A DNA stretch of 64,000 bases. It comes from Nitrosococcus halophilus Nc 4. Lineage in GTDB: Bacteria; Pseudomonadota; Gammaproteobacteria; Nitrosococcales; Nitrosococcaceae. The DNA lies in assembly GCF_000024725.1 (NCBI RefSeq), contig NC_013960.1, positions 2,528,001 to 2,592,000 of the forward strand, in the 5' to 3' direction. A program made the position numbers and the translations under genes. Positions 1-64,000 of the stretch are shown piece after piece; the first letter of the stretch is position 1, and each line of letters begins with the position of its first letter. The notes under the pieces are model-generated. The model was not told where the DNA came from. It worked only from the letters and a program-made list of their open reading frames with translations, and ran no database searches.

Positions 1-1
1 C

Positions 2-265
2 CAATATGCAGGATATAGTGTCCAAATCGGCTTTGTGCCTTTCCTAAACTTCCTTGCGGTAGTCAGCATTAGCCTCGCAATACTAAACCTTTTGCCGGTT
101 CCCGTATTGGACGGGGGGCATTTGTTATATTATTTCATTGAATGGATACGCGGCCGGCCTTTGTCAGAGGAGGCCCAAGCGCTGGGACAACAAATCGGTA
201 TTTTGGCGCTAATTGGGCTGATGTGCCTAGCTTTTTACAATGACCTAGCCCGTTTGTTTGGATAG
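2..265 (+). CDS. rseP: RseP site-2 protease, C-terminal end (partial)
   Basis: This is the last 87 codons of an intramembrane zinc metalloprotease of the RseP/S2P family, which cleaves anti-sigma factor RseA in the inner membrane. The 5' part lies outside the window; the frame is open from base 2. The fragment shows the family's C-terminal motif NLLPVPVLDGGH, whose Asp is a zinc ligand, followed by a basic loop and a last hydrophobic helix. Its place directly before bamA is the common order in gammaproteobacteria. The assignment rests on the motif and the context. Confidence 0.93.
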   Translation, partial: QYAGYSVQIGFVPFLNFLAVVSISLAILNLLPVPVLDGGHLLYYFIEWIRGRPLSEEAQALGQQIGILALIGLMCLAFYNDLARLFG

Positions 266-267
266 TT

Positions 268-359
268 ATACCAATTTAATCAAAGAATGCAATTTATTAA
301 GGCTTCAAGTGCTTGTTTAGACTGCATCTATACAATGCAAAATTACATGAAATTGGTAT
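268..359. repeat. MITE-like 92-bp element with 10-bp inverted ends
   Basis: The segment begins ATACCAATTT (268-277) and ends with the exact inverse AAATTGGTAT (350-359). A related, right-truncated copy lies at 31343-31409 and shares the left end plus the blocks AATTTATTA and AAATTACAT. It has no coding capacity. The inverted ends and second copy suggest a small non-autonomous mobile element, but no matching transposase is seen here. Confidence 0.65.
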
Positions 360-546
360 TAAAGCGGATATGGGCTTGGTTTTTTTGAAGCAGCCTACCT
401 GTTTTCTTGGGAGAATTCACTTAAGTTTTTAGCGGAAGGGAATTAAAACAAAATATTATCCAGGGATTAAAACCGCTGAAGGCTAAGTTTTAAAAAAATA
501 TATAGTTTTTCCTGTTATTTTTTTCAAGCACATAAGCTACAGGCCC

Positions 547-584
547 AAGAAGTAAACCCCAAGAAGTAAACCCCAAAAAGTAGA
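547..584. repeat. 14-bp tandem repeat upstream of bamA
   Basis: AAGAAGTAAACCCC occurs twice in a row (547-560 and 561-574), followed by a partial degenerate copy. It sits about 40 bases before the bamA start, so it may fall in the leader. The rest of the 266-622 gap is AT-rich, with the MITE-like element but no gene. Confidence 0.7.
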
Positions 585-622
585 GCCTTGATAAAAGGCT
601 TTTTAGTAATCAAAAAAAATAA

Positions 623-2929
623 ATGGGGGCGCCTTTGAACTTTGTAAAAAAGCGAATAACGATTGCTATTTTGGGGTTGGCTTTAATTAGCCGGGTACTG
701 GCAGCAGAATTTGAAGCATTTGTAGTTAAGGACATTCGGGTTGAAGGGCTTCAGCGGATCTCGGCTGGCACCGTCTTCAATTATCTTCCAGTTAAAGTAG
801 GTGATACAGTTGATAGCCAACGGGTTAAGGATATCATTCAGGAATTATTCAAGACCCGATTTTTCAAGGATGTGCGGGTGGAACGTGAAGGCAATATTTT
901 GGTCGTGGTGGTGGTGGAACGGCCTACGATTACCAACATCCAATTTATAGGTAATAAAGACCTTAAAGGTGATCAGCTTTCACAAGCACTTAAACAGGTG
1001 GGATTTGCAGAGGGTCGAGTTTTTGACCGATCACTGCTGGAAAAAGTAGAACTAGAGCTGCAACGCCAGTATTTTAGTCGTGGTAAATATGGTGTCAAAA
1101 TTGATACGACGGTAACGCCTCTGGCACGTAATCGGGTGGCTATTAAAGTGAATATTAAGGAGGGGGCAGTTGCCAAAATTGGTGGTATTAATATCGTAGG
1201 TAATCAGGCTTTTAGCGAAGAAGAACTTCAAGGCGCATTCCAACTGAGTACTACCAATTGGTTATCGTTTTTTACCCATGATGACCAGTACTCCCGACAG
1301 AAATTGGCAGCAGATCTTGAGGCTTTACGTTCTTATTATTTGGATCGAGGCTATATCAACTTTAATATTGATTCCACCCAAGTTTCCATAACCCCTGATA
1401 AAAAGCGGGTATTTATTACAGTCAACATTACCGAAGGGGATCGCTATCAGATTGGAGAAATTAAGTTAGCCGGAGATTTGGTGCTGCCCCGTGAGAAGCT
1501 ATTTGATGCTTTAACTATAGCTTCAAGCAAAGTTTTTTCACGCAAAGCTGTTGCGGAAAGCACAACTCATATTACCGATCTGTTAGGAAATAAGGGGTAT
1601 GCGTTTGCCAATGTAAATGCTGTGCCGGAGGTGGATGAGGAAGGGAAGAAGGTAAATTTGACTTTTTTCGTTGATCCAGGAAAGCGTGCTTATGTTCGGC
1701 GAGTCAATATTTCTGGGAATACCAAAACCCGGGACCAAGTCATTCGTCGAGAGATACGCCAGCAGGAAGGGGGTTGGGTCGCGACCGAACTCATTAATCG
1801 TTCCCGGTTACGAATCCAACGCTTAGGCTATTTTGAAGATGTTAATGTGGAGACGGTGCCTGTTCCGGGAACAACGGATCAAGTCGATGTAAATTTTAGT
1901 GTCGTGGAACGCCCCTCCGGATCCCTATCGGCAGGTTTAGGTTTCTCCCAGTCCCAAGGTTTTATTTTTAACACCAGTGTTACCCAGCGAAATTTTCTAG
2001 GGAGTGGTAAACATATAAGCCTCAGCTTCAATAATAGCGAGGTTAATACTATTTACAGTTTTGGATATACCAATCCCTACTATACCATCGATGGTATCAG
2101 CCGTGGGTTTAATATTTTTTACCGGGAGACTGACCCTAGTAACGCCAACATTGCCCGTTTTAGCACCGATTCCTTTGGCGGTGATATGCACTTTGGTATT
2201 CCAGTCACCGAAAATGATACGCTACGTCTCGGTTTTGGCTATCAGAATTCGGAAATTAATCTGACTGAACTTTCCCCCCAAGAATATCAAGATTTTGTAA
2301 ATAGTGAGGGAAGTAGTTTTGATATCTTTAATGTTAATTTAGGTTGGTCACGTGATCGCCGAGATAATGCTCTCTTACCCACCCGTGGTAGCTTTCAAAG
2401 GCTCTTTGGTGAGATCTCTGTGCCGATAGGCAGCCTGCAATTTTTTAAGGTGGGTTATCGTCACCGATGGTTCTATCCCCTGACTAAATCCCTTACTTTG
2501 ATGCTAAATGGTGATGTTGCCTACGGAGATGCCTACGGAGATACCGAAGAATTCCCCTTCTTCGAAAATTTCTTTGCCGGCGGTATACATAGCGTGCGCG
2601 GCTTTAAGGATAATACGTTGGGTCCAAAAGATACTGATAATAATGCGCTAGGAGGCAACGTCAAGGTGGTGGGTAATGTCGAGTTATTCTTTCCTATTCC
2701 CTTTGCTGAAGAGCTCAAATCCGTGCGCTTGAGTACTTTTATTGATGCCGGTAATGTCTACGGTATAGATCAAGATATTACGCTCGGAGAACTCCGTTAT
2801 TCGGCTGGAGTCTCGGCTATTTGGTTATCGCCTTTTGGCACCATGCAGTTTAGTTTGGCAAAAGCATTTAATGAGCAATCAAATGACGAGCCTCAAGTAT
2901 TCCAGTTCTCCCTTGGGACTTCATTCTAA
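623..2929 (+). CDS. bamA: BamA outer-membrane protein assembly factor
   Basis: BamA is the central Omp85 component of the BAM complex, which folds beta-barrel proteins into the outer membrane. The 768-residue protein has a signal peptide (cleavage near residue 28, after LAA), five POTRA domains (roughly 30-430) and a C-terminal 16-strand barrel. The conserved barrel motif VRGF is at residues 658-661, and the chain ends in Phe as expected of a BAM substrate. The length is slightly below E. coli's 810. It lies between rseP and skp, the conserved neighbourhood. Confidence 0.97.
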
Positions 2930-3050
2930 CTTTATCTCCTAAATAAAGTATTTTCGATGTATTCTACAATTGATATTTATTTTAAAACCAGCATAGTAAG
3001 TCAGTCCCTTATTGACGCAATTAGCCACGTTAAATGTTAGAGGTAGCCTC

Positions 3051-3587
3051 ATGGTAAGGTTGAATAAATTATATAAATTGATCGCGCTAGGAGGTATTTT
3101 TCTGCTGGGCTGTATAATGATTGTTACGCCAGCAGAAGCTGTCGATTTGAAGATCGGTGCGGTAAATGCAGTTAAGTTATTAGATGAGGCACCGCAAAAA
3201 GGTGCGGCGCTGGAGAGGTTAAAAAAGGAATTTGAAGCACGCAATAGGGAATTGGTAGCAAAACAAAAAGAACTGCGCGAGCTGGAAGATAGGTTCAACC
3301 GTGATGCGGCCATTATGAGCGAGGCCGATCGTAAAGCATTAGAACGGGATATCCTCAATCAAAATCGCGATCTTAAACGTGATCAAGAGATATTTCGAGA
3401 AGACTATAATATTCGTCGAAATGAAGAGTTTCGAAAATTGCAGGAAGAAATCGCTAAGGCAATTGTGAGTTTAGCGGAGAGAAAAAAGTATGATTTGGTC
3501 GTCTACGAGGGAGTTATTTACGCCAGTGATAAAGTCGATATTACCGCTGATGTACTTAAGTTATTGAAATCTCAATACAAGCCTTAA
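3051..3587 (+). CDS. skp: Skp/OmpH-family periplasmic chaperone
   Basis: Skp is a periplasmic holdase that carries unfolded outer-membrane proteins to BAM. The ATG at 3051 is chosen because AGAGG lies 7 bases upstream; a TTG at 3012 in the same frame has no such site. This gives 178 residues with a signal peptide ending in AEA before VDLKIGAVN. The long charged stretch at about 60-140 (rich in K, E and R) fits the coiled-coil tentacles of the family. It follows bamA by about 120 bases. Confidence 0.93.
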   Translation: MVRLNKLYKLIALGGIFLLGCIMIVTPAEAVDLKIGAVNAVKLLDEAPQKGAALERLKKEFEARNRELVAKQKELRELEDRFNRDAAIMSEADRKALERDILNQNRDLKRDQEIFREDYNIRRNEEFRKLQEEIAKAIVSLAERKKYDLVVYEGVIYASDKVDITADVLKLLKSQYKP

Positions 3588-4016
3588 TTATTATAGAGCT
3601 ATCGGAAGTAGGTAGTTAGGTCGTGGAGTGGATTTTTAGCGCTCCCGCAGCAAGCACTAGCGGTAAGGACGGCAGTGACAATCCGGGTCCGAATCCGTTG
3701 CAGTGCCGAATATCTGCCTAACTGCCTTGATAATAAGTCCGAAGGCATCCCTATGTCAGGTGGTGAATATCTGTCCTTGAATGTGTTGTGGGGCTAGAGT
3801 TTATCCTTTGAGCATTATAGGAGTGAGGGGCTGGTTTGGAGCACACTATGGTGAATACATAAAATTCAGTATAGTATCAAGAAAGTAAAAATAGTGTTGG
3901 TAAAAGCTAAAACATATCAGTAAAGTTCTTTTGGTATCCTGATGGTGAGGTATATTCTGGCCAGCGCCAACCAGAGATTTATCTAAGGTTTTTTTCTAAA
4001 TTCAAGGTTTTTTTCA
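3588..4016. other. Gene-free gap where lpxD would be expected
   Basis: In many gammaproteobacteria lpxD lies between skp and fabZ. This 429-base gap is too short for it. One reading frame on the + strand is open for about 60 codons near 3620-3800 but has no start, and its translation shows no hexapeptide repeats. I see no remnant of lpxD, no RNA gene and no clear terminator. Confidence 0.6.
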
Positions 4017-4466
4017 TTGGATACACTGGATATACACGAGATACTTAAGCACCTTCCCCACCGTTATCCCTTTCTCCTGATCGATAGAATTATAGAATGT
4101 ACACCGGGGAAGTCGCTCGTGGCCATCAAGAATGTAAGCTATAACGAGCCATACTTTCAGGGCCATTTTCCGGAGATGCCTGTCATGCCGGGGGTATTAA
4201 TTCTTGAATCCTTGGCTCAGGCCACCGGTATACTGGCTTTTAAAACACAAGCAACATTGCCTTCACAGGAGGCAATCTATTATTTTGCAGGCATCGATCG
4301 GGCACGGTTCAAACGCCCGGTTGAGCCTGGCGATCAGATGCGTCTAGAGGTTGAACTGGTACGCAGCTTACGCCGTCTATGGAAATTTACAGGGAAAGTG
4401 ACGGTGGATGGGAGCCTTGTAGCTTCGGCTGATGTGATGTGTTCCTACAAGGAAATCCATAAGTGA
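4017..4466 (+). CDS. fabZ: (3R)-hydroxyacyl-ACP dehydratase FabZ
   Basis: FabZ dehydrates 3-hydroxyacyl-ACP in type II fatty acid synthesis. It has 149 residues with a single hotdog fold. The catalytic His50 and Glu64 lie in the motif [11 protein letters not shown]...LE. No ATG fits the family N-terminus; the TTG at 4017 is used because AAGG lies 9 bases upstream and the next residues ([18 protein letters not shown]) align with known FabZ. The stop overlaps the lpxA start (GTGA), so the two are translationally coupled. Confidence 0.95.
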
Positions 4467-5233
4467 TTGATCCTCGAGCTGTTATTGACCCTAGTGCTGA
4501 ACTTCACGAAACTGTTACTGTCGGGCCTTACTCAATTATTGGGGCAAATGTGCAGATCGGGGCTGAAACTTGGATTGGTCCACATGTGGTTGTTCGCGGG
4601 CCAACCCGCATCGGGAAAAAGAATAAGATATATCAGTTTGCCTCTATCGGAGATATCCCCCAGGATAAGAAATATGGTGGAGAAGATACACTCCTTGAGA
4701 TTGGCAATGAAAATGTCATAAGAGAATATACAACGATTAACCGAGGTACTGTTCAGGGGGGAGGGGTCACCCGTGTAGGTCATCACAATTGGATAATGGC
4801 TTATGTGCATATTGCCCATGATTGTATCGTAGGTCACCATACAACTTTTGCTAACAATGCATCCCTGGCGGGGCATGTGACTATCGAGGACTATGTGACG
4901 CTAGGGGGATATGCCCTGGTCGCTCAGTACTCTAGTATAGGGACCTATGGTTTCTGTTCTGTTGCCAGTGTCGTCCACAAGGATGTTCCTCCCTATGTTT
5001 TGGTGGCAGGGCATATGGCAAAGCCGGTGGGAATTAACCATATAGGCCTAAAGCGTGCCAACTTTAGTGAAGAAGTCATACGCGATCTGCGTCATGCTTA
5101 TAAGCTGCTTTACCGCCAAGGGTTACGCTTTGAGGATTCTGTTAAGGAGTTAAAGCGGCTGGCAGAGAAGAGCTCTGAGGTTCGGATTTTTCTGAATTTT
5201 CTTGAAAATTCCACCCGGGGTATCATTCGGTAG
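4463..5233 (+). CDS. lpxA: UDP-N-acetylglucosamine acyltransferase LpxA
   Basis: LpxA makes the first step of lipid A synthesis, moving a 3-hydroxyacyl chain from ACP to UDP-GlcNAc in the cytoplasm. The 256-residue chain shows left-handed beta-helix hexapeptide repeats (residues 1-185) and a helical C-terminal domain. The motif HIAHDC is at 116-121; His119 corresponds to E. coli catalytic His125. The start is GTG at 4463, overlapping the fabZ stop by four bases. Unlike E. coli, lpxB does not follow. Confidence 0.96.
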
Positions 5234-5264
5234 GGAAATACTTAAAACGCTTTCGGTTTTGAAA

Positions 5265-5903
5265 ATGGCATTAGATATTTACGCATCAGATCAGGAAAAA
5301 AGTGAAGCCATCAAGCAATGGTGGCGAGAAAACGCCCGCGCTGTGCTAGTAGGAATCATTATCGGCCTCTTAGCACTCTTTGGTCTACGGGGTTGGACGG
5401 AATATAAGCAGAACCGTATTAGGGAAGCCTCGTCTCTCTATCAGCAGATACTGACGGCAAAAGCGCAGGAAGCCGGTGCTGAAATCTACAATAGCGCGGA
5501 GCGTCTTGTTCAAGATTACAGCGATACCCCCTATGGATTATTTAGTGTGTTGATGTTAGCCAAGGAAGATCAAGCGCGGGGTGATGCTGAAGCTGCCGCG
5601 GAACGCTTTAAGAATGCACTGGAGCACACCCAGAATACTGGACTTCGACGAGTGATATACTTGCGTCTGGCCCGTTTGCTGTTGGCGGAAGGCAATCCTG
5701 AGGAGGCGCTAACGACACTGGCTGAAATTGAGCCAGGTAGTTTTGCTTCTGCTTACGCGGAATTGCGGGGGGATGCTCATGTGGAGCTAGGCCAACTACC
5801 CGAGGCGCGGCAGGCTTATCAGGAGGCGTTGCTAGATTTAGGACCGGGTGAACCGCGCCGACAGATATTGAGCATGAAGCTTGATAATATCGCTCAGCCT
5901 TGA
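5265..5903 (+). CDS. YfgM-family inner-membrane TPR protein
   Basis: This 212-residue protein resembles YfgM, an inner-membrane protein that links the SecYEG translocon with periplasmic chaperones. It starts MALDIYASDQEKSEAIKQWW, has one membrane helix at about 26-44, and then a periplasmic region of alpha-helical TPR-like repeats. The ATG at 5265 is chosen because upstream codons lie inside lpxA and the family begins this way. It overlaps bamB by one base (TGATG), and in E. coli yfgM also precedes bamB and der. Confidence 0.88.
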   Translation: MALDIYASDQEKSEAIKQWWRENARAVLVGIIIGLLALFGLRGWTEYKQNRIREASSLYQQILTAKAQEAGAEIYNSAERLVQDYSDTPYGLFSVLMLAKEDQARGDAEAAAERFKNALEHTQNTGLRRVIYLRLARLLLAEGNPEEALTTLAEIEPGSFASAYAELRGDAHVELGQLPEARQAYQEALLDLGPGEPRRQILSMKLDNIAQP

Positions 5904-7123
5904 TGAAAAACACAACTCTTCCGCGTTTGGGTTTGGTGCGGGGGAATCTTCAGGCAGGTGCTGTCGGGATTAGCCGACTTTTTTTCGTTTTATTGCTCCT
6001 TTCCGTGGTGGGGTGCACGGCTCTGCAGGAATACCTCCCGGAGTCTGATACTAGCGAACCTCCCATGGAGTTGACAGAATTTGTTCCTGAAATCGGGGTT
6101 GAGGTTCTATGGTCTGCTAAGGCAGGGAAGGGGACGGGAGATCGCTACCTTCGGCTTCCCCTTTCTTTCATCGATGGCAAGGTGATTGCCGCGGATTATA
6201 AAGGTCGGGTAAGCGCTTTTGATGCCCTCACGGGGGAGCGGCTTTGGGAGACGAAACTGGATTTGCCCATTACCGGCGGACCCGGCGTGGGCGATGGCCT
6301 GGTCGTTGTGGGAACTGAGGATGCGTTGGTCGTCGCTTTGGATGTTGTTGATGGCTCGCCCATTTGGCAAGCTACTGTTTCTAGCGAAATATTATCAGCA
6401 CCGGGGGTGGGTGGTGGTATGGTGGTGGCCCGTTCCGGAGATGGTCAGGTTTATGGACTGGATGCCAGTAGTGGTTCCCCATTATGGGTTTATCAACGCA
6501 ACGTCCCGGTCCTAACGCTCCGCGGCGCCGCAGCCCCCGTCATTGCCGACCGTAAGGTCATTATGGGTTTAGCTGGGGGCAAGTTGGTGGCGTTATCTTT
6601 AGACGGCGGTCAGTTGCTGTGGGAGCGGACCATTGTTGTCCCCCGGGGCCGAACTGAACTTGACCGATTAGTGGATATCGATTCTGAACCGGTGGTGCAG
6701 GGGAGATATCTTTATATCGTCACTTATAATGGCCGAGTGGCTTCGGTGTGGCTAGCGGATGGTGAGGTTCTTTGGACTCGAGAGATGTCCTCCTATGCAG
6801 GTATCGGCGTGGACGGAGAGACCGTCTATGTCACCGATACGGAAGGGCATATTTGGGCGCTGGAAAGCCGTACCGGTGCTTCCCTTTGGCGCCAATCTAA
6901 ATTGCTTAGGCGGCAACCAACAGCGCCCGTTTCCTATCAAGACTATATCGTGGTGGGTGATTTGGCGGGTTATGTTCATTGGCTGGCCAAGGATGACGGC
7001 CGTTTTGTTGCCCGTACTGAAATAGAAGAAGAAGGGATTGTCAATGCTCCCTTGGTGGTAGACGACATCCTTTACGTGAGGAGTCAAGGAGGAGTCTTAA
7101 AAGCCATTCAGGTTGCCGACTAG
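5903..7123 (+). CDS. bamB: BamB outer-membrane assembly lipoprotein
   Basis: BamB is a PQQ-like beta-propeller lipoprotein of the BAM complex. The 406-residue chain has a signal sequence with lipobox VVGC (Cys38 would be lipidated), then repeated propeller blades marked by motifs such as VYALD-like and LW(E/V) strands. The ATG at 5903 overlaps the stop of the preceding gene. A long N-terminal stretch of about 25 residues precedes the hydrophobic core, a little longer than usual. Confidence 0.94.
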   Translation: MKNTTLPRLGLVRGNLQAGAVGISRLFFVLLLLSVVGCTALQEYLPESDTSEPPMELTEFVPEIGVEVLWSAKAGKGTGDRYLRLPLSFIDGKVIAADYKGRVSAFDALTGERLWETKLDLPITGGPGVGDGLVVVGTEDALVVALDVVDGSPIWQATVSSEILSAPGVGGGMVVARSGDGQVYGLDASSGSPLWVYQRNVPVLTLRGAAAPVIADRKVIMGLAGGKLVALSLDGGQLLWERTIVVPRGRTELDRLVDIDSEPVVQGRYLYIVTYNGRVASVWLADGEVLWTREMSSYAGIGVDGETVYVTDTEGHIWALESRTGASLWRQSKLLRRQPTAPVSYQDYIVVGDLAGYVHWLAKDDGRFVARTEIEEEGIVNAPLVVDDILYVRSQGGVLKAIQVAD

Positions 7124-7224
7124 GAGGGTCCATAGGCTTCTCTTTTTTGCTATCCTTGGTAGGTTGAGTGGTTTAGAATTCCCTGACTCTGCTTAGGCTA
7201 GCTTGGGCGTTTTTTTTACCGAAA

Positions 7225-7850
7225 TTCCGCCCAAAGCCCCTTCCTTCAGGGAGGGGATGTAGGGCGGTTCTGTTAATATTAAGTGATGAAACTTAAGGCC
7301 AACATAAAAACCCTGAAAGTCAGAGTCAAGGATAAGCATAAGCCAGTTCTTGAGCGCATGGCCTTTGAAGTCAATCAGGTCTGGAATGCGGCTAACGAAA
7401 TCACGGCGGATTATTCCTACCATGCCAAGATCAAAAATAGGCGTTTAGACGCCCTCCATAAATTCACAACCCAAGTGGTTCATGAAAACGCATTCATCGT
7501 CGTGGGTAATGTCAGCAGTTCCAGCCTTGCTACAACTAAAAGGGCTAAATCTGTTTTAGATGCGGGCGGGTTGATGCTGAAAACTCAGCTTGATTATAAA
7601 TCGAAAGCGATGCAAGCCGAGTTTGTAGAGATCAACGAAGCGTGCACTACCCAAGCCTGTTCGTGCTGTGGCGGTATCAGCAACGGTAGTCCGAGAGGTA
7701 GGGCAGGTCTTGGAATAAGAGAATGGTCATGCCCTGGGTGTGGGGTGCATCACGATAGAGACGTGAACGCAGCCATGAACATTCTCGCGGCGGGGCATCG
7801 CCGTCTTGCGGAAGGAATTCCCGTCCTTTAGGGCGGGAAGGATGTCAAAA
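7225..7850 (+). mobile_element. IS200/IS605-type (TnpB-only) element, internally deleted
   Basis: The element is bounded on the left by a stem made of CCGCCC (7227-7232) and GGGCGG (7262-7267) with an inner GC-rich stem. On the right is the hairpin CCCGTCC-TTTA-GGGCGGG (7820-7837), just at the tnpB stop. Such subterminal hairpins instead of inverted repeats are typical of the IS605 superfamily. No tnpA is present. The exact ends are estimates. The element separates bamB from der. Confidence 0.75.
7286..7831 (+). pseudogene. TnpB with large internal deletion
   Basis: The 181-codon frame joins a normal TnpB N-terminus (about 47 residues, to NEITADYSY) directly to the RuvC-II region and the C-terminus. 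Roughly 190 residues, including the RuvC-I Asp, seem lost without a frameshift. The zinc finger (CSCCGG and CPGCG) and the last RuvC Asp in DRDVNAAMNI remain. At the site of the usual catalytic Glu the sequence reads VVGNVSS, as in a TnpB subgroup with altered active sites. An ATG at 7286 or GTG at 7283 could start it. It cannot be an active nuclease as it stands. Confidence 0.8.
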
Positions 7851-7942
7851 TATCCTTATATCCCTGTACGGCGTTGCAAGTTTGTTTAGTAATATCCGTA
7901 CCTTATAATTTTTGCTTCTCCCGCCTCATTTAATCTGCCAAT

Positions 7943-9337
7943 ATGAAAGCTCTTGTTGCCTTGGTTGGACGCCCAAACGTCGGTAAATCCACTCTCTTTA
8001 ATCGTCTTACCCGGAGCCGCGATGCCCTTGTGGCTGATCAGCCAGGGGTAACCCGTGACCGGAAATATGGTATTGCCCGCTATGGTGAGCAATCATTTCT
8101 GGTCGTTGATACAGGGGGGATTACAGAGCAGGAGTCTGGCGTTGGAGAGCTAATGCGGGTGCAGGCGCAATTGGCGATAGAGGAAGCAGACATTATTTTA
8201 TTCCTTGTTGATGGTCGCGAGGGGTTATCTGCTTTGGATGAGACCATTGCCGAGCAGCTACGCCGTGCTCAGAAGCCGCTCAAGCTGGTTATTAATAAAA
8301 CTGAGGGACGAGATCAGGAACTGGTGGCTTCTGAGTTTTATCGCCTGGGGTTGGGGGAACCGGCTACTATTTCAGCCCAGCAAGGCCAGGGAGTCGGAGG
8401 GTTGCTGCAAGATTTATCAACCCTTTTACCCCTGGAGGGAAAGGAAGAAGCTGGAATCCAGGCTAGAGGGCTCCAGTTTGCCGTTGTCGGTCGCCCTAAT
8501 GTAGGAAAATCCACTCTTGTCAATCGCCTCCTTGGGGAAGAGCGAGTCCTCTCTTTTGAGGCTCCTGGAACGACGAGGGACAGTATTGCCATTCCTTTTT
8601 GTCATCAGGGTCAGGACTACACGCTAGTAGATACGGCCGGAATACGTCGCCGTTCCAAGATCTTGGACATGTTAGAGAAATTCAGTATTGCTAAAACCCT
8701 AGAGGCAATAGAGGCTGCTCAGGTCGTGATTCTTGTGATTGATGCCCGTGAGGGCGTGGTGGAGCAAGATTTGCATTTGGCAGGTTTGATACTGGAAAGT
8801 GGAAAGGCAGTTGTGATTGCAGTGAACAAGTGGGATGGTTTATCCTCGGACCAGCGGCGAAAAGTCAAAGCAGATTTGGATAGACGTCTGCCGTTTCTTG
8901 ATTTTGCGAGGGTACACTTTATTTCCGCTCTGCATGGCAGTGGGGTGGGAGAGCTTTTTCCATCCATTGATAAAGCTTACCGGTCGGCCAATTGCCACCT
9001 TCCTACGGCTGAGCTTAACCAGGCTTTAGCGGCTGCGGTTGAGAAGCATCCACCGCCGGTTGTGAAAGGACGGCGGATTAAGCTTCGTTATGCCCATCAA
9101 GGGGGGCACAATCCTCCTAAGATTATTATCCATGGCAGTCAAGCAGAAGCGGTACCCGTGAATTATAAACGTTATCTTATAAATTATTTCCGGACTGCTT
9201 TCGCCTTGGTGGGAACACCGATAGCATTGGAATTTAGAACAGTAAAAAATCCTTTTAAAGGACGAGTCAATATCTTGACTCAACGCCAGCGGCAAAAGCG
9301 TAAACGCCTCATCCGTTTTCGCAAAGGGCACCGATAA
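7943..9337 (+). CDS. der: Ribosome assembly GTPase Der (EngA)
   Basis: Der is a double GTPase needed for 50S subunit maturation. The 464-residue protein has two G domains, each beginning with GRPNVGKST (about residue 9 and residue 181), with DTGG and DTAG G3 motifs and NKTE/NKWD G4 motifs, and a C-terminal KH-like domain rich in basic residues. The bamB-der order matches E. coli, apart from the inserted element. It converges with moeA, with a gap of about 20 bases. Confidence 0.97.
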
Positions 9338-9357
9338 AACTAGGCCAATATCAAACC

Positions 9358-10626
9358 CTATACCAAGTGGGCAAAGGGCTGTACCTCAACCCAAGTGCCT
9401 GGTTCAATATCGCCGGAATTCCTTGGAAGAATAATAAAACAATTGGCGGCGCTCATGGAAGTCAGGAGACCAGAGCCCTGTCGGCCTGTCGTTTTGACCC
9501 CTAGCTGTCCCTGCTCATCCCGTTCGAGGATTCCCCGCTGGTATTCTGTTCGGCCTGGTTTTTTGCGGAACTTTGAGTGGCAGGGGACTTTGAGCGTAAG
9601 GGGGGTAGAGGGGGATTCCCCCATGAGTTGGAGCAAGGCCGGTTGTACGCACTGGTAGAAGGTGACCATTACCGAAACCGGATTGCCCGGTAAACCAAAG
9701 AAGACCGTATCCTTGATGTGGCCGAAGGCAAGGGGGCGTCCGGGTTTTATGGCGATTTTCCAGAAGCGGATTTCGCCTAAGTTTTCCAAGGCTTCTTTGA
9801 CATAATCTGCCTCTCCCACTGAGACGCCCCCCGAGGAAATGATGACATCAGCGCTATCCGCTGCAGTGGTTAGAGTTTCTTGCAGCGCTTCAGGTTGGTC
9901 GGGAATTACGCCCATGTCGATCATGTCAATATTAAGGCGTTGGAGCATGGCATAAAGGGTGTAGCGGTTACTATCGTATATTTGTCCTGGGGCTAGTGTT
10001 TCACCTATAGAGCGGAGTTCATCTCCGGTTGAAAAGAAGGCCACTCGGAGGCGTCGCCAGACTTTGACCTCCGCGAATCCCAAAGAGGAAAGCAGGCCAA
10101 TATCGGCAGGTGTAAGCCGCCGTCCTGGTTTCAAAACCTGCTGTCCAAGGGCAATATCTTCTCCCGCCTGGCGAACATTTTGTCCTGGTTTTTGTCCAGG
10201 AAAAATCCGGATGCGATCAGCGGAGCGTTCTACCTGTTCCTGCATCACCACTGTATCTGCGCCAATGGGAATAACGGCCCCGGTCATGATTCGAACGCAT
10301 TCACCTGCACGGATTTGGTTTTCATAGGGCTGGCCAGCAAGAGCAGTGCCAACAATTTTGAGCATCCGCGGTTCACTCTGTGGCAGATCCTGGTTTTGGA
10401 GAGCATAACCATCCATGGCGGCATTGGTATGGGCGGGGACTTCCCTAGGAGAAATCACCTCCTGGGCCAATACCCGATCCAAAGCCTTGCGAATAGCGAC
10501 ACTTTCCCAACCACGAACGGGTTTTAGCGCTTGACTGATAAGCTGTAGCGCCTCGGCTATGGGCAGTGCAGTGCTGTCGTGGCTGTCAACGCAGCTGGCG
10601 GCGGGGGTAAATAGCTTCTTTTCCAT
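9358..10626 (-). CDS. moeA: Molybdopterin molybdenumtransferase MoeA
   Basis: MoeA inserts molybdate into adenylylated molybdopterin to form the molybdenum cofactor. The 422-residue protein shows the conserved N-terminal region (AHTNAAMDGYAL), the central MoCF-binding fold (DVIISSGGVSVGEADYV) and the KPGRPLAFG motif, followed by the C-terminal beta-barrel domain. The start lies 4 bases after the mobA stop, so the two form an operon and should be cotranscribed. Confidence 0.96.
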   Translation of the reverse strand: MEKKLFTPAASCVDSHDSTALPIAEALQLISQALKPVRGWESVAIRKALDRVLAQEVISPREVPAHTNAAMDGYALQNQDLPQSEPRMLKIVGTALAGQPYENQIRAGECVRIMTGAVIPIGADTVVMQEQVERSADRIRIFPGQKPGQNVRQAGEDIALGQQVLKPGRRLTPADIGLLSSLGFAEVKVWRRLRVAFFSTGDELRSIGETLAPGQIYDSNRYTLYAMLQRLNIDMIDMGVIPDQPEALQETLTTAADSADVIISSGGVSVGEADYVKEALENLGEIRFWKIAIKPGRPLAFGHIKDTVFFGLPGNPVSVMVTFYQCVQPALLQLMGESPSTPLTLKVPCHSKFRKKPGRTEYQRGILERDEQGQLGVKTTGRQGSGLLTSMSAANCFIILPRNSGDIEPGTWVEVQPFAHLV

Positions 10627-10630
10627 GGCG

Positions 10631-11263
10631 TTACTCCCGATCTGGAGCGGAATTCAAAGGGGCGTTTTTTTCAAGGCGGGACTCCAGTTCGTTGATATCC
10701 CTAGGTGTGTTGACATTAAGAAAGGCATCAGGTTGATCTGAAAAATCAGCTTCCGCCAAGGGATGTTGTTCTAGCCAGGTATCAATTTTTCTGCCGCCTT
10801 GATTAAGATAATTTGCGAGATCTTGCTCTAACCGGCGATGGAGCAGGAGAAAAACCGGTTGTCGCCGAATGCCATTGGAAACCACGCTAATTTCAGCATC
10901 GGTTTTCTCCAACGCGGCAAAGAGGCGGAAAGCCAAATTTTTAGGGAATAAAGGGCAGTCACAGGGGACCGTTAATAAATACTCGGTGTCAATCATGGCT
11001 AAAGCGCTTAACATTCCGGCCAAGGGACCGGCATAACCGCTGACCCTATCCGTGATGACGGGATAGCCATAGGCTTGATACCGTTCAATGTTGCGGTTAG
11101 CGTTGATCATCAGTTTGGCGACTTGGGGTTCTAAACGGGCAAGTGAGTATTCTATTAGAGGTTTACCCCTTAATGTGAGCAGCCCTTTGTCCTGTTCTCC
11201 CATGCGGCGGGCTCGCCCGCCAGCTAAAATGACGCCGGTGACTAAGTCTCTTGAGGGGGGCAT
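10631..11263 (-). CDS. mobA: Molybdenum cofactor guanylyltransferase MobA
   Basis: MobA transfers GMP from GTP to molybdopterin, giving the guanine dinucleotide form used by DMSO-reductase-type enzymes. The nucleotidyltransferase signature GVILAGGRARRMG...DKGLL is near the N-terminus, and the metal-binding region VPCDCPLFP is near residue 100. I use the ATG at 11263 (210 residues) because the 22 residues upstream do not resemble the family. It is the first gene of a mobA-moeA pair. Confidence 0.93.
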   Translation of the reverse strand: MPPSRDLVTGVILAGGRARRMGEQDKGLLTLRGKPLIEYSLARLEPQVAKLMINANRNIERYQAYGYPVITDRVSGYAGPLAGMLSALAMIDTEYLLTVPCDCPLFPKNLAFRLFAALEKTDAEISVVSNGIRRQPVFLLLHRRLEQDLANYLNQGGRKIDTWLEQHPLAEADFSDQPDAFLNVNTPRDINELESRLEKNAPLNSAPDRE

Positions 11264-11388
11264 AGTGAAAACACTTTTAGCATAGCTGTGATACTTAAAT
11301 TGTACCCAAATCTTAGCGCTAGGGTGCAAATCCAGTAAGCGCTAAGATTTGCGGGTGGCAATACAAAGGTCATCTTTGACTCAGATGG

Positions 11389-12045
11389 TTACGGTTGGCC
11401 ATAGGTATCCCCAAAAAGAAAGGCGGACTGGACACTGCCGAGCACCTGGTCCTCGAACACTTTCAACCCTGAGTCCCCATCCGCCGCACCGGCCACCACA
11501 TGGAGGGGCAATAGGTGCTCCTCCCGTGGATGGGAGTCCCGTGCCCCCGGCGCACGGGCCCAATCGAGCAGCCGTGGTTCCCTTTGCGCGGGCGGCAAAG
11601 CCACGGTTTCCGCTAGCCAGGCATCGAAATGCTGCGAGGCGGGATCGAGGGCTGTGCCGCCGTGGCGCAATTGCGCCATATTGTGGTAGCTCATGCCACT
11701 GCCGACGATCAGCACCCCCTGGCGGCGAAGGGGCGCCAAGGCCTGGCCTGCCTTGAGGTGCTCGGCGGGGTCCAGGCCTGATCGTAGCGACAACTGCACC
11801 ACCGGCACATCGGCCTCCGGGAAGGCCAGCTTCATGGGGATAAACACCCCGTGATCCAGACCTCGCTCATGGTCTTCGGCCACCGTAAAGCCCTCCGCCG
11901 CCAGCAGTGCGCCAACCTCCGCGGCCAACGCAGGAGCACCCGGTGCGGGCCAGGTGAGGCGGTAGGTATGGGCGGGGAAGCCCGCATAGTCGTAAAGCAG
12001 GCCGGGTTGGGCCTGGGCATTGACCGTGAAGACCGCGGCTTCCCA
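11389..12045 (-). pseudogene. ygiD: YgiD/DODA-type extradiol dioxygenase, N-terminus missing
   Basis: The frame matches the 4,5-DOPA dioxygenase (YgiD) family from the WE of the usual SAHWE motif through GLLYDYAGFP, GLDHGVFIPM (a metal-ligand His region) and GSGMSYHNM to a normal C-terminus. The first 40-50 residues, with the first metal-binding motif (GHGSPM in relatives), are absent. Upstream the frame stays open but reads unrelated proline/arginine-rich sequence. It lies head to head with a truncated LysR regulator, so one deletion probably removed both starts. Confidence 0.82.
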
Positions 12046-12065
12046 CCAGCATGGTGGCAGCCGCC

Positions 12066-12230
12066 AGTCTTGCCGGTGGACCCCTGGTCCCGGTTCTCCC
12101 CGGGTGGGCCGTCGCCGCAGGTAAGCTCTATGCGATCAGTCTAAGTGGGTTGGAGGCCCCGGCGCGGGTGCGGCTATTTCGAGAGTTTATCCGCAGCGAA
12201 CTCATGAACACGGCGGACTCGCGTGCCTAA
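12066..12230 (+). pseudogene. LysR-family regulator, C-terminal remnant
   Basis: Read on the + strand (open from an ATG at 12051 to TAA at 12228-12230), the codons give a typical end of a LysR substrate-binding domain: LVPVLPGWAVAAGKLYAI, then APARVRLFREFI. The helix-turn-helix and most of the effector domain are missing. It points away from the ygiD remnant, the arrangement expected of a LysR regulator divergent from its target. The match is by eye and only about 55 residues long. Confidence 0.72.
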
Positions 12231-12278
12231 GGGTTAAGCACAATTAACTTTGTTTAGACTTATTAATTAAATATCAGG

Positions 12279-12494
12279 GGCGAGGGCAATGGTGACTATA
12301 CTCAGGCGGGCAATCTTTTCCGACTCATGACGGCGGTGCAAAAAGAGGCCCCATTTGCCAATACCGCGAGCGCCATGACTAGAGTACCAGAGGAGATTGC
12401 ACGCCGCTGGATCGCCTATTGCACTAAAGCTGACCCGGACTATGGTAAGGGCGTTGCCAGGCAGCTTGGTATCGACGTGAGCAAAATTGCCTGA
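12279..12494 (+). pseudogene. Catalase, C-terminal remnant
   Basis: The 71 codons before the TGA at 12492 read like the C-terminus of a small-subunit haem catalase: GDYTQAGNLFRLM, a helix with VPEEIARRWIAY, then KADPDYGKGVARQLG. The frame is closed just upstream by a stop at 12264-12266, so the catalytic body is absent. It lies 48 bases after the LysR remnant. LysR-type regulators of the OxyR kind often neighbour catalases, but the fragment is too short to claim that link. Confidence 0.75.
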
Positions 12495-12641
12495 GTTTTT
12501 GGTCTATTGTTTTAACGAGCCCATGTATTATCTAAAGTTGGTGTAAGGTTGTTGCCTCCTTGTGGGATTTTCTGGTATCCCCCGGAATTTGGGGGCATAG
12601 TTAAAACTCTCAGGGTGACAATATGAAGAGAGGAGAAAGCG

Positions 12642-13181
12642 ATGACAGAGAAGCCGTTTTTGACTGACATCAAAACACTGCGTGAGCGAGCCCGGCAGCA
12701 TATCGAGCAGGGAGCAATAACGGCCAGCTATGGCGCTGATCGCAAAACGGTACTCAAGCTTTTGAACGAGGCATTGGCTACGGAAATTGTTTGTGTATTG
12801 CGTTACAAGCGCCACTATTATATGGCCGCAGGCCTCAATGCCCAGGGGGCGGCTACAGAATTTCTCGAGCATGCCAATGAGGAGCAAATGCATGCGGCTC
12901 AGATCGCCCAGCGTATTGTGCAACTTCATGGGGAACCAAACTTCTCGCCAGAGGGGCTGCTTTCTCGAAGTCATTCCGAGTACATCGAGGGGGAATCTCT
13001 TCTGGAGATGATAAAGGAGGATCTGGTTGCGGAGCGAATTGCCATCGACAGTTACCGAGAGATGGTGGCTTACCTTGGTGATGGTGACTCGACTACCCGT
13101 CGGATGCTAGAGGAAATTCTGGCCGTGGAGGAGCAACATGCCGACGATTTGGTAAGCCTCCTCGAAGAGTTCACTGGTTGA
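12642..13181 (+). CDS. Ferritin-like di-iron protein (bacterioferritin/Dps-related)
   Basis: The 179-residue, mostly helical protein carries the four-helix ferritin-like pattern with two ExxH-type iron sites: EALATEIVCVLRYKRHYY with EHANEEQMHA, and EDLVAERIAIDSY with EEQHADDL. It is probably an iron-storing or oxidative-stress protein of the bacterioferritin/DPS-like family, but the substrate is not shown. A strong site AGGAG (12631-12635) precedes the ATG. It stands alone, next to the remnants of catalase and regulator. Confidence 0.82.
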   Translation: MTEKPFLTDIKTLRERARQHIEQGAITASYGADRKTVLKLLNEALATEIVCVLRYKRHYYMAAGLNAQGAATEFLEHANEEQMHAAQIAQRIVQLHGEPNFSPEGLLSRSHSEYIEGESLLEMIKEDLVAERIAIDSYREMVAYLGDGDSTTRRMLEEILAVEEQHADDLVSLLEEFTG

Positions 13182-13317
13182 TGGTTCCCGCGCTATTGGT
13201 TTCCCCTGTCGATTTTTCGCCAATGACGTTGCGAGGCCCTCTTTCATGAATTTAAATTGGTTGAGGTGCTGGATTTTTTTTGGATCAAGGGCCCCGCAAA
13301 ATCAGTTCCCAGGGGTT

Positions 13318-14418
13318 TTACTGAGCCAATTTACACCATGCGAGACCATCTGAAGTGGGTAGGCCCGCAATCGTGTCCTTGTTGGCACCTTCAGTGCCAT
13401 CGGTGAGTTCGCTCATGGGAAAGAAGGCAAGGCTATCTATCCCGTTGGTGGAGACATAGACCGTCTGTCCATCTGGTGCCACAATCGCACCCCAAGGTTC
13501 GCTGCCTTCACCCGTGCTAACCGTTTCGATGATTTTCTGGGTTCTTAGGTTGATGACCGTGATGGAGTCCAGGTCATGGTTGACGGCAATGAGGGTGTTG
13601 CCGTCAGGGCTGATGGCAAGGTCGGTGGGGAAGCCTGGATTGAGTGGCGTTCCGTTGGGGTTAGGGTCTGGGATTTTAGCGACCCGTTCTACGCGGTTGT
13701 CATCCACGCTGATTTTCCATACTTCGTGACTTGCCTGGGCAGCGATATAAACTGTTGATCCATCCGGCGCCGATACGATCCCATGGGGGCCATTGGCCGT
13801 ATCCGCTGCCAGGGTCAGATACTTTGCTGTTGGCGAAGCCTCCGTCGGGTCGAAGACCGCAATGTCTTCACTGCGTGCCTTATTCGCCGTGCCTTTGCTG
13901 ACACTGCCGTTGAGGGTAGCGTAAACGATATCGTCTCTTGGGGCGGCAATTGCCCAGGGACCGCTTGCGGTGGAGACTTTTGATGCTACCCGATTCTGTG
14001 TGGTATCGATGATACTCACCGCTGATTGGTCCTGGAGCGCGGCAAATACCTGAGAGCCATCGGGGGAGATTTCCACATGCCAGGGCGTGGCCTCCTCACC
14101 AAATTCCACGGTTTTCTTCACCTTGTCCGTCAATGTATCTACGATGCTCAGGTCGTTGGTTTCGGGATTGGTGATGTATGCTGTTGATCCATCCGGAGCG
14201 CAGATGACGTCGTGGGGTTTTCCTCCGACCAAAATGGTCCCCAGCCGGCGTTTCGACTCCGGATCAACTATCCCTAAAGCGTCCGGACCCTCCAGCGTTA
14301 CATAAAGCTTAAGTGCACCGCTACCATTTTCTGGATCTAAAGCACCGGCTTCGGAGCTTGGTATCTGCCATATCCCACCCATCAACAAAGCAGCAAGAAA
14401 ACCATAAGTTTTTTTCAT
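13318..14418 (-). CDS. Exported YVTN-type beta-propeller protein
   Basis: The 366-residue protein has a signal peptide (MKKTYGFLAALLMGGIWQIP..SEA) and about six to seven blades with the YVTN-like pattern: DGSTAYITN, DGSQVFAAL, DGSTVYIAA, DGNTLIAVN and DGQTVYVST. Such proteins are periplasmic or surface scaffolds; the partner is unknown. The start is well supported by AGGAGGTGA a few bases upstream. It appears monocistronic. Confidence 0.85.
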   Translation of the reverse strand: MKKTYGFLAALLMGGIWQIPSSEAGALDPENGSGALKLYVTLEGPDALGIVDPESKRRLGTILVGGKPHDVICAPDGSTAYITNPETNDLSIVDTLTDKVKKTVEFGEEATPWHVEISPDGSQVFAALQDQSAVSIIDTTQNRVASKVSTASGPWAIAAPRDDIVYATLNGSVSKGTANKARSEDIAVFDPTEASPTAKYLTLAADTANGPHGIVSAPDGSTVYIAAQASHEVWKISVDDNRVERVAKIPDPNPNGTPLNPGFPTDLAISPDGNTLIAVNHDLDSITVINLRTQKIIETVSTGEGSEPWGAIVAPDGQTVYVSTNGIDSLAFFPMSELTDGTEGANKDTIAGLPTSDGLAWCKLAQ

Positions 14419-14634
14419 CGCTCACCTCCTTGCCTTATTAACCAGTACCTCGTTGCAGTCGAGGCCATCATTGGGAAGTTTGCTCCAAAGTGGCCGAGCT
14501 GTAGCTATCTTCCAGGCTGGAGCATAAACCGGCTCCGGGTGCTAGCCCTTACCACTTAGAGAAGGGATGTTTTTGTATAGCTCCCCATATCCATATAAAG
14601 ATAGTGGAAGGAAAGGAAATGATCTTATTTTCTT

Positions 14635-14883
14635 CTAGGGTTGGGTAATCAGACTAACAAGGATACTGCTAATCAATTTAGTCCGTTCCACGATTCCAAT
14701 AAACTGGCCTGCTTCATTGACCACAGGCAAATTAGAGAGTTTTTGTTCTTCCATCTTCTTGAGGGCGTCGCGTTTACTGCTATTGGTGGATACAGAAACA
14801 CGAATAAGGCCGTTCAAACGGTCAATTTCGCCTTCTTCGATGATATTTACAAAATCCAGGTTTTGCTGCTCTATCTGTTCCAA
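14635..14883 (-). pseudogene. CBS-domain protein fragment, possibly frameshifted
   Basis: The last 60 residues fit a single CBS motif (RDALKKMEEQKLSNLPVVNE, then GQFIGIVERTKLI). CBS domains normally come in pairs. The frame has only a TTG start and no good ribosome site. Just upstream, in another frame on the same strand (14871-15010), is an open stretch with a strong membrane helix (ALIASFFLILLLLILI) but no start codon. A frameshifted membrane-CBS protein is one reading; a chance small frame is another. Confidence 0.45.
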
Positions 14884-15107
14884 GAGGTTTCGACCTTAAA
14901 GCCTCCATTTACCTTAGAATTAATCAAAATCAGCAGTAGGAGGATAAGAAAGAATGAAGCGATTAATGCCCAGGTTTGTACAGGTTTGTATATGCATGAG
15001 GAATTGGTTTAATTTGAAGGGTGGGGATCCTATCGAAGCTCTGTATAGGCGAAATTTATCCTAGGCTCAGCTTAAGATTCTGTTATGTCATCGACAAAAG
15101 AGGAGAA

Positions 15108-15845
15108 ATGAATGTGATCAGTAAAAGTATAAATCATAAACCCTTATGGTTTATTTTAGCCGTTAGCATGGGAATGATGGCTTGTGCCGTCGATGGGCGG
15201 TATGGTAACACGCAAAAAGGAGCTGCGGTGGGAACGGCGGGTGGCGCGGCTGCCGGCGCAGCTATTGGCGCGGCTATTGATGGGGGTAGTGGTGCTGGCT
15301 GGGGAGCTTTGGCAGGCGCAGTGGCTGGTGGATTAACGGGGTCGGCTGTGGGCTATATGAATGATCAGCAACGGGAGATGGAAGCCGCCTTAGCTGAGGA
15401 GAGGCGTCGCCATCAGCTAGAGATTCAGCGGTTGCAAGACGAGAGCTTGAAACTCGATATTCCTAGCGAAGTCTCCTTCGATCACGATAGCGCCTCTTTA
15501 AAACAGGCTTTCCTCCCTACCTTGGATAAAATCGCCGATGTCTTGAAAAAATATAACAAAACGGTGGTCCATGTGATCGGGCATACGGACAGCACTGGAT
15601 CGGAGGAATATAATTTAGATTTGTCGGTACGACGTGCTGCAAATGTGGCCGTCTATTTAGAGCAGAAGGGGGTTCCATCGCCGCGCTTGAGTATCTATGG
15701 GGAAGGTGAAAGCCAACCCCGCGCAAGCAATGATACTGCAGCAGGGCGGCAACTCAATCGCCGGGTTGAGATTATTTTAAAGCCCATCCTGGAAGGTCAG
15801 GAGCATAAGGCTTTTGAGGCTCCCACAACTTCTCACCGCCCCTAA
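15108..15845 (+). CDS. OmpA-family lipoprotein with glycine zipper
   Basis: The 245-residue protein has a signal sequence ending at Cys26 (GMMAC, an atypical lipobox), a glycine/alanine-rich zipper region (about 35-95), a short coiled coil, and a C-terminal OmpA peptidoglycan-binding domain (about 125-230: VHVIGHTDSTGSEEYN and NRRVEI). It should tie the outer membrane to the cell wall. The ATG at 15108 is chosen for AGGAG at 15101; a start 87 bases upstream would put the signal sequence inside the protein. Confidence 0.9.
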   Translation: MNVISKSINHKPLWFILAVSMGMMACAVDGRYGNTQKGAAVGTAGGAAAGAAIGAAIDGGSGAGWGALAGAVAGGLTGSAVGYMNDQQREMEAALAEERRRHQLEIQRLQDESLKLDIPSEVSFDHDSASLKQAFLPTLDKIADVLKKYNKTVVHVIGHTDSTGSEEYNLDLSVRRAANVAVYLEQKGVPSPRLSIYGEGESQPRASNDTAAGRQLNRRVEIILKPILEGQEHKAFEAPTTSHRP

Positions 15846-15869
15846 TTTCAGGGCATAGGTTAACCCCTG

Positions 15870-16259
15870 CTAGTTATCAGTAGTAGGCACGGGTCTTGGA
15901 CGGCGGTTCTCATCGAGGGCGACATAAACAAGGTGGGCTGAGGCAACCTGCTCGCAGGTGTCCTCTGCCCGATTCCGTTCGGCGTAGACGATGACTTCTA
16001 CGGTAAGAGAAGTATGGCCCACCTTAATCACCTCTGCATAAAAGCTCACCAGATCATCCACGTAAACCGGTTGGATAAAGTTAAAATTCTTCACTGCCAC
16101 GGTCACTATCCGGCCTCGGGCGCGGCGGAAAGCGACGATACTGCCGGCAATATCCGTCCAGGACATTAGCCAGCCGCCGAAAATATCCCCCGAGGCATTG
16201 GTGTCCGTAGGCCGGGCTAGAATGCGGAGCGATGGTTCACGATCCCGTGGTAATGTCAT
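15870..16259 (-). CDS. Acyl-CoA thioesterase (YciA-like)
   Basis: This 129-residue hotdog-fold enzyme hydrolyses acyl-CoA to free acid and CoA. The motif NASGDIFGGWLMSW contains the catalytic Asp, followed by the hotdog helix. It is the last gene of a four-gene fatty-acid operon and starts 4 bases after the acyl-CoA ligase stop, so it probably balances CoA pools during fatty acid use. The substrate length preference cannot be read from the sequence. Confidence 0.9.
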   Translation of the reverse strand: MTLPRDREPSLRILARPTDTNASGDIFGGWLMSWTDIAGSIVAFRRARGRIVTVAVKNFNFIQPVYVDDLVSFYAEVIKVGHTSLTVEVIVYAERNRAEDTCEQVASAHLVYVALDENRRPRPVPTTDN

Positions 16260-16263
16260 CTAA

Positions 16264-18066
16264 TTAATGTCCCTCATATAAGGCACTGATTTGATTACGA
16301 TAATGCTGGACTACCTGCTTGCGGCGGGCTTTGAGGGTCGCCGTAGCAAGGCCATTTTCTACGGTCCAGTGTTCCAGTGTCAAAGCAACTTGGCGGATGC
16401 GGGCATAGCCGGGAAATTGGTGGGTATGTTGTTCAATTCGTTCCAATACCGCCTCGATCACGGTAGGGTGCTTAAGGGATTCCTCTTGTTGAGGTTTAAG
16501 ATTTAAATCATGGGCAAACTTGGTCCAGTGCTCCGGGTTCAACACTATCAGTGCGCTTAGGTAGGGTTTCCCTTCGCCGATGACCATGACTTGATCGAAC
16601 AAGTGATCAGCGCCAATGGCCGCTTCCATTTCTCCAGGAGGGATTTTTTCGCCGTTAGCCAGCACGATAATCTCTTTAATGCGCCCGGTAATATAGATAC
16701 GCCCCTGCTCGATACGGGCCTGGTCACCGGTATGCAGCCAACCTTCCTGGTCAATGGTTTTGGCCGTGGCTTTAGGGTTATCCCAGTACCCTAGCATGAC
16801 CCCGGGGCTACGCACTAACAATTCATTATGTTCCCCGATACGGACTTCCACATCTTGCAAGGGGGTACCGACGCTTTTGGGATCATTTTTGTCCAAGGAA
16901 TTGCCGCTGATCACGGGGCTGGCCTCGGTAAGGCCATATCCTTGGATAAGCGGTAGTCCCAGGGCAAGTAATTCCCGGGAGACACCAAAGGCCAGGGGGG
17001 CTCCTCCACAAACGACGACCCGGAGGCGCCCCCCGAGTTGAGCCAAAACTCGACGGCCTACGAGTGGCTGCAGGAGGGGCGCCAAAAGGCAGAGGGGGTG
17101 CCAATAGGCCTGTCCTTGTTGGTAATTGAACTGTCGCCATCCAGCAGCGACAGTGAGCCTAAACAGGGCTCGTTCCAATGGAGTTCTTTCTTGGAGCTCA
17201 TGGTGGAGCTGGTTACGGATGCGCTCGAAGATGCGGGGCACGCTCACCAGGGCCGTGGGCTTGATGGTGACCAGATCTTCGGCCAATTTGGTGATGGAAC
17301 GAGCATAGGTCACACAGGCCCCTGCCATCATGGGCAGATAATAACCCAGGGTACGCTCTAGGGCATGGGAGAGGGGCAAAAAGGAGAGAAACAAGTCATC
17401 GGGGTATACGGGCGATCTCTGCAAGCTGCTGTAGGCGTTCCAGAGGATATTACGGTGGCTCAGCATAACGCCTTTGGGTGCCCCCGTAGTTCCAGAAGTA
17501 TAGACAATAGTGGCCAGGGCGTCAGGGTCGGCGGACTCAGGGTAAAATTTATCAGCCGTTTCGGGCAGCCAGTCTTTTAAGTAGCAGAGGCGTTTTTGCC
17601 CGCGGGCTTCATCAAGGGGATTCAAGGAGACCACCCGCACTAGTTTGCGTAATGCCCACCATTGCTTTATTTCCTGCCATTGATGGTGACCTTCGATCAA
17701 AAGCAGCTTGACTCCGGCATTTTTCAAAATATAACGGATATTGTCGGGGCGATCATTGATGTAAAGGGGCACCACCACCAGCCCTAAACTCAGGGCGGCC
17801 TGATCAAAGCATACCCATTCCTGGCAGTTGCGGAGCATCAGCGCGACCCGGTCCCCAGGGCTTAATTCTTCCTTGGATAATGCCGCCTGCCAGCGGGCCA
17901 CTTCGGCGGCCATCTCAGCCCAAGTAGTCTCGCGCCATGCTTCCTCGGCGGGATCGAAATGTCGATAGGCGACAGCCTTGGGGGTATGCTGTACCCGTTT
18001 TCGAAACAGTCCTGCTAGGGTACCCGCGGTTTCTGGAGAAATAATATGGTTGAGGTTATTCCCCAT
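16264..18066 (-). CDS. Long-chain acyl-CoA synthetase (AMP-forming)
   Basis: The 600-residue enzyme activates fatty acids with ATP and CoA. It carries the AMP-binding P-loop IVYTSGTTGAPKGVML, the motif GYGLTEASPVIS and the C-terminal hinge GRIKEIIVLANGEKIPP. The 600-residue length and FERIRNQLHHEL segment match the FadD15-like long-chain group rather than E. coli FadD. It starts 3 bases after the fadJ-type stop, inside the compact beta-oxidation operon. Confidence 0.91.
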   Translation of the reverse strand: MGNNLNHIISPETAGTLAGLFRKRVQHTPKAVAYRHFDPAEEAWRETTWAEMAAEVARWQAALSKEELSPGDRVALMLRNCQEWVCFDQAALSLGLVVVPLYINDRPDNIRYILKNAGVKLLLIEGHHQWQEIKQWWALRKLVRVVSLNPLDEARGQKRLCYLKDWLPETADKFYPESADPDALATIVYTSGTTGAPKGVMLSHRNILWNAYSSLQRSPVYPDDLFLSFLPLSHALERTLGYYLPMMAGACVTYARSITKLAEDLVTIKPTALVSVPRIFERIRNQLHHELQERTPLERALFRLTVAAGWRQFNYQQGQAYWHPLCLLAPLLQPLVGRRVLAQLGGRLRVVVCGGAPLAFGVSRELLALGLPLIQGYGLTEASPVISGNSLDKNDPKSVGTPLQDVEVRIGEHNELLVRSPGVMLGYWDNPKATAKTIDQEGWLHTGDQARIEQGRIYITGRIKEIIVLANGEKIPPGEMEAAIGADHLFDQVMVIGEGKPYLSALIVLNPEHWTKFAHDLNLKPQQEESLKHPTVIEAVLERIEQHTHQFPGYARIRQVALTLEHWTVENGLATATLKARRKQVVQHYRNQISALYEGH

Positions 18067-18069
18067 AGC

Positions 18070-20088
18070 CTACAACGCCTTCCACCCTGGGCTGGGAGCA
18101 AAGCGGGTACCGTGTTGAGTTTCTAGCTCCTGTAGCCGTTGTCGGATTGTTGTTACCCCCTGGGTGTGCACATAGTGGAGGGGCCCCCCGCGGAAAGGGG
18201 CAAAGCCAATGCCAAAGATCATGCCGGCGTCGAGTAGATCGGCGTCTTCTACGACCCGGTCATGGAGGCAGGAGACGGCTTCGTTAATCATGGAGAGAAT
18301 TAATCGGTCAGTGAGATCCTCTGGCGCTTGGTATTCCTGCGGGGGTTGGGGTTTTACCGGTTTTCCCTTTTTGTAGCTGTAAAATCCATTCCCGCTCTTT
18401 TTTCCCAGCTGTCCTTGTTGAACCTTAAGGCTGAGTTCTTGGGGGATTTGCTCGGCAGGCCTCAGTCTTTCAGCCACGGAGAGGCAGATATCGAGCCCCA
18501 CGGTATCCGCAAGCTCAATGGGGCCCATAGGCATGCCGAAATCGACAGCAGCCTGATCGATAGTTAGACCGGGCACGCCTTCACTGAGCAGGCGCACGCC
18601 TTCCAGGAGATAAGGGGTGAGCACCCGATTAACCAAAAATCCCGGTAGGCTTTTTACGGGCAAGGGGAGGCGGCCAATCTGGCGGGCAAAGGCCGCAGCC
18701 CGTTCCACCTCTTCGGTTTTCGTGGTCTCGCCCCGCACCACTTCGATCAACTGCATTTTGGCGACGGGATTAAAGAAATGGAGCCCTACTAGGCGTTCCG
18801 GTTGGGGCAAGCTCTCAGCTAGGGTGTCCAGGGGAATACTGGAAGTATTGGTGGCCACTAAGGCCCCTGCTTTTAGCTTAGGCTCAATGGTTTGAAACAA
18901 GGATTGTTTGGCCTCTACATTCTCAAAGATGGCTTCAATCACCACATCGGCTTTGGCGAGTCCTTCCCCCCTCGGGTCAGGCATCAGCCGATCCATGGCG
19001 GCCTGGATCGGGCGTTGACCTTTGAGGCGCTTCTCAAATAATCCATGGGCACGCTTAATGGCGGGAGCAATACGTTCGGGAGATTGGTCCTGGAGGCTGA
19101 CCTGAAGCTTTTGCAGGGCGCACCAGGCTGCGATGTCCCCCCCCATGGTTCCAGCGCCCACTACATGAACCTGCTGAGGCTTGGAAATACCCTGTTTTCC
19201 TAGGGATTTGAGCCGTTGTTGGAGGAGGAAAACCCGGATAAGGTTATTTGCCGTTTCGCTGGTGAGGAGGGAGGCAAGGGATTCGGCTTCAGCGGCGAGG
19301 CGCTGCTCGGTGGAACCTTGTTGCCTTTCCCACAGTTCTAATAAGGTGAAAGGGGCGGGGTAGTGAGTGGGGTTGACCCGTTTTTCCAGGCGGGAGCGTA
19401 ATGTTTTGGTGACGAGCCGTCGCAGTGGCGGCTGCCCTATCAGCCGTTGCCAGAAAGGCGGACGGTGGGGAGGAGGCGATTTTTCTATGAGGGCGCGTGC
19501 AGCCCGCTGAAGGTGGCGGTGGGGGACGGCTTGATCAACCAGCCCTAGACGCGTTGCAGCACGAGCACTGAGGCTGCGCCCACTTAACATCATCTCCAGG
19601 GCGGGCAGGGTGCCGATGAGGGGGGGCAAGCGCACGGTACCGCCATAACCGGGATGGATTCCAAGCTTAACCTCAGGTAACCCGAGTTGAGTCTCTGAGC
19701 CCTCTGCCGCCACCCGGTAGCGGCAGGCAAGGGCCAGTTCCAACCCCCCTCCGAGGCAATAGCCATGGATAATGGCGACAGTGGGAAAAGGAAGATTGGC
19801 CAAGCGGTTAAAGATTTCATGGGTCCGCTGCACCCAGGTTCGGGCTTCGGCCACTTCATGAAGTGCGGTAAATTCGGTGATATCCGCCCCGGCAATAAAG
19901 CCTTGCTGTTTGCCGGAAAGGATAACCAAGCCTTTGGGATTTTCTGTGGCTAATTGGGTTAATTGCTGATCCAGGGCTTCCAGTACGGACTTGGATAACA
20001 CATTGGTTTTCGTTTCGCTTTGATCAAGGTGTAGCCAGACAATGCCATCGGTATCTTTTTCCGCGTACCAATCTTTATTGTTATTCAT
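18070..20088 (-). CDS. fadJ: Bifunctional enoyl-CoA hydratase / 3-hydroxyacyl-CoA dehydrogenase (FadJ-type)
   Basis: The 672-residue multifunctional enzyme does two steps of beta-oxidation. The N-terminal crotonase domain (1-190) shows IAGADI and the oxyanion motif YCLGGGLELALA. The NAD domain begins at about 310 with VGAGTMGGDIA and has GLHFFNPVAKM; a C-terminal dehydrogenase domain with NR(V/I)L follows. It is slightly shorter than E. coli FadJ (714). It starts 4 bases after the thiolase stop. Confidence 0.93.
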   Translation of the reverse strand: MNNNKDWYAEKDTDGIVWLHLDQSETKTNVLSKSVLEALDQQLTQLATENPKGLVILSGKQQGFIAGADITEFTALHEVAEARTWVQRTHEIFNRLANLPFPTVAIIHGYCLGGGLELALACRYRVAAEGSETQLGLPEVKLGIHPGYGGTVRLPPLIGTLPALEMMLSGRSLSARAATRLGLVDQAVPHRHLQRAARALIEKSPPPHRPPFWQRLIGQPPLRRLVTKTLRSRLEKRVNPTHYPAPFTLLELWERQQGSTEQRLAAEAESLASLLTSETANNLIRVFLLQQRLKSLGKQGISKPQQVHVVGAGTMGGDIAAWCALQKLQVSLQDQSPERIAPAIKRAHGLFEKRLKGQRPIQAAMDRLMPDPRGEGLAKADVVIEAIFENVEAKQSLFQTIEPKLKAGALVATNTSSIPLDTLAESLPQPERLVGLHFFNPVAKMQLIEVVRGETTKTEEVERAAAFARQIGRLPLPVKSLPGFLVNRVLTPYLLEGVRLLSEGVPGLTIDQAAVDFGMPMGPIELADTVGLDICLSVAERLRPAEQIPQELSLKVQQGQLGKKSGNGFYSYKKGKPVKPQPPQEYQAPEDLTDRLILSMINEAVSCLHDRVVEDADLLDAGMIFGIGFAPFRGGPLHYVHTQGVTTIRQRLQELETQHGTRFAPSPGWKAL

Positions 20089-20092
20089 TAGC

Positions 20093-21397
20093 TTATCCCC
20101 TTTCTAATAGCATAGCACCGCCCTGACCTCCACCAATGCAAATGGTGGCGATACCGCGCTGGCCATTGACGCGCTCCAAGGCGTGTAGCAAGTGCAGCAC
20201 AATACGAGCACCACTGGCACCGACCGGGTGACCCAAGGCGACGGCACCCCCATCCACATTGAGCCGTTTTCGATCCAATTCGCCAAGGGCTTCTGCCAAG
20301 CCGAGTTCACTGCGGCAGTAGTCTGGATCCTGCCAAGCCCTCAAACAGGCCAGGACTTGGGCGGCAAAGGCTTCGTTCAATTCCCAAACATCCAGGTCAT
20401 TAAGGTTGAGTTGATGGCGTTGCAGCAATGGGGTTGTGGCGTGTACAGGCCCCAGTCCCATCTGGGCTGGATCTAGCGCTGCCCACTGGCTGTCTATAAT
20501 GCGCCCCATGACCGGAAGTTGATATTGATGAACAGCCTGCTCTGAAGCCAGTAGTAGCCAGCAAGCCCCATCAGTGACCTGGGCGCTATTGCCTGCGGTG
20601 ACTAGGCCATAGGGGCGGTCAAAAACGGGTTTGAGCTTGCTAAGTTGGGCCATCGAGGTGTCGCGGCGTAGCCCATCATCGTGTTCAAAGATTTGACCAT
20701 TGGAGGCGAATAGGGGACTTACCTCGCTTAACCAGCCGCTCTCTTGAGCGTGGGCCAAGCGCTGGTGGCTCTCAAGGGCGTAAGCATCCATAGTTTGGCG
20801 GTCGATGGCGAAGCGGTGGGCGAGAACCTCCGCCGTTTGTCCCATGGATAGCCCCACCACGGGGTCGGTCAACCCCCGCAATAGACCGATAATAGGGCGT
20901 AGATGGTAGGGACGTAAACGCCCTAGTAAGCGTAGCCGAGTGCTAAGGTTGCGGGCTCGGTTCCAGTCTCCTAACCAATCCACCAGGGGCCGGCTTAGCA
21001 GCACTGGTGCGTGACTCATGGCTTCCACGCCGCCAGCCAATACCAGGTCCGCACGGCCGTTGGCAATATCAAGAGCCGCACAATCAAGGGCTTGCATGCC
21101 GGAGGCACAATTGCGTTGTACGGTCCAAGCGGGGACCCGTTCATTAATCCCTAAGCGCAAGGCGGTGACCCGAGCGATATTGGCCTCATCCGGGCCGGGC
21201 ATGACGCAGCCCAGAACGACCTCGCTTAGTACCTCGGGTTCGAAGGGCTGGCGGGCCAGTAGTGGACGGCCGGCGGCGACTGCTAGGTCCGCCGCCGTGA
21301 AGGGACCAGGTTTGCCCCGGGCCTTAAGGAATGGAGTCCGATTGCCATCGATAATATAAACAGGTCGGGGCAGGGAGCGTTGTCCACCTTGTTCCAT
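20093..21397 (-). CDS. fadI: Acetyl-CoA acyltransferase (3-ketoacyl-CoA thiolase, FadI/FadA type)
   Basis: The 434-residue thiolase cleaves 3-ketoacyl-CoA to acetyl-CoA. The nucleophile Cys97 sits in QRNCASGMQ; the His of NEAFAAQ and the Cys of CIGGGQGGAM complete the site, with GHPVGASGAR between. I prefer the ATG at 21397 because GGAGG lies 5 bases upstream; an in-frame ATG at 21409 would place that site inside the coding region. It is the first gene of the operon thiolase-fadJ-ligase-thioesterase. Confidence 0.92.
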   Translation of the reverse strand: MEQGGQRSLPRPVYIIDGNRTPFLKARGKPGPFTAADLAVAAGRPLLARQPFEPEVLSEVVLGCVMPGPDEANIARVTALRLGINERVPAWTVQRNCASGMQALDCAALDIANGRADLVLAGGVEAMSHAPVLLSRPLVDWLGDWNRARNLSTRLRLLGRLRPYHLRPIIGLLRGLTDPVVGLSMGQTAEVLAHRFAIDRQTMDAYALESHQRLAHAQESGWLSEVSPLFASNGQIFEHDDGLRRDTSMAQLSKLKPVFDRPYGLVTAGNSAQVTDGACWLLLASEQAVHQYQLPVMGRIIDSQWAALDPAQMGLGPVHATTPLLQRHQLNLNDLDVWELNEAFAAQVLACLRAWQDPDYCRSELGLAEALGELDRKRLNVDGGAVALGHPVGASGARIVLHLLHALERVNGQRGIATICIGGGQGGAMLLERG

Positions 21398-21524
21398 GTT
21401 CGCCTCCATATTTTTATTAATTTTATCGGACAGTTATCCTCTAAGATGACTTTCTTTCAGGTTTGGTTCCCCCTTCCAGGCAACCAGACTTCATGTGATG
21501 AAGAGGACATAAAGAGGATTATGT

Positions 21525-22445
21525 TTATCCGTCTGTTTTTCCATTTAAGCGGAAGACCCCCGCCAACCAGCTCAGAGCACTAGAACGGGTAGCAGGTGCT
21601 GGGGGTTGTGGGGTGGTTGGCTGAGGCTGAGAGCCAACGCCATATTCATTATGAACCATCGCCCCATGTACCCAAGGCAAATTGCGATAGGCAGCAAGTT
21701 CTTCAAGGTCGAACAAGGGATGTTTAATCACATCAAAATAAGGAGAAAAATCAAAATCTTGCGGCGTGTATAAGCGGGTGTTGCGCTTATAGAAACGCAG
21801 CTTACCATTATCGAGTTGCTGTACAATAGGCAGAACAGGGAAATGAACTGCACCGAAGGCCTCGGCCAGCATGGATGAGCAAATAGTGCGCTTGGCATGG
21901 CCCGGCGCCAACACGAACAGCGTTGAACGCCAGCGTCGTGGCAAAATACTGTAAGGAAATAGAAAGCGAGCCAAGTCTAGCAGGTGGCGCACATCATAAT
22001 CATGGCCCAGGCGGTTTGCGGCATGCCTGATGACCCGCCAAGCATCCGTGCGGGAAAGGCCCCGAGGACGACAGATTCGCAAGTGTTCGTGGCGGTATTC
22101 GGTGAGCGGATTGATAACCGTACCTTGACCAATCAGAGCCTCAATCAGGAGAGGTTCATGGGCTTCCACTTCACAATGGCGTGCAATATGGGCACGCAGC
22201 TGGGAATCATTAATATCCAATAGGCGGCCCACATAAAGGGCTGAATGGGTCCAGGGACTCTGGGTGATAAGCTTGATAATCTCACTAATCCGAGTATGAC
22301 CTTCGACCAATAAGACATCGCCGGGCCGTAATTCTTCGACTAGCCGTTCGAAGTGCACCAGCGGAGCACGTTCAGATTGTGGTTTGATTTCTCTAACCAG
22401 CCAGCCGGTGACCTTGTCGATCAACCACTGTTTCAGGTTTCCCAT
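21525..22445 (-). CDS. YiiX-like permuted NlpC/P60-superfamily hydrolase
   Basis: The 306-residue protein fits the circularly permuted papain-like YiiX/YebB group. The order of the site is reversed as expected: His in SPWTHSALYVG comes first, and Cys in KRTICSSMLAEAF comes later. The GDVLLVEG motif near residue 45 is typical. Such enzymes act on amide or ester bonds of lipids or peptides; the substrate here is unknown. A GTG 9 bases upstream is an alternative start. The C-terminus is proline-rich. Confidence 0.78.
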   Translation of the reverse strand: MGNLKQWLIDKVTGWLVREIKPQSERAPLVHFERLVEELRPGDVLLVEGHTRISEIIKLITQSPWTHSALYVGRLLDINDSQLRAHIARHCEVEAHEPLLIEALIGQGTVINPLTEYRHEHLRICRPRGLSRTDAWRVIRHAANRLGHDYDVRHLLDLARFLFPYSILPRRWRSTLFVLAPGHAKRTICSSMLAEAFGAVHFPVLPIVQQLDNGKLRFYKRNTRLYTPQDFDFSPYFDVIKHPLFDLEELAAYRNLPWVHGAMVHNEYGVGSQPQPTTPQPPAPATRSSALSWLAGVFRLNGKTDG

Positions 22446-23319
22446 AAGGTTCACTCTTAAATCAAATCTAAATAGAAGAATAGACTATATCAATATTAGG
22501 TTTGACGGTAATTTGACGGAAAAGTTACAAAGCGGCGAGAAAATTGCACTAAACGGGGGTTCGAGTATCGCCCTACTACGACAACTATGGATTTAGGGGC
22601 TGGTGCGCGACGCCGGTAAGGGCTGCTGAGAGGCTTTGGGGCAAGGAAATGAGTTTTCCCGACTAGTTACGATAGAAATATTGAAGGAAGGGAATATTGA
22701 AGGAAGGGAATAATTAGGGAGACATACTATTTACCTTAGATTTGCTATCCTTCGCCCGTTTTGGTCTTGGGCAGTGTAGGATTGGCCCATCTTAGTCTGA
22801 TTTTTTTCTGTTAAGCAGCCGATACATTTTATACCAATCAATTTTTTATCTCCATTTATTAATGCTTTCTTTGATATTTACAATTGCTTTTATTGTGATG
22901 GTGTTAACTGGATGATACAAAAAAATATGCAATTTCCGATTTATTATCGTTTTTTTAAAATAATAATATTAAATAACAAGAGTATAAGTTTTGGCACATT
23001 TTTTGATTTAATTTCAAAGGCGCGTACCCATAATCTTTATCATGCTAGCTAACAGAGCGGTATGATTTATCTATAAATTATTGTCATCAATAGATGATTT
23101 GGTCCTAGTCTCAATGATAAAAAAGCCACGCTTGCTGGCCCCGAATAAGCCCAAAATGTTGGTGGTCTTATGGGATGAAGCAGGAGCGAGCCATTACCGG
23201 AGGCAGAATAATAAAAAAGCAAACACAGAAGATAAAACAAACCGCATTGAAGGATCTCAACCGGTGAGGCAGTGATTTTTGATCAGCTTAATTTTTAGCT
23301 AACCTGCGATGTGATTTAA
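22446..23319. other. Long AT-rich gap without a recognisable gene
   Basis: About 870 bases separate the YiiX-like gene from the cyclotransferase; they are divergently transcribed, so promoters for both must lie here. There is a 16-bp tandem repeat at 22677-22708. A 64-codon frame at 23081-23275 lacks a ribosome site and any recognisable motif, so I do not call it. I found no tRNA or structured RNA. Confidence 0.6.
22677..22708. repeat. 16-bp tandem duplication
   Basis: AATATTGAAGGAAGGG occurs twice without a gap (22677-22692 and 22693-22708), followed by AATAATT. It lies in a non-coding stretch. Confidence 0.8.
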
Positions 23320-24168
23320 ATGAATTCCATTTTTAGATGGCCTGCTTTTTTGCTTTTGTGGCTGATGGTAATCGGTATGTTTGCGTATGCTCAGACGGAA
23401 GTATCCGTTACGCAGAGCACTCATTCTTTAGAGTCGATAAAAACCCAAACCAGGGCCCCCCTAAACTCTGTTTTGCCTGTCTATGGCTACCGAATTATTA
23501 ATAGTTACCCCCATGATCCCACTGCTTTTACTCAAGGATTAATCTTTGATGGGGGGGTGCTCTATGAAAGTACGGGAAAATGGGGTAAATCCACTTTAAG
23601 AAAAGTAGAGTTGGAGACCGGAAATGTATTGCAAGAATACCTTTTACCAAGACGTTTTTTTGGGGAGGGGTTGACCCTTTGGCAGGGCAAATTAATCCAA
23701 CTGACTTGGCAAGCCAGAGTTGGATTTGTCTATGATAAAGAAACTTTTAATCCCCTTTATGGATTTTTTTATTCTATGGAAGGCTGGGGTATTACCCATG
23801 ATAATCGGCACCTTATTATGAGCGATGGTAGCTCAACTCTTTATTTCTTAAGTCCAGAAAATTTACAATTGGTAAAGAGCATTAAAGTTTATGACGACGA
23901 TACCCCCATTGCAAACCTTAATGAGCTGGAGTATGTGAAAGGGGAAATCTATGCCAATATTTGGTTGACCGATTATATTGCCAGGATTTCACCTGAAACA
24001 GGCCAGGTGTTGGGATGGATAAATCTTAAAGCGCTGTTGGGCGAAGCGGAGCAGACCTTGTCTGCCGGTGTGCTTAATGGGATTGCTTATGACAATAAGC
24101 AGGATCGGCTTTTCGTGACAGGAAAATATTGGCCAAGGTTATTTGAGATTAAGTTGACCAAAAGATAA
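23320..24168 (+). CDS. Glutaminyl-peptide cyclotransferase (plant/bacterial QC type)
   Basis: The 282-residue protein matches the beta-propeller glutaminyl cyclotransferase family, which turns N-terminal Gln into pyroglutamate in exported proteins. Family features seen are YPHDPTAFTQGL, GVLYESTGKWGKS with the Glu active-site region, ENLQLV, NELEYV and LNGIAYD near the C-terminus. A signal peptide (LLLWLMVIGMFAYA) places it in the periplasm. It stands next to ppc, which is on the opposite strand. Confidence 0.9.
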   Translation: MNSIFRWPAFLLLWLMVIGMFAYAQTEVSVTQSTHSLESIKTQTRAPLNSVLPVYGYRIINSYPHDPTAFTQGLIFDGGVLYESTGKWGKSTLRKVELETGNVLQEYLLPRRFFGEGLTLWQGKLIQLTWQARVGFVYDKETFNPLYGFFYSMEGWGITHDNRHLIMSDGSSTLYFLSPENLQLVKSIKVYDDDTPIANLNELEYVKGEIYANIWLTDYIARISPETGQVLGWINLKALLGEAEQTLSAGVLNGIAYDNKQDRLFVTGKYWPRLFEIKLTKR

Positions 24169-24173
24169 TAATT

Positions 24174-26972
24174 TTAGCCCGTACTTTGCATAGCGGCTGC
24201 AATACCGTTGAGGCTGAGAAAAAGCGCTTGCCTTAGTAGCCCTTTCTCATTTTCTGGGGCTTGCCGATAGCGTTTCATAAGTTCGATCTGCAGAAGATTA
24301 AGGACATCCGTGTAAGGGTTCCGAAAGATAATGGTTTTTTGAATAGTGGGGGTGTTGTCAAGCAATTCCTGTTGTCCACTCATCTCCAAAATGATTTTTC
24401 TTGCCTTTTCAAAGTCTGCCACAATAATATCGTGGAATCTTGTTTCATTTTGGTTAGCTAGCCGGGCATAATGAGAGGCTGTTTTAAGACGTGCCCGTGC
24501 CATCTCCCGTTGGGCGTCATCAATCACGGTATTAAAGAAAGGCCATTGTTGATACATTTTCTGGAGGGTTTCTTGCAGTGTTTCATCTCCCATTATTTTT
24601 TGTAATGCCTGGCCGAGGCCAAACCAGCCAGGGACAAGATAACGGGTTTGGGTCCAAGCGAATACCCAAGGGATAGCACGCAGATTTTTGAAATCCACCT
24701 CTGTTGCGGAAGTGCGGGAGATGGGACGGGAGGCGATGGGAAGATGGCTAATGTGCTCGATAGGCGTGACTTGGGTATACCAGGACCAAAATCCGTCCTG
24801 CTCAATGAGTGTGCGATAGGCTCCCATTGCCTGCTGAGCGATACGCTCCATGAGGTCCTCATGGTAGCTATCATCACTGGGTTTATCGCCAGATTGGGCT
24901 GCAACAGCGGTTGCCTGAATCATCGCGTTGACGATCTGTTCGGTATGGCGCCGGGCCATAGCGGGTAGCGCATAACGGAACGAGATCACCTCCCCTTGTT
25001 CGGTGAAACGAATACGGCCATTATGAACCGCTGGTGGCATTGCCAGGATCGCTGTCTGGCTAGTTCGACCACCACCACGGCCCACTGTCCCTCCTCGGCC
25101 ATGAAATAACCGGAAGTCGATTTTTTGCTGGTGGCATAACTTTCCTAGGCGTTTCTGGGCTTTATGCAAAGCCCAATTAGCCATCCAATACCCCCCGTCT
25201 TTACTGCTATCGGAATAACCAAGCATGATTTCTTGGAAATGACCCCGCGCTGCGATTTGTTGCCGGTAAATAGGGTGCTTTATGAGGGCAAGCATGCGCT
25301 TATCGGCAGCTTCTAAAGCTTCGATAGTTTCAAAAAGAGGGACAAAATCAAGGGGGCAGATGACTTTTCCATCCTGTAGCTGCCACAATTGCGCTTCCTT
25401 GGCAAGTAGCATTACCTCTAGCAAATCGCTTATAGTGTGAGTCATACTGATGACATAGCTGCCAATGGCTTCAGGTTCCTGGGCAATGGCGTCCCGGATA
25501 ACGGCGAAAGTTTCCAGGACTTGTTGGGTGGACTCGGGAAGCACGCTGTTTGGTACGCGGAGTGGATGGGGTTTCTGCAGCTGAGCGCTTAATACTGCTA
25601 ACCGTTCTTTTTCCGAGAGGGCTAGGTAATCTCTGGTTATCCCCGCTATTTGTAATAAAGCTGCAACGGCTTTTTCATGGATATGGCTGTGTTGTCGCAC
25701 GTCTAGTGCGGCTAGATGAAAACCAAAAGTTTGGGTAAGTATTAAGAGGCGACCCAGCCTCCCATGCCGGGAAATTTTGCCAAAACCACTCTCTTCAAGG
25801 CATCGTTTGAGCAGTTGCAGATCTTCAATAAAACGTTTGCTATTATAAGTATTTTCCCCTGTCTCTGTCTGATTGGGTGGTTTAAGTAATTTCCCAAGCC
25901 GGGCCATCATGTAGCTTATTTTGAGGCGATAAGGTTCACGCTGTAGCTGTTCGCTAAATTTATGGCCTAAAGTGGTTTCTCTTGCGTCCTGTTCTAGGGA
26001 ACGGTACAAGGCTGGGGGAATCCCAACCTGTCGCTCGGAAAGGCTGAGTTCGTGATAGAGTTCCTGTAATTCGGTACAGTAGCGACGCAGTGCGGTTTCT
26101 CGATGCGTTATGATTGTCCAGCGGGTAATCTCGGGGGTAACATGGGGATTACCATCCCGGTCGCCGCCAATCCAGGAGCGGTAATGTAAAAAAGGGGGAA
26201 AATCAGGCGCCTCGCCATAATATTGCTGCAGAGCGCGTTGCGTATCCCGGTAGATTTGTACGGCTACTTCCCAGATAGCAATGCGCATGAAATAGAGTCC
26301 TTGGTGAATTTCCTGCTTGACTGTAGGACGTTCGGCACGCACCTCATCAGTCGCCAGTAGAAGCGCGATTTGGTTGTAGAGATCATCCAATATCCGCTCT
26401 GTTTCCGGCGGTGTTGTGCTGCTATATTGATTTAATCCTGCAAGCAAGCCACTGATACGCTGCTGTTTAAATAAGATGCTACGGCGTCTTGCCTCTGTAG
26501 GGTGAGCAGTCAATGTCGGTTGAATATCTAGTTGTCCTAGAAGTTGTAAGACTTGTTCCCGTGCATAGCCTTGTTTTTGCAAATGATGAATAGCCTCATC
26601 GATGGATTCTGGACGTGGTTTATCAATACGGCTTTGCCGTACCCGTTCCCAATTAATACGGATAATTTCCTGTTGTTCGGCTTGATTGGCGAGATGGAAA
26701 AATGAGGTATAGGCATGTAATAACCAAACAATTTGGTCACGGCTAAGTTTCTGGATCTGGGTATCGGCCCCTTCGCATAGAGTAGCGTTATCTTGGGTAT
26801 CCACTTGCCCACATAGCTGATGAAGCTTCCCCATAAGATTCAGCATCTTGGGGCCTGCCTGGTCTCGGATTGCCTGCTCTAGCAGAGTCCCTAGCAAAGT
26901 TAATTGTTTGGCAAGTGGTTCTGACAGGCCACTTTCTTCGGCTTTGATGTCTAACTTATACTCGTGCTTCAT
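24174..26972 (-). CDS. ppc: Phosphoenolpyruvate carboxylase
   Basis: This 932-residue enzyme makes oxaloacetate from PEP and bicarbonate, an anaplerotic step. The catalytic His is in LTAHPTEARRRS (about residue 155), and the GYSDSSKDGGYW and FHGRGGTVGRGGGRTS motifs bind PEP and bicarbonate. The chain ends in a conserved short helix (NGIAAAMQSTG). The length is slightly above E. coli (883). It is likely transcribed alone. Confidence 0.97.
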   Translation of the reverse strand: MKHEYKLDIKAEESGLSEPLAKQLTLLGTLLEQAIRDQAGPKMLNLMGKLHQLCGQVDTQDNATLCEGADTQIQKLSRDQIVWLLHAYTSFFHLANQAEQQEIIRINWERVRQSRIDKPRPESIDEAIHHLQKQGYAREQVLQLLGQLDIQPTLTAHPTEARRRSILFKQQRISGLLAGLNQYSSTTPPETERILDDLYNQIALLLATDEVRAERPTVKQEIHQGLYFMRIAIWEVAVQIYRDTQRALQQYYGEAPDFPPFLHYRSWIGGDRDGNPHVTPEITRWTIITHRETALRRYCTELQELYHELSLSERQVGIPPALYRSLEQDARETTLGHKFSEQLQREPYRLKISYMMARLGKLLKPPNQTETGENTYNSKRFIEDLQLLKRCLEESGFGKISRHGRLGRLLILTQTFGFHLAALDVRQHSHIHEKAVAALLQIAGITRDYLALSEKERLAVLSAQLQKPHPLRVPNSVLPESTQQVLETFAVIRDAIAQEPEAIGSYVISMTHTISDLLEVMLLAKEAQLWQLQDGKVICPLDFVPLFETIEALEAADKRMLALIKHPIYRQQIAARGHFQEIMLGYSDSSKDGGYWMANWALHKAQKRLGKLCHQQKIDFRLFHGRGGTVGRGGGRTSQTAILAMPPAVHNGRIRFTEQGEVISFRYALPAMARRHTEQIVNAMIQATAVAAQSGDKPSDDSYHEDLMERIAQQAMGAYRTLIEQDGFWSWYTQVTPIEHISHLPIASRPISRTSATEVDFKNLRAIPWVFAWTQTRYLVPGWFGLGQALQKIMGDETLQETLQKMYQQWPFFNTVIDDAQREMARARLKTASHYARLANQNETRFHDIIVADFEKARKIILEMSGQQELLDNTPTIQKTIIFRNPYTDVLNLLQIELMKRYRQAPENEKGLLRQALFLSLNGIAAAMQSTG

Positions 26973-27136
26973 GATCTTATCTGTAAAAGGGAATTATCCC
27001 AGGTGGCGCTATAATTGCTGCCGTCTTACGAAAGAATAGACTTTCTCCACCAGGGCGTTCCAAAAGAGCCAATAGGTGAAGAGGAGAAACTTATTGCTAG
27101 AATGTAAATGTTAATCCTGATTTGAGGAGGACCCCC

Positions 27137-27946
27137 ATGGCTTCAAGAGCGACCTGGACGGGTCACCTAAAGCTCTCCCTGATTTCTATTCCAGTGCGGT
27201 TGTACTGTGCTGTCAGTAGCCAGAGTCGCATTAGGCTTCATCTACTCCACCAGGACTGCGGTCAGCGCATTCATTATCGGTCTGCTTGCCCTAAGCATGG
27301 GATTGTAAACCGGGAGGAGGTCGTCAAAGGTTATGAATATGAGCAGGATAAGTACGTCATTATTGACGAGCAGTTGCTAGAAGATATCAAACTAGAGACC
27401 ACCAAGGTCATCGAAGTAGTCCAATTTATCAATGCTTCAGAACTCGATCCGATTTTTCTGAATATCCCCTATTACCTTGTTCCGGAAGGCCCGGTTGCAG
27501 AAGAGGGAATTAGTGTGTTACGCCAAGGGATGCGCTATAGCAAAAAAATAGCCATAGGTCAGGTGGTAATGGGAGGACATGAGCATACCGTGGCTATTGC
27601 CCCCCGTGATAAGGGTCTGTTACTTTCCACTTTGCACTATGCAGAGGAGATACATCCTGCGGAGACCTATTTCCAGGGCGTTGAAGACAAGCCGGTTGAT
27701 CGGGAACAGTTGGTGTTGGCCGTGCAGCTCATGGAGAATCGAACGATACCCTTTGACCCCACTCAGTTTTGGGATAGGTACAATGAGTCCTTAAGGGATG
27801 TCATTGAAGCTAAGATAAAAGGTACCCAGCCAGAAACGGTTCAAAGGTCGGAACTGAGCGAGACAGAGAACTTTATGGAGGCACTTAAAGAGAGTGCAGC
27901 CGAAGTGGGAAAAGAGAGGTTTCCAGCAGGCATCAAGGGTACCTAG
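27137..27946 (+). CDS. ku: Bacterial Ku DNA-end-binding protein
   Basis: Ku binds double-strand break ends and recruits ligase D for non-homologous end joining. The 269-residue chain starts MASRATWTGHLKLSLISIPV, typical of the family, with the Ku core (about 10-250). AGGAGG (27125-27130) lies six bases before the ATG. The C-terminus is short with few Lys. No ligD or polymerase domain is found in this window, so the partner must be elsewhere. Confidence 0.92.
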   Translation: MASRATWTGHLKLSLISIPVRLYCAVSSQSRIRLHLLHQDCGQRIHYRSACPKHGIVNREEVVKGYEYEQDKYVIIDEQLLEDIKLETTKVIEVVQFINASELDPIFLNIPYYLVPEGPVAEEGISVLRQGMRYSKKIAIGQVVMGGHEHTVAIAPRDKGLLLSTLHYAEEIHPAETYFQGVEDKPVDREQLVLAVQLMENRTIPFDPTQFWDRYNESLRDVIEAKIKGTQPETVQRSELSETENFMEALKESAAEVGKERFPAGIKGT

Positions 27947-27980
27947 GAAATCTATAACAGGGCCGAGTTAGACAAAAATT

Positions 27981-28553
27981 ATGAGTAAACGCCAACCAGA
28001 AATTTACATCAGTACAGATATCGAAGCGGATGGGCCGATTCCAGGACCCCACTCCATGCTGAGCATTGGCTCGGCAGCTTATTTACCCGACAAAACATTG
28101 ATTGCTACTTACTCGGCAAACCTGAAGACATTGGTGGGGGCCAGCAGTGACCCCAATACTATGCGCTGGTGGAGTCAGTTTCCAGAGGCCTGGAATGCTT
28201 GTCGTAGAGAGCCCCGAGCGCCGGAGGAGGTCATGCCTGAATACGTGGCATGGGTCCAATCCTTACCTGGGAAACCTATATTTATAGGTTGGCCGGCTTC
28301 ATGGGATTTTATGTGGGTCTACTGGTATATCACCCGCTTTACGGGACAACGTCCCTTCAGTGAATTCGCGTTGGACATTAGATCTTACGCGATGGGGATG
28401 CGGAAAAGCGAATTCTGCAAAACGGGCAAGCATTATCTCCCGAAGCGCTGGTTCGACGATTTGCCCCATACCCACGTGGCATTGGATGATGCTCTGGCGC
28501 AAGGGGCGCTATTTTGTAATATGTTGACGGAAAATACCACGGGAGTTGATTAA
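27981..28553 (+). CDS. DEDDh-type 3'-5' exonuclease family protein
   Basis: The 190-residue protein begins with the exonuclease I motif in the form STDIEADG (Asp and Glu metal ligands) and has WDFMWVYW and [11 protein letters not shown], which contain the later Asp and His ligands of the DnaQ/RNase T fold. It lies 34 bases after ku on the same strand, so it may be cotranscribed and work on DNA ends, but this is inferred from proximity. Its own substrate could be RNA or DNA. Confidence 0.82.
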
Positions 28554-28639
28554 CGTGTGACTGGAGGATTCATTAATGAGTCGGGTGGATTGAGTGCAGC
28601 AAAACCCACCGACGCTTACTTTGAAATACAAAGCATGCC

Positions 28640-30805
28640 ATGAAAGAAGGTTCTCGTCGAAAAAAACTCAGTCAAACGGGTTCAAGTCGGCTTTTTCGTT
28701 ATTTGATCCCCGAAGAGATTGCTAGTTTACTGCCGCAACATGGTTCATCTAAGGAGCTAAATTTAGTTCGGCTTGGCGAGCGAAATACGGAAACCACTCC
28801 TGTTGATATTAAGGCATTATTCCTTGGGCCCAAAGCTGAAAATGGGGAACTGGCCGAAAAAATGTTGCTCCAGGTCTTTCGTGACTACATCTTTTGGCGG
28901 AGGAACTTCCACCCGGAAGATATGTCGGCTATCCAGCCGGAGGAGCAGACTAGTGCGGAGTATCAACGTCTTGTGGCCCGTTTCCAGCGCGAGCTATTTA
29001 TGCTCTTGGGAGAATTGAAGGCGGATATCCCTTTTTATTCTCCCCGCTATATTGGGCATATGGTGGCCGATATCTCCTTGCCTGCAATGGTCGGCTACCT
29101 TGCCACCATGCTCTATAACCCGAACAATGTCTCTTGGGAAGCTTCCCCCATTACCACCTTGATTGAAGTAGAGGTAGGCCGTGAACTGGCTAAAATGTTG
29201 GGGTTTGGAAATATGCCCCAGGAGTTGGCCCGCACCTGGGGCCATATCACCTCGGGGGGTACGGTAGGCAATCTGGAAGCCCTATGGGTGGCCAAGGCAT
29301 TGAAGTTTCTGCCTATTGCCGTTCGTTTTGCCGCACAGGAGCTTAACGTCACCGGGTTGACGGCAAGCCGAGCGCGAATTCCTCTTGAGTCCATGCGAGC
29401 ATGGGATTTAGTGAATCTCACTCCCACCGAGACTCTAGATCTTAAAGATCAGTTTATTGCCGCCTATACAGGAGCTCATCCTGAGTTGGAACCCCAGGAA
29501 GCCGTTGCAGAAGCAGTGCAGCAACTGAAGGCACACAATATCCTCACTCTCGGAGACCAGGCCTTTTTTTCTCGGCTGAGGGGTGAGGATAGCCTCAATA
29601 CGCCTGTTATCTTTGCATCCCAGACCATGCATTACTCTCTACAGAAAGGAGCCGGTCTCGTAGGGATAGGGGCCGGCCAGGTAATTTCTATTCCCGTTGA
29701 CAAATATTACCGCATGGATAGGGGATTGCTCCGGCAGGCCTTATATGAAGCCCTTGAAATGCAACGGCCGGTCATTATGGTCATTGGTGTGGTAGGGAGC
29801 ACAGAGGAGGGTGCGGTGGCTCCCATGTACGAATTGGTTTCTTTGCGCGAGGAAATAACAGAACAGGGGTTAAGTTTTTTTCTCCACTGTGATGGGGCCT
29901 ATGGCGGCTATATGGCCGCTTGTTTTCGTAAGCCTTCTGGTGAGCTGAGAAGCCTTGCGGAGATGCAAAAAGAATACGGCGGCTGGCCAACATCCGAAGT
30001 GCACCAAAGCTTTGCTGCTCTGGGAGCGGTCGATTCCATCACCGTGGATCCTCATAAATTGGGTTATGTCCCTTACCCGGCAGGGGCGGTGGTTTTTCGG
30101 GATGGCCGCAGCAAAGAGCTGGTCGCCCAAGAAGCCGCTTATGCTTTGGGGGGTCGGGCAGGCCATCCTAACGAAATCCACTTAGGTAAGTTTATCCTCG
30201 AAGGTTCCAAACCAGGCGCCGCTGCCGCAGCTGTTTTTCTATCCCATCGGGTGGTGCCCCCCGATCAGGGAGGATATGGAAAATTGCTTGGACATACTGC
30301 GAAAATTGCTCGAAAGTTTTATCATCGTTTGCTGCTGTTGGCTCAATCTATCCAGGATGACTTCATTGTAACCCCCCTAGTTTTGCCTGATACCAATATA
30401 GTGGATTACTGCTTTAATCTGGCCAATAACGATCGTCTCGATATCATGAATCGTTTTTCCCAGAGATTGTATCAAGAACTCTCCATCCATCCAGAAAGTC
30501 CCGTCCAGACCCGATCTTTTATTGTTTCCCACATCGAATTTAGCTACGCCAATTATAATCCTGAAATACTCAAATCTTTTCTGGAGCAGAAACTCGGCGT
30601 TAAGGGGGACTATTTTGTTTCTTCAAAAGAGTTGAAGCAGCGACTCAGTGAAGGTTGGGTGGGGTGTGATGATGAAATAATGGTCTTTCGAACCACCTTG
30701 ATGAATCTCTTTACTTTAGAGGAAGCATGGGGAGCGAAGGACTACATTGATTCGTTTTTGGAAGAGATACCGGGACTTCTTCGCAAAGCACGCGCAGCGC
30801 TATAG
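28640..30805 (+). CDS. Large group II PLP-dependent decarboxylase
   Basis: The 721-residue protein has the aspartate aminotransferase-like fold of group II amino acid decarboxylases. The cofactor sites are visible: HCDGAYGGY with the Asp that contacts the pyridine nitrogen, and TVDPHKLGYVPY with Lys473 as Schiff-base residue. It is longer than glutamate or aromatic decarboxylases (450-500), with an extra N-terminal part of about 130 residues and a C-terminal domain. The amino acid substrate cannot be assigned. Confidence 0.85.
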   Translation: MKEGSRRKKLSQTGSSRLFRYLIPEEIASLLPQHGSSKELNLVRLGERNTETTPVDIKALFLGPKAENGELAEKMLLQVFRDYIFWRRNFHPEDMSAIQPEEQTSAEYQRLVARFQRELFMLLGELKADIPFYSPRYIGHMVADISLPAMVGYLATMLYNPNNVSWEASPITTLIEVEVGRELAKMLGFGNMPQELARTWGHITSGGTVGNLEALWVAKALKFLPIAVRFAAQELNVTGLTASRARIPLESMRAWDLVNLTPTETLDLKDQFIAAYTGAHPELEPQEAVAEAVQQLKAHNILTLGDQAFFSRLRGEDSLNTPVIFASQTMHYSLQKGAGLVGIGAGQVISIPVDKYYRMDRGLLRQALYEALEMQRPVIMVIGVVGSTEEGAVAPMYELVSLREEITEQGLSFFLHCDGAYGGYMAACFRKPSGELRSLAEMQKEYGGWPTSEVHQSFAALGAVDSITVDPHKLGYVPYPAGAVVFRDGRSKELVAQEAAYALGGRAGHPNEIHLGKFILEGSKPGAAAAAVFLSHRVVPPDQGGYGKLLGHTAKIARKFYHRLLLLAQSIQDDFIVTPLVLPDTNIVDYCFNLANNDRLDIMNRFSQRLYQELSIHPESPVQTRSFIVSHIEFSYANYNPEILKSFLEQKLGVKGDYFVSSKELKQRLSEGWVGCDDEIMVFRTTLMNLFTLEEAWGAKDYIDSFLEEIPGLLRKARAAL

Positions 30806-30847
30806 TATTAAATTATTGACTTTTGATAAAAATTTTAGGAGTTGGTA

Positions 30848-31276
30848 ATGAAATGCCCACTAGATCACACTGAACTTCAGTCAAAAAGATATGAAGACAA
30901 CATCAAAGTAGATGTCTGTCCAAACTGCGGTGGCATGTGGCTCGATAAAGGGGAATTGGAGGCCATTCAGGAAACTCGAGAACGGGATTACTCAGAGGAA
31001 CTTGCGCGGATGCCTGATCTTGGTTACAAGGCCTATGAATTAGCACAGCAGAAGATAGGCCGGAGACTGCAATGCCCCCATTGCAATAACGAGATGGAAG
31101 CCCGTGAATATGCCCGCTGTTCGCAGGTGATGATTGATGTCTGTCCTCACTGCCATGGTATTTGGTTGGATAAAGGGGAAATAGAAGATCTAGAGATTTT
31201 CTTTGAACGGTCCCGGTTAGAAGCAGGTTCTTTAAGAGGGGAGTTTTTTGCCAGCTTGCGAACGTTGTTTGAGTAG
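30848..31276 (+). CDS. Double TFIIB-type zinc-ribbon protein
   Basis: The 142-residue protein contains two zinc ribbons of the zf-TFIIB class: CPLDH...CPNCGGMWLDKGELE (about 3-38) and CPHCNNE...CPHCHGIWLDKGEIED (about 75-115). The function of the class is not established. The ATG at 30848 is chosen because AGGAG (30837-30841) lies 6 bases upstream. It starts 42 bases after the decarboxylase stop and may share its transcript. Confidence 0.85.
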   Translation: MKCPLDHTELQSKRYEDNIKVDVCPNCGGMWLDKGELEAIQETRERDYSEELARMPDLGYKAYELAQQKIGRRLQCPHCNNEMEAREYARCSQVMIDVCPHCHGIWLDKGEIEDLEIFFERSRLEAGSLRGEFFASLRTLFE

Positions 31277-31342
31277 CAGCCATTCTCTATATAGATTTGT
31301 TTTTTAGCCGCAAATGCACGCGAATAAACGCTCATAAAACTA

Positions 31343-31409
31343 ATACCAATTTAACTAAAGAGTGTAATTTATTAGGCCTTTAAGTCGTTGTTAGAATATA
31401 AAATTACAT
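31343..31409. repeat. Truncated second copy of the MITE-like element
   Basis: The left end ATACCAATTTAA and the blocks TGTAATTTATTA and AAAATTACAT match the complete copy at 268-359, with scattered changes. The right inverted end is absent; the copy stops near 31409. It lies in the gap after the zinc-ribbon gene. Confidence 0.55.
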
Positions 31410-31537
31410 AGCTCTCTACTAGTCTCTCCTAATGGGTTGAGATTGCTCACCTTCCCATTCTCGCTATCTTGGTGGCAAAAAATACAAGTTAGTGCGTTGA
31501 CCCCAAATGAATTAAATTTTTTGATGTTATTGGATCT

Positions 31538-32011
31538 GTGAGCTCTTTCGTAGTTTTTTTCCTTCACAGAAACAGCCTTAATGCTATCGATGGCTATGAA
31601 GCGACCTGTTTCCTGGAATACGATTTGAACCAGGATGGTCAAAATGATTTCAATCGCTGGGGTTGGAGTAATGGACCCTTAGCACCGGGCAGTTATACTT
31701 TTGATCTTTATGCAGCCGCAGGTCAGTGTGACCTTACAAAAGGAACCCTCATCGGTACTCTGACCGTCGAGTATGATGGTTTAGCGGCAACAGTGACGTA
31801 CCATGTGAATCCTCCCTACACTCTGGTCGAAACCCACCTCTACATTGGTTCCGACTATCTACCTAAGAATAACGGCGAATATACCGTAGCACCCGGCCAA
31901 TATCCAAATATCCATAGTGAGTTGGCCAATGTATATGAAGATATCTATATGGTGACTAACCTTAGCGGCGATATCTATGTCGTTGCCCATGGGACAGTCG
32001 CTGGCTTTTAA
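31538..32011 (+). CDS. Hypothetical secreted-type protein, probably 5'-truncated
   Basis: The frame is open for 157 codons from a GTG. From about residue 17 (IDGYEATCFLEYDLNQDGQ) it reads like an extracellular beta-rich domain with DLNQDGQNDF (calcium-loop-like), GPLAPGSYTFDLYAAAG and aromatic-rich strands. No signal peptide is seen, and the first 15 residues look unrelated, so the real start was probably lost. A good hairpin terminator follows at 32061-32092. I do not recognise the family. Confidence 0.5.
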   Translation: MSSFVVFFLHRNSLNAIDGYEATCFLEYDLNQDGQNDFNRWGWSNGPLAPGSYTFDLYAAAGQCDLTKGTLIGTLTVEYDGLAATVTYHVNPPYTLVETHLYIGSDYLPKNNGEYTVAPGQYPNIHSELANVYEDIYMVTNLSGDIYVVAHGTVAGF

Positions 32012-32060
32012 TATATTGGTAGGGGTGATAATAAACCTCGTTTAATCTCAGATTCATTAT

Positions 32061-32092
32061 CCTCCCGGCCATCCACATTCATGGTCGGGAGG
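32061..32092 (+). terminator. Hairpin terminator
   Basis: CCTCCCGGCCAT (32061-32072) pairs with ATGGTCGGGAGG (32081-32092), with one G-U position and an 8-base loop, followed by ATTTTAT. It ends the 31538-32011 gene. The rest of the gap to 32591 has no gene or other structure that I can support. Confidence 0.7.
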
Positions 32093-32591
32093 ATTTTATA
32101 TTGAGATAAATTGGTTAATTTATTGATCCCCACATCTGGCCTTTTTCTATGATCTCTACAAGCTGGCCTGGATCTTTCAGGTCAGCTTCTTCCTACCTCC
32201 TGTCCTTGTGAATAGCGTCGACGGGAGTTTGATACCCGTGCCGTCATGATGATCCTGTTTGGTACTTAACCCTACCATCTCTGAGGAATCTCCCGGTTTC
32301 CTTTCCTATTGAGCCAAGACGGTATGATGCAGCGAGCAAGCTTAGATCTCCTGCTACGCTTATGCTGCCGCCTTTATATGAGTACCAATCCATTGAGATT
32401 TAGATTTTTGGTTTTTTTTAACAGGACCCCGCTGAAGCGGCCTCTAAGCCCCAGTGGCGACTAGTCAGATCCCTATTCTTGAACTATAAGAGTCTACAAT
32501 GATGTAAGTAGTGGTCTGTTGAGCGCTCTGCTTTATCGCAGGGGACTGCTGCCCGGTACTGGTTTGAATTGACCATTAAGGAGGTCAAATA

Positions 32592-34541
32592 GTGGCAATA
32601 CCAAGAGGGCTAAAGACGGCAGAAACGGTCAGGCACGATGTCAGCCTCCTGACCGAACAGGATGTCTATTTTTTTAAGGAGGGCACTCACACCAAACTTT
32701 ATCATAAGTTAGGTGCTCACCTTATTTCTGTAGAAGGGGTTAAAGGAACCTATTTTGCTCTCTGGGTCCCCAACGCAGAACGGGTTTCCGTCATCGGGGA
32801 TTTCAACCAATGGAATTCTGAAACCCATGCCCTCAAACAAAGGCCCGACAGCTCGGGTATTTGGGAAGGATTCATTCCCGGAGTTTCCCCTGGAACTCGA
32901 TATAAATATCGTATTGTATCCAAGTATCGGAATTATCAGATCGATAAGGGTGATCCGTTTGCATTTTTCTGGGAGGCGCCACCTCAGACAGCTTCCCGGG
33001 TCTGGAGTCTGGATTACGAGTGGGGCGATGGTGAATGGATGGCCAGAAGGCACCAAGCCAATAGCCTTGATGCTCCATTGGCCATTTATGAAGTTCACCT
33101 AGGGTCATGGCAACGGGTGCCTGAAGAGGATAACCGCTCCCTGACTTATCGGGAAATGGCGGAGAAATTAGCGGAGTATGTCAAGGACATGGGGTTTACC
33201 CACGTGGAACTTCTACCGGTGACGGAGCACCCTTTTTATGGTTCCTGGGGTTATCAGACAACTGGCTATTTTGCCCCTACGGCAAGATATGGAACGCCTC
33301 AGGATTTCATGTACCTCGTTGATCATCTCCACCAAAACGGCATTGGTGTGATTCTTGATTGGGTTCCTTCACACTTTCCCAATGATGCCCATGGTTTAAC
33401 CTATTTTGATGGCACTTATTTGTTTGAGCATGCTGATCCTAAAAAAGGATTTCATCGAGAATGGAGCAGTTATATTTTTAATTATGATCGCCATGAGGTC
33501 AGGGCATTTCTCATGAGCAGTGCATTATTTTGGTTAGAACAATATCACATTGATGGAATCCGAGTAGATGCAGTAAGCTCGATACTTTATTTAGATTATG
33601 GCAGGCAAGAAGGTGAATGGATTCCTAATGAATATGGAGGGAGGGAGAATTTAGCCGCTATTTGTTTTCTCAGGGAACTCAATGAGGCCGCGTACGGGGC
33701 CTATCCCGATATACAGACCATTGCTGAAGAGTCAACGGCCTGGCCGATGGTTTCAAGACCGAGCTATGTGGGGGGACTCGGTTTCGGTATGAAGTGGAAC
33801 ATGGGTTGGATGCACGATACTTTAGATTATTTTTCCAAAGACTCCATTTTTAGAAAATATCATCACGATCAATTAACCTTTAGCATTTGGTATGCTTTTT
33901 CCGAAAACTTTGTCCTTGCTCTTTCCCATGATGAAGTGGTGTATGGAAAGGGGTCTCTCTTCGGCAGGATGTCCGGTGATGAGTGGCAGAAATTTGCTAA
34001 TTTAAGAGTGCTGTTTGGTTATATGTATGGCCATCCAGGAAAGAAATTGTTATTTATGGGAGGGGAGTTTGCTCAGGGACGGGAATGGAATCATGACCAG
34101 AGCTTGGATTGGCATCTCCTGCAAAATCCTCCCCATCAGGGAGTCCAGCGTTGGGTCAGCAATCTTAATCACTTTTACCGAGCCGAGCCGGCCCTGTATG
34201 AGCAAGATTTTGTAACCGCAGGTTTTGAATGGATTGATTGCCATGCTTGGGAGGAAAGCATCATTAGTTTTATCAGAAAAGATAAAACTGGCAAGGATAT
34301 GATTCTGGTGGTCTGTAATTTTACTCCGGTTCTCAGAACGAATTATCGGATCGGTGTTCCTCGGGGGGGAGATTGGAGAGAAGCGCTTAACAGCGATAGT
34401 GAGCTTTACGGAGGTGTGGGGCATGGTAATTTTGGGGGCGTTGAGGCAGTCCCTTTCCCCGCCCATGGAAGAGCGAATTCCCTAATGTTGACAGTGCCGC
34501 CCCTCAGTGTCCTATTTTTTAAGAACCAGCAGTTAATCTAA
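32592..34541 (+). CDS. glgB: 1,4-alpha-glucan branching enzyme GlgB
   Basis: GlgB makes alpha-1,6 branches in glycogen. The 649-residue GH13 enzyme has an N-terminal CBM48 domain ([20 protein letters not shown]), the (beta/alpha)8 barrel and a C-terminal beta domain. Catalytic Asp326 (GIRVDAVSS) and Glu379 (IAEEST) are spaced 53 apart, as Asp405 and Glu458 in E. coli. The start is GTG with AAGGAGGT 6 bases upstream. It is the first gene of a glgB-glgE-treS operon. Confidence 0.96.
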
Positions 34542-34639
34542 GTGCGGTAGGAAAATAAATCCTGAATTGGGGAAAGATCAAAGACTATTGCACCCCACTT
34601 CTTTTCTGAGATGGTGCGGCAATAGGAGGGTTCTTCACT

Positions 34640-36628
34640 ATGCAAGGGGAAGAGGGTAGAAACCGAGCGGTTATCGAAGGAGTCAAGCCTGAGATTGATG
34701 GCGGCCGTTTTACCATTAAGCGAACAGTAGGGGAAGCGGTGGGGGTTGAGGCGAACGTTTTTACCGATGGCCATGATACGGTAAGCTGCGTTCTGCAATA
34801 CCGACCGGAAGGGGCGAGTTCTTGGCGTGAAGTCCCTATGCAGCCTGTGGGTAACGACCGCTGGCAAGGAGGATTCCGGGTCACCGAAGTGGGCCGCTAT
34901 CGCTACACGCTCATTGCCTGGGTAGATCACTTCGAATCCTGGCGCCATGACTTGGCCAAACGGGTCCAAGCAGAAGATATTGCCCTCCAGCTTCAGGTCG
35001 GGGCCCGTTTGCTGGCAGAAACGGCTGAGCGTGCCGAGGGAGAAGACGCTAAGCGGCTTAGAACTTGGGCAGAAATCCTAAGTGGCGAGGGGGATCTGGG
35101 GAAACGGTTGGATACCGCCCTTGACGAAGAAGTGGCTTTACTGATGGCGGACTATCCTGATCGGCGGTTCGCGACTCGTTATCACAGCGAGCTGGGGGTA
35201 GTGGTGGACAGGGAGCGGGCCCGGTTTAGCGCCTGGTATGAGATGTTTCCCCGCTCCTGTTCGCCGGAATCCGGCCAGCATGGCCACTTTAAAGCTTGCG
35301 AGGCCCGTTTACCTTATATTGCCGCTATGGGATTCGATGTGCTCTACCTGCCGCCTATTCATCCCATTGGACGCATTAATCGCAAGGGCAAAAATAATAC
35401 GCTTATTCCTAACCCGGAGGATCCGGGTAGCCCCTGGGCCATTGGGGCAGCAGAAGGGGGGCACAAGTCTATTCACCCCCAATTAGGCACCTTAGAGGAC
35501 TTTCGACGCTTAGTAGCCAAAGCGCGGGAGTATGGTATTGAAGTGGCGCTGGACATCGCTTTTCAGTGTGCACCGGATCACCCTTATGTGAAGGAGCACC
35601 CGGAGTGGTTTCGTTGGCGTCCCGATAATACCGTGCAATACGCGGAGAATCCCCCTAAAAAATACGAAGACATCTATCCTTTTCATTTTGAGACCGAGCG
35701 GTGGCAGCCCCTGTGGGATGAATTAAAAAGCGTGTTTCTGTTCTGGATTGAGCAGGGAGTGCATATCTTTCGTGTCGATAACCCCCATACCAAGCCGTTC
35801 CCCCTATGGGAGTGGCTCATTGCTGAAGTGAAGAAAGTACAACCGGATGCTCTCTTTTTGTCTGAAGCTTTTACCCGTCCTAAAGTCATGTACCGCCTTG
35901 CCAAGCTGGGTTTCACCCAGTCCTACAATTATTTCCCTTGGCGAAATACCAAGTGGGAACTGACAGAGTATTTCACTGAGTTGACCCAAACTGAATTACG
36001 GGAATATTTCCGTCCCAACCTTTGGCCCAACACACCGGACATTCTGACGGAATACCTGCAATTTGGCGGACGGCCGGCCTTTATGAGCCGTTTGGTTTTG
36101 GCGGCTACTTTAGGGGCGAACTACGGTATTTATGGGCCTGCTTATGAATTGATGGAAAATAGGCCTCGGGAGCCGGGCAGCGAAGAATACCTGAATTCTG
36201 AAAAGTATCAACTTCGGCACTGGGACCTCGATCGTCCCGATAGCCTTAAGGATTTTATCGCTCGAGTGAACCAAATTCGCAAACACCACCCCGCGCTGCA
36301 ATCGGATCGGAATCTGCATTTTTATCCAGTGGATAATGAACAGCTGATTTGCTATAGCAAATGGACTAAAGATCTTGCCGATATCATTTTGGTGGTCGTG
36401 AATTTAGATGCCTATCATGCCCAGTCGGGTTGGGTTCAATTGCCCTTGGAGAGTCTGGGGATTGAACCCCACCTTCCTTACCAGGTACATGATTTGCTGA
36501 GCGATAACCGCTATCTTTGGCAGGGCCCACGCAATTATGTAGAACTCAATCCTGAGCTTATTCCCGCCTATATTTTCCGACTGCGGCGCCGAGTACGGAC
36601 TGAGCGGGACTTCGATTATTTCATGTAG
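34640..36628 (+). CDS. glgE: Alpha-1,4-glucan:maltose-1-phosphate maltosyltransferase GlgE
   Basis: GlgE extends alpha-glucans with maltose from maltose-1-phosphate. The 662-residue GH13_3 protein has an N-terminal domain (1-120), a helical insert and the catalytic barrel. The nucleophile Asp380 (FRVDNPHTKP) and acid Glu409 (LSEAFTRPK) are 29 residues apart, the same spacing as Asp394/Glu423 of the Streptomyces enzyme. It starts 98 bases after glgB and is followed by its substrate-producing fusion after 13 bases. Confidence 0.96.
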   Translation: MQGEEGRNRAVIEGVKPEIDGGRFTIKRTVGEAVGVEANVFTDGHDTVSCVLQYRPEGASSWREVPMQPVGNDRWQGGFRVTEVGRYRYTLIAWVDHFESWRHDLAKRVQAEDIALQLQVGARLLAETAERAEGEDAKRLRTWAEILSGEGDLGKRLDTALDEEVALLMADYPDRRFATRYHSELGVVVDRERARFSAWYEMFPRSCSPESGQHGHFKACEARLPYIAAMGFDVLYLPPIHPIGRINRKGKNNTLIPNPEDPGSPWAIGAAEGGHKSIHPQLGTLEDFRRLVAKAREYGIEVALDIAFQCAPDHPYVKEHPEWFRWRPDNTVQYAENPPKKYEDIYPFHFETERWQPLWDELKSVFLFWIEQGVHIFRVDNPHTKPFPLWEWLIAEVKKVQPDALFLSEAFTRPKVMYRLAKLGFTQSYNYFPWRNTKWELTEYFTELTQTELREYFRPNLWPNTPDILTEYLQFGGRPAFMSRLVLAATLGANYGIYGPAYELMENRPREPGSEEYLNSEKYQLRHWDLDRPDSLKDFIARVNQIRKHHPALQSDRNLHFYPVDNEQLICYSKWTKDLADIILVVVNLDAYHAQSGWVQLPLESLGIEPHLPYQVHDLLSDNRYLWQGPRNYVELNPELIPAYIFRLRRRVRTERDFDYFM

Positions 36629-36641
36629 TCACAGGAGGCCT

Positions 36642-39600
36642 ATGAACCAGCAAGGAGAAGAATTTAGCTGGCAGGATGATCCGCTTTGGTATAAGGAGGC
36701 GATTATCTATCAGCTCCATGTAAGGGCCTTTTTGGATAGCAATAATGATGGTACGGGAGATTTCCAGGGCCTTACCCAGAAGTTGGATTACATTCAGGAT
36801 CTAGGGGTGAATACGATCTGGTTATTGCCCTTTTATCCTTCCCCGTTGCGGGATGATGGTTATGATATTGCTGATTACCGTAACATCTATCCAGATTACG
36901 GAACCCGGAGAGACTTTAGGAACTTTGTGCGGGCGGCCCACCGCCGCGGCTTAAGAGTCATCACTGAACTGGTGATCAACCATACTTCGGATCAGCACCA
37001 GTGGTTTCAAGCCGCCCGCAAGGCGCCCCCCGGTTCGGCCAAACGGAATTTTTACGTCTGGAGCAATAGCGATCAAAAATTTCCCGAGACCCGGATTATT
37101 TTCACCGACACGGAAACCTCTAACTGGGCCTGGGATCCAGTCGCCAAGGCCTATTACTGGCATCGGTTTTTTTCTCACCAGCCGGATCTCAACCATAACA
37201 ACCCCCAGGTGGTGAAGGCGGTGATCCGGGTCATGCGTTTTTGGCTGGATATGGGGGTCGATGGCTTGCGCTTGGATGCCATTCCCTACCTTTGTGTGCG
37301 GGAGGGCACCCACAACGAGAATCTTCCTGAAACCCATGAGGTGCTTAAACAGATGCGGGCGGTGGTGGATGATCACTATCGGCACCGAATGTTTTTGGCG
37401 GAGGCTAATCAATGGCCGGAGGACGTGAGGGAATATTTCGGTGACGGCGATGAATGCCATATGGCCTACCATTTCCCCCTCATGCCGCGGATGTATATGG
37501 CCATCGCCCAAGAAGATCGCCACCCCATCACCGAAATCATGAATCAAACTCCGGATATTCCGGAGAGTTGCCAGTGGGCGATTTTTCTGCGTAATCATGA
37601 TGAACTCACCCTGGAGATGGTCACCGACAAGGAACGGGACTACATGTATCAGACCTATGCCACCAACCCTCGCATGCGGGTCAATGTGGGTATCCGGCGG
37701 CGTCTGGCACCGTTAATGGACAACGATCTGGACAAGATCCAGTTGATGAATAGTTTGCTCCTCTCCATGCCCGGCTCGCCCATTATCTACTATGGAGATG
37801 AGATTGGGATGGGGGAAAACATTTATTTGGGTGATCGCAATGGCGTGCGCACGCCCATGCAGTGGAGTCCGGACCGTAATGCCGGTTTTTCGAAAGCCGA
37901 TCCCCAACGCTTGTATCTACCGCCTATCATGGACCCCATTTATGGCTACGAGGCCGTCAATGTGGAAGCCCAGAGCCGGGATCCGTCCTCCCTTCTCAAT
38001 TGGATGAAGCGCCTGCTGGCGGTGCGCAAGAATACCCAGGCCTTTGGGCGCGGGACCCTAAAATTTCTTCGGCCTGGGAATCGCAAGATCCTGGCGTATG
38101 TGCGGGAGTATGGGGGTGAAGCTATCTTATGTGTCGCCAATTTGTCCCGTTATGCTCAGCCGGTGGAATTGGACCTCTCCCGTTTTAAGGGGCGCGTGCC
38201 CCTAGAGATGATGGGACACACCCCTTTTCCTCCCATTGGCGAATTGCCCTATTTGTTGACCTTACCAAGCCATGGATTTTATTGGTTTCGGTTGGCCACG
38301 GATGTGGAGGAGCCCTCTTGGCACGAGGAGCGTTTGCCCCCGCTGGAATTGCCCGTATTAGTATTATTTGCAGGCTGGGACAGTTTATTTCCTAGCCGCG
38401 TCGATCCCCCCCGTAAGCGGATGTCCGAAAAATTGTGTGGGCAATTAGAACAACTATTACGGGATTTTTTGATAACCCAACGCTGGTTTGCGGCTAAAGG
38501 AGAGGAAGTCGAGCGTGTCCGGCTGGAGCAGATGGAGGAATGGACGGAAGAAGCGGGAAGTTGGTTACTTGCTCGGGTAAGGGTCGAGTTTGCCGATATT
38601 GAAGTCCAGTCTTATTTTATCCCTTTAGCCCTTGCCTGGGGGGAGGGTGATGAGGAGCCCATACGCCGCTTGTTGCCATCCACTATCGCCAAGATTCGGC
38701 GGCAAGCCCGCATTGGTATTTTGTATGATGCTTTAGCGGATGTGAGTTTTAGCCGGGCATTAGTCACGGCAATGGGACAGCATCGGGAGATCCCTTTTGG
38801 GGCCGGGAAACTAAAATTTTCTCCGACCGCTGCTTTTGAAAAATTGGTCAACGGTGTTTCCCTGCAGCAGCTGTGGCGTCCGGCCATGGAGGGCACTAAT
38901 AGCACCTTGATCCTAGATAATCGATTGTTTCTGAAAATTTACCGTCATTTGCAGGAAGGCATCAATCCAGAACAGGAGATGGGGCATTTTCTCACGGAAG
39001 CATCGCCCTTTCCCAATATTGTCCCCCTTGCAGGCACTTTGGAGTCTCTGGGTCCTGAGGGAACGCCAATGACCTTAGCCCTATTACAAGGTTTTGTTCC
39101 CAACCAGGGGGATGCCTGGGCTTATACCGTGGATTATTTGGAACGCTTTTTGGAAAACAGTCTGGCAAAACCCCTTGAGGAAGCGGCCATCGAGTTTGGC
39201 GAAACCCATAACAATTACCTCAGAATGATACGAATCCTGGGGCAGCGCACGGGAGAGTTGCATCAGGCATTGGCTAAGGAGACAGGGAATCCGGCTTTTG
39301 ATCCAGAACCCATCAATTCCGCTGATTTGGACTCCTGGCGAAAGCATATTGAAAAGGACATTGAGCAGACTTTAAAGATGCTAGAACAGCGTAGGAGTGA
39401 GTTTTCTGAACCGCTGCGCACCGAGGTGGATTGCCTCTTAGCCCTCAAGGAGACCTTACGGCAACGTCTTGCTTTAATTCCTCCCGAATTACGTGCCGTC
39501 AAGACCCGCTATCATGGTGACTACCACTTGGGGCAGGTTTTGGTGGCGGAGGATGACTTTGTCATTATTGATTTTGAAGGGGAGCCGGCCCGTCCCTTAG

Positions 39601-39974
39601 CCGAGCGCCGGATTAAGCATTCACCGCTGCGGGATGTGGCCGGCATGTTGCGCTCTTTCAATTATGCCACCGCCGTGGCCCTGCGCCATTGTACCGTGGA
39701 GCGCCCCGAGGATCGGGGGTTACTCCTCCCCTTGGCCCACACCTGGGAGCGGCAGGTGGGGGAAAGTTTTCTGGCCGGCTATGGTGAAGCGGCTGCGGGT
39801 TGTCCCTCTTATCCCGCAGACCCGGAACACGCTCACTATTTGATTGAGTTGTTTATCTTGGAAAAGGCGCTCTACGAACTCCGCTACGAGCTAGACAATC
39901 GACCGGAATGGGTGGATGTGCCCCTCAATGGATTGCTGGAATTCTTGGAGGAGGAGGAAAACCCGGGGGAATAA
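36642..39974 (+). CDS. treS: Trehalose synthase / maltokinase fusion (TreS-Pep2)
   Basis: The 1110-residue fusion has a TreS GH13 domain (1-560) that interconverts trehalose and maltose, and a maltokinase domain (about 600-1100) that makes maltose-1-phosphate for GlgE. In TreS, Asp212 (GLRLDAIPYL) and Glu254 (LAEANQWP) are catalytic, with NHDEL as the third acid. The kinase part shows the GDYHLGQVLV and IIDFEGEPARPL motifs of the aminoglycoside-kinase fold. A fused form is known in other GlgE-pathway bacteria. Confidence 0.95.
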   Translation: MNQQGEEFSWQDDPLWYKEAIIYQLHVRAFLDSNNDGTGDFQGLTQKLDYIQDLGVNTIWLLPFYPSPLRDDGYDIADYRNIYPDYGTRRDFRNFVRAAHRRGLRVITELVINHTSDQHQWFQAARKAPPGSAKRNFYVWSNSDQKFPETRIIFTDTETSNWAWDPVAKAYYWHRFFSHQPDLNHNNPQVVKAVIRVMRFWLDMGVDGLRLDAIPYLCVREGTHNENLPETHEVLKQMRAVVDDHYRHRMFLAEANQWPEDVREYFGDGDECHMAYHFPLMPRMYMAIAQEDRHPITEIMNQTPDIPESCQWAIFLRNHDELTLEMVTDKERDYMYQTYATNPRMRVNVGIRRRLAPLMDNDLDKIQLMNSLLLSMPGSPIIYYGDEIGMGENIYLGDRNGVRTPMQWSPDRNAGFSKADPQRLYLPPIMDPIYGYEAVNVEAQSRDPSSLLNWMKRLLAVRKNTQAFGRGTLKFLRPGNRKILAYVREYGGEAILCVANLSRYAQPVELDLSRFKGRVPLEMMGHTPFPPIGELPYLLTLPSHGFYWFRLATDVEEPSWHEERLPPLELPVLVLFAGWDSLFPSRVDPPRKRMSEKLCGQLEQLLRDFLITQRWFAAKGEEVERVRLEQMEEWTEEAGSWLLARVRVEFADIEVQSYFIPLALAWGEGDEEPIRRLLPSTIAKIRRQARIGILYDALADVSFSRALVTAMGQHREIPFGAGKLKFSPTAAFEKLVNGVSLQQLWRPAMEGTNSTLILDNRLFLKIYRHLQEGINPEQEMGHFLTEASPFPNIVPLAGTLESLGPEGTPMTLALLQGFVPNQGDAWAYTVDYLERFLENSLAKPLEEAAIEFGETHNNYLRMIRILGQRTGELHQALAKETGNPAFDPEPINSADLDSWRKHIEKDIEQTLKMLEQRRSEFSEPLRTEVDCLLALKETLRQRLALIPPELRAVKTRYHGDYHLGQVLVAEDDFVIIDFEGEPARPLAERRIKHSPLRDVAGMLRSFNYATAVALRHCTVERPEDRGLLLPLAHTWERQVGESFLAGYGEAAAGCPSYPADPEHAHYLIELFILEKALYELRYELDNRPEWVDVPLNGLLEFLEEEENPGE

Positions 39975-40156
39975 ACCCGTCCTAGTCTTATTCGCTAGGA
40001 GCAAAGCGGGACATTTGAAGGAGGCCCGCTGTGCTCTGCACAACCTACTCTATAAGAGCCGGTTAAGGTGTGCCAGCGCCGTACCCACCAAAATTCAAGC
40101 GCTTAATGGTGGCTCCACCCTTCACTGAAAGCAAGGTTTTCCAATAGCCTCTTGAG

Positions 40157-40552
40157 TTATTTTATTTCCACAGGGGCCAGTTCAAAAACGACGACTTCAG
40201 CTTCCCCCGTGCCGACATTCTCCGCCGTCATTGGAAGGCCGGACTCCCAGAAAACTTCGCCCGCCTGGTAGGTATGGGTTTTGCCTCCTTCCATAATTTT
40301 GACTGTGCCCTTGATGATGTATCGTGGTCCAGGACCCTCATGGGTATGCTCCGGAGTCTTGAAGCCAACCGGGAACCGCATGTGTTTAACCACGACTTTG
40401 ACAGCTTTTGATGGAAGCGTTACCGTTCGCTCTAACAAGGGCTTGGGAGACGGTTTGTCCTGGTCTTGAGCGGCAATGGCCAGTGAGCAGAAACTGGAAA
40501 GAAGAAAAAACGCTCCAGTAAAGTAAAAGGACAACCGGGTTGGTGTGAACAT
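40157..40552 (-). CDS. Periplasmic cupin protein
   Basis: The 131-residue protein has a signal peptide (FFLLSSFCSLAIAA) and a small double-stranded beta-helix (residues 50-125) with the metal motif EHTHEGPGPRYIIKG and the second motif GEVFWE. The fold is clear but the substrate is not. It stands alone, between the trehalose operon and the DJ-1 gene that follows on the other strand. Confidence 0.8.
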   Translation of the reverse strand: MFTPTRLSFYFTGAFFLLSSFCSLAIAAQDQDKPSPKPLLERTVTLPSKAVKVVVKHMRFPVGFKTPEHTHEGPGPRYIIKGTVKIMEGGKTHTYQAGEVFWESGLPMTAENVGTGEAEVVVFELAPVEIK

Positions 40553-40639
40553 CGTCGTTCTCTCCTATAATATCAAGAGTTTATCCAAGTCTAGGACGAA
40601 GTTCGGCTTTTTTAAAGTAAAAGGGGGCAGGATTTTAAG

Positions 40640-41221
40640 ATGAGTGCCAAGAAGATCCTGATGTTAGTGGGTGATTTTGTAGAAGACTACGAGGTCATGG
40701 TTCCTTTTCAGGCTTTGCAAATGGTGGGCTATGAGGTGCATGCGGTTTGCCCAGGGAAAAAAGCGGGTGAGAAGGTGCGGACCGCCATTCATGATTTTGA
40801 GGGTGACCAGACCTATAGCGAGAAACCAGGCCATAATTTTACGGTCAATGCTGACTTTGATGAGATCCAGGCTGAAGCCTATGATGCTTTGGTCATCCCT
40901 GGCGGACGGGCGCCGGAATACATTCGTTTGAATGAGCGAGTGCTGGCAATAGTGCGGCACTTTGGGAGCACCAACAAACCCATCGCCTCTGTTTGCCATG
41001 GGGCACAGCTTTTAGTGGCGGCCCAGGTAGTGGAAGGGAAAAACTGCTCTGCCTATCCTTCGATAGCTCCTGATGTGGCCCTTGCGGGAGGGAAATTTGT
41101 CAAGCTTGGGATGGATCAAGCCCATGTGGACGGCAACCTTGTCACCGCACCTGCCTGGCCGGCCCACGCGGATTGGCTAGCGAAACTGCTCGAACTGCTG
41201 GGGACCCGGATTGAACTATAG
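40640..41221 (+). CDS. DJ-1/PfpI family protein
   Basis: The 193-residue protein carries the class I glutaminase-like fold. The nucleophile Cys lies in [10 protein letters not shown], and the Glu that supports it is in the [10 protein letters not shown] region near the N-terminus. Family members act as glyoxalases, deglycases or chaperones; the type here is not decided by sequence. It ends 62 bases before a convergent small gene, with a perfect 9-bp inverted repeat between them. Confidence 0.85.
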
Positions 41222-41242
41222 TTGATAATGGGGGAAAGGGAC

Positions 41243-41265
41243 GTGGTGGCCATTACGGCCACCAC
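41243..41265. terminator. Inverted repeat between convergent genes
   Basis: GTGGTGGCC (41243-41251) and GGCCACCAC (41257-41265) form a perfect 9-bp stem with a 5-base loop. It separates two converging genes and has no clear U-tract, so it may be a two-way terminator or an mRNA end stabiliser. Confidence 0.45.
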
Positions 41266-41282
41266 CAAAGCTGTCTTGGTTG

Positions 41283-41534
41283 CTAAATAATTTCGCTGTT
41301 TTCAACTTGGCCGCTATCGCCAAGGGTTAGCCGCATTTTGCCGTAACATGAAATCCGGCCAGCGACGCAGCCGGACCCCTCCATGACCACCTCGTCAAAA
41401 GTCACATTGACAACGGCCTGATCGTCCCCTTGCTCCATGAGCTCATAGCTTAGGGTTTCATTATCTATCCACCCATTTTGGCTGCAAAGTTGGGCTAACT
41501 TGGGGGTGCTTTTTAAATATTCATCAATACCCAT
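41283..41534 (-). CDS. Small hypothetical protein
   Basis: The 83-residue protein starts at the ATG at 41534, chosen because AGGAGG lies a few bases upstream; a longer frame adds 18 residues with no ribosome site. It is acidic, with no membrane segment. It contains SGCVAGRISCYGKMRL, with two Cys, but I recognise no family. It converges with the DJ-1 gene. Confidence 0.65.
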   Translation of the reverse strand: MGIDEYLKSTPKLAQLCSQNGWIDNETLSYELMEQGDDQAVVNVTFDEVVMEGSGCVAGRISCYGKMRLTLGDSGQVENSEII

Positions 41535-41698
41535 GAAAACCTCCTGGTTTTTCGAGTTTATGGAGTGATTGCCTTTTATTCTAGGCAATCTTGACCTTTA
41601 AAACATCTATTAATAATCTATTTTTTCTGTTCCTGCAATTAACGCGTAGCGTTGATAAATATTTGCAGGAGGCTGGCTATTGTCTCCTGACTCCCAAG

Positions 41699-41800
41699 TT
41701 AGTCTAAAATCAGCCAAGCGAGGGCATAGGCGCTTAAGAGGATAAACGCCGAGCAAATGACCGCCAATAAAATACCCGCGATAACGCAGTTATCTACCAT
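41699..41800 (-). CDS. Candidate 33-residue single-pass membrane protein
   Basis: An ATG-initiated frame encodes MVDNC, then a hydrophobic run of about 25 residues (VIAGILLAVICSAFILLSAY), and ends AWLILD. The composition is that of a membrane helix. The ribosome site is weak, and no homologue is recognised, so it may be noise. It is shorter than usual gene calls. Confidence 0.35.
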   Translation of the reverse strand: MVDNCVIAGILLAVICSAFILLSAYALAWLILD

Positions 41801-41863
41801 TTTCAAGAACACTAAAGCTGCGCTTTTGTGTTCTCAAACCTTGCTCCTGGCGCTTTTTAAGTT

Positions 41864-41904
41864 ATTGTTTTGCCGGATACGCGACGCTTAATCCGGCCTA
41901 CAGG
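41864..41904. repeat. REP-like extragenic palindrome, copy 1
   Basis: The core GCCGGATACGCGACGCTTAATCCGGCCTACA resembles enterobacterial REP units (GCCGGAT...ATCCGGC arms around a small loop). An exact inverse copy is at 50069-50108. The palindrome overlaps the 3' end of the IS630 remnant and supplies its stop codon. Confidence 0.75.
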
Positions 41905-42025
41905 CTTGAGCCACGATTTCCGGACTATGGCCTTGGACTCGGATCGCGTGCACCGTGCGGCGGCGAAAGTGCTCCATCACTTCATCGGGTATCTTGCGTC
42001 CATCCATCAGCTCAGGGTCTTTCAT
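41888..42025 (-). pseudogene. IS630-family transposase, N-terminal remnant
   Basis: The 45-codon frame starts with ATG after GGAGGCGAGTG and reads MKDPELMDGRKIPDEVMEHF, then RRRTVHAIRVQGHSPEIVAQA. This is the typical beginning of an IS630-type transposase helix-turn-helix domain (repeat R-HA--V-GHSPE). It then runs into the REP-like repeat and stops. The DDE domain is missing. Confidence 0.65.
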
Positions 42026-42140
42026 CACTCGCCTCCGGGCTCATAGAATATGGGATACAGGATAATAAAAAATAGACTAATCAGGTCTGTTTATCCATTA
42101 ACGGAGCAATATATTACCGTAAATCCACAATAGCAATAGT

Positions 42141-42230
42141 CAAGACCCGACCCCTTTAGCGGACCCCTTTAGACGGACCCCTTTAGACGGACCCCTTTAG
42201 ACGGACCCCTTTAGACGATCCCTTTCGACC
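42141..42230. repeat. 14-bp tandem repeat array
   Basis: GGACCCCTTTAGAC is present in four exact consecutive copies (42161-42216), with degenerate copies on both sides (GACCCCTTTAGC before, GATCCCTTTCGAC after). The array begins with CAAGACCCGACCCCTTT (42141), a motif that recurs in related form at 42414, 42436 and, inverted, at 60058. Confidence 0.85.
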
Positions 42231-42412
42231 CCGACCAATGTTTCTACCTATATTTCTTTATTGATCGATTGTTTCCATTCGATCTTGTATGAGGCTATCT
42301 TTCTTTAACTTAAACTTAGTAGTGAGATCTTCATGAGAGCGGGCATTATGAACTGGATCATGATACAAATTCTAGTCTGAATAGCCTATCTATACTGCAG
42401 TAATATCAAAAA

Positions 42413-42458
42413 GCAAGAACTGACCCTTACTAATGCAAGAACTGACCCTTACTAATGC
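42413..42458. repeat. 22-bp direct duplication
   Basis: GCAAGAACTGACCCTTACTAAT occurs twice in tandem (42413-42434 and 42435-42456), then GC. Each unit resembles the CAAGA(N)C(Y)GACCC motif of the nearby 14-bp array. The interval 42025-42559 has only repeats, no gene. Confidence 0.85.
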
Positions 42459-42559
42459 ATTCATTTTTGTCCAGGCAAATGCCTCTGTCGAAGTTTAATT
42501 TTTAGATTTCTGTGTATTTTTCGTGTCTTTGTGGTGATCCCATGAATTATTCAAACCAG

Positions 42560-45500
42560 CTATATCCGCCGCCGATATTGTCCCCCCACGCCATAAAGGG
42601 CATGGGTCATTTGCCCTAGGGTGCAGTGCTGTACGGTGTGCATCAATTCTTCAAAGCTATTGCCGCCGTGGCGGATTACTTGCTGGAGTTGTGCCAGGGC
42701 CGCCTCCGCTTCAGGGGCATGGTGGCGTTTGAAAAGTTCAACGGCATCTACTTGGGCCTGTTTTTCTTCTCTGGTGGAGCGGGTGAGCTTGCCTGCCGGT
42801 ATGGCATCTTCCGGATGGGGAGAGGGGAAAGTATTGACCCCTACAATGGGTAGGCTGCCCTCGTGTCTGCGGCTTTCGTAGTAGAGACCTTCTTCTTGGA
42901 TTTTATTGCGCTGATAATTGGTTTCCATAGCGCCTAAGACGCCGCCCCGTTCGGAAAGCCGATCGAATTCCTGGTAAACGGCTTCTTCCACCAGTTGGGT
43001 GAGTTCTTGGATGAGAAAAGAGCCCTGGAGGAAATTCTGATTGTAGTTCAGTCCCAGTTCCCGGTTGATGATGAGCTGAATGGCCAGGGCCCGGCGTACC
43101 GATTCCTCGGTGGGGGTGGTGACGGCCTCGTCATAGGCATTGGTGTGTAAGCTGTTGCAGTTGTCGTAAATGGCGTACAAGGCTTCCAGGGTGGTGCGGA
43201 TGTCGTTGAAGTTGATCTCTTGGGCCTGGAGGCTGCGCCCGGAAGTTTGGATATGGTATTTCAACATTTGGCTGCGAGGGGAAGCGCCATAGCGTTCCCG
43301 CATGGCGCGGGCCCAGATGCGCCGCGCCACCCGGCCGATCACGGCGTACTCCGGGTCTAGGGCATTGCTGAAGAAAAAACTCATTTGGGGGGCAAAGTCG
43401 TCGATGGCCATGCCCCGGGAGAGGTAATATTCCACCAGGGTAAAGCCGTTCGCCAGGGTGAAAGCCAGTTGGGTGATGGGATTGGCGCCGGCTTCGGCAA
43501 TGTGGTAACCGCTGACGGAAACGGTGTAGTAATGGCGTATTTGGCGGTCGATAAAATATTCTTGAATATCTCCCATTAGGCGAAGGCCAAAATCGGTGGC
43601 AAAAATACATTCGTTTTGGGCCTGATCTTCCTTCAAAATATCCGCTTGAACGGTACCTCGGATACGGCTAAGCACATCGGTGCGGATTTGTTCATAGGTC
43701 TCCCTCGGCAGTAATTGTTGGCCGGAGACGCCGAGCAGCCCTAACCCCAAGCCATCGTGTCCTGGGGGCAAGTCGCCCCGGTAGCCGGGGCGGGGTTGAT
43801 CCCGGTAGATGGCCTTGATCTGTTGCTGTGCTGATTCCCAGTTTCCCTGGTGGCGTAAGTACTTCTCCACTTGTTGATCGATGGCGGTATGGAGGAACCA
43901 GGCCAACACCATGGGGGCCGGACCATTGATGGTCATAGATACTGAGGCATTGGGTTGGCACAGATCAAAGCCGGAGAAGAGCTTTTTGAAGTCATCTACG
44001 GTGGCCACGGACACGCCGGACATGCCAATTCGGCCAAAGACATCCGGCTGTGGTGCAGGGTCTTCGCCATACAAGACGATGGGATCAAAGGCCGTGGAGA
44101 GCCGGATGGAGGGCTGGCCACTGACCAGATAGTGGAACCGCCGGTTGGTGCGCTCGGGAGTGCCTTCCCCTGCAAACATCCGGGCCAGTTCTTCGGTGGT
44201 CCGCCGGTAAGGGTAAATGCCGGCGGTGAAGGGATATTCTCCCGGCACGTTTTCTTCCAGAAGAAAGCGGAGAATCTCTCCCCAGTCTTGATAGCGGGGC
44301 AGGGCTACCTTGGGAATCGGCAGGTGGCTGAGGCTTTCATAATAGTTTTCCCCCCGGATTTCCTGTCCCCGGACCCGATAGGTATAGTGTTCCCTGGTCA
44401 GCCTATGGCAAGTTTCCGGCCAGCGTTGCAAACGTTCCAGGGCTTCTTCGGTCAGTTGTTCCAGGGCTTCTTCGTAGCACTGGCGGAGCCGGGATAGATG
44501 ATCTTCTGGGTTTTCTTTCAGCACCTGCCGGGAATAATGGGTCAGGGGAGGGGGAAGGTGGGGATCGGTCAAAGCCCGCAGACTTTCATAATAGCTTTGG
44601 GCTTGGGAAGCCGCCTTGACCTGCTTGTTGATGGCATTACGGAGGCGGCGGCCCTGTTCGCTTATTTCAGCTAGATAACGAATCCGCCGAGGAGGGATAA
44701 TGTCTTCTTTGGGAGAAGGAGGGATAGCGAGATCCGTGGCTATTTTCCAGGTTTGTCCCTTCTCCGGATGGCGTTCCGCCAGTTTTTGGCAGAGAGCGCT
44801 AAAAAGCTTGGCAACGCCTGGATTGCCGAATTCGCTGGCCACAGTGGGATAGACGGGCACCTGCTCATCGGGAAAGGAGAACGCCAGGTGGTTGCGGCGC
44901 CACTGTTTGCGAATATCCCGCAGGGCATCCTGGCCCCCCTGTTTGTCGAATTTGTTCAACACCACCAGGTCGGCGCAATCCAGCATTTCGATCTTCTCCA
45001 GCTGGGTAGGCGCGCCGTAGTCGCTGGTCATTACGTAAACTGATAAGTCCACCACATCCACAATTTCTGAATCCGCCTGACCGGCGCCTGCTGTTTCTAT
45101 TAGAATGAGGTCAAAACCGACAGATTTGAGGAACGGGACCATCTCGGTCAGGGAAGCGGAGGTGACCCCCTGACGGCTGTGGGTCGCCAAGGAGCGCAGG
45201 TAGATCCGGGGATTGGCCAGGCTGTTCAGACGAATTCGATCCCCCAGCAGAGCGCCCCCGGTACGGTGCCGGGTGGGGTCCAAGGCTAGCACCGCCAGGT
45301 GCAGGTCTGGAAAACTGATCAGAAAATAGTAAAGTAATTCATCCAGGAGGCTGCTTTTGCCAGCGCCGCCAGTGCCGGTAAGGCCAATGACTGGTATATG
45401 CGCTTGCGCTTTTCCTGTGGCCATGGATTGGCCGGCTTCGATGAGGGAGAGGGCCTGACCAATAGCCGCCGGGTCTTGAAAGGTGATTTTTTCTGGAAAT

Positions 45501-45973
45501 ACGCGTGGGCGGCGGGCTTGGTGGGTGCGATTCATAATGTCTTGGATAATGCCCTCCAATCCTTGGAGGGTCCCCTCCTGGGGCAGGTAAATTTTTTCCA
45601 CCCCATAGGTTTCCAATTCCCTGGCTTCCTCTGAAGTGATGGTGCCGCCACCTCCTCCAAAGACGAGCAGGTCTTCCCGTCCTTGGGTTCGCAAACGGTC
45701 CACCAAATAGCGGAAGAACTCCAGGTGTCCACCCTGATAGGAGCTAATGGCGATGCCATCCGCATCTTCTTGTAAGGCGGCCCGGACAATTTCTTCAACG
45801 CCTCGATTATGTCCTAAATGAACAACCTCAGCGCCCTGATCTTGCAGCATCCGCCGGATGATGTTGATGGCCGCGTCATGACCGTCAAATAGGGAGGTGG
45901 CGGTTATAAAGCGCAAGGGGGACTGCGCTGCCATGGGGAGAATATGGGGAGGAGGATGGGTAACCGTTGCCAT
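42560..45973 (-). CDS. icmF: Fused isobutyryl-CoA mutase IcmF
   Basis: IcmF is an adenosylcobalamin enzyme that interconverts isobutyryl-CoA and butyryl-CoA (or pivalyl-CoA and isovaleryl-CoA). The 1137-residue protein has, in order, the B12-binding domain (25-160; SLFDGHDAAINIIRR, His32 would ligate cobalt), a MeaB-like G domain with P-loop GTGGAGKSS (about 200-400), and the TIM-barrel mutase domain (about 600-1137; PFTAGIYPYRRTTEE). The fusion gives its own cofactor chaperone. The gene is alone and divergent from the thiolase. Confidence 0.92.
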   Translation of the reverse strand: MATVTHPPPHILPMAAQSPLRFITATSLFDGHDAAINIIRRMLQDQGAEVVHLGHNRGVEEIVRAALQEDADGIAISSYQGGHLEFFRYLVDRLRTQGREDLLVFGGGGGTITSEEARELETYGVEKIYLPQEGTLQGLEGIIQDIMNRTHQARRPRVFPEKITFQDPAAIGQALSLIEAGQSMATGKAQAHIPVIGLTGTGGAGKSSLLDELLYYFLISFPDLHLAVLALDPTRHRTGGALLGDRIRLNSLANPRIYLRSLATHSRQGVTSASLTEMVPFLKSVGFDLILIETAGAGQADSEIVDVVDLSVYVMTSDYGAPTQLEKIEMLDCADLVVLNKFDKQGGQDALRDIRKQWRRNHLAFSFPDEQVPVYPTVASEFGNPGVAKLFSALCQKLAERHPEKGQTWKIATDLAIPPSPKEDIIPPRRIRYLAEISEQGRRLRNAINKQVKAASQAQSYYESLRALTDPHLPPPLTHYSRQVLKENPEDHLSRLRQCYEEALEQLTEEALERLQRWPETCHRLTREHYTYRVRGQEIRGENYYESLSHLPIPKVALPRYQDWGEILRFLLEENVPGEYPFTAGIYPYRRTTEELARMFAGEGTPERTNRRFHYLVSGQPSIRLSTAFDPIVLYGEDPAPQPDVFGRIGMSGVSVATVDDFKKLFSGFDLCQPNASVSMTINGPAPMVLAWFLHTAIDQQVEKYLRHQGNWESAQQQIKAIYRDQPRPGYRGDLPPGHDGLGLGLLGVSGQQLLPRETYEQIRTDVLSRIRGTVQADILKEDQAQNECIFATDFGLRLMGDIQEYFIDRQIRHYYTVSVSGYHIAEAGANPITQLAFTLANGFTLVEYYLSRGMAIDDFAPQMSFFFSNALDPEYAVIGRVARRIWARAMRERYGASPRSQMLKYHIQTSGRSLQAQEINFNDIRTTLEALYAIYDNCNSLHTNAYDEAVTTPTEESVRRALAIQLIINRELGLNYNQNFLQGSFLIQELTQLVEEAVYQEFDRLSERGGVLGAMETNYQRNKIQEEGLYYESRRHEGSLPIVGVNTFPSPHPEDAIPAGKLTRSTREEKQAQVDAVELFKRHHAPEAEAALAQLQQVIRHGGNSFEELMHTVQHCTLGQMTHALYGVGGQYRRRI

Positions 45974-46231
45974 AGCCGACCTCTCCTGAAAGGGCCGTTA
46001 CTGAACTTTTAAACTATTCTTAACTTTAGTTGATGGCGGAGATTTAAAGTTCAGATCCAAGGTAGAAGGGTGAGTTCTTTTGTTCTAAAAATAATTTTAT
46101 GAATCAATCAATTAGTTCAGGATATGGGCGTGGGAACCAGTCCCTTTGGGATGCTGTCATAGGAATTAAGGGGTGGGCTATTAGAAGGGCGAGGCACCGG
46201 ATGGAAGTAAGCAAACAGCAGCGACATTGCC

Positions 46232-47407
46232 ATGAACCCAAATGATATTGTGATTGTTGCGGCCAGGCGAACGCCAGTGGGCGGTTTTCTCGGCCAACTT
46301 TCCCCCCTATCGGCGCCGGCATTAGGCACGGCAGTGTTAGAGGCGGTCCTGGCTGACAGCGGGGTGGAAGCTGCCCACATTAGCGAAGTGTTGATGGGCT
46401 GTGTGCTCCCGGCGGGCATCGGCCAGGCGCCGGCGCGGCAAGCGGCCCTCGGAGCGGGAATTCCCCCTGCGGTGGGGTGCACCACCATTAATAAGGTCTG
46501 CGGCTCGGGCATGAAGACCATCATGCTGGGACATGACCTCTGCTTGGCAGGCTCGGCTGAGTTGGTGTTAGCCGGCGGGATGGAGTCCATGAGTAATGCC
46601 CCTTACCTGCTGCCTAAAGCACGTCAGGGGTATCGTTTCGGACATCAGCAGGTGCTTGACCATATGTTCCTAGATGGTCTGGAAAATGCCCAGGATGGCC
46701 AGCGCATGGGCTATTTTGCTGAACTCTGCGTGGATCGTTATGGTTTTACCCGAGAGCAGCAGGATGCCTATGCGGCGGAGTCGGTCCGGCGCGCCGTGGC
46801 CGCCTTGGATAATGGCGCCTTGGCGACTGAAATCCTACCGCTGAGGGTCCCTGGGCGGGGGGAAGCGCAACGGGTGCATGAAGATGAACAACCCCGTCGG
46901 AGCGACATTTCCAAGATCCCGACTATGAAGCCTGCTTTTCGGGAAGGAGGAACGGTCACCGCGGCCAATGCCTCTTCCATTTCCGATGGGGCTGCCGCCG
47001 TGCTACTGATGAAACGGGCTACCGCCATTACCCTGGGGCTTACCCCCTTGGCGCGGATTGTGGCCCACGCGAGCCATGCCCAAGCGCCGGAGGAGTTTAC
47101 GACGGCCCCGATTGGGGCGATCAAAAAGCTCCAGGATAAACTCGGATGGTCGGAGGCGGATCTCTATGAAATCAATGAGGCCTTTGCTGTGGTGACTTTG
47201 GCCGCCATGGAGGAGTTGGGTCTGGACCATGCTAAGGTGAATGTGAATGGCGGTGCCTGTGCGGTAGGCCACCCCATTGGTGCTAGCGGAGCACGGTTGG
47301 TGGTGACCCTACTCCATGCCCTGCGTCAGCAGGGCCTCCAGCGGGGGATTGCCGCTCTCTGTATCGGCGGGGGGGAAGCTACGGCCATGGCCCTAGAAGC
47401 TGAATGA
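46232..47407 (+). CDS. Acetyl-CoA acetyltransferase
   Basis: The 391-residue thiolase interconverts acetoacetyl-CoA and two acetyl-CoA. Nucleophile Cys90 is in NKVCGSGMK, the His of [10 protein letters not shown] and the Cys of [10 protein letters not shown] complete the site, and NEAFAV is present. It is the first of four + strand genes that suit leucine breakdown, lying about 40 bases before the carboxylase. It resembles the biosynthetic (AtoB/PhaA) type. Confidence 0.92.
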
Positions 47408-47449
47408 GCAGGATTATTTTGTCGGGAACGTATGGATAGAGCCCATTAA

Positions 47450-49057
47450 ATGGCCATTATCGAGACCAAGATCGATCCATCCTCACCGGAGTTTGCCAAA
47501 AACGATACCCATCTGCGGTCTTTGGTAAAGGATCTCAAGGCCCATCTGGAACGGGTGGCAGAGGGGGGGTCAGGTGCCGCCCGGGAAAGGCATTTAAAGC
47601 GGGGTAAGTTGCTCCCGCGGGAGCGGATCGGGGTGCTTCTGGACCGGGGCAGTCTCTTTCTTGAATTATCCGCCCTGGCCGCCTATGGGATGTATGAAAC
47701 AGAGCTCCCTGGCGCCGGTCTCATTACCGGCATTGGTCAGATCCAGGGCCGGGAAGTGATGGTTATCGCCAACGATGCCACGGTCAAAGGGGGGACCTAT
47801 TATCCCATAACGGTGAAAAAGCATCTGCGGGCCCAGGAAATCGCTGCTGAGAACCATTTGCCCTGCCTCTACCTGGTGGATTCGGGGGGCGCTTACCTTC
47901 CCATGCAGGATCAGGTGTTCCCGGACCGGGATCATTTTGGCCGAATCTTTTATAACCAGGCTCGGATGTCCGCCCAAGGCATTCCCCAGATTGCCGTGGT
48001 GATGGGGTCTTGCACCGCCGGTGGCGCCTATGTGCCGGCCATGGCCGATGAGACCATTATTGTCAAAAACCAGGGCACCATTTTCCTCGGTGGTCCGCCG
48101 TTGGTCCGGGCCGCCACGGGCGATCAAGTGGATGCGGAAGCATTGGGGGGCGGAGATGTCCACTGTCGAACTTCGGGGGTGGGGGATCATTTGGTGGCCA
48201 ATGACTCCGAAGCCATGGCCAAAGTACGGAGTATGATCGCCCAGCTTTATCGGGAGCAAACCCGCTCTTTTTACCCAGGCGCGGTGGTGGAACCCCGCTA
48301 CCCACCGGAGGAGATCTATGGCCTCATTCCTCGGGATCCCCGTTATCAATATCATGTCCATGAAGTGATTGCTCGCCTAGTGGATGGTTCTGATTTCCAC
48401 GAGTTCAAAGCCCTCTATGGCAAGTCTCTGGTTTGCGGGTTTGCCCGGATTCGGGGTTACCAGGTGGGGATCTTGGCCAATAATGGAATTTTGTTTTCCC
48501 AGTCCGCCCTCAAGGGAACCCATTTTATCCAGCTTTGTACCCAACGGCACATTCCCCTGGTTTTTCTGCAAAACATCGCCGGGTTTATGGTGGGTAAGCA
48601 ATACGAGCATGGGGGCATTGCTAAGGATGGGGCCAAAATGGTGCACGCGGTCGCCTGTGCTAAGGTGCCCAAATTTACGGTGATCATGGGCGGCTCTTTC
48701 GGTGCCGGCAATTATGCCATGTGTGGTCGGGCTTATGGGCCTCGCTTGCTCTGGATGTGGCCCAATGCCCGGATTTCGGTCATGGGAGGAGATACGGCGG
48801 CAGAGGTGCTGGGGATCATTAAGGCCGAGAGTATTCAGGCCCGGGAAGAGTCCTGGAGCGAGGCTCAACAAAAAGCCTTTAAAGCGGACATCCGGGAACA
48901 GTACGAGACTCAGGGCCATCCCTATTTTGCGACTGCCCGGCTTTGGGATGATGGGGTTATCGATCCGGTTGAGACGCGAACGGTGTTGGGGCTAGCGCTC
49001 CAAGCGGCTTCCAACGCGCCCATGGAAGAAACCCATTATGGGGTGTTCCGCATGTAG
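47450..49057 (+). CDS. liuB: Methylcrotonyl-CoA carboxylase, beta (carboxyltransferase) subunit
   Basis: The 535-residue carboxyltransferase fits MCC beta of leucine catabolism: it accepts carboxybiotin and carboxylates 3-methylcrotonyl-CoA. It shows [33 protein letters not shown] and [16 protein letters not shown], typical of this subunit rather than of propionyl-CoA carboxylase. The biotin subunit and isovaleryl-CoA dehydrogenase are not adjacent. It ends 6 bases before the hydratase gene. Confidence 0.9.
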
Positions 49058-49063
49058 GATAGG

Positions 49064-49849
49064 ATGATGAAACAAGAATTGCTTCAAGTAGAAACCGATG
49101 AGCGTGGTGTATGCACGCTCACCTTTAATGCTCCCGCTCGGCATAATGCCCTGGACGGAGAAATGGTTAATCTTTTACTCCAGCGGCTCCAAGCCATAGC
49201 TAAAGATGAGACTATTCGGGTGTTGGTGTTGACCGGCCAGGGGGAGACTTTCTCCAGTGGGGCCGATCTTCATTGGATGCGGTCCATGGGCTTGGAGGAG
49301 GAAGAAACCAATCGCCAGGAGGCACGGCAGCTGGCCGCTTTGATGCAAGCCCTGAACCGTCTGCCCCAACCCACTATTGCTCGTATTAATGGCCCTGCTT
49401 ACGGGGGAGCCATCGGGTTAATAGTCTGTTGCGACATTGCCATCGCCACCGTTAGCGCCGAATTTGCTTTCAAGGAGGTTCAGCTTGGCTTGGCCCCGGC
49501 GATCATTGCTCCCTATGTGGTTGCAGCCATCGGCCCTCGTCAGGCGCGGCGTTTTCTTTTGAACGGTGAAACCATCTACGGCATGCTTGCCTTCCAGTTG
49601 GGCTTAGTGCATCAGGTGGAGGACAGGGAGGAGTTGGATGGTGCGGTGGAAGCCCAGATAGGCCGACTCCTTAAGGCGGGACCGTTGGCTCTAGCCGAAT
49701 GCAAACGATTGCTGTCCCGCCTCGAGCCGGGGGGAGAAAGCTTGCGGGAATATACCGCGGAGTTGCTTGCCCGCCTGCGGAGTTCGCCGGAGGGGCAGGA
49801 AGGCATGGCCGCTTTTTTAGAAAAACGCCCGCCCCGCTGGCAACGTTAG
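49064..49849 (+). CDS. liuC: Methylglutaconyl-CoA hydratase (crotonase family)
   Basis: The 261-residue crotonase hydrates 3-methylglutaconyl-CoA to HMG-CoA. The CoA motif SSGADLHWM and oxyanion motif GPAYGGAIGLIVCCD are present, as is the LGLAPAIIAPYV segment common to this enzyme. The start is ATG at 49064 (a second ATG follows directly). The role is taken from its place between MCC beta and HMG-CoA lyase; the motifs alone only give the superfamily. Confidence 0.88.
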   Translation: MMKQELLQVETDERGVCTLTFNAPARHNALDGEMVNLLLQRLQAIAKDETIRVLVLTGQGETFSSGADLHWMRSMGLEEEETNRQEARQLAALMQALNRLPQPTIARINGPAYGGAIGLIVCCDIAIATVSAEFAFKEVQLGLAPAIIAPYVVAAIGPRQARRFLLNGETIYGMLAFQLGLVHQVEDREELDGAVEAQIGRLLKAGPLALAECKRLLSRLEPGGESLREYTAELLARLRSSPEGQEGMAAFLEKRPPRWQR

Positions 49850-50013
49850 CCGCGCCCATTGCGCTACAAAGACACAAAGGGTTGTGTTTTAAATGGGGAG
49901 AATTGAGCAAATTAATGGAGGCTAAGCTCATCCGTTTCCGGCAATGACCTTGCCGGAAACGGTCTCAAGGCCTTATTGATGGGCGCCCTCCCTGGCGCGC
50001 TTCCTGCGGAGGT

Positions 50014-50050
50014 CCCGATTCGCTCCCGGCGAATCGGTCCGGCCTACGAG
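50014..50050. repeat. Short GC-rich palindromic unit near REP copy 2
   Basis: GATTCGCTCCCGGCGAATC is a stem (arms GATTCGC/GCGAATC, apart from the loop), followed by CGGCCTACGAGG, which resembles the REP tail. It lies 19 bases before the REP-like unit at 50069. Confidence 0.45.
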
Positions 50051-50068
50051 GAGGCGCCAATAAACACT

Positions 50069-50108
50069 GTAGGCCGGATTAAGCGTCGCGTATCCGGCAA
50101 GACAATAC
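50069..50108. repeat. REP-like extragenic palindrome, copy 2 (inverted)
   Basis: TGTAGGCCGGATTAAGCGTCGCGTATCCGGCAAGACAATA is the inverse of the 41864-41904 copy over nearly its full length. It ends 2 bases before the ATG of HMG-CoA lyase and so occupies the place of the ribosome site. Confidence 0.75.
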
Positions 50109-50110
50109 TA

Positions 50111-51031
50111 ATGGGTGAAAAATTACCTCAGCAAGTCAAGATAGTGGAGGTGGGTCCCCGTGACGGCCTGCAAAACGAACCAGGCAGGGTGGGGACGGCT
50201 ACCAAGATTGAGTTTATTCATCAATTATCCGGGACGGGATTGCCTGTCATCGAGACGACCAGTTTTGTTAGCCCCCGTTGGGTGCCTCAACTGGCGGATG
50301 CTGAGGCAGTCTATACCGGCATTCAACGCCAGCCTGGGGTGCGCTATCCAGCGCTGGTACCCAATCGAGCCGGATTGGAACGGGCACTTGCTGCGGGAGT
50401 GACGGATATTGCCGTGTTCACTGGGGTGACGGATACCTTTTGCCAAAAGAACATCCATTGTTCCGTGGCCGAATCCCTGGATCGCTATCAGCCGGTGATT
50501 ACCGCGGCTCGGGAAAGACAGTTGGGGGTGCGAGCCTATCTCTCCTGTGTCCTGGGTTGTCCCTATGAGGGTCCGGTGCCGGCCCGCCAGGTGGCCCGCC
50601 TGGCCCGGCGGTTGGCCGAACTGGGAGTAGATGAGATCAGCCTTGGCGATACCATTGGGGTGGGCACTCCCTTGCAGGCCCAACGGATGCTGGCGACTGT
50701 GGCGGAACAGGTTCCCTTGGGGCAGTTAGCGGTGCATTTCCATGACACCTATGGCCAGGCGCTGGCCAATATTTTTGCCTGCCTAGAGCTGGGAGTCTCT
50801 GTCATCGACAGCGCCGTAGCGGGCTTAGGTGGGTGTCCTTATGCCAAAGGGGCTACAGGCAATGTGGCCACGGAGGAGGTGGTCTATATGTTGCACGGGA
50901 TGGGCATTGAAACGGGAGTTGATCTTGAAAAACTCATCAGCGTGGGCCGCCATATTTGCCAAGCGCTGGGACGTGAGAATCAAAGCCGAGTGGGGCGCGC
51001 GGGGCTGGGCCACTTGAAACAGGTGATTTGA
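50111..51031 (+). CDS. liuE: Hydroxymethylglutaryl-CoA lyase
   Basis: The enzyme splits HMG-CoA into acetyl-CoA and acetoacetate. The 306-residue TIM barrel has VGPRDGLQNE near the N-terminus, SLGDTIG and HFHDTYGQAL in the barrel, and the signature GLGGCPYAKGATGNVATE with the catalytic Cys. The ATG at 50111 is used because the 45 codons before it come from the REP-like repeat and do not resemble the family. No Shine-Dalgarno site is visible, which is unusual. Confidence 0.93.
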   Translation: MGEKLPQQVKIVEVGPRDGLQNEPGRVGTATKIEFIHQLSGTGLPVIETTSFVSPRWVPQLADAEAVYTGIQRQPGVRYPALVPNRAGLERALAAGVTDIAVFTGVTDTFCQKNIHCSVAESLDRYQPVITAARERQLGVRAYLSCVLGCPYEGPVPARQVARLARRLAELGVDEISLGDTIGVGTPLQAQRMLATVAEQVPLGQLAVHFHDTYGQALANIFACLELGVSVIDSAVAGLGGCPYAKGATGNVATEEVVYMLHGMGIETGVDLEKLISVGRHICQALGRENQSRVGRAGLGHLKQVI

Positions 51032-51180
51032 AACAACCTAGACCCGTGATTCGATAACGTTAGAGCTGGGGATTTCAAGTTTACCCAATAGCGCGTAAAG
51101 CATCGCCCAATCGGGCGGTGATATAAGCGCAAGCCGCGAAGCGGATTTACAGAATGTGCTGAGATTTGTAAAATACAAAT

Positions 51181-52323
51181 ATGACGAAGAGGGCGTACCA
51201 GGAACGATTCTATCCCACAGCTGAACAAGCCGAACTGCTGGCTCGTTCGTTCGGCTGTGCGCGTTTTGTTTGGAACAACACGCTCAAGCATCGTACCGAT
51301 GCGTTCTATCAGAACGGCGAAGTCATTCCCCATTGGGCGCTGGAAAAAAGGCTTGTCCAACTCAAGCAGGACTTTTCTTGGCTGAATGAGGTTTCCAGCG
51401 TTATTTTCCAGCAGTTGCTGCGCGATCAGCAGCAGGCTTTCAAGCCCTTCTGGGAGAAGCGAGCGGGGTATCCGCGTTTCAAATCCAAGCCTTGGGGCCA
51501 GTCAATCCGACTGACCAAAGCCGCGTTCCGGTTCAAGGACGGCCAACTGTTCATTGCCAAGTCGAGCGAACCGCTGAATATCCACTGGAGCTTCAAGGAC
51601 GGTCTGCCGTCGGAGCCCTCCGCTATCACGATTTCTAAGGACGCAGCGGGGCGCTATTTTGTGTCCATGCTGTGTGAATTCGAGTCCGAACCGATGCCGG
51701 TGGTCAACAAGACGGTCGGCATCGATCTGGGTCTGAAAGACTTGTTCGTCACTAGCGACGGATTCAAATCCGGCAATCCCAAGTACACCGAGCAGTACGA
51801 AGCGAAGCTGGCCTATCTGCAGCGTAAGCTGGCGAAGAAGCAGAAAGGTTCCCGTAACCGCAACAAACTGCGGCTGAAGGTGGCCCGTGTGCACACCAAA
51901 ATAGCTGACTGCCGTAGGGACGCCACCCACAAGGCGACCCGCACACTGATCAACGAAAACCAAGTCGTGTGCGTTGAATCTCTGGCGGTGAAGAACATGA
52001 TCAAACACCCCCGGCTTGCCAAGCCCATAGCCGATGCCCATTGGGGTGAGTTTGTCCGTCAACTGAAGTACAAGGCGCAGTGGGTAGGGCGAACCGTAGT
52101 CGAGATCGACCGCGGGTTTCCCAGTTCCAAGCGTTGTCCCACCCCAGGGTGCGGACATATCAACGAAACGCTGCCGCTGGAGGTGCGTGAATGGCGCTGT
52201 CCCTCGTGCGGGAGTGTCCATGACCGCGACATCGCAGCGGCGATCAATATCAAAACCGCCGGGCTGGCGGGGTTAGCCTCTGGAGCCACTGGAACGGGGG
52301 CGACAACAGGCGTTGTCGCCTAG
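51181..52323 (+). CDS. tnpB: RNA-guided nuclease TnpB, full length
   Basis: The 380-residue protein keeps every TnpB site: RuvC-I Asp in GIDLGLKD, RuvC-II Glu in VCVESLAVKN, RuvC-III Asp in HDRDIAAAIN, and the zinc finger with RCPTPGCG and CPSCG. It could be an active reRNA-guided nuclease. The 3' part of the gene and the right end would normally encode the guide RNA. A small open frame follows the stop but has no known product. Confidence 0.9.
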   Translation: MTKRAYQERFYPTAEQAELLARSFGCARFVWNNTLKHRTDAFYQNGEVIPHWALEKRLVQLKQDFSWLNEVSSVIFQQLLRDQQQAFKPFWEKRAGYPRFKSKPWGQSIRLTKAAFRFKDGQLFIAKSSEPLNIHWSFKDGLPSEPSAITISKDAAGRYFVSMLCEFESEPMPVVNKTVGIDLGLKDLFVTSDGFKSGNPKYTEQYEAKLAYLQRKLAKKQKGSRNRNKLRLKVARVHTKIADCRRDATHKATRTLINENQVVCVESLAVKNMIKHPRLAKPIADAHWGEFVRQLKYKAQWVGRTVVEIDRGFPSSKRCPTPGCGHINETLPLEVREWRCPSCGSVHDRDIAAAINIKTAGLAGLASGATGTGATTGVVA

Positions 52324-52400
52324 GGAAGGCGTGTTGAACGAGGAAAGTTCTTGGAGTGATCCAACAACCCTCGCCCGACAGGGCCGGGAGAAGTCAGACT
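52301..52400 (+). ncRNA. Candidate guide-RNA (reRNA) scaffold region of TnpB
   Basis: In IS605-type elements the right end, overlapping the end of tnpB, encodes the reRNA. Here this part contains the palindrome GCGACAACAGGCGTTGTCGC and a later CCCGACAGGG stem. This is placed by analogy; the guide would be the bases just past the right end, whose position is not certain. Confidence 0.35.
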
Positions 52401-52532
52401 TGCACCCCAAATTCATACTCGATATAGATAACGTACTCTACCTCGCGGTGATAGAGGAGATGCTTCAGAATAAGTGGTTTGCCGGACTCAACAAGCTTGC
52501 CGCCTAGATCCTTAACCAGATCCCTGAAAAAG

Positions 52533-52554
52533 GGCGCGGCTGGGTTGCCGCGCC
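52533..52554. other. GC-rich hairpin
   Basis: GGCGCGGC (52533-52540) and GCCGCGCC (52547-52554) form a perfect 8-bp stem with a 6-base loop, in the gap before hicB. No U-tract follows, so its role is unclear. The rest of the gap holds the TnpB-element end and no clear gene. Confidence 0.5.
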
Positions 52555-52628
52555 TGTTAAACTACATGTGAAATTGGCGGGCGTGGTGGAAATATAGCGT
52601 TTCCCGAATACCAGGTGAGGATTTTCCT

Positions 52629-52856
52629 ATGCAAAAGCAGTTTAAAATTGTAATTGAAAAGCACACTGAAGGTTATGTTGCTTATCCACTTGGACTAAAA
52701 GGGGTTATTGTTGGTCAAGGTGATACCTATGAAGAAGCGCTTACCGATGTCAAATCTGCCATATGCTTCCATATAGAAACCTTTGGCCGAGATGCCTTTC
52801 AAAATGATGATTCTATTTTGGAAGCTTTTGTTGCAGAGACAAAAGTGGCTATATAA
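52629..52856 (+). CDS. hicB: HicB-type antitoxin
   Basis: The 75-residue protein has the HicB fold: KHTEGYVAYPLGLKGVIVGQGDTYEEALTDVKSAI matches the family's core. It is short and lacks the C-terminal DNA-binding domain of longer HicB proteins. The stop overlaps the hicA start by one base, so the two are coupled. It follows the TnpB element by about 230 bases. Confidence 0.85.
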   Translation: MQKQFKIVIEKHTEGYVAYPLGLKGVIVGQGDTYEEALTDVKSAICFHIETFGRDAFQNDDSILEAFVAETKVAI

Positions 52857-53095
52857 TGCCGAAATTTCCCGCTGATGCTCCCAAGGCGAGAGTCATAAAA
52901 GTATTTGAACGCTTGGGGCTCGAATTGGTACGAGAGCGTGAGTATATTGCTATGATACGGCAAAATATTGATGGAACTAAAACGCCTCTTACAATACCCA
53001 ACCATCTTCGCATTAAAGGTTCAACATTAAGAACAATATGTACGTAAGCTGGCATTCCGAGAGATGAATTCCTAAAGGTTTATGAGCAAACATGA
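52856..53095 (+). pseudogene. hicA: HicA mRNA interferase toxin, apparently inactivated
   Basis: The frame is HicA-like (ARVIKVFERLGLELVRERE...PNHLRIKGSTLRTICT) but stops with TAA at 53045-53047 after 63 codons. Past this stop, the same frame continues as AGIPRDEFLKVYEQT and ends with TGA at 53093, the expected C-terminus of the family, so the TAA is most simply a CAA (Gln) mutated to a stop. In addition, the place of the catalytic His (EHIAM in relatives) reads EYIAM. Both would be C-to-T changes. Confidence 0.75.
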
Positions 53096-53240
53096 AATAG
53101 GAATCACAGTCAGATTAAGGTATCTTTAAAAACTAGCACTATCCTACCCATCATAAATAAGCTAATGGTGTTTTCATGAGCACTGAGATCAATTCAATAT
53201 TGCCGTCCCTTAATAAATCCAACAAACAAGGAGATTAACA

Positions 53241-53711
53241 ATGAAGCAAATATTCTCGGGTCTACTGCTGGTTGCTGCATCGGGACTTGCATTTGCAGAC
53301 ACTGGTCCAGGCTGCGGCGCGGGTTCTGTGCTCTTTAAAGGTCAAGACGGGCTTGCTCCTCATGTTCTGGCGGCAACCACCAATGCCAGCTTCGGCAACC
53401 AAACGTTTGGGATGACTACGGGTACTTTGGGCTGTGATACCAGTGATAACATCGACGTGATGGCCGCCAATTTTTTCGATCAAAATCTGGAACAATTGGC
53501 GGCCGATATGAGCCGTGGTGAAGGCGAGCACCTCAACGCCCTGATGGCGCTTATGAAGGTTCAGGATGTTGATAAGAACCATTTCAAGATGACAGTGAAA
53601 AAACAGTTTAGCACTATTTTCCCAAATCGGAATGTGACTTCTAATGAAGCACTCTCCAAACTCGAAGAAGTCATGAAAGGGGATGCGGCCCTGGCTAAGT
53701 ATCTGGGTTAA
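53241..53711 (+). CDS. DUF3015 periplasmic protein
   Basis: The 156-residue protein has a signal peptide (LLLVAASGLAFA) and then the DUF3015 pattern: GCGAGSVLFKGQDGL, NASFGNQTFGMTTGTLGC and a helical C-terminus. No biochemical role is known for the family. A ribosome site (AAGGAG) lies upstream. A strong terminator follows at 53728-53754. Confidence 0.85.
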   Translation: MKQIFSGLLLVAASGLAFADTGPGCGAGSVLFKGQDGLAPHVLAATTNASFGNQTFGMTTGTLGCDTSDNIDVMAANFFDQNLEQLAADMSRGEGEHLNALMALMKVQDVDKNHFKMTVKKQFSTIFPNRNVTSNEALSKLEEVMKGDAALAKYLG

Positions 53712-53727
53712 ATTTTTGTCCAAATCC

Positions 53728-53759
53728 CATGAAGCCGGCGAGTCCGGCTTCATGTTTTT
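53728..53759 (+). terminator. Rho-independent terminator
   Basis: CATGAAGCCGG (53728-53738) and CCGGCTTCATG (53744-53754) form a perfect 11-bp stem with a 5-base loop, followed by TTTTT. It ends the DUF3015 gene. Confidence 0.9.
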
Positions 53760-53918
53760 AAGTCTTCGGAGCTATAGCGATTCCCATTTAGAGGGCACCC
53801 CGTTGGGTTTGGGGTAGGCACGACCCAAGCCCTTTAGGTCTCATTATAAGCGGGAAATGCTATAGAATTTCGTGACTGCAACCTCAGCCCTCTTAATCGC
53901 CCGATCTTTCCCATTCTC

Positions 53919-55808
53919 ATGCTTCGCTATTTTGGCCTGCTTTGTCTTCTCAATAGTATTTGCAGCTGGGCTCAGGCGGAGATTCCAACGCTAACGGAAC
54001 TTTTGTCGGCGGCACAGCAGCAACACCTCTCGGAACGTCCGCAATGGTGGGCCTTGCTTCACTATCGACCCACCGTGTTGGGGTGGAGCCATAAAAGCCA
54101 GGCGGACGATCCCAGTTTTTTTCTCGCTCAGGAGGGGAAAACCAATCCTGATGCAGAACTTGCCGCAACCCTTATCGCCCTGCGGGAGGGTGATGGCCAG
54201 GCCACTCACCCCCAATGCCGTTTTCCTGCTCGCTTCTATTGGCTGCAACAGCAGGGAAGACCCTTTTCCGATATTCCCCCAGTGTCTTGTCCAGAGTTCG
54301 AGGCTTGGCTCCATGACCTGAATACGGCAACGGTCACGTTGGTATTTGCCTCCTCTTATCTCAATAGTCCATCGTCTATGTTTGGCCATACCTTTTTGAG
54401 GCTAGATCCTTCCCATCTAAATCAGGACAATCTGATTCTGGCCAGCACGGTTAGCTATGCTGCGGATGCAGGAGTTCATGATAGCGAAATCATGTTCGCT
54501 TACCGCGGCATTTTCGGTGGCTATCCGGGAATAACCACGGTAGAACCTTACTTCGACAAGATTCGCCTCTACAGCAAACTGGAGAACCGTGACCTTTGGG
54601 AATACCAATTGAACCTGAGCCCCGATGAAGTCACTCAGTTACTTCGCCATGCCTGGGAGATAAAAGATAAGCGTTTTGATTATTTTTTCTTTGATGAAAA
54701 TTGCGCCTACCGCATCTTAGCGTTGATTGATGTGGCCCGTCCGGGCACTGAACTGATCTCTCAGGTGAGTTTCCTGCGAGCTATTCCCGCCGATACGGTT
54801 CGCCTCGTGGTTGCTAACCAGCTAGTCGACTCCGTCTATTTCCGCCCCTCTCAGGCAACTGAGTTGCGCCACCATTTAAGGCAACTCAGCCCTTCCGAGC
54901 GCAATTTGGCTTTTTCCATTCATGAAAATCATCAGCTACCTGATGGGGAAGCCATTGAGGCCTTAACCCCCGATCGGCATGCTGCCGTATTGGAAACGGC
55001 TTACGAGCTGGTTCGTTACCGTACCCAGAGCGATAAACTCCCTCGAGAAGTCGCCGCTGATATCTCCTATGAGCTGCTGCGAGCGCGTAGCAAGATACCG
55101 GAATCCTCTGGTTTACTGGCTCCGCCCATGCCCGCGGTGCGGGATGATCAGGGCCATGACACCGCTCGCATAACCGCTATTGCGGGCCGCTATGGCCAGC
55201 GCGATTATCTTCATTTGGCGTTTCGACCCGCCTATCATGATTTTTCCGACCCGGCGCCCGGTTACCGTCCCGGTTCCCAGCTCCAATTCCTAAATACCGA
55301 GCTGCGTTATTATTTAAAGAATGGGGAATTGGAGCTTGAACAATTGAACATTGTGGACATTATTTCCCTGTCTCCACGGGATCGCTTTTTCCATCCCATC
55401 TCCTGGCAAGCGGGCTTTGGCGCAGATCGTCAGCTCACCCGCGACGGCTCGCGGCCACTGGCCGCCTACGTCAAAGGGGGCGCCGGGGTGAGCTATGGTA
55501 TGGCCCATGGACTGGCCTATGCCTTGGCAACGGGCACCGGCCGCGTGGGTAGTCAGCTCGCGGAAGGCTATCAAGCCTCACCGGGTATCACTCTGGGTTG
55601 GAATTTACAGCAACACTGGGGAAGTATTCATGCTGAGGCACAGAGCCAATTTTACCCCGGTCAGGACGAAGAACCCTATTATCGGGGCAGCGTCAGTTTG
55701 GACCTATATCGGCCACCCGGCTGGAGCTTAACTTTCAATATAGCGCGGGAGAAGAGCGGGGATTTCTACGCCACCACGATCCAAGGCGGTGTTCGTGTTT
55801 ACTTCTAA
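53919..55808 (+). CDS. DUF4105 family envelope protein
   Basis: The 629-residue protein has a signal peptide (LLNSICSWAQA), a DUF4105 core with VFASSYLNSPSSMFGHTFLRLDP and FDYFFFDENCAYR (about 140-290), and a C-terminal beta-rich region that ends in RVYF, like an outer-membrane barrel. The family is found in Bacteroidetes and Proteobacteria; the function is not known (a papain-like fold with His and Cys has been proposed for related proteins). It overlaps the next gene by 20 bases. Confidence 0.8.
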   Translation: MLRYFGLLCLLNSICSWAQAEIPTLTELLSAAQQQHLSERPQWWALLHYRPTVLGWSHKSQADDPSFFLAQEGKTNPDAELAATLIALREGDGQATHPQCRFPARFYWLQQQGRPFSDIPPVSCPEFEAWLHDLNTATVTLVFASSYLNSPSSMFGHTFLRLDPSHLNQDNLILASTVSYAADAGVHDSEIMFAYRGIFGGYPGITTVEPYFDKIRLYSKLENRDLWEYQLNLSPDEVTQLLRHAWEIKDKRFDYFFFDENCAYRILALIDVARPGTELISQVSFLRAIPADTVRLVVANQLVDSVYFRPSQATELRHHLRQLSPSERNLAFSIHENHQLPDGEAIEALTPDRHAAVLETAYELVRYRTQSDKLPREVAADISYELLRARSKIPESSGLLAPPMPAVRDDQGHDTARITAIAGRYGQRDYLHLAFRPAYHDFSDPAPGYRPGSQLQFLNTELRYYLKNGELELEQLNIVDIISLSPRDRFFHPISWQAGFGADRQLTRDGSRPLAAYVKGGAGVSYGMAHGLAYALATGTGRVGSQLAEGYQASPGITLGWNLQQHWGSIHAEAQSQFYPGQDEEPYYRGSVSLDLYRPPGWSLTFNIAREKSGDFYATTIQGGVRVYF

Positions 55809-56700
55809 TCGGACTGGGTTGCCCACACTAACCGCCTGGCAATTACTCGGGTGGCTAGGCTTCGTTATTCTCTTTGCCAACTTGGGCGGATGCGGCCATT
55901 TATTCTTCTTGCCGAGTAAAGAAGAAGTGCTCACTCCCGATCAAATTGGCCTGACCTATGAGGATATCACTCTTTCCACCCCGGATGGCCATTCCCTCCA
56001 TGGCTGGCTGGTTCATGCCCAGGGCGAACTACGGGGATCGGTTTATTTCTTACATGGCAATGCGGAAAATATTAGCACCCACATCGCCAGCGTCATGTGG
56101 CTTCCCGCCTACGGTTACCAGGTTTTTTTGCTGGACTATCGTGGTTATGGGCGGTCCACTGGCTCCCCCGGTATTGCGGAGGCCTTGGAAGATATTGAAA
56201 TTGGCTATCGTTGGCTGTTGGCGCGCCCCGAAAGCCGGGAAAAACCGGTCTTCTTACTGGGGCAAAGTTTGGGGGCTGCCCTTACGGTAGTGTTCAGCGC
56301 CCAAGTACCGAATTTGCACGAACGGGTCGAAGGCGTCATTTTGGATGCAACCTTTACCCGTTATCAGGGTATCGCGCGGGAGAAGCTCAGCAAGTTCTGG
56401 CTGACCTGGCTATTCCAGTACCCTCTCTCTTGGGTGCTTCCAGGGTCCTATGATCCCATCGATCACATCGCCAAGATTTCACCTACACCACTGCTTATCA
56501 TTCACAGTAAGCAGGATGAGATTATTCCCTACCATCATGGCAAAGAACTCTTTGCTGCCGCCCGCTCTCCTAAACTCTTTTTGCCCACCCATACCCGCCA
56601 TATTGGTACTTTCAACATCAGCGAGCATCGGGATGATTTACTTCATTTTATGGGCGAGCCTCATGCTTCGGCAGAGGCTACAGAGATTCTGCGCCATTAG
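55789..56700 (+). CDS. Alpha/beta hydrolase lipoprotein (BEM46/FrsA-like)
   Basis: The 303-residue protein has an alpha/beta-hydrolase fold with the nucleophile elbow GQSLGAA, the DYRGYGRS motif and DEIIPYHHG; the later Asp and His (TRHIGT) complete the triad. A hydrophobic N-terminus ends in LGGC, a likely lipobox. The GTG start lies inside the end of the DUF4105 gene, so coupling is likely. The substrate is unknown. Confidence 0.82.
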   Translation: MFVFTSNRTGLPTLTAWQLLGWLGFVILFANLGGCGHLFFLPSKEEVLTPDQIGLTYEDITLSTPDGHSLHGWLVHAQGELRGSVYFLHGNAENISTHIASVMWLPAYGYQVFLLDYRGYGRSTGSPGIAEALEDIEIGYRWLLARPESREKPVFLLGQSLGAALTVVFSAQVPNLHERVEGVILDATFTRYQGIAREKLSKFWLTWLFQYPLSWVLPGSYDPIDHIAKISPTPLLIIHSKQDEIIPYHHGKELFAAARSPKLFLPTHTRHIGTFNISEHRDDLLHFMGEPHASAEATEILRH

Positions 56701-56917
56701 GGAGAGAAGCACTCAAATGGGCTATCTGCTGCTGAGTCCATGGTCTATATATTGATTAAAGGGGAATATTGAAAGCGGGGCCGATTTTAATAGATTGCGG
56801 GTCTATGAAATTGTTGGAGACGCTCTTTAATTCCATTATTTCGATGCGCCCATCGCTACGCTCTGTACCCCCTACGCTATATCAAATCTAAGCCCGGTTA
56901 GTTGCTAGAGAATACCC

Positions 56918-58873
56918 ATGCAGGAACCCCTATGGAGACCGTCGAGCAGCCAGGTGGAGCAGGCCCAGATGACTCGGTTTCTGCGCACGGTCCAGGATCA
57001 ATTCGGGGCTAAGGTTTCGGATTATCCCTCCCTCTATGCTTGGTCGATCCAGCACCCTGAGAATTTTTGGACGGCGGTGTGGGATTTCTGTGAAGTAAAG
57101 GCTTCCCAACCCTGGGAGGCCGTCCTAGAAAATGGCGATAAGATGCCGGGGGCGCGCTGGTTTGTGGGCAGCCGATTGAATTTTGCCGAGAATCTGCTGC
57201 GCTACCGGGATGAAAGACCGGCCCTGGTGTTTCGCGGCGAAGATGGCCATCGATATTCCCTCGGTTACGGGGAACTTTATCTCCAAGTAGCGCGCTTAGC
57301 CGAAGTCCTGAAAAGGGCTGGCGTGGGCGTCGGCGATCGGGTGGCAGGGTGGATGCCCAATAGGCCGGAGACCATCATTGCCATGTTGGCCACCACTAGT
57401 CTGGGCGCCGTTTGGTCTTCTTGTTCTCCGGACTTTGGCATTCATGGGGTGCTGGATCGTTTTGGGCAAATCGAGCCTAAAGTGCTATTTGCCGCCGATG
57501 GTTATGATTACAAAGGCAAGGCTATTGATTCCCTGGCCCGCCTGGCCAAAATCATAGAGTCCCTGCCTAGCCTCCAGCAGGTGATTGTGGTGCCTTATCT
57601 CCACTTCTCGCCGAATCTGGCCTCGATCCCCAAGGCGCAAGGTTATGAGGCAGTGATGGGAGAAGTGGGAAATCCTCAGCTTACCTTTGCCCAGCTCCCT
57701 TTCGATCATCCGGTTTATATTTTGTACTCTTCGGGCACCACTGGGGTTCCCAAGTGTATTGTTCATGGAGCCGGTGGGACCCTGATCCAACACCTCAAGG
57801 AACTGGTGCTCCACACGGATCTGCAACGGGAAGATCGGATCTTTTACTACACCACTTGCGGTTGGATGATGTGGAACTGGTTGGTGAGCGCCCTGGCCAC
57901 GGGGGCCACGGTGGTGCTCTATGATGGGGCGCCCTTTTATCCCCGACCGGAGAGTTTGTGGGATATGGCCGCCGAGGAAGAGATCACTGTATTTGGCACC
58001 AGCGCCAAGTATCTCTCGGGATTGGAAAAGGCCGAGGTCCAGCCGGTACGCACCCATAACCTTGCTAAGCTTCGAGCCCTTCTTTCCACCGGCTCTCCCT
58101 TAGCCCCCGAGTCCTTTGACTATGTGTACCGGGACATCAAAGGGGATGTGCAATTATCTTCCATTTCCGGGGGCACCGACATTGTGTCCTGCTTCGCCCT
58201 AGGCAATCCCATCCTTCCCGTTTATCGGGGCGAATTGCAATGCCGCGGCTTGGGGATGAAGGTGGAAATCTTTGACGAGGAAGGCCGTTCCGTCGAGGGG
58301 CAAAAGGGGGAGCTGGTGTGTACCGCTCCCTTTCCCTCCATGCCGGTTTTTTTCTGGAATGATCCGGAGGGTCAAAAGTACCGGGCGGCCTATTTTGAAC
58401 GATTCCCTGGAGTCTGGACCCATGGGGATTATGCCGAGCTTACGGCCCATGGCGGCTTGATGATTTATGGCCGCTCCGATACGGTGCTTAATCCAGGCGG
58501 GGTACGGATTGGCACTGCCGAGATTTATCGCCAGGCAGAAAAGCTACCTGAGATTCTCGAGAGTCTGGCCATTGGGCAATCTTGGCAGGGGGATGTACGG
58601 ATTATATTATTCGTTACCCTCCGGGAAGGCCGGATGTTGGATGAGGCCCTCATTGCTCGCATTAAACAGATCATTCGCGACCACACCTCACCCCGTCATG
58701 TACCGGCCAAGGTGCTTCAAGTCCCGGATATGCCCCGAACCATTAGTGGCAAACTGGTAGAGTTGGCGGTCAGCCAGGTGATCCATGGCCGCCCCGTGAA
58801 AAATCTAGACGCCTTGGCCAACCCAGAAACCTTGGACTATTTCCGGGATCGACCGGAACTCCAGGGAGATTAA
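56918..58873 (+). CDS. Acetoacetyl-CoA synthetase
   Basis: The 651-residue ANL enzyme fits acetoacetyl-CoA synthetases ([10 protein letters not shown] near the N-terminus, [18 protein letters not shown] as P-loop, [15 protein letters not shown] and the C-terminal PRTISGK with a likely acylated Lys). It activates acetoacetate with ATP and CoA. Acetoacetate would be released by the HMG-CoA lyase upstream, so the two could form one route. It is 18 bases before acuI. Confidence 0.92.
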
Positions 58874-58891
58874 ATCAAAGGAGGAACGCTG

Positions 58892-59893
58892 ATGGAATCC
58901 TTTCGGGGTTTTCGAATTGACCAGGAAAAGGGCGCCATTCATGCCCGGCTGGAAACCTTGCGCTTAGAAGATTTAGCTCCCGGTTCGGTGGTGATCCGGT
59001 CCCATTATTCCAGCGCTAATTATAAGGATGCCTTGGCGGCCACCGGCAAGGGCAAGATTCTGCGGCGTTTCCCTCTGGTGGGTGGCATTGATGTCTCGGG
59101 AGTCGTGGAATCCTCGGAAGATCCCCGCTTTCATCCGGGGGATAAGGTGCTGGTTACCGGCTATGGTTTGGGCAGTGATCATGACGGCGGCTATGCCGAC
59201 TATGTTCGGGTGCCGGCGGACTGGGTGGTGCCCGTGCCGGAAGGCTTAAGTCTGTATGACGCCATGGCTCTAGGGACCGCTGGCTTTACCGCCGCCCTTG
59301 CTATCCAGCGAATGGAGGACAACGGGCAAAAACCGGATCAGGGGCCTATCCTGGTCACGGGGGCGACTGGCGGAGTGGGGAATTTGGCCATCGACATGTT
59401 GGCCGGGTTGGGCTACACGGTGGTCGCCCTGACCGGTAAGCGGGAGGCGGCTGAAGATTTAAAAACCTTGGGGGCCTCCCAGATTCTATTTCGGCAAACC
59501 CTGGAAATGGGCCAACATCCCTTGGAAAAAGGGCAGTGGGGTGGGGCTATTGATACCGTCGGGGGGGGGATACTGGGCTGGCTCACCCGGACTGTATTGC
59601 CCTGGGGCAGTATTGCCAGTATTGGCCTAGCGGGAGGAAGCGAACTCCATACCACCGTCATGCCCTTTATTCTGCGGGGAGTCAGCCTGTTGGGCATTTC
59701 CTCTGTAGACTGTCCCATGCTCCTGCGCCAACATATTTGGCAGCGATTAGCCGCCGATTTACGGCCTAGGCATCTCAATCAGATCGTCACCGGCACGGTT
59801 TCCCTGGAGGAGTTATTGCCCGTTTTTGAGGCAATGTTGGCGGGAACCCATCGGGGAAGGACAGTGGTGAGTATTAGGGGTGATGAGGTTTAG
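58892..59893 (+). CDS. acuI: Acrylyl-CoA reductase AcuI/YhdH-type oxidoreductase
   Basis: The 333-residue medium-chain dehydrogenase/reductase matches AcuI/YhdH, which reduces acrylyl-CoA to propionyl-CoA with NADPH. It has SSANYKDALAATGKGKI near the N-terminus and the Rossmann motif TGATGGVGNLAIDML at about 155. No zinc ligands are seen, as expected. It follows the synthetase directly, with a ribosome site (AGGAGG), and a relE-like frame overlaps its end. Confidence 0.9.
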   Translation: MESFRGFRIDQEKGAIHARLETLRLEDLAPGSVVIRSHYSSANYKDALAATGKGKILRRFPLVGGIDVSGVVESSEDPRFHPGDKVLVTGYGLGSDHDGGYADYVRVPADWVVPVPEGLSLYDAMALGTAGFTAALAIQRMEDNGQKPDQGPILVTGATGGVGNLAIDMLAGLGYTVVALTGKREAAEDLKTLGASQILFRQTLEMGQHPLEKGQWGGAIDTVGGGILGWLTRTVLPWGSIASIGLAGGSELHTTVMPFILRGVSLLGISSVDCPMLLRQHIWQRLAADLRPRHLNQIVTGTVSLEELLPVFEAMLAGTHRGRTVVSIRGDEV

Positions 59894-60056
59894 GGCTGCT
59901 CGTTATTTGAAAAAACTGTCTCAAGACCAGCAAGTCAAAATAAAACATGTACTGAACCAAATGAAGAACGATCCCCTTGGATTATCAGGTATTAAGAGTA
60001 TGGTCGGTGATTGGGCAGGTTATCGTAGAGTACGAGTGGGCAATGTTCGCATTTAA
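59883..60056 (+). pseudogene. RelE/ParE-type toxin, C-terminally truncated
   Basis: The 57-codon frame starts ATG inside the end of acuI (11-base overlap) and reads RAARYLKKLSQDQQVKIKH, then GLSGIKSMVGDWAGYRRVRVGNVRI. This is a RelE/ParE toxin without its last strands, stopped by TAA at 60054. The motif TTTAAGGGGTCAGATCTTG begins two bases after the stop. No antitoxin is next to it. Confidence 0.6.
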
Positions 60057-60057
60057 G

Positions 60058-60076
60058 TTTAAGGGGTCAGATCTTG
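60058..60076. repeat. Dispersed motif, inverted copy
   Basis: TTTAAGGGGTCAGATCTTG is the inverse of the CAAGA(N)C(Y)GACCCCTT motif that opens the tandem repeats at 42141 and recurs at 42414 and 42436. The rest of 60077-60470 has no gene that I can support; one frame near 60210-60333 is open for about 40 codons without a start. Confidence 0.5.
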
Positions 60077-60470
60077 TTATATGCATAGGAAAATTGTCTA
60101 ACACTGTGCTGTATTAAAACCGTTTATCGTTTTTTCCAATTTACCGAGAGTTTTTGCTCAAAGAAAAGGTGACCGTAACAGATAGCCTATAAAAATGAAT
60201 ATCCTATCTATTGTCATGGGATATTTATAAATCGCTCAAAATAGCAAAGGAGCTAAAAAAGGAACACCTTGAACAGCATCATCCCGCCAAAGAAGTGATG
60301 CGGAAACTACCTTCCCGGAATGAATTGTCTTAAACAGCTCCTAAGCGTATAAAATAATAGATAAGAGGTTGGTCTACACTGAGTAGTCAACAGCCCGTTA
60401 TTGCTGTGCAGTAACCTGAAAATTGGTCTTTTCCGTGGTCATAAGGGCTTGAGGGTAGGAGGGGATATTA

Positions 60471-60845
60471 ATGAAAAAAGATCGATCCAGTAATAGGTTA
60501 GATGAGGTCGTTGCTGAATCTCAGCGTAATCGTGCAAAGCGTGAGCAGGGTTACAGAGAGAAGGCACTTCGGATGTACCCCTGGATTTGCGGTCGGTGCA
60601 GGCGGGAATTCACCCGTGCCACTGTACATGAGCTTACGGTTCACCATAGAGACCATAATCACGACAACAATCCCTCTGATGGGAGTAACTGGGAACTGCT
60701 TTGCCTATACTGCCACGACAACGAGCATGCGCGGTTTCTGGACGGGGAGAGCACTATGGACTCAGCTTCAACCGGTGGGGGAAGCCCGCCTGCCGCTTAC
60801 AAGCCATTCGCGGAGCTTGGGGAATTACTGAAAAGAAAGGAGTAA
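60471..60845 (+). CDS. yajD: YajD-like HNH nuclease family protein
   Basis: The 124-residue protein carries the HNH motif: CGRCRREF with the first Cys pair, VHHRDHNHDNNPSDGSNWE with the His-Asn pair, and LLCLYCHDNEHAR with the last Cys-His. This matches YajD, a small nuclease-fold protein. The start ATG follows AGGAGGGGA. A GC-rich inverted segment (CTCTTTTCCTTCC/GGAAAGGGAGGG) lies just after the stop and may be a terminator. Confidence 0.88.
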   Translation: MKKDRSSNRLDEVVAESQRNRAKREQGYREKALRMYPWICGRCRREFTRATVHELTVHHRDHNHDNNPSDGSNWELLCLYCHDNEHARFLDGESTMDSASTGGGSPPAAYKPFAELGELLKRKE

Positions 60846-60987
60846 AATAACCCTCTTTTCCTTCCTCCGGGAGGAAAGGGAGGGAAAGAGCGTTCATTTC
60901 GGGGAGTGGTATCATCAGCTATTCTTTGCGCCCATTGAAGTGAGTTAACAGCCTGTAGGGTTGCAGTGGATTTTTTGCCAGTGGGGA

Positions 60988-61518
60988 TTAGGATTTAGCT
61001 TTTCCACAGCAACGCTTGTATTTTTTCCCGCTTCCACAGGGACAGGGTGCATTTTTTCCCGTATTAGTTTGTTGGCCTACCTTGGCGATGGATTTGACTG
61101 CGCCGTCCAGATAATACCAGCGTCCCTGTTCTTTGCGAAAACGGCTGATTTCATTCACCACATATTCGTCGTTCTCTAGTAAATAATAGGCTTTGAATTC
61201 AACGATTCCTTTGGTGTCTTTGTTTCCCCCTTTTTTCTTTTCCACAATCTCTAGGCGATTCCATTCAATTGGGGTTTTGGGAAAATCTACCTTTGGGGGG
61301 CGTTTTGCCGGGTCCCAAGTCTCCAGTATATAGGCTTCGTCTTTTATAGCGAATGCCGTGAAGCGGGAACGCATCAGCGCTTCTGCCGTTGGCGTATGTT
61401 TTTCACCAGAGAGATAAAGCCCACAGCATTCTTCATAGGCCATACCAGAGTCGCAGATACACTTGGTGGTTTGATCCAAATCGGTTTCCTCGTCTTGCGT
61501 ATTGTTAGCTTGCCACAT
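60988..61518 (-). CDS. YchJ-like SEC-C motif protein (UPF0225)
   Basis: The 176-residue protein has an N-terminal Cys cluster (CICDSGMAYEECCG), the central NTF2-like part (LMRSRFTAFAIKDEAYILETW) and a C-terminal SEC-C zinc motif (CPCGSGKKYKRCCG). It resembles E. coli YchJ. The SEC-C motif often marks proteins that bind the ribosome or Sec machinery; no activity is known. It converges with the preceding YajD-like gene. Confidence 0.87.
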   Translation of the reverse strand: MWQANNTQDEETDLDQTTKCICDSGMAYEECCGLYLSGEKHTPTAEALMRSRFTAFAIKDEAYILETWDPAKRPPKVDFPKTPIEWNRLEIVEKKKGGNKDTKGIVEFKAYYLLENDEYVVNEISRFRKEQGRWYYLDGAVKSIAKVGQQTNTGKNAPCPCGSGKKYKRCCGKAKS

Positions 61519-61748
61519 CAGGTTGCCAGAACCAGTTACTTATATTCCTAGTGAGATCCTAAATACCAATACCTGACTTTTACACTTCAATATTATGGAT
61601 CACAATACCCACTTTGGGTGGGGGAAAGTAGGCCATCGGCGGTCAGCAGGGTAGCCTCGAAGAGGCAGTTCGTGGCAACATAGAGGGAATTGTAAGATAA
61701 TCAAGTAGGTTTCTAGCAGTTTTACCTCCTGCGCTATAGGGGCGAGCC

Positions 61749-64000
61749 ATGCGTAAGAAACGCAAATCACAGACTGCCCGACAATCCATAGACGTACTCG
61801 CTGCCCAGGCTGAATCCCACCTGCAGGCCGGTCGTTTCCGAGAAGCGATGGATGCCTACAAGCAGCTCCTGAAACGGGAGCAACGCCCCCCATGGCGTGA
61901 AGCGCTTGCCGACGCCTATCTGGGACGGGCTGAGCAGCTTGCAGCCAAGAGCATGTACAAGGAGGCGGCGGTGCTATGGGAGAACATGGCCAGCCTCTGC
62001 GGTGATCGCCATCTGGACCGGTACGTCGACTGGTTGTTGCAAGCAGGCCGTTTTGGCAGAGGAGCTCGACTGTTCGCCGAGGCGGACACAACGTTTCGTG
62101 ACAGTCCCGCTGGACGCAGGCTGGCAGCCCGGCTGGCCGGTCTGCTGCTCTGCGGTTATGAGGAGATCGCCGAGTCGCTGCCATCGGATTCTCCCCTGTT
62201 GCCGCAGCGTGACAACATGCTAGCCGCCATGGAGGCCTATTGCCGGGGCGATGCCGCCGCCATGAAGGAGAAGCTAAAAGCCATTCCCTTCCGTTCACCC
62301 TACCGGGATCTGCGTTTGATCCTGCAAGGGTTGGCGGCCTTGGCGGCGGAGCCAAAGGCTGTTCTTGCTCAACTGGATAAAGTCCCCGCCAATTCTCCCT
62401 TCGCACGCTTTGCTCAGGTGGTGCGAACCGTTACCCTGGAGGACAAAGCTCTGCTGGAGGCCGTCAGCCAGCTGCAGGAACCCGAGCGCAAGTTGGTTTT
62501 GACCCTGAAGGGTTGGGGCGAAGAGCAAATCGATCTCATCCACCGGCTTCCGGATGTTCGGCAAGCGGGTGCCAAGGAGCTATTCCGGTTTGCCCTGAGT
62601 GGCGGTCAATTTGAGAATTCCTCTCTGAAACACTTCTGTCTGGAGTTGTTGCCCCATTATCCCCAAGGTTTGTCCACTTTCGAAAAGCGCTTTGGTCCCC
62701 TGCCACCCTTCGAACGTGAACGGATTCAGGCGCTTGGGGCGGAGCGACGCCGTGACCCCATGACCGCCAAGAGGCATTGGGGCCGCTGTGTCGAGGAGTT
62801 GACAGTTAACGGCGCCAAAGGGGAGAAAGCGCTCCAGGCTGCCTTGATCCTCCGCCACATGGCTGACTTGGCTATTCAGGAACTGCCCCCCTGGGACGAG
62901 GAAGTAGCGCATTGCTTAGCCAAAAGCCTAGAGCTGGATCAAGATGACAAGCCAACCTATCTCAGGCTGATGGATATCGCCCGGCAGCAGGACGACCGCA
63001 AGGCTCAGGACCGGTGGGTGGAGCAGGCAGTACGCCAGTTCCCCGAAGATCCTGAGGTGCTGATGGCGGCGGGAAGGGGGGCCTACCGGCGTGCCGCCTT
63101 CAAGAAAGCGGCAGGCTTTGCCCGGGCCCTGCTAGAGCGCGACCCCATCAATCCCCACGCTAGAAATTTGCTGATTTCTTGCCACCTGGCCCATGCTCGC
63201 AAGCAAATCAAGGCAGGCAAGCATCAGCTAGCTGAGCAAGAGTTAACCGCTGCAGAAGGTTTTTCTCGTCAAGCAGATCAACGGGGCATAGTGGCGTTGA
63301 ACCGGGGCTTTGTGGCCCTGTTGCAGGGCTCGGAGCAGGAAGGTGAAACTTTGCTGCAGGAGGGCTTGCGGGAGCTAGGGGGGGGCTTGGTCGCCCAGTT
63401 CCGATTTCTGGTGGACGGCCACCGTTTGGGAATTGCCCAGCGCACCCTGACTCGGCACTACAATCGGATCAAGGGTAAACCGCCTTCTCCCACCTCGAAG
63501 GATATCGTGCTGTTGGCGGAGCTGCTGCATCGCTACAGCGAGGATGGAGTCAAGAAAATTCCCGAGATCCTGGAACGCTTGCGAAAACCCCTTAAGGCCG
63601 CAGCCCGGCTAGATTTCTCCGAGCAGGAACTGCAGGCGATTCTCGTCGCCCTGGAGAAGGTCGGTCATTATCTGTTGCTCAAAGACTACGCTGGAGCGGC
63701 GTTAGATCGTTTTGGCCAACAGCCCCGATTCCTCTATTACTATGTGCTTGGACGAACCAAAGGCCGGCAGGAGCGGATGACGGTAGTTGATCATATTCAG
63801 CTTCAGACCGGATTAGAACAGGCGCTGGAGGCGGAAGATCACCAAACCGCTGCCCTTATTGGAGATTTCCTGGGGATGCCGGCGCTCATGCCGAGCGGGG
63901 TTCCGCCCTTGCCCTTGGAGCTGGATGAGGTGATCAGAGAGCTTATGGATTTTCTGGACACGGATAATCCCCAAGAGGTGTTGGATTTTATCGAAGAGCA
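61749..64000 (+). CDS. Large TPR-like helical repeat protein (partial at window end)
   Basis: An unbroken + strand frame runs from the ATG at 61749 to the last base, 750 codons with no stop. The N-terminus is basic (MRKKRKSQTARQS), then repeated helical pairs appear, such as SHLQAGRFREAMDAYKQLLK and RDLRLILQGLAALAAEP. The protein is charged and soluble, without a signal peptide. I recognise no specific family. Frames on the - strand here (61600-62912) are shadows. The C-terminus and the neighbours lie outside the window. Confidence 0.78.
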   Translation, partial: MRKKRKSQTARQSIDVLAAQAESHLQAGRFREAMDAYKQLLKREQRPPWREALADAYLGRAEQLAAKSMYKEAAVLWENMASLCGDRHLDRYVDWLLQAGRFGRGARLFAEADTTFRDSPAGRRLAARLAGLLLCGYEEIAESLPSDSPLLPQRDNMLAAMEAYCRGDAAAMKEKLKAIPFRSPYRDLRLILQGLAALAAEPKAVLAQLDKVPANSPFARFAQVVRTVTLEDKALLEAVSQLQEPERKLVLTLKGWGEEQIDLIHRLPDVRQAGAKELFRFALSGGQFENSSLKHFCLELLPHYPQGLSTFEKRFGPLPPFERERIQALGAERRRDPMTAKRHWGRCVEELTVNGAKGEKALQAALILRHMADLAIQELPPWDEEVAHCLAKSLELDQDDKPTYLRLMDIARQQDDRKAQDRWVEQAVRQFPEDPEVLMAAGRGAYRRAAFKKAAGFARALLERDPINPHARNLLISCHLAHARKQIKAGKHQLAEQELTAAEGFSRQADQRGIVALNRGFVALLQGSEQEGETLLQEGLRELGGGLVAQFRFLVDGHRLGIAQRTLTRHYNRIKGKPPSPTSKDIVLLAELLHRYSEDGVKKIPEILERLRKPLKAAARLDFSEQELQAILVALEKVGHYLLLKDYAGAALDRFGQQPRFLYYYVLGRTKGRQERMTVVDHIQLQTGLEQALEAEDHQTAALIGDFLGMPALMPSGVPPLPLELDEVIRELMDFLDTDNPQEVLDFIEE

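What the first reader, a model, noticed from the sequence alone, without database searches (positions are those of the whole stretch)
52856..53095. HicA toxin inactivated twice, with an intact antitoxin
The toxin frame has a TAA where the family has Gln, and the sequence beyond the stop still encodes the usual C-terminus. The catalytic His position reads Tyr. Both are single C-to-T changes. hicB in front is intact. A toxin that lost its catalytic residue first would let later damage accumulate, and the antitoxin could now be free for other regulation.
Basis: partly seen in the sequence, partly recalled or inferred. Interest (0 to 1): 0.62.

Follow-up and report, generated by a model that had tools for sequence, protein, structure and literature searches.

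The report
Decaying HicA toxin gene beside antitoxin
A bacterial toxin gene has lost its key catalytic residue and gained an early stop while its antitoxin gene still reads through: the usual way such toxin-antitoxin pairs decay, confirmed here but not unusual.

Summary
In 82 homologous loci the codon that is Tyr here is His in 80, Leu in 1, Tyr in 1; the codon that is TAA here is Gln in 82. The frame beyond the stop still matches the family, so the stop looks recent. The locus is a hicBA module of the small 'Class 2' kind; no member of its subgroup was found in the three congeners. The antitoxin frame is open, but 'free for other regulation' is not supported: it is a 75-aa partial RNase H domain without DNA-binding domain, as in its subgroup, and carries an unusual R46C. 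Decay of hicA with a recognisable partner is in print (hicA frameshift in Stenotrophomonas, PMC7650669); the same genome and one archaeal relative show similar cases. Against certainty: the order of hits cannot be read from one sequence; the 63-aa product keeps most of the core fold; some other HicA-like frames of this genome lack the His naturally; a toxin-first bias in stop counts was not significant. Best reading: ordinary decay of an acquired toxin-antitoxin module.

The parts
52629..52856 (+). hicB antitoxin gene, 75 aa, open and full length; partial RNase H fold only, no DNA-binding domain
   Evidence: 0 departures at 23 columns conserved in at least 95% of 80 homologues, 2 conservative ones (D14E, V27I) at 35 columns at 90%
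52764..52766 (+). hicB codon 46, TGC (Cys), where homologues mostly have Arg, Gln, Lys or His; on the predicted long helix 34-56
52856..53095 (+). hicA frame (pseudogene): 63 codons, TAA, 15 family-like codons, TGA
52919..52921 (+). hicA codon 22, CTC (Leu), where 82 of 82 homologues have Phe
52943..52945 (+). hicA codon 30, TAT (Tyr), at the catalytic His column (first residue of beta2 in the model of homologue L009)
53045..53047 (+). premature TAA in place of the subgroup's invariant Gln64; removes the last residue of alpha2 and all of alpha3 of the L009 model
51079..52399 (+). TnpB-only IS200/IS605-type element upstream (TnpB ORF 51181-52323), multi-copy in this genome; ends taken from the extent of the repeats
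53115..53711 (+). start of DNA conserved in two congeners that lack hicBA here: upstream region and DUF3015 gene (53241-53711)

Best explanation
A hicBA toxin-antitoxin module of the small Class 2 kind was acquired by a Nitrosococcus-like chromosome next to a DUF3015 gene and then lost its toxin by ordinary point mutation. HicA would have been a small dsRBD-fold RNase neutralised by HicB. Shown here: derived Tyr at the catalytic His column, derived stop at codon 64, derived Leu at an invariant Phe, open hicB, no subgroup member found in the three congeners. Inferred: lateral acquisition; that the toxin no longer works; that hicB persists passively because losing the toxin first is the harmless order and little time has passed. 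Which hit came first is unknown.
For: 80 of 82 homologues have His and 82 of 82 have Gln at the two columns; Phe22 in 82 of 82. A concatenated HicB+HicA tree of 79 sequences puts the window with L101 and then L024 (support 0.79 and 0.92), which have His, Phe and Gln, so the changes are derived. The model of homologue L009 (pLDDT 95.7) matches HicA structures 1whz, 6hpb, 6g26, 5yrz; published work finds the beta2 His needed for toxicity (PMC3969222, PMC12297915, abstracts and passages). Codons beyond the stop still family-like. The flanking DNA matches two congeners only from 53115 on, and profile scans of all four genus genomes find the subgroup only here (HicA 142.8 bits against 40.8 for the next; HicB 141.9 against 30.1). 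Similar decay: L028 (TGA at codon 26, hicB open), and apparently L140 and L145 in the same genome. Precedent in print: hicA frameshifts in Stenotrophomonas hicAB (PMC7650669, passages), nonsense decay of toxin-antitoxin loci (PMC7167474, passages).
Against: The truncated product keeps residues 1-63 of a fold whose E. coli counterpart aligns to model residues 9-68, so it may fold. Some HicA-like frames in this same genome lack the canonical His yet are open (L006 GSR, L138 GSQ, L144 GSA), so loss of that His is no proof of inactivity; Tyr could in principle act. When the window itself is aligned to a profile of 14 genus HicAs without a gap, Tyr30 falls one place before the His column; the gapped alignments of L009, L101, L044 and L079 put it on the column. 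In-frame stops are not significantly commoner in HicA (6 of 52) than in HicB matches (1 of 26) of the genus (Fisher p 0.41), and one converse case exists, so a general toxin-first bias is not shown by my counts.
Confidence: 0.86

Rival explanations
1. The stop and/or Tyr codon are sequencing or assembly errors and the toxin is intact.
For: Only one assembly of this species was at hand.
Against: The assembly is 2 contigs, 99.98% complete. Three departures at columns conserved in at least 97% in one 240-base gene would need three base errors; codon 22 follows a run of four G, the other two sites are not beside a homopolymer.
Confidence: 0.04
2. HicB is kept by selection without its own toxin, for example to neutralise related HicA toxins on incoming elements (anti-addiction) or another HicA of this genome.
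For: hicB has no departure at 23 columns conserved in at least 95% of homologues. Anti-addiction by chromosomal antitoxins is a proposed model (PMC2654758, PMC7192599, passages). Solitary HicB genes are reported in Methanosarcina, one rising during virus infection (PMC9694453, PMC10865869, passages).
Against: No HicA of the same subgroup elsewhere in the genome: next best 33% identity. R46C lies on the helix that faces HicA in known complexes. HicB's terminal branch is not shorter than usual (rank 23 of 79 from the longest). Persistence for a short time needs no selection.
Confidence: 0.06
3. HicA is still an active or HicB-binding truncated protein: a shortened toxin or decoy with Tyr in place of His.
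For: The stop lies after nearly the whole alpha1-beta1-beta2-beta3-alpha2 core; L079 has Tyr in a full-length frame with an open hicB.
Against: The missing part includes the invariant Gln64 and, by my own reading of the alignment, the Ala that sits in the hydrophobic core of B. pseudomallei HicA (core listed). F22L adds to the damage. H24A abolishes toxicity in B. pseudomallei and gonococcal HicA.
Confidence: 0.05

Closest known systems
Class 2 hicBA modules (small HicB without DNA-binding domain, hicB first; PMC10865869, passages)
   Same: Gene order, one-base overlap, 75-aa HicB with partial RNase H fold only, HicA frame of 79 codons if the stop is passed over
   Different: hicA here carries a premature stop and two missense changes at invariant or nearly invariant columns
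hicAB pseudogenes of Stenotrophomonas maltophilia with a frameshift in the toxin gene (PMC7650669, passages)
   Same: Toxin gene broken in an otherwise recognisable hicAB locus
   Different: Point mutations instead of a frameshift; hicB first and without DNA-binding domain
ccdO157 decay in E. coli (cited in PMC2654758, passages; the original paper not seen)
   Same: Chromosomal toxin-antitoxin module in decay
   Different: Different toxin family; that work concerns the E. coli species as a whole, here there is one genome

Membership tests
HicA toxin (PF07927) | Sequence match to the Pfam model over its curated cut-off | tested here: inconclusive
   Window product 22.1 bits, cut-off 27; with the stop read through in the genome scan 25.7 bits, still below. 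All 28 homologues given to the call match at E up to 0.1 (28 of the 82 loci), L009 with 34.9 bits.
HicA toxin (PF07927) | alpha1-beta1-beta2-beta3-alpha2 dsRBD-like fold | tested here: met
   Tested on homologue L009, not on the window's own truncated protein: 1whz Z 9.9, 6hpb 7.2, 6g26 7.2, 5yrz 7.1, next unrelated row 4.8
HicA toxin (PF07927) | Catalytic His at the start of beta2 | tested here: not met
   Tyr; His in 80 of 82 homologues
HicA toxin (PF07927) | Growth arrest relieved by the cognate HicB | not testable with these tools
   Needs expression
HicB antitoxin (PF15919) | Sequence match over the curated cut-off | tested here: not met
   Window HicB 15.8 bits, cut-off 27; 23 of 28 HicBs scanned, the window's included, match at E up to 0.1, best 0.0013. 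The scan of the genus with this family did not list the window's hicB.
HicB antitoxin (PF15919) | Partial RNase H fold and position next to hicA | tested here: met
   Foldseek top rows are HicB chains (6g26, 4p78, 6u0i, 4p7d, 6g1c), E 0.02-0.16 for those ten rows, TM by query 0.51-0.60, none at E up to 0.001; adjacent in 81 of 82 loci
Class 2 hicBA module | hicB upstream of and overlapping or adjacent to hicA | tested here: met
   TAATG overlap at 52854-52858; gaps of -8 to +6 in the 77 loci parsed by script
Class 2 hicBA module | Small HicB (63-103 codons) without DNA-binding domain | tested here: met
   75 aa; model has three strands, one long helix and a tail; no DNA-binding family at E up to 0.1 in the Pfam scan of 28 HicBs
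Class 2 hicBA module | Functional toxin gene | tested here: not met
   Judged from sequence only: premature stop, H30Y, F22L

The most novel reading that the evidence does not exclude
A HicB without a DNA-binding domain has been kept after its toxin died because it blocks HicA toxins of incoming elements, i.e. a domesticated anti-addiction protein; or the truncated Tyr-HicA is retained as a decoy that holds HicB.
Probability: 0.06. Interest if true: 0.45.

Novelty: new member of a known kind. Interest (0 to 1): 0.2.

Why it matters
It is a clean snapshot of a toxin-antitoxin module dying on the toxin side: catalytic column, an invariant Phe column and the C-terminus hit while the antitoxin frame stays open. 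An annotation that calls the 63-aa product a HicA toxin should not count it as an active one. The wider lesson is that a HicB of this class cannot be assumed to be a DNA-binding regulator once its toxin is gone.

Tried and rejected
Sequence search of PDB with the HicA profile: 0 matches at E up to 1; the fold comparison was needed. Viral contigs: none of 18 candidate stretches encodes a relative. Phylum sample with profile A1 at E up to 1e-12: only the window's genome of 398. Class sample with the protein: 15 of 369 genomes match at E up to 0.001, of which two beside the window's own (G283, G167; 70 and 68% identity) belong to the subgroup by identity. Rfam around the locus: one match far below its gathering score, in the TnpB gene, taken as chance. 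Promoter-like and terminator-like sites no more than in shuffles; no inverted repeat. Toxin-versus-antitoxin stop counts in the genus: not significant. NCBIfam: no HicA or HicB model matched. Literature searches: (two of them returned nothing); in the listings and in the passages of the papers that I opened I saw no description of this locus. I saw search listings, abstracts and passages, no whole paper.

Errors of mine, corrected: L102 was read on the wrong strand, and L028 was dropped; supersede those HicA counts. The HicB counts rest on 80 homologues (L055, cut off by its contig, and L102 missing; the altered frame L083 included). The tree used 79 sequences including the window; L083, L102, L028 and L055 were left out. 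In one search the minus-strand loci L001-L004, L007 and L121 were read on the wrong strand, so only L005, L006, L008 and L138-L148 were judged from it.

Full report
What is there. The window is G000:C2:2528001-2592000 of a 4,145,260-base genome in two contigs, 4,079,427 and 65,833 bases. From these lengths I recall it as Nitrosococcus halophilus Nc4; no call names it. At 52629-52856 lies a 75-aa hicB frame whose TAA overlaps the ATG of hicA at 52856. The hicA frame runs 63 codons to TAA at 53045-53047, and beyond it 15 codons and a TGA continue in the same frame.

Homologues. A scan of one-genome-per-species contigs returned 80 loci (best 80 of 177 confirmed), and a class sample added L101 and L102. 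In these 82, codon 30 is His in 80 (CAT 55, CAC 25), Leu in L036 and Tyr in L079; codon 64 is Gln in 82 (CAA 61, CAG 21). The window has TAT and TAA. Codon 22 is Phe in 82 of 82 and Leu in the window. The best-80 choice favours intact genes, so the share of broken relatives is a lower bound: L028 has a TGA at codon 26 with an open hicB, and L054 a stop at codon 74.

How damaged. At 26 columns conserved in at least 97% of the 82, the window has 3 departures and no other sequence more than 2; at 35 columns (95%) one other has 3; at 43 columns (90%) twelve others have 3 or more. So the damage sits at the most conserved places and the rest of the frame is near normal: 49 of 63 residues before and 11 of 15 after the stop equal the consensus. 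The decay thus looks young. In the model of homologue L009 (mean pLDDT 95.7) residue 30 is the first of strand beta2, helix alpha2 is 55-64 and a further helix alpha3 is 69-77. Foldseek's one match at E up to 0.001 is 1whz. VIA-align gives 1whz (TTHA1913) Z 9.9, and HicA of E. coli (6hpb, Z 7.2, model residues 9-68), B. pseudomallei (6g26, Z 7.2, residues 5-67) and S. pneumoniae (5yrz, Z 7.1). Z near 7 alone would be weak, but these four stand above the next, unrelated row (4.8). A profile of 14 genus HicAs puts the His of L009, L101 and L044 and the Tyr of L079 in the GSH His column with a one-residue gap; the window itself aligns there without the gap, so that its Tyr falls one place early. 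Its place rests on the ungapped alignment with its own subgroup. Papers report that this His is needed: H24A and G22C in B. pseudomallei HicA (PMC3969222, abstract and passages), Gly22, His24 and His29 in gonococcal HicA (PMC12297915, abstract and passages). The subgroup mostly lacks that Gly (most have R-E-R-E-H or R-E-K-E-H; L037, L076, L080, L088 have a Gly two before the His), so it is a divergent HicA branch. The stop removes the end of alpha2 and alpha3 only, so the 63-aa product may still fold; the case for inactivity rests on the three changes together.

Counter-evidence on the His. HicA-like frames in the same genome without His at that place exist: L006 (GSR), L138 (GSQ) and L144 (GSA), all open. 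They look like other HicA branches, and whether they are active is unknown. L079 keeps a full frame with Tyr. So a missing His is strong but not absolute evidence.

The antitoxin. hicB has no departure at 23 columns conserved in at least 95% of 80 homologues and two conservative ones (D14E, V27I) at 35 columns at 90%. It carries R46C; the column is mostly Arg, Gln, Lys or His. Residue 46 lies on the long helix 34-56 of its model (pLDDT 89.3). In known complexes helix alpha1 of HicB packs against the HicA sheet (PMC10865869, passage). The model's best Foldseek rows are HicB chains (6g26, 4p78, 6u0i, 4p7d, 6g1c), but at E 0.02-0.16 and TM 0.51-0.60 only, and its Pfam HicB score is below the cut-off (15.8 against 27). 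HicB was found next to hicA in 81 of 82 loci (77 by script, L015, L017 and L053 visible in its printout, L102; L055 is cut off by its contig). Counted from the conserved start, 74 of the 77 parsed are 72-77 aa; L077 is 86, L083 has an altered N-terminus, and the count for L043 failed because of an upstream start. No DNA-binding family is matched at E up to 0.1 by the 28 HicBs scanned. This is Class 2 in the scheme of PMC10865869: hicB first, small, no DNA-binding domain, not yet studied by experiment according to that paper (passages). A role in 'other regulation' by DNA binding is therefore not supported.

Place and history. The DNA search with 52500-53240 found only the stretch from 53115 (G002) or 53125 (G001) on in two congeners and nothing in the third; there the DUF3015 gene and the next gene are conserved without hicBA in front. 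Profile scans of the four genus genomes find the subgroup only in this one: HicA 142.8 bits against at most 40.8 elsewhere, HicB 141.9 against at most 30.1. The stretch 51079-52399 is a TnpB-only IS element with three other nearly full-length copies at 98% in the genome. Next best HicA in the genome: 33% identity. The concatenated protein tree (79 sequences) puts the window with L101 (a genome of the same class) and then L024 (Candidatus Parabeggiatoa), support 0.79 and 0.92. The window's terminal branch ranks 12 of 79 from the longest for HicA and 23 of 79 for HicB, so hicB is not visibly slower than its peers.

Other broken pairs. In the four genus genomes 6 of 52 HicA matches have a stop inside, 4 of them among the 19 of this genome; HicB matches 1 of 26, in a scan that misses the window's own hicB; the difference is not significant (p 0.41). 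Of the 4 in this genome, the window, L140 and L145 have an open hicB-like frame beside them, and at L008 the hicB looks frame-shifted too. One converse case exists: a hicB match with a TGA beside a full-length hicA frame at C2:2928220-2928596.

Verdict. Observation confirmed and extended by F22L. Interpretation partly supported: a dying toxin is the best reading; the order of hits is unknown; a new regulatory job for HicB is unsupported. Toxin decay by nonsense or frameshift, including hicA, is in print (PMC7650669, PMC7167474, PMC2654758; [quoted passage not shown] Interest is low.

Noticed in passing
window 51079-52399: TnpB-only IS200/IS605-type element, three other nearly full-length copies at 98% and many fragments in the same genome.
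   Followed up: partly
window 49976-50110: A dispersed repeat of about 135 bases with many full or partial matches in this genome and in congener G003.
   Followed up: no
L145 (second contig, 65.8 kb, place 22546-22701) and L140 (C2:1261695-1261853): Two more HicA-like frames with in-frame stops beside open hicB-like frames; the one at L145 is longer and looks as if it had an RHH-like C-terminus (by eye).
   Followed up: partly
G000:C2:2928220-2928596 (L003, L099): Converse case: HicB match with an in-frame TGA beside a full-length HicA frame.
   Followed up: no
L079 1185-1418 and L036 1501-1737: Full-length subgroup HicAs with Tyr and Leu at the catalytic His column beside open hicB frames: candidate catalytically dead but otherwise undamaged HicAs.
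   Followed up: partly
L006, L138, L144: HicA-like frames that lack the GSH His (GSR, GSQ, GSA) yet are open.
   Followed up: no
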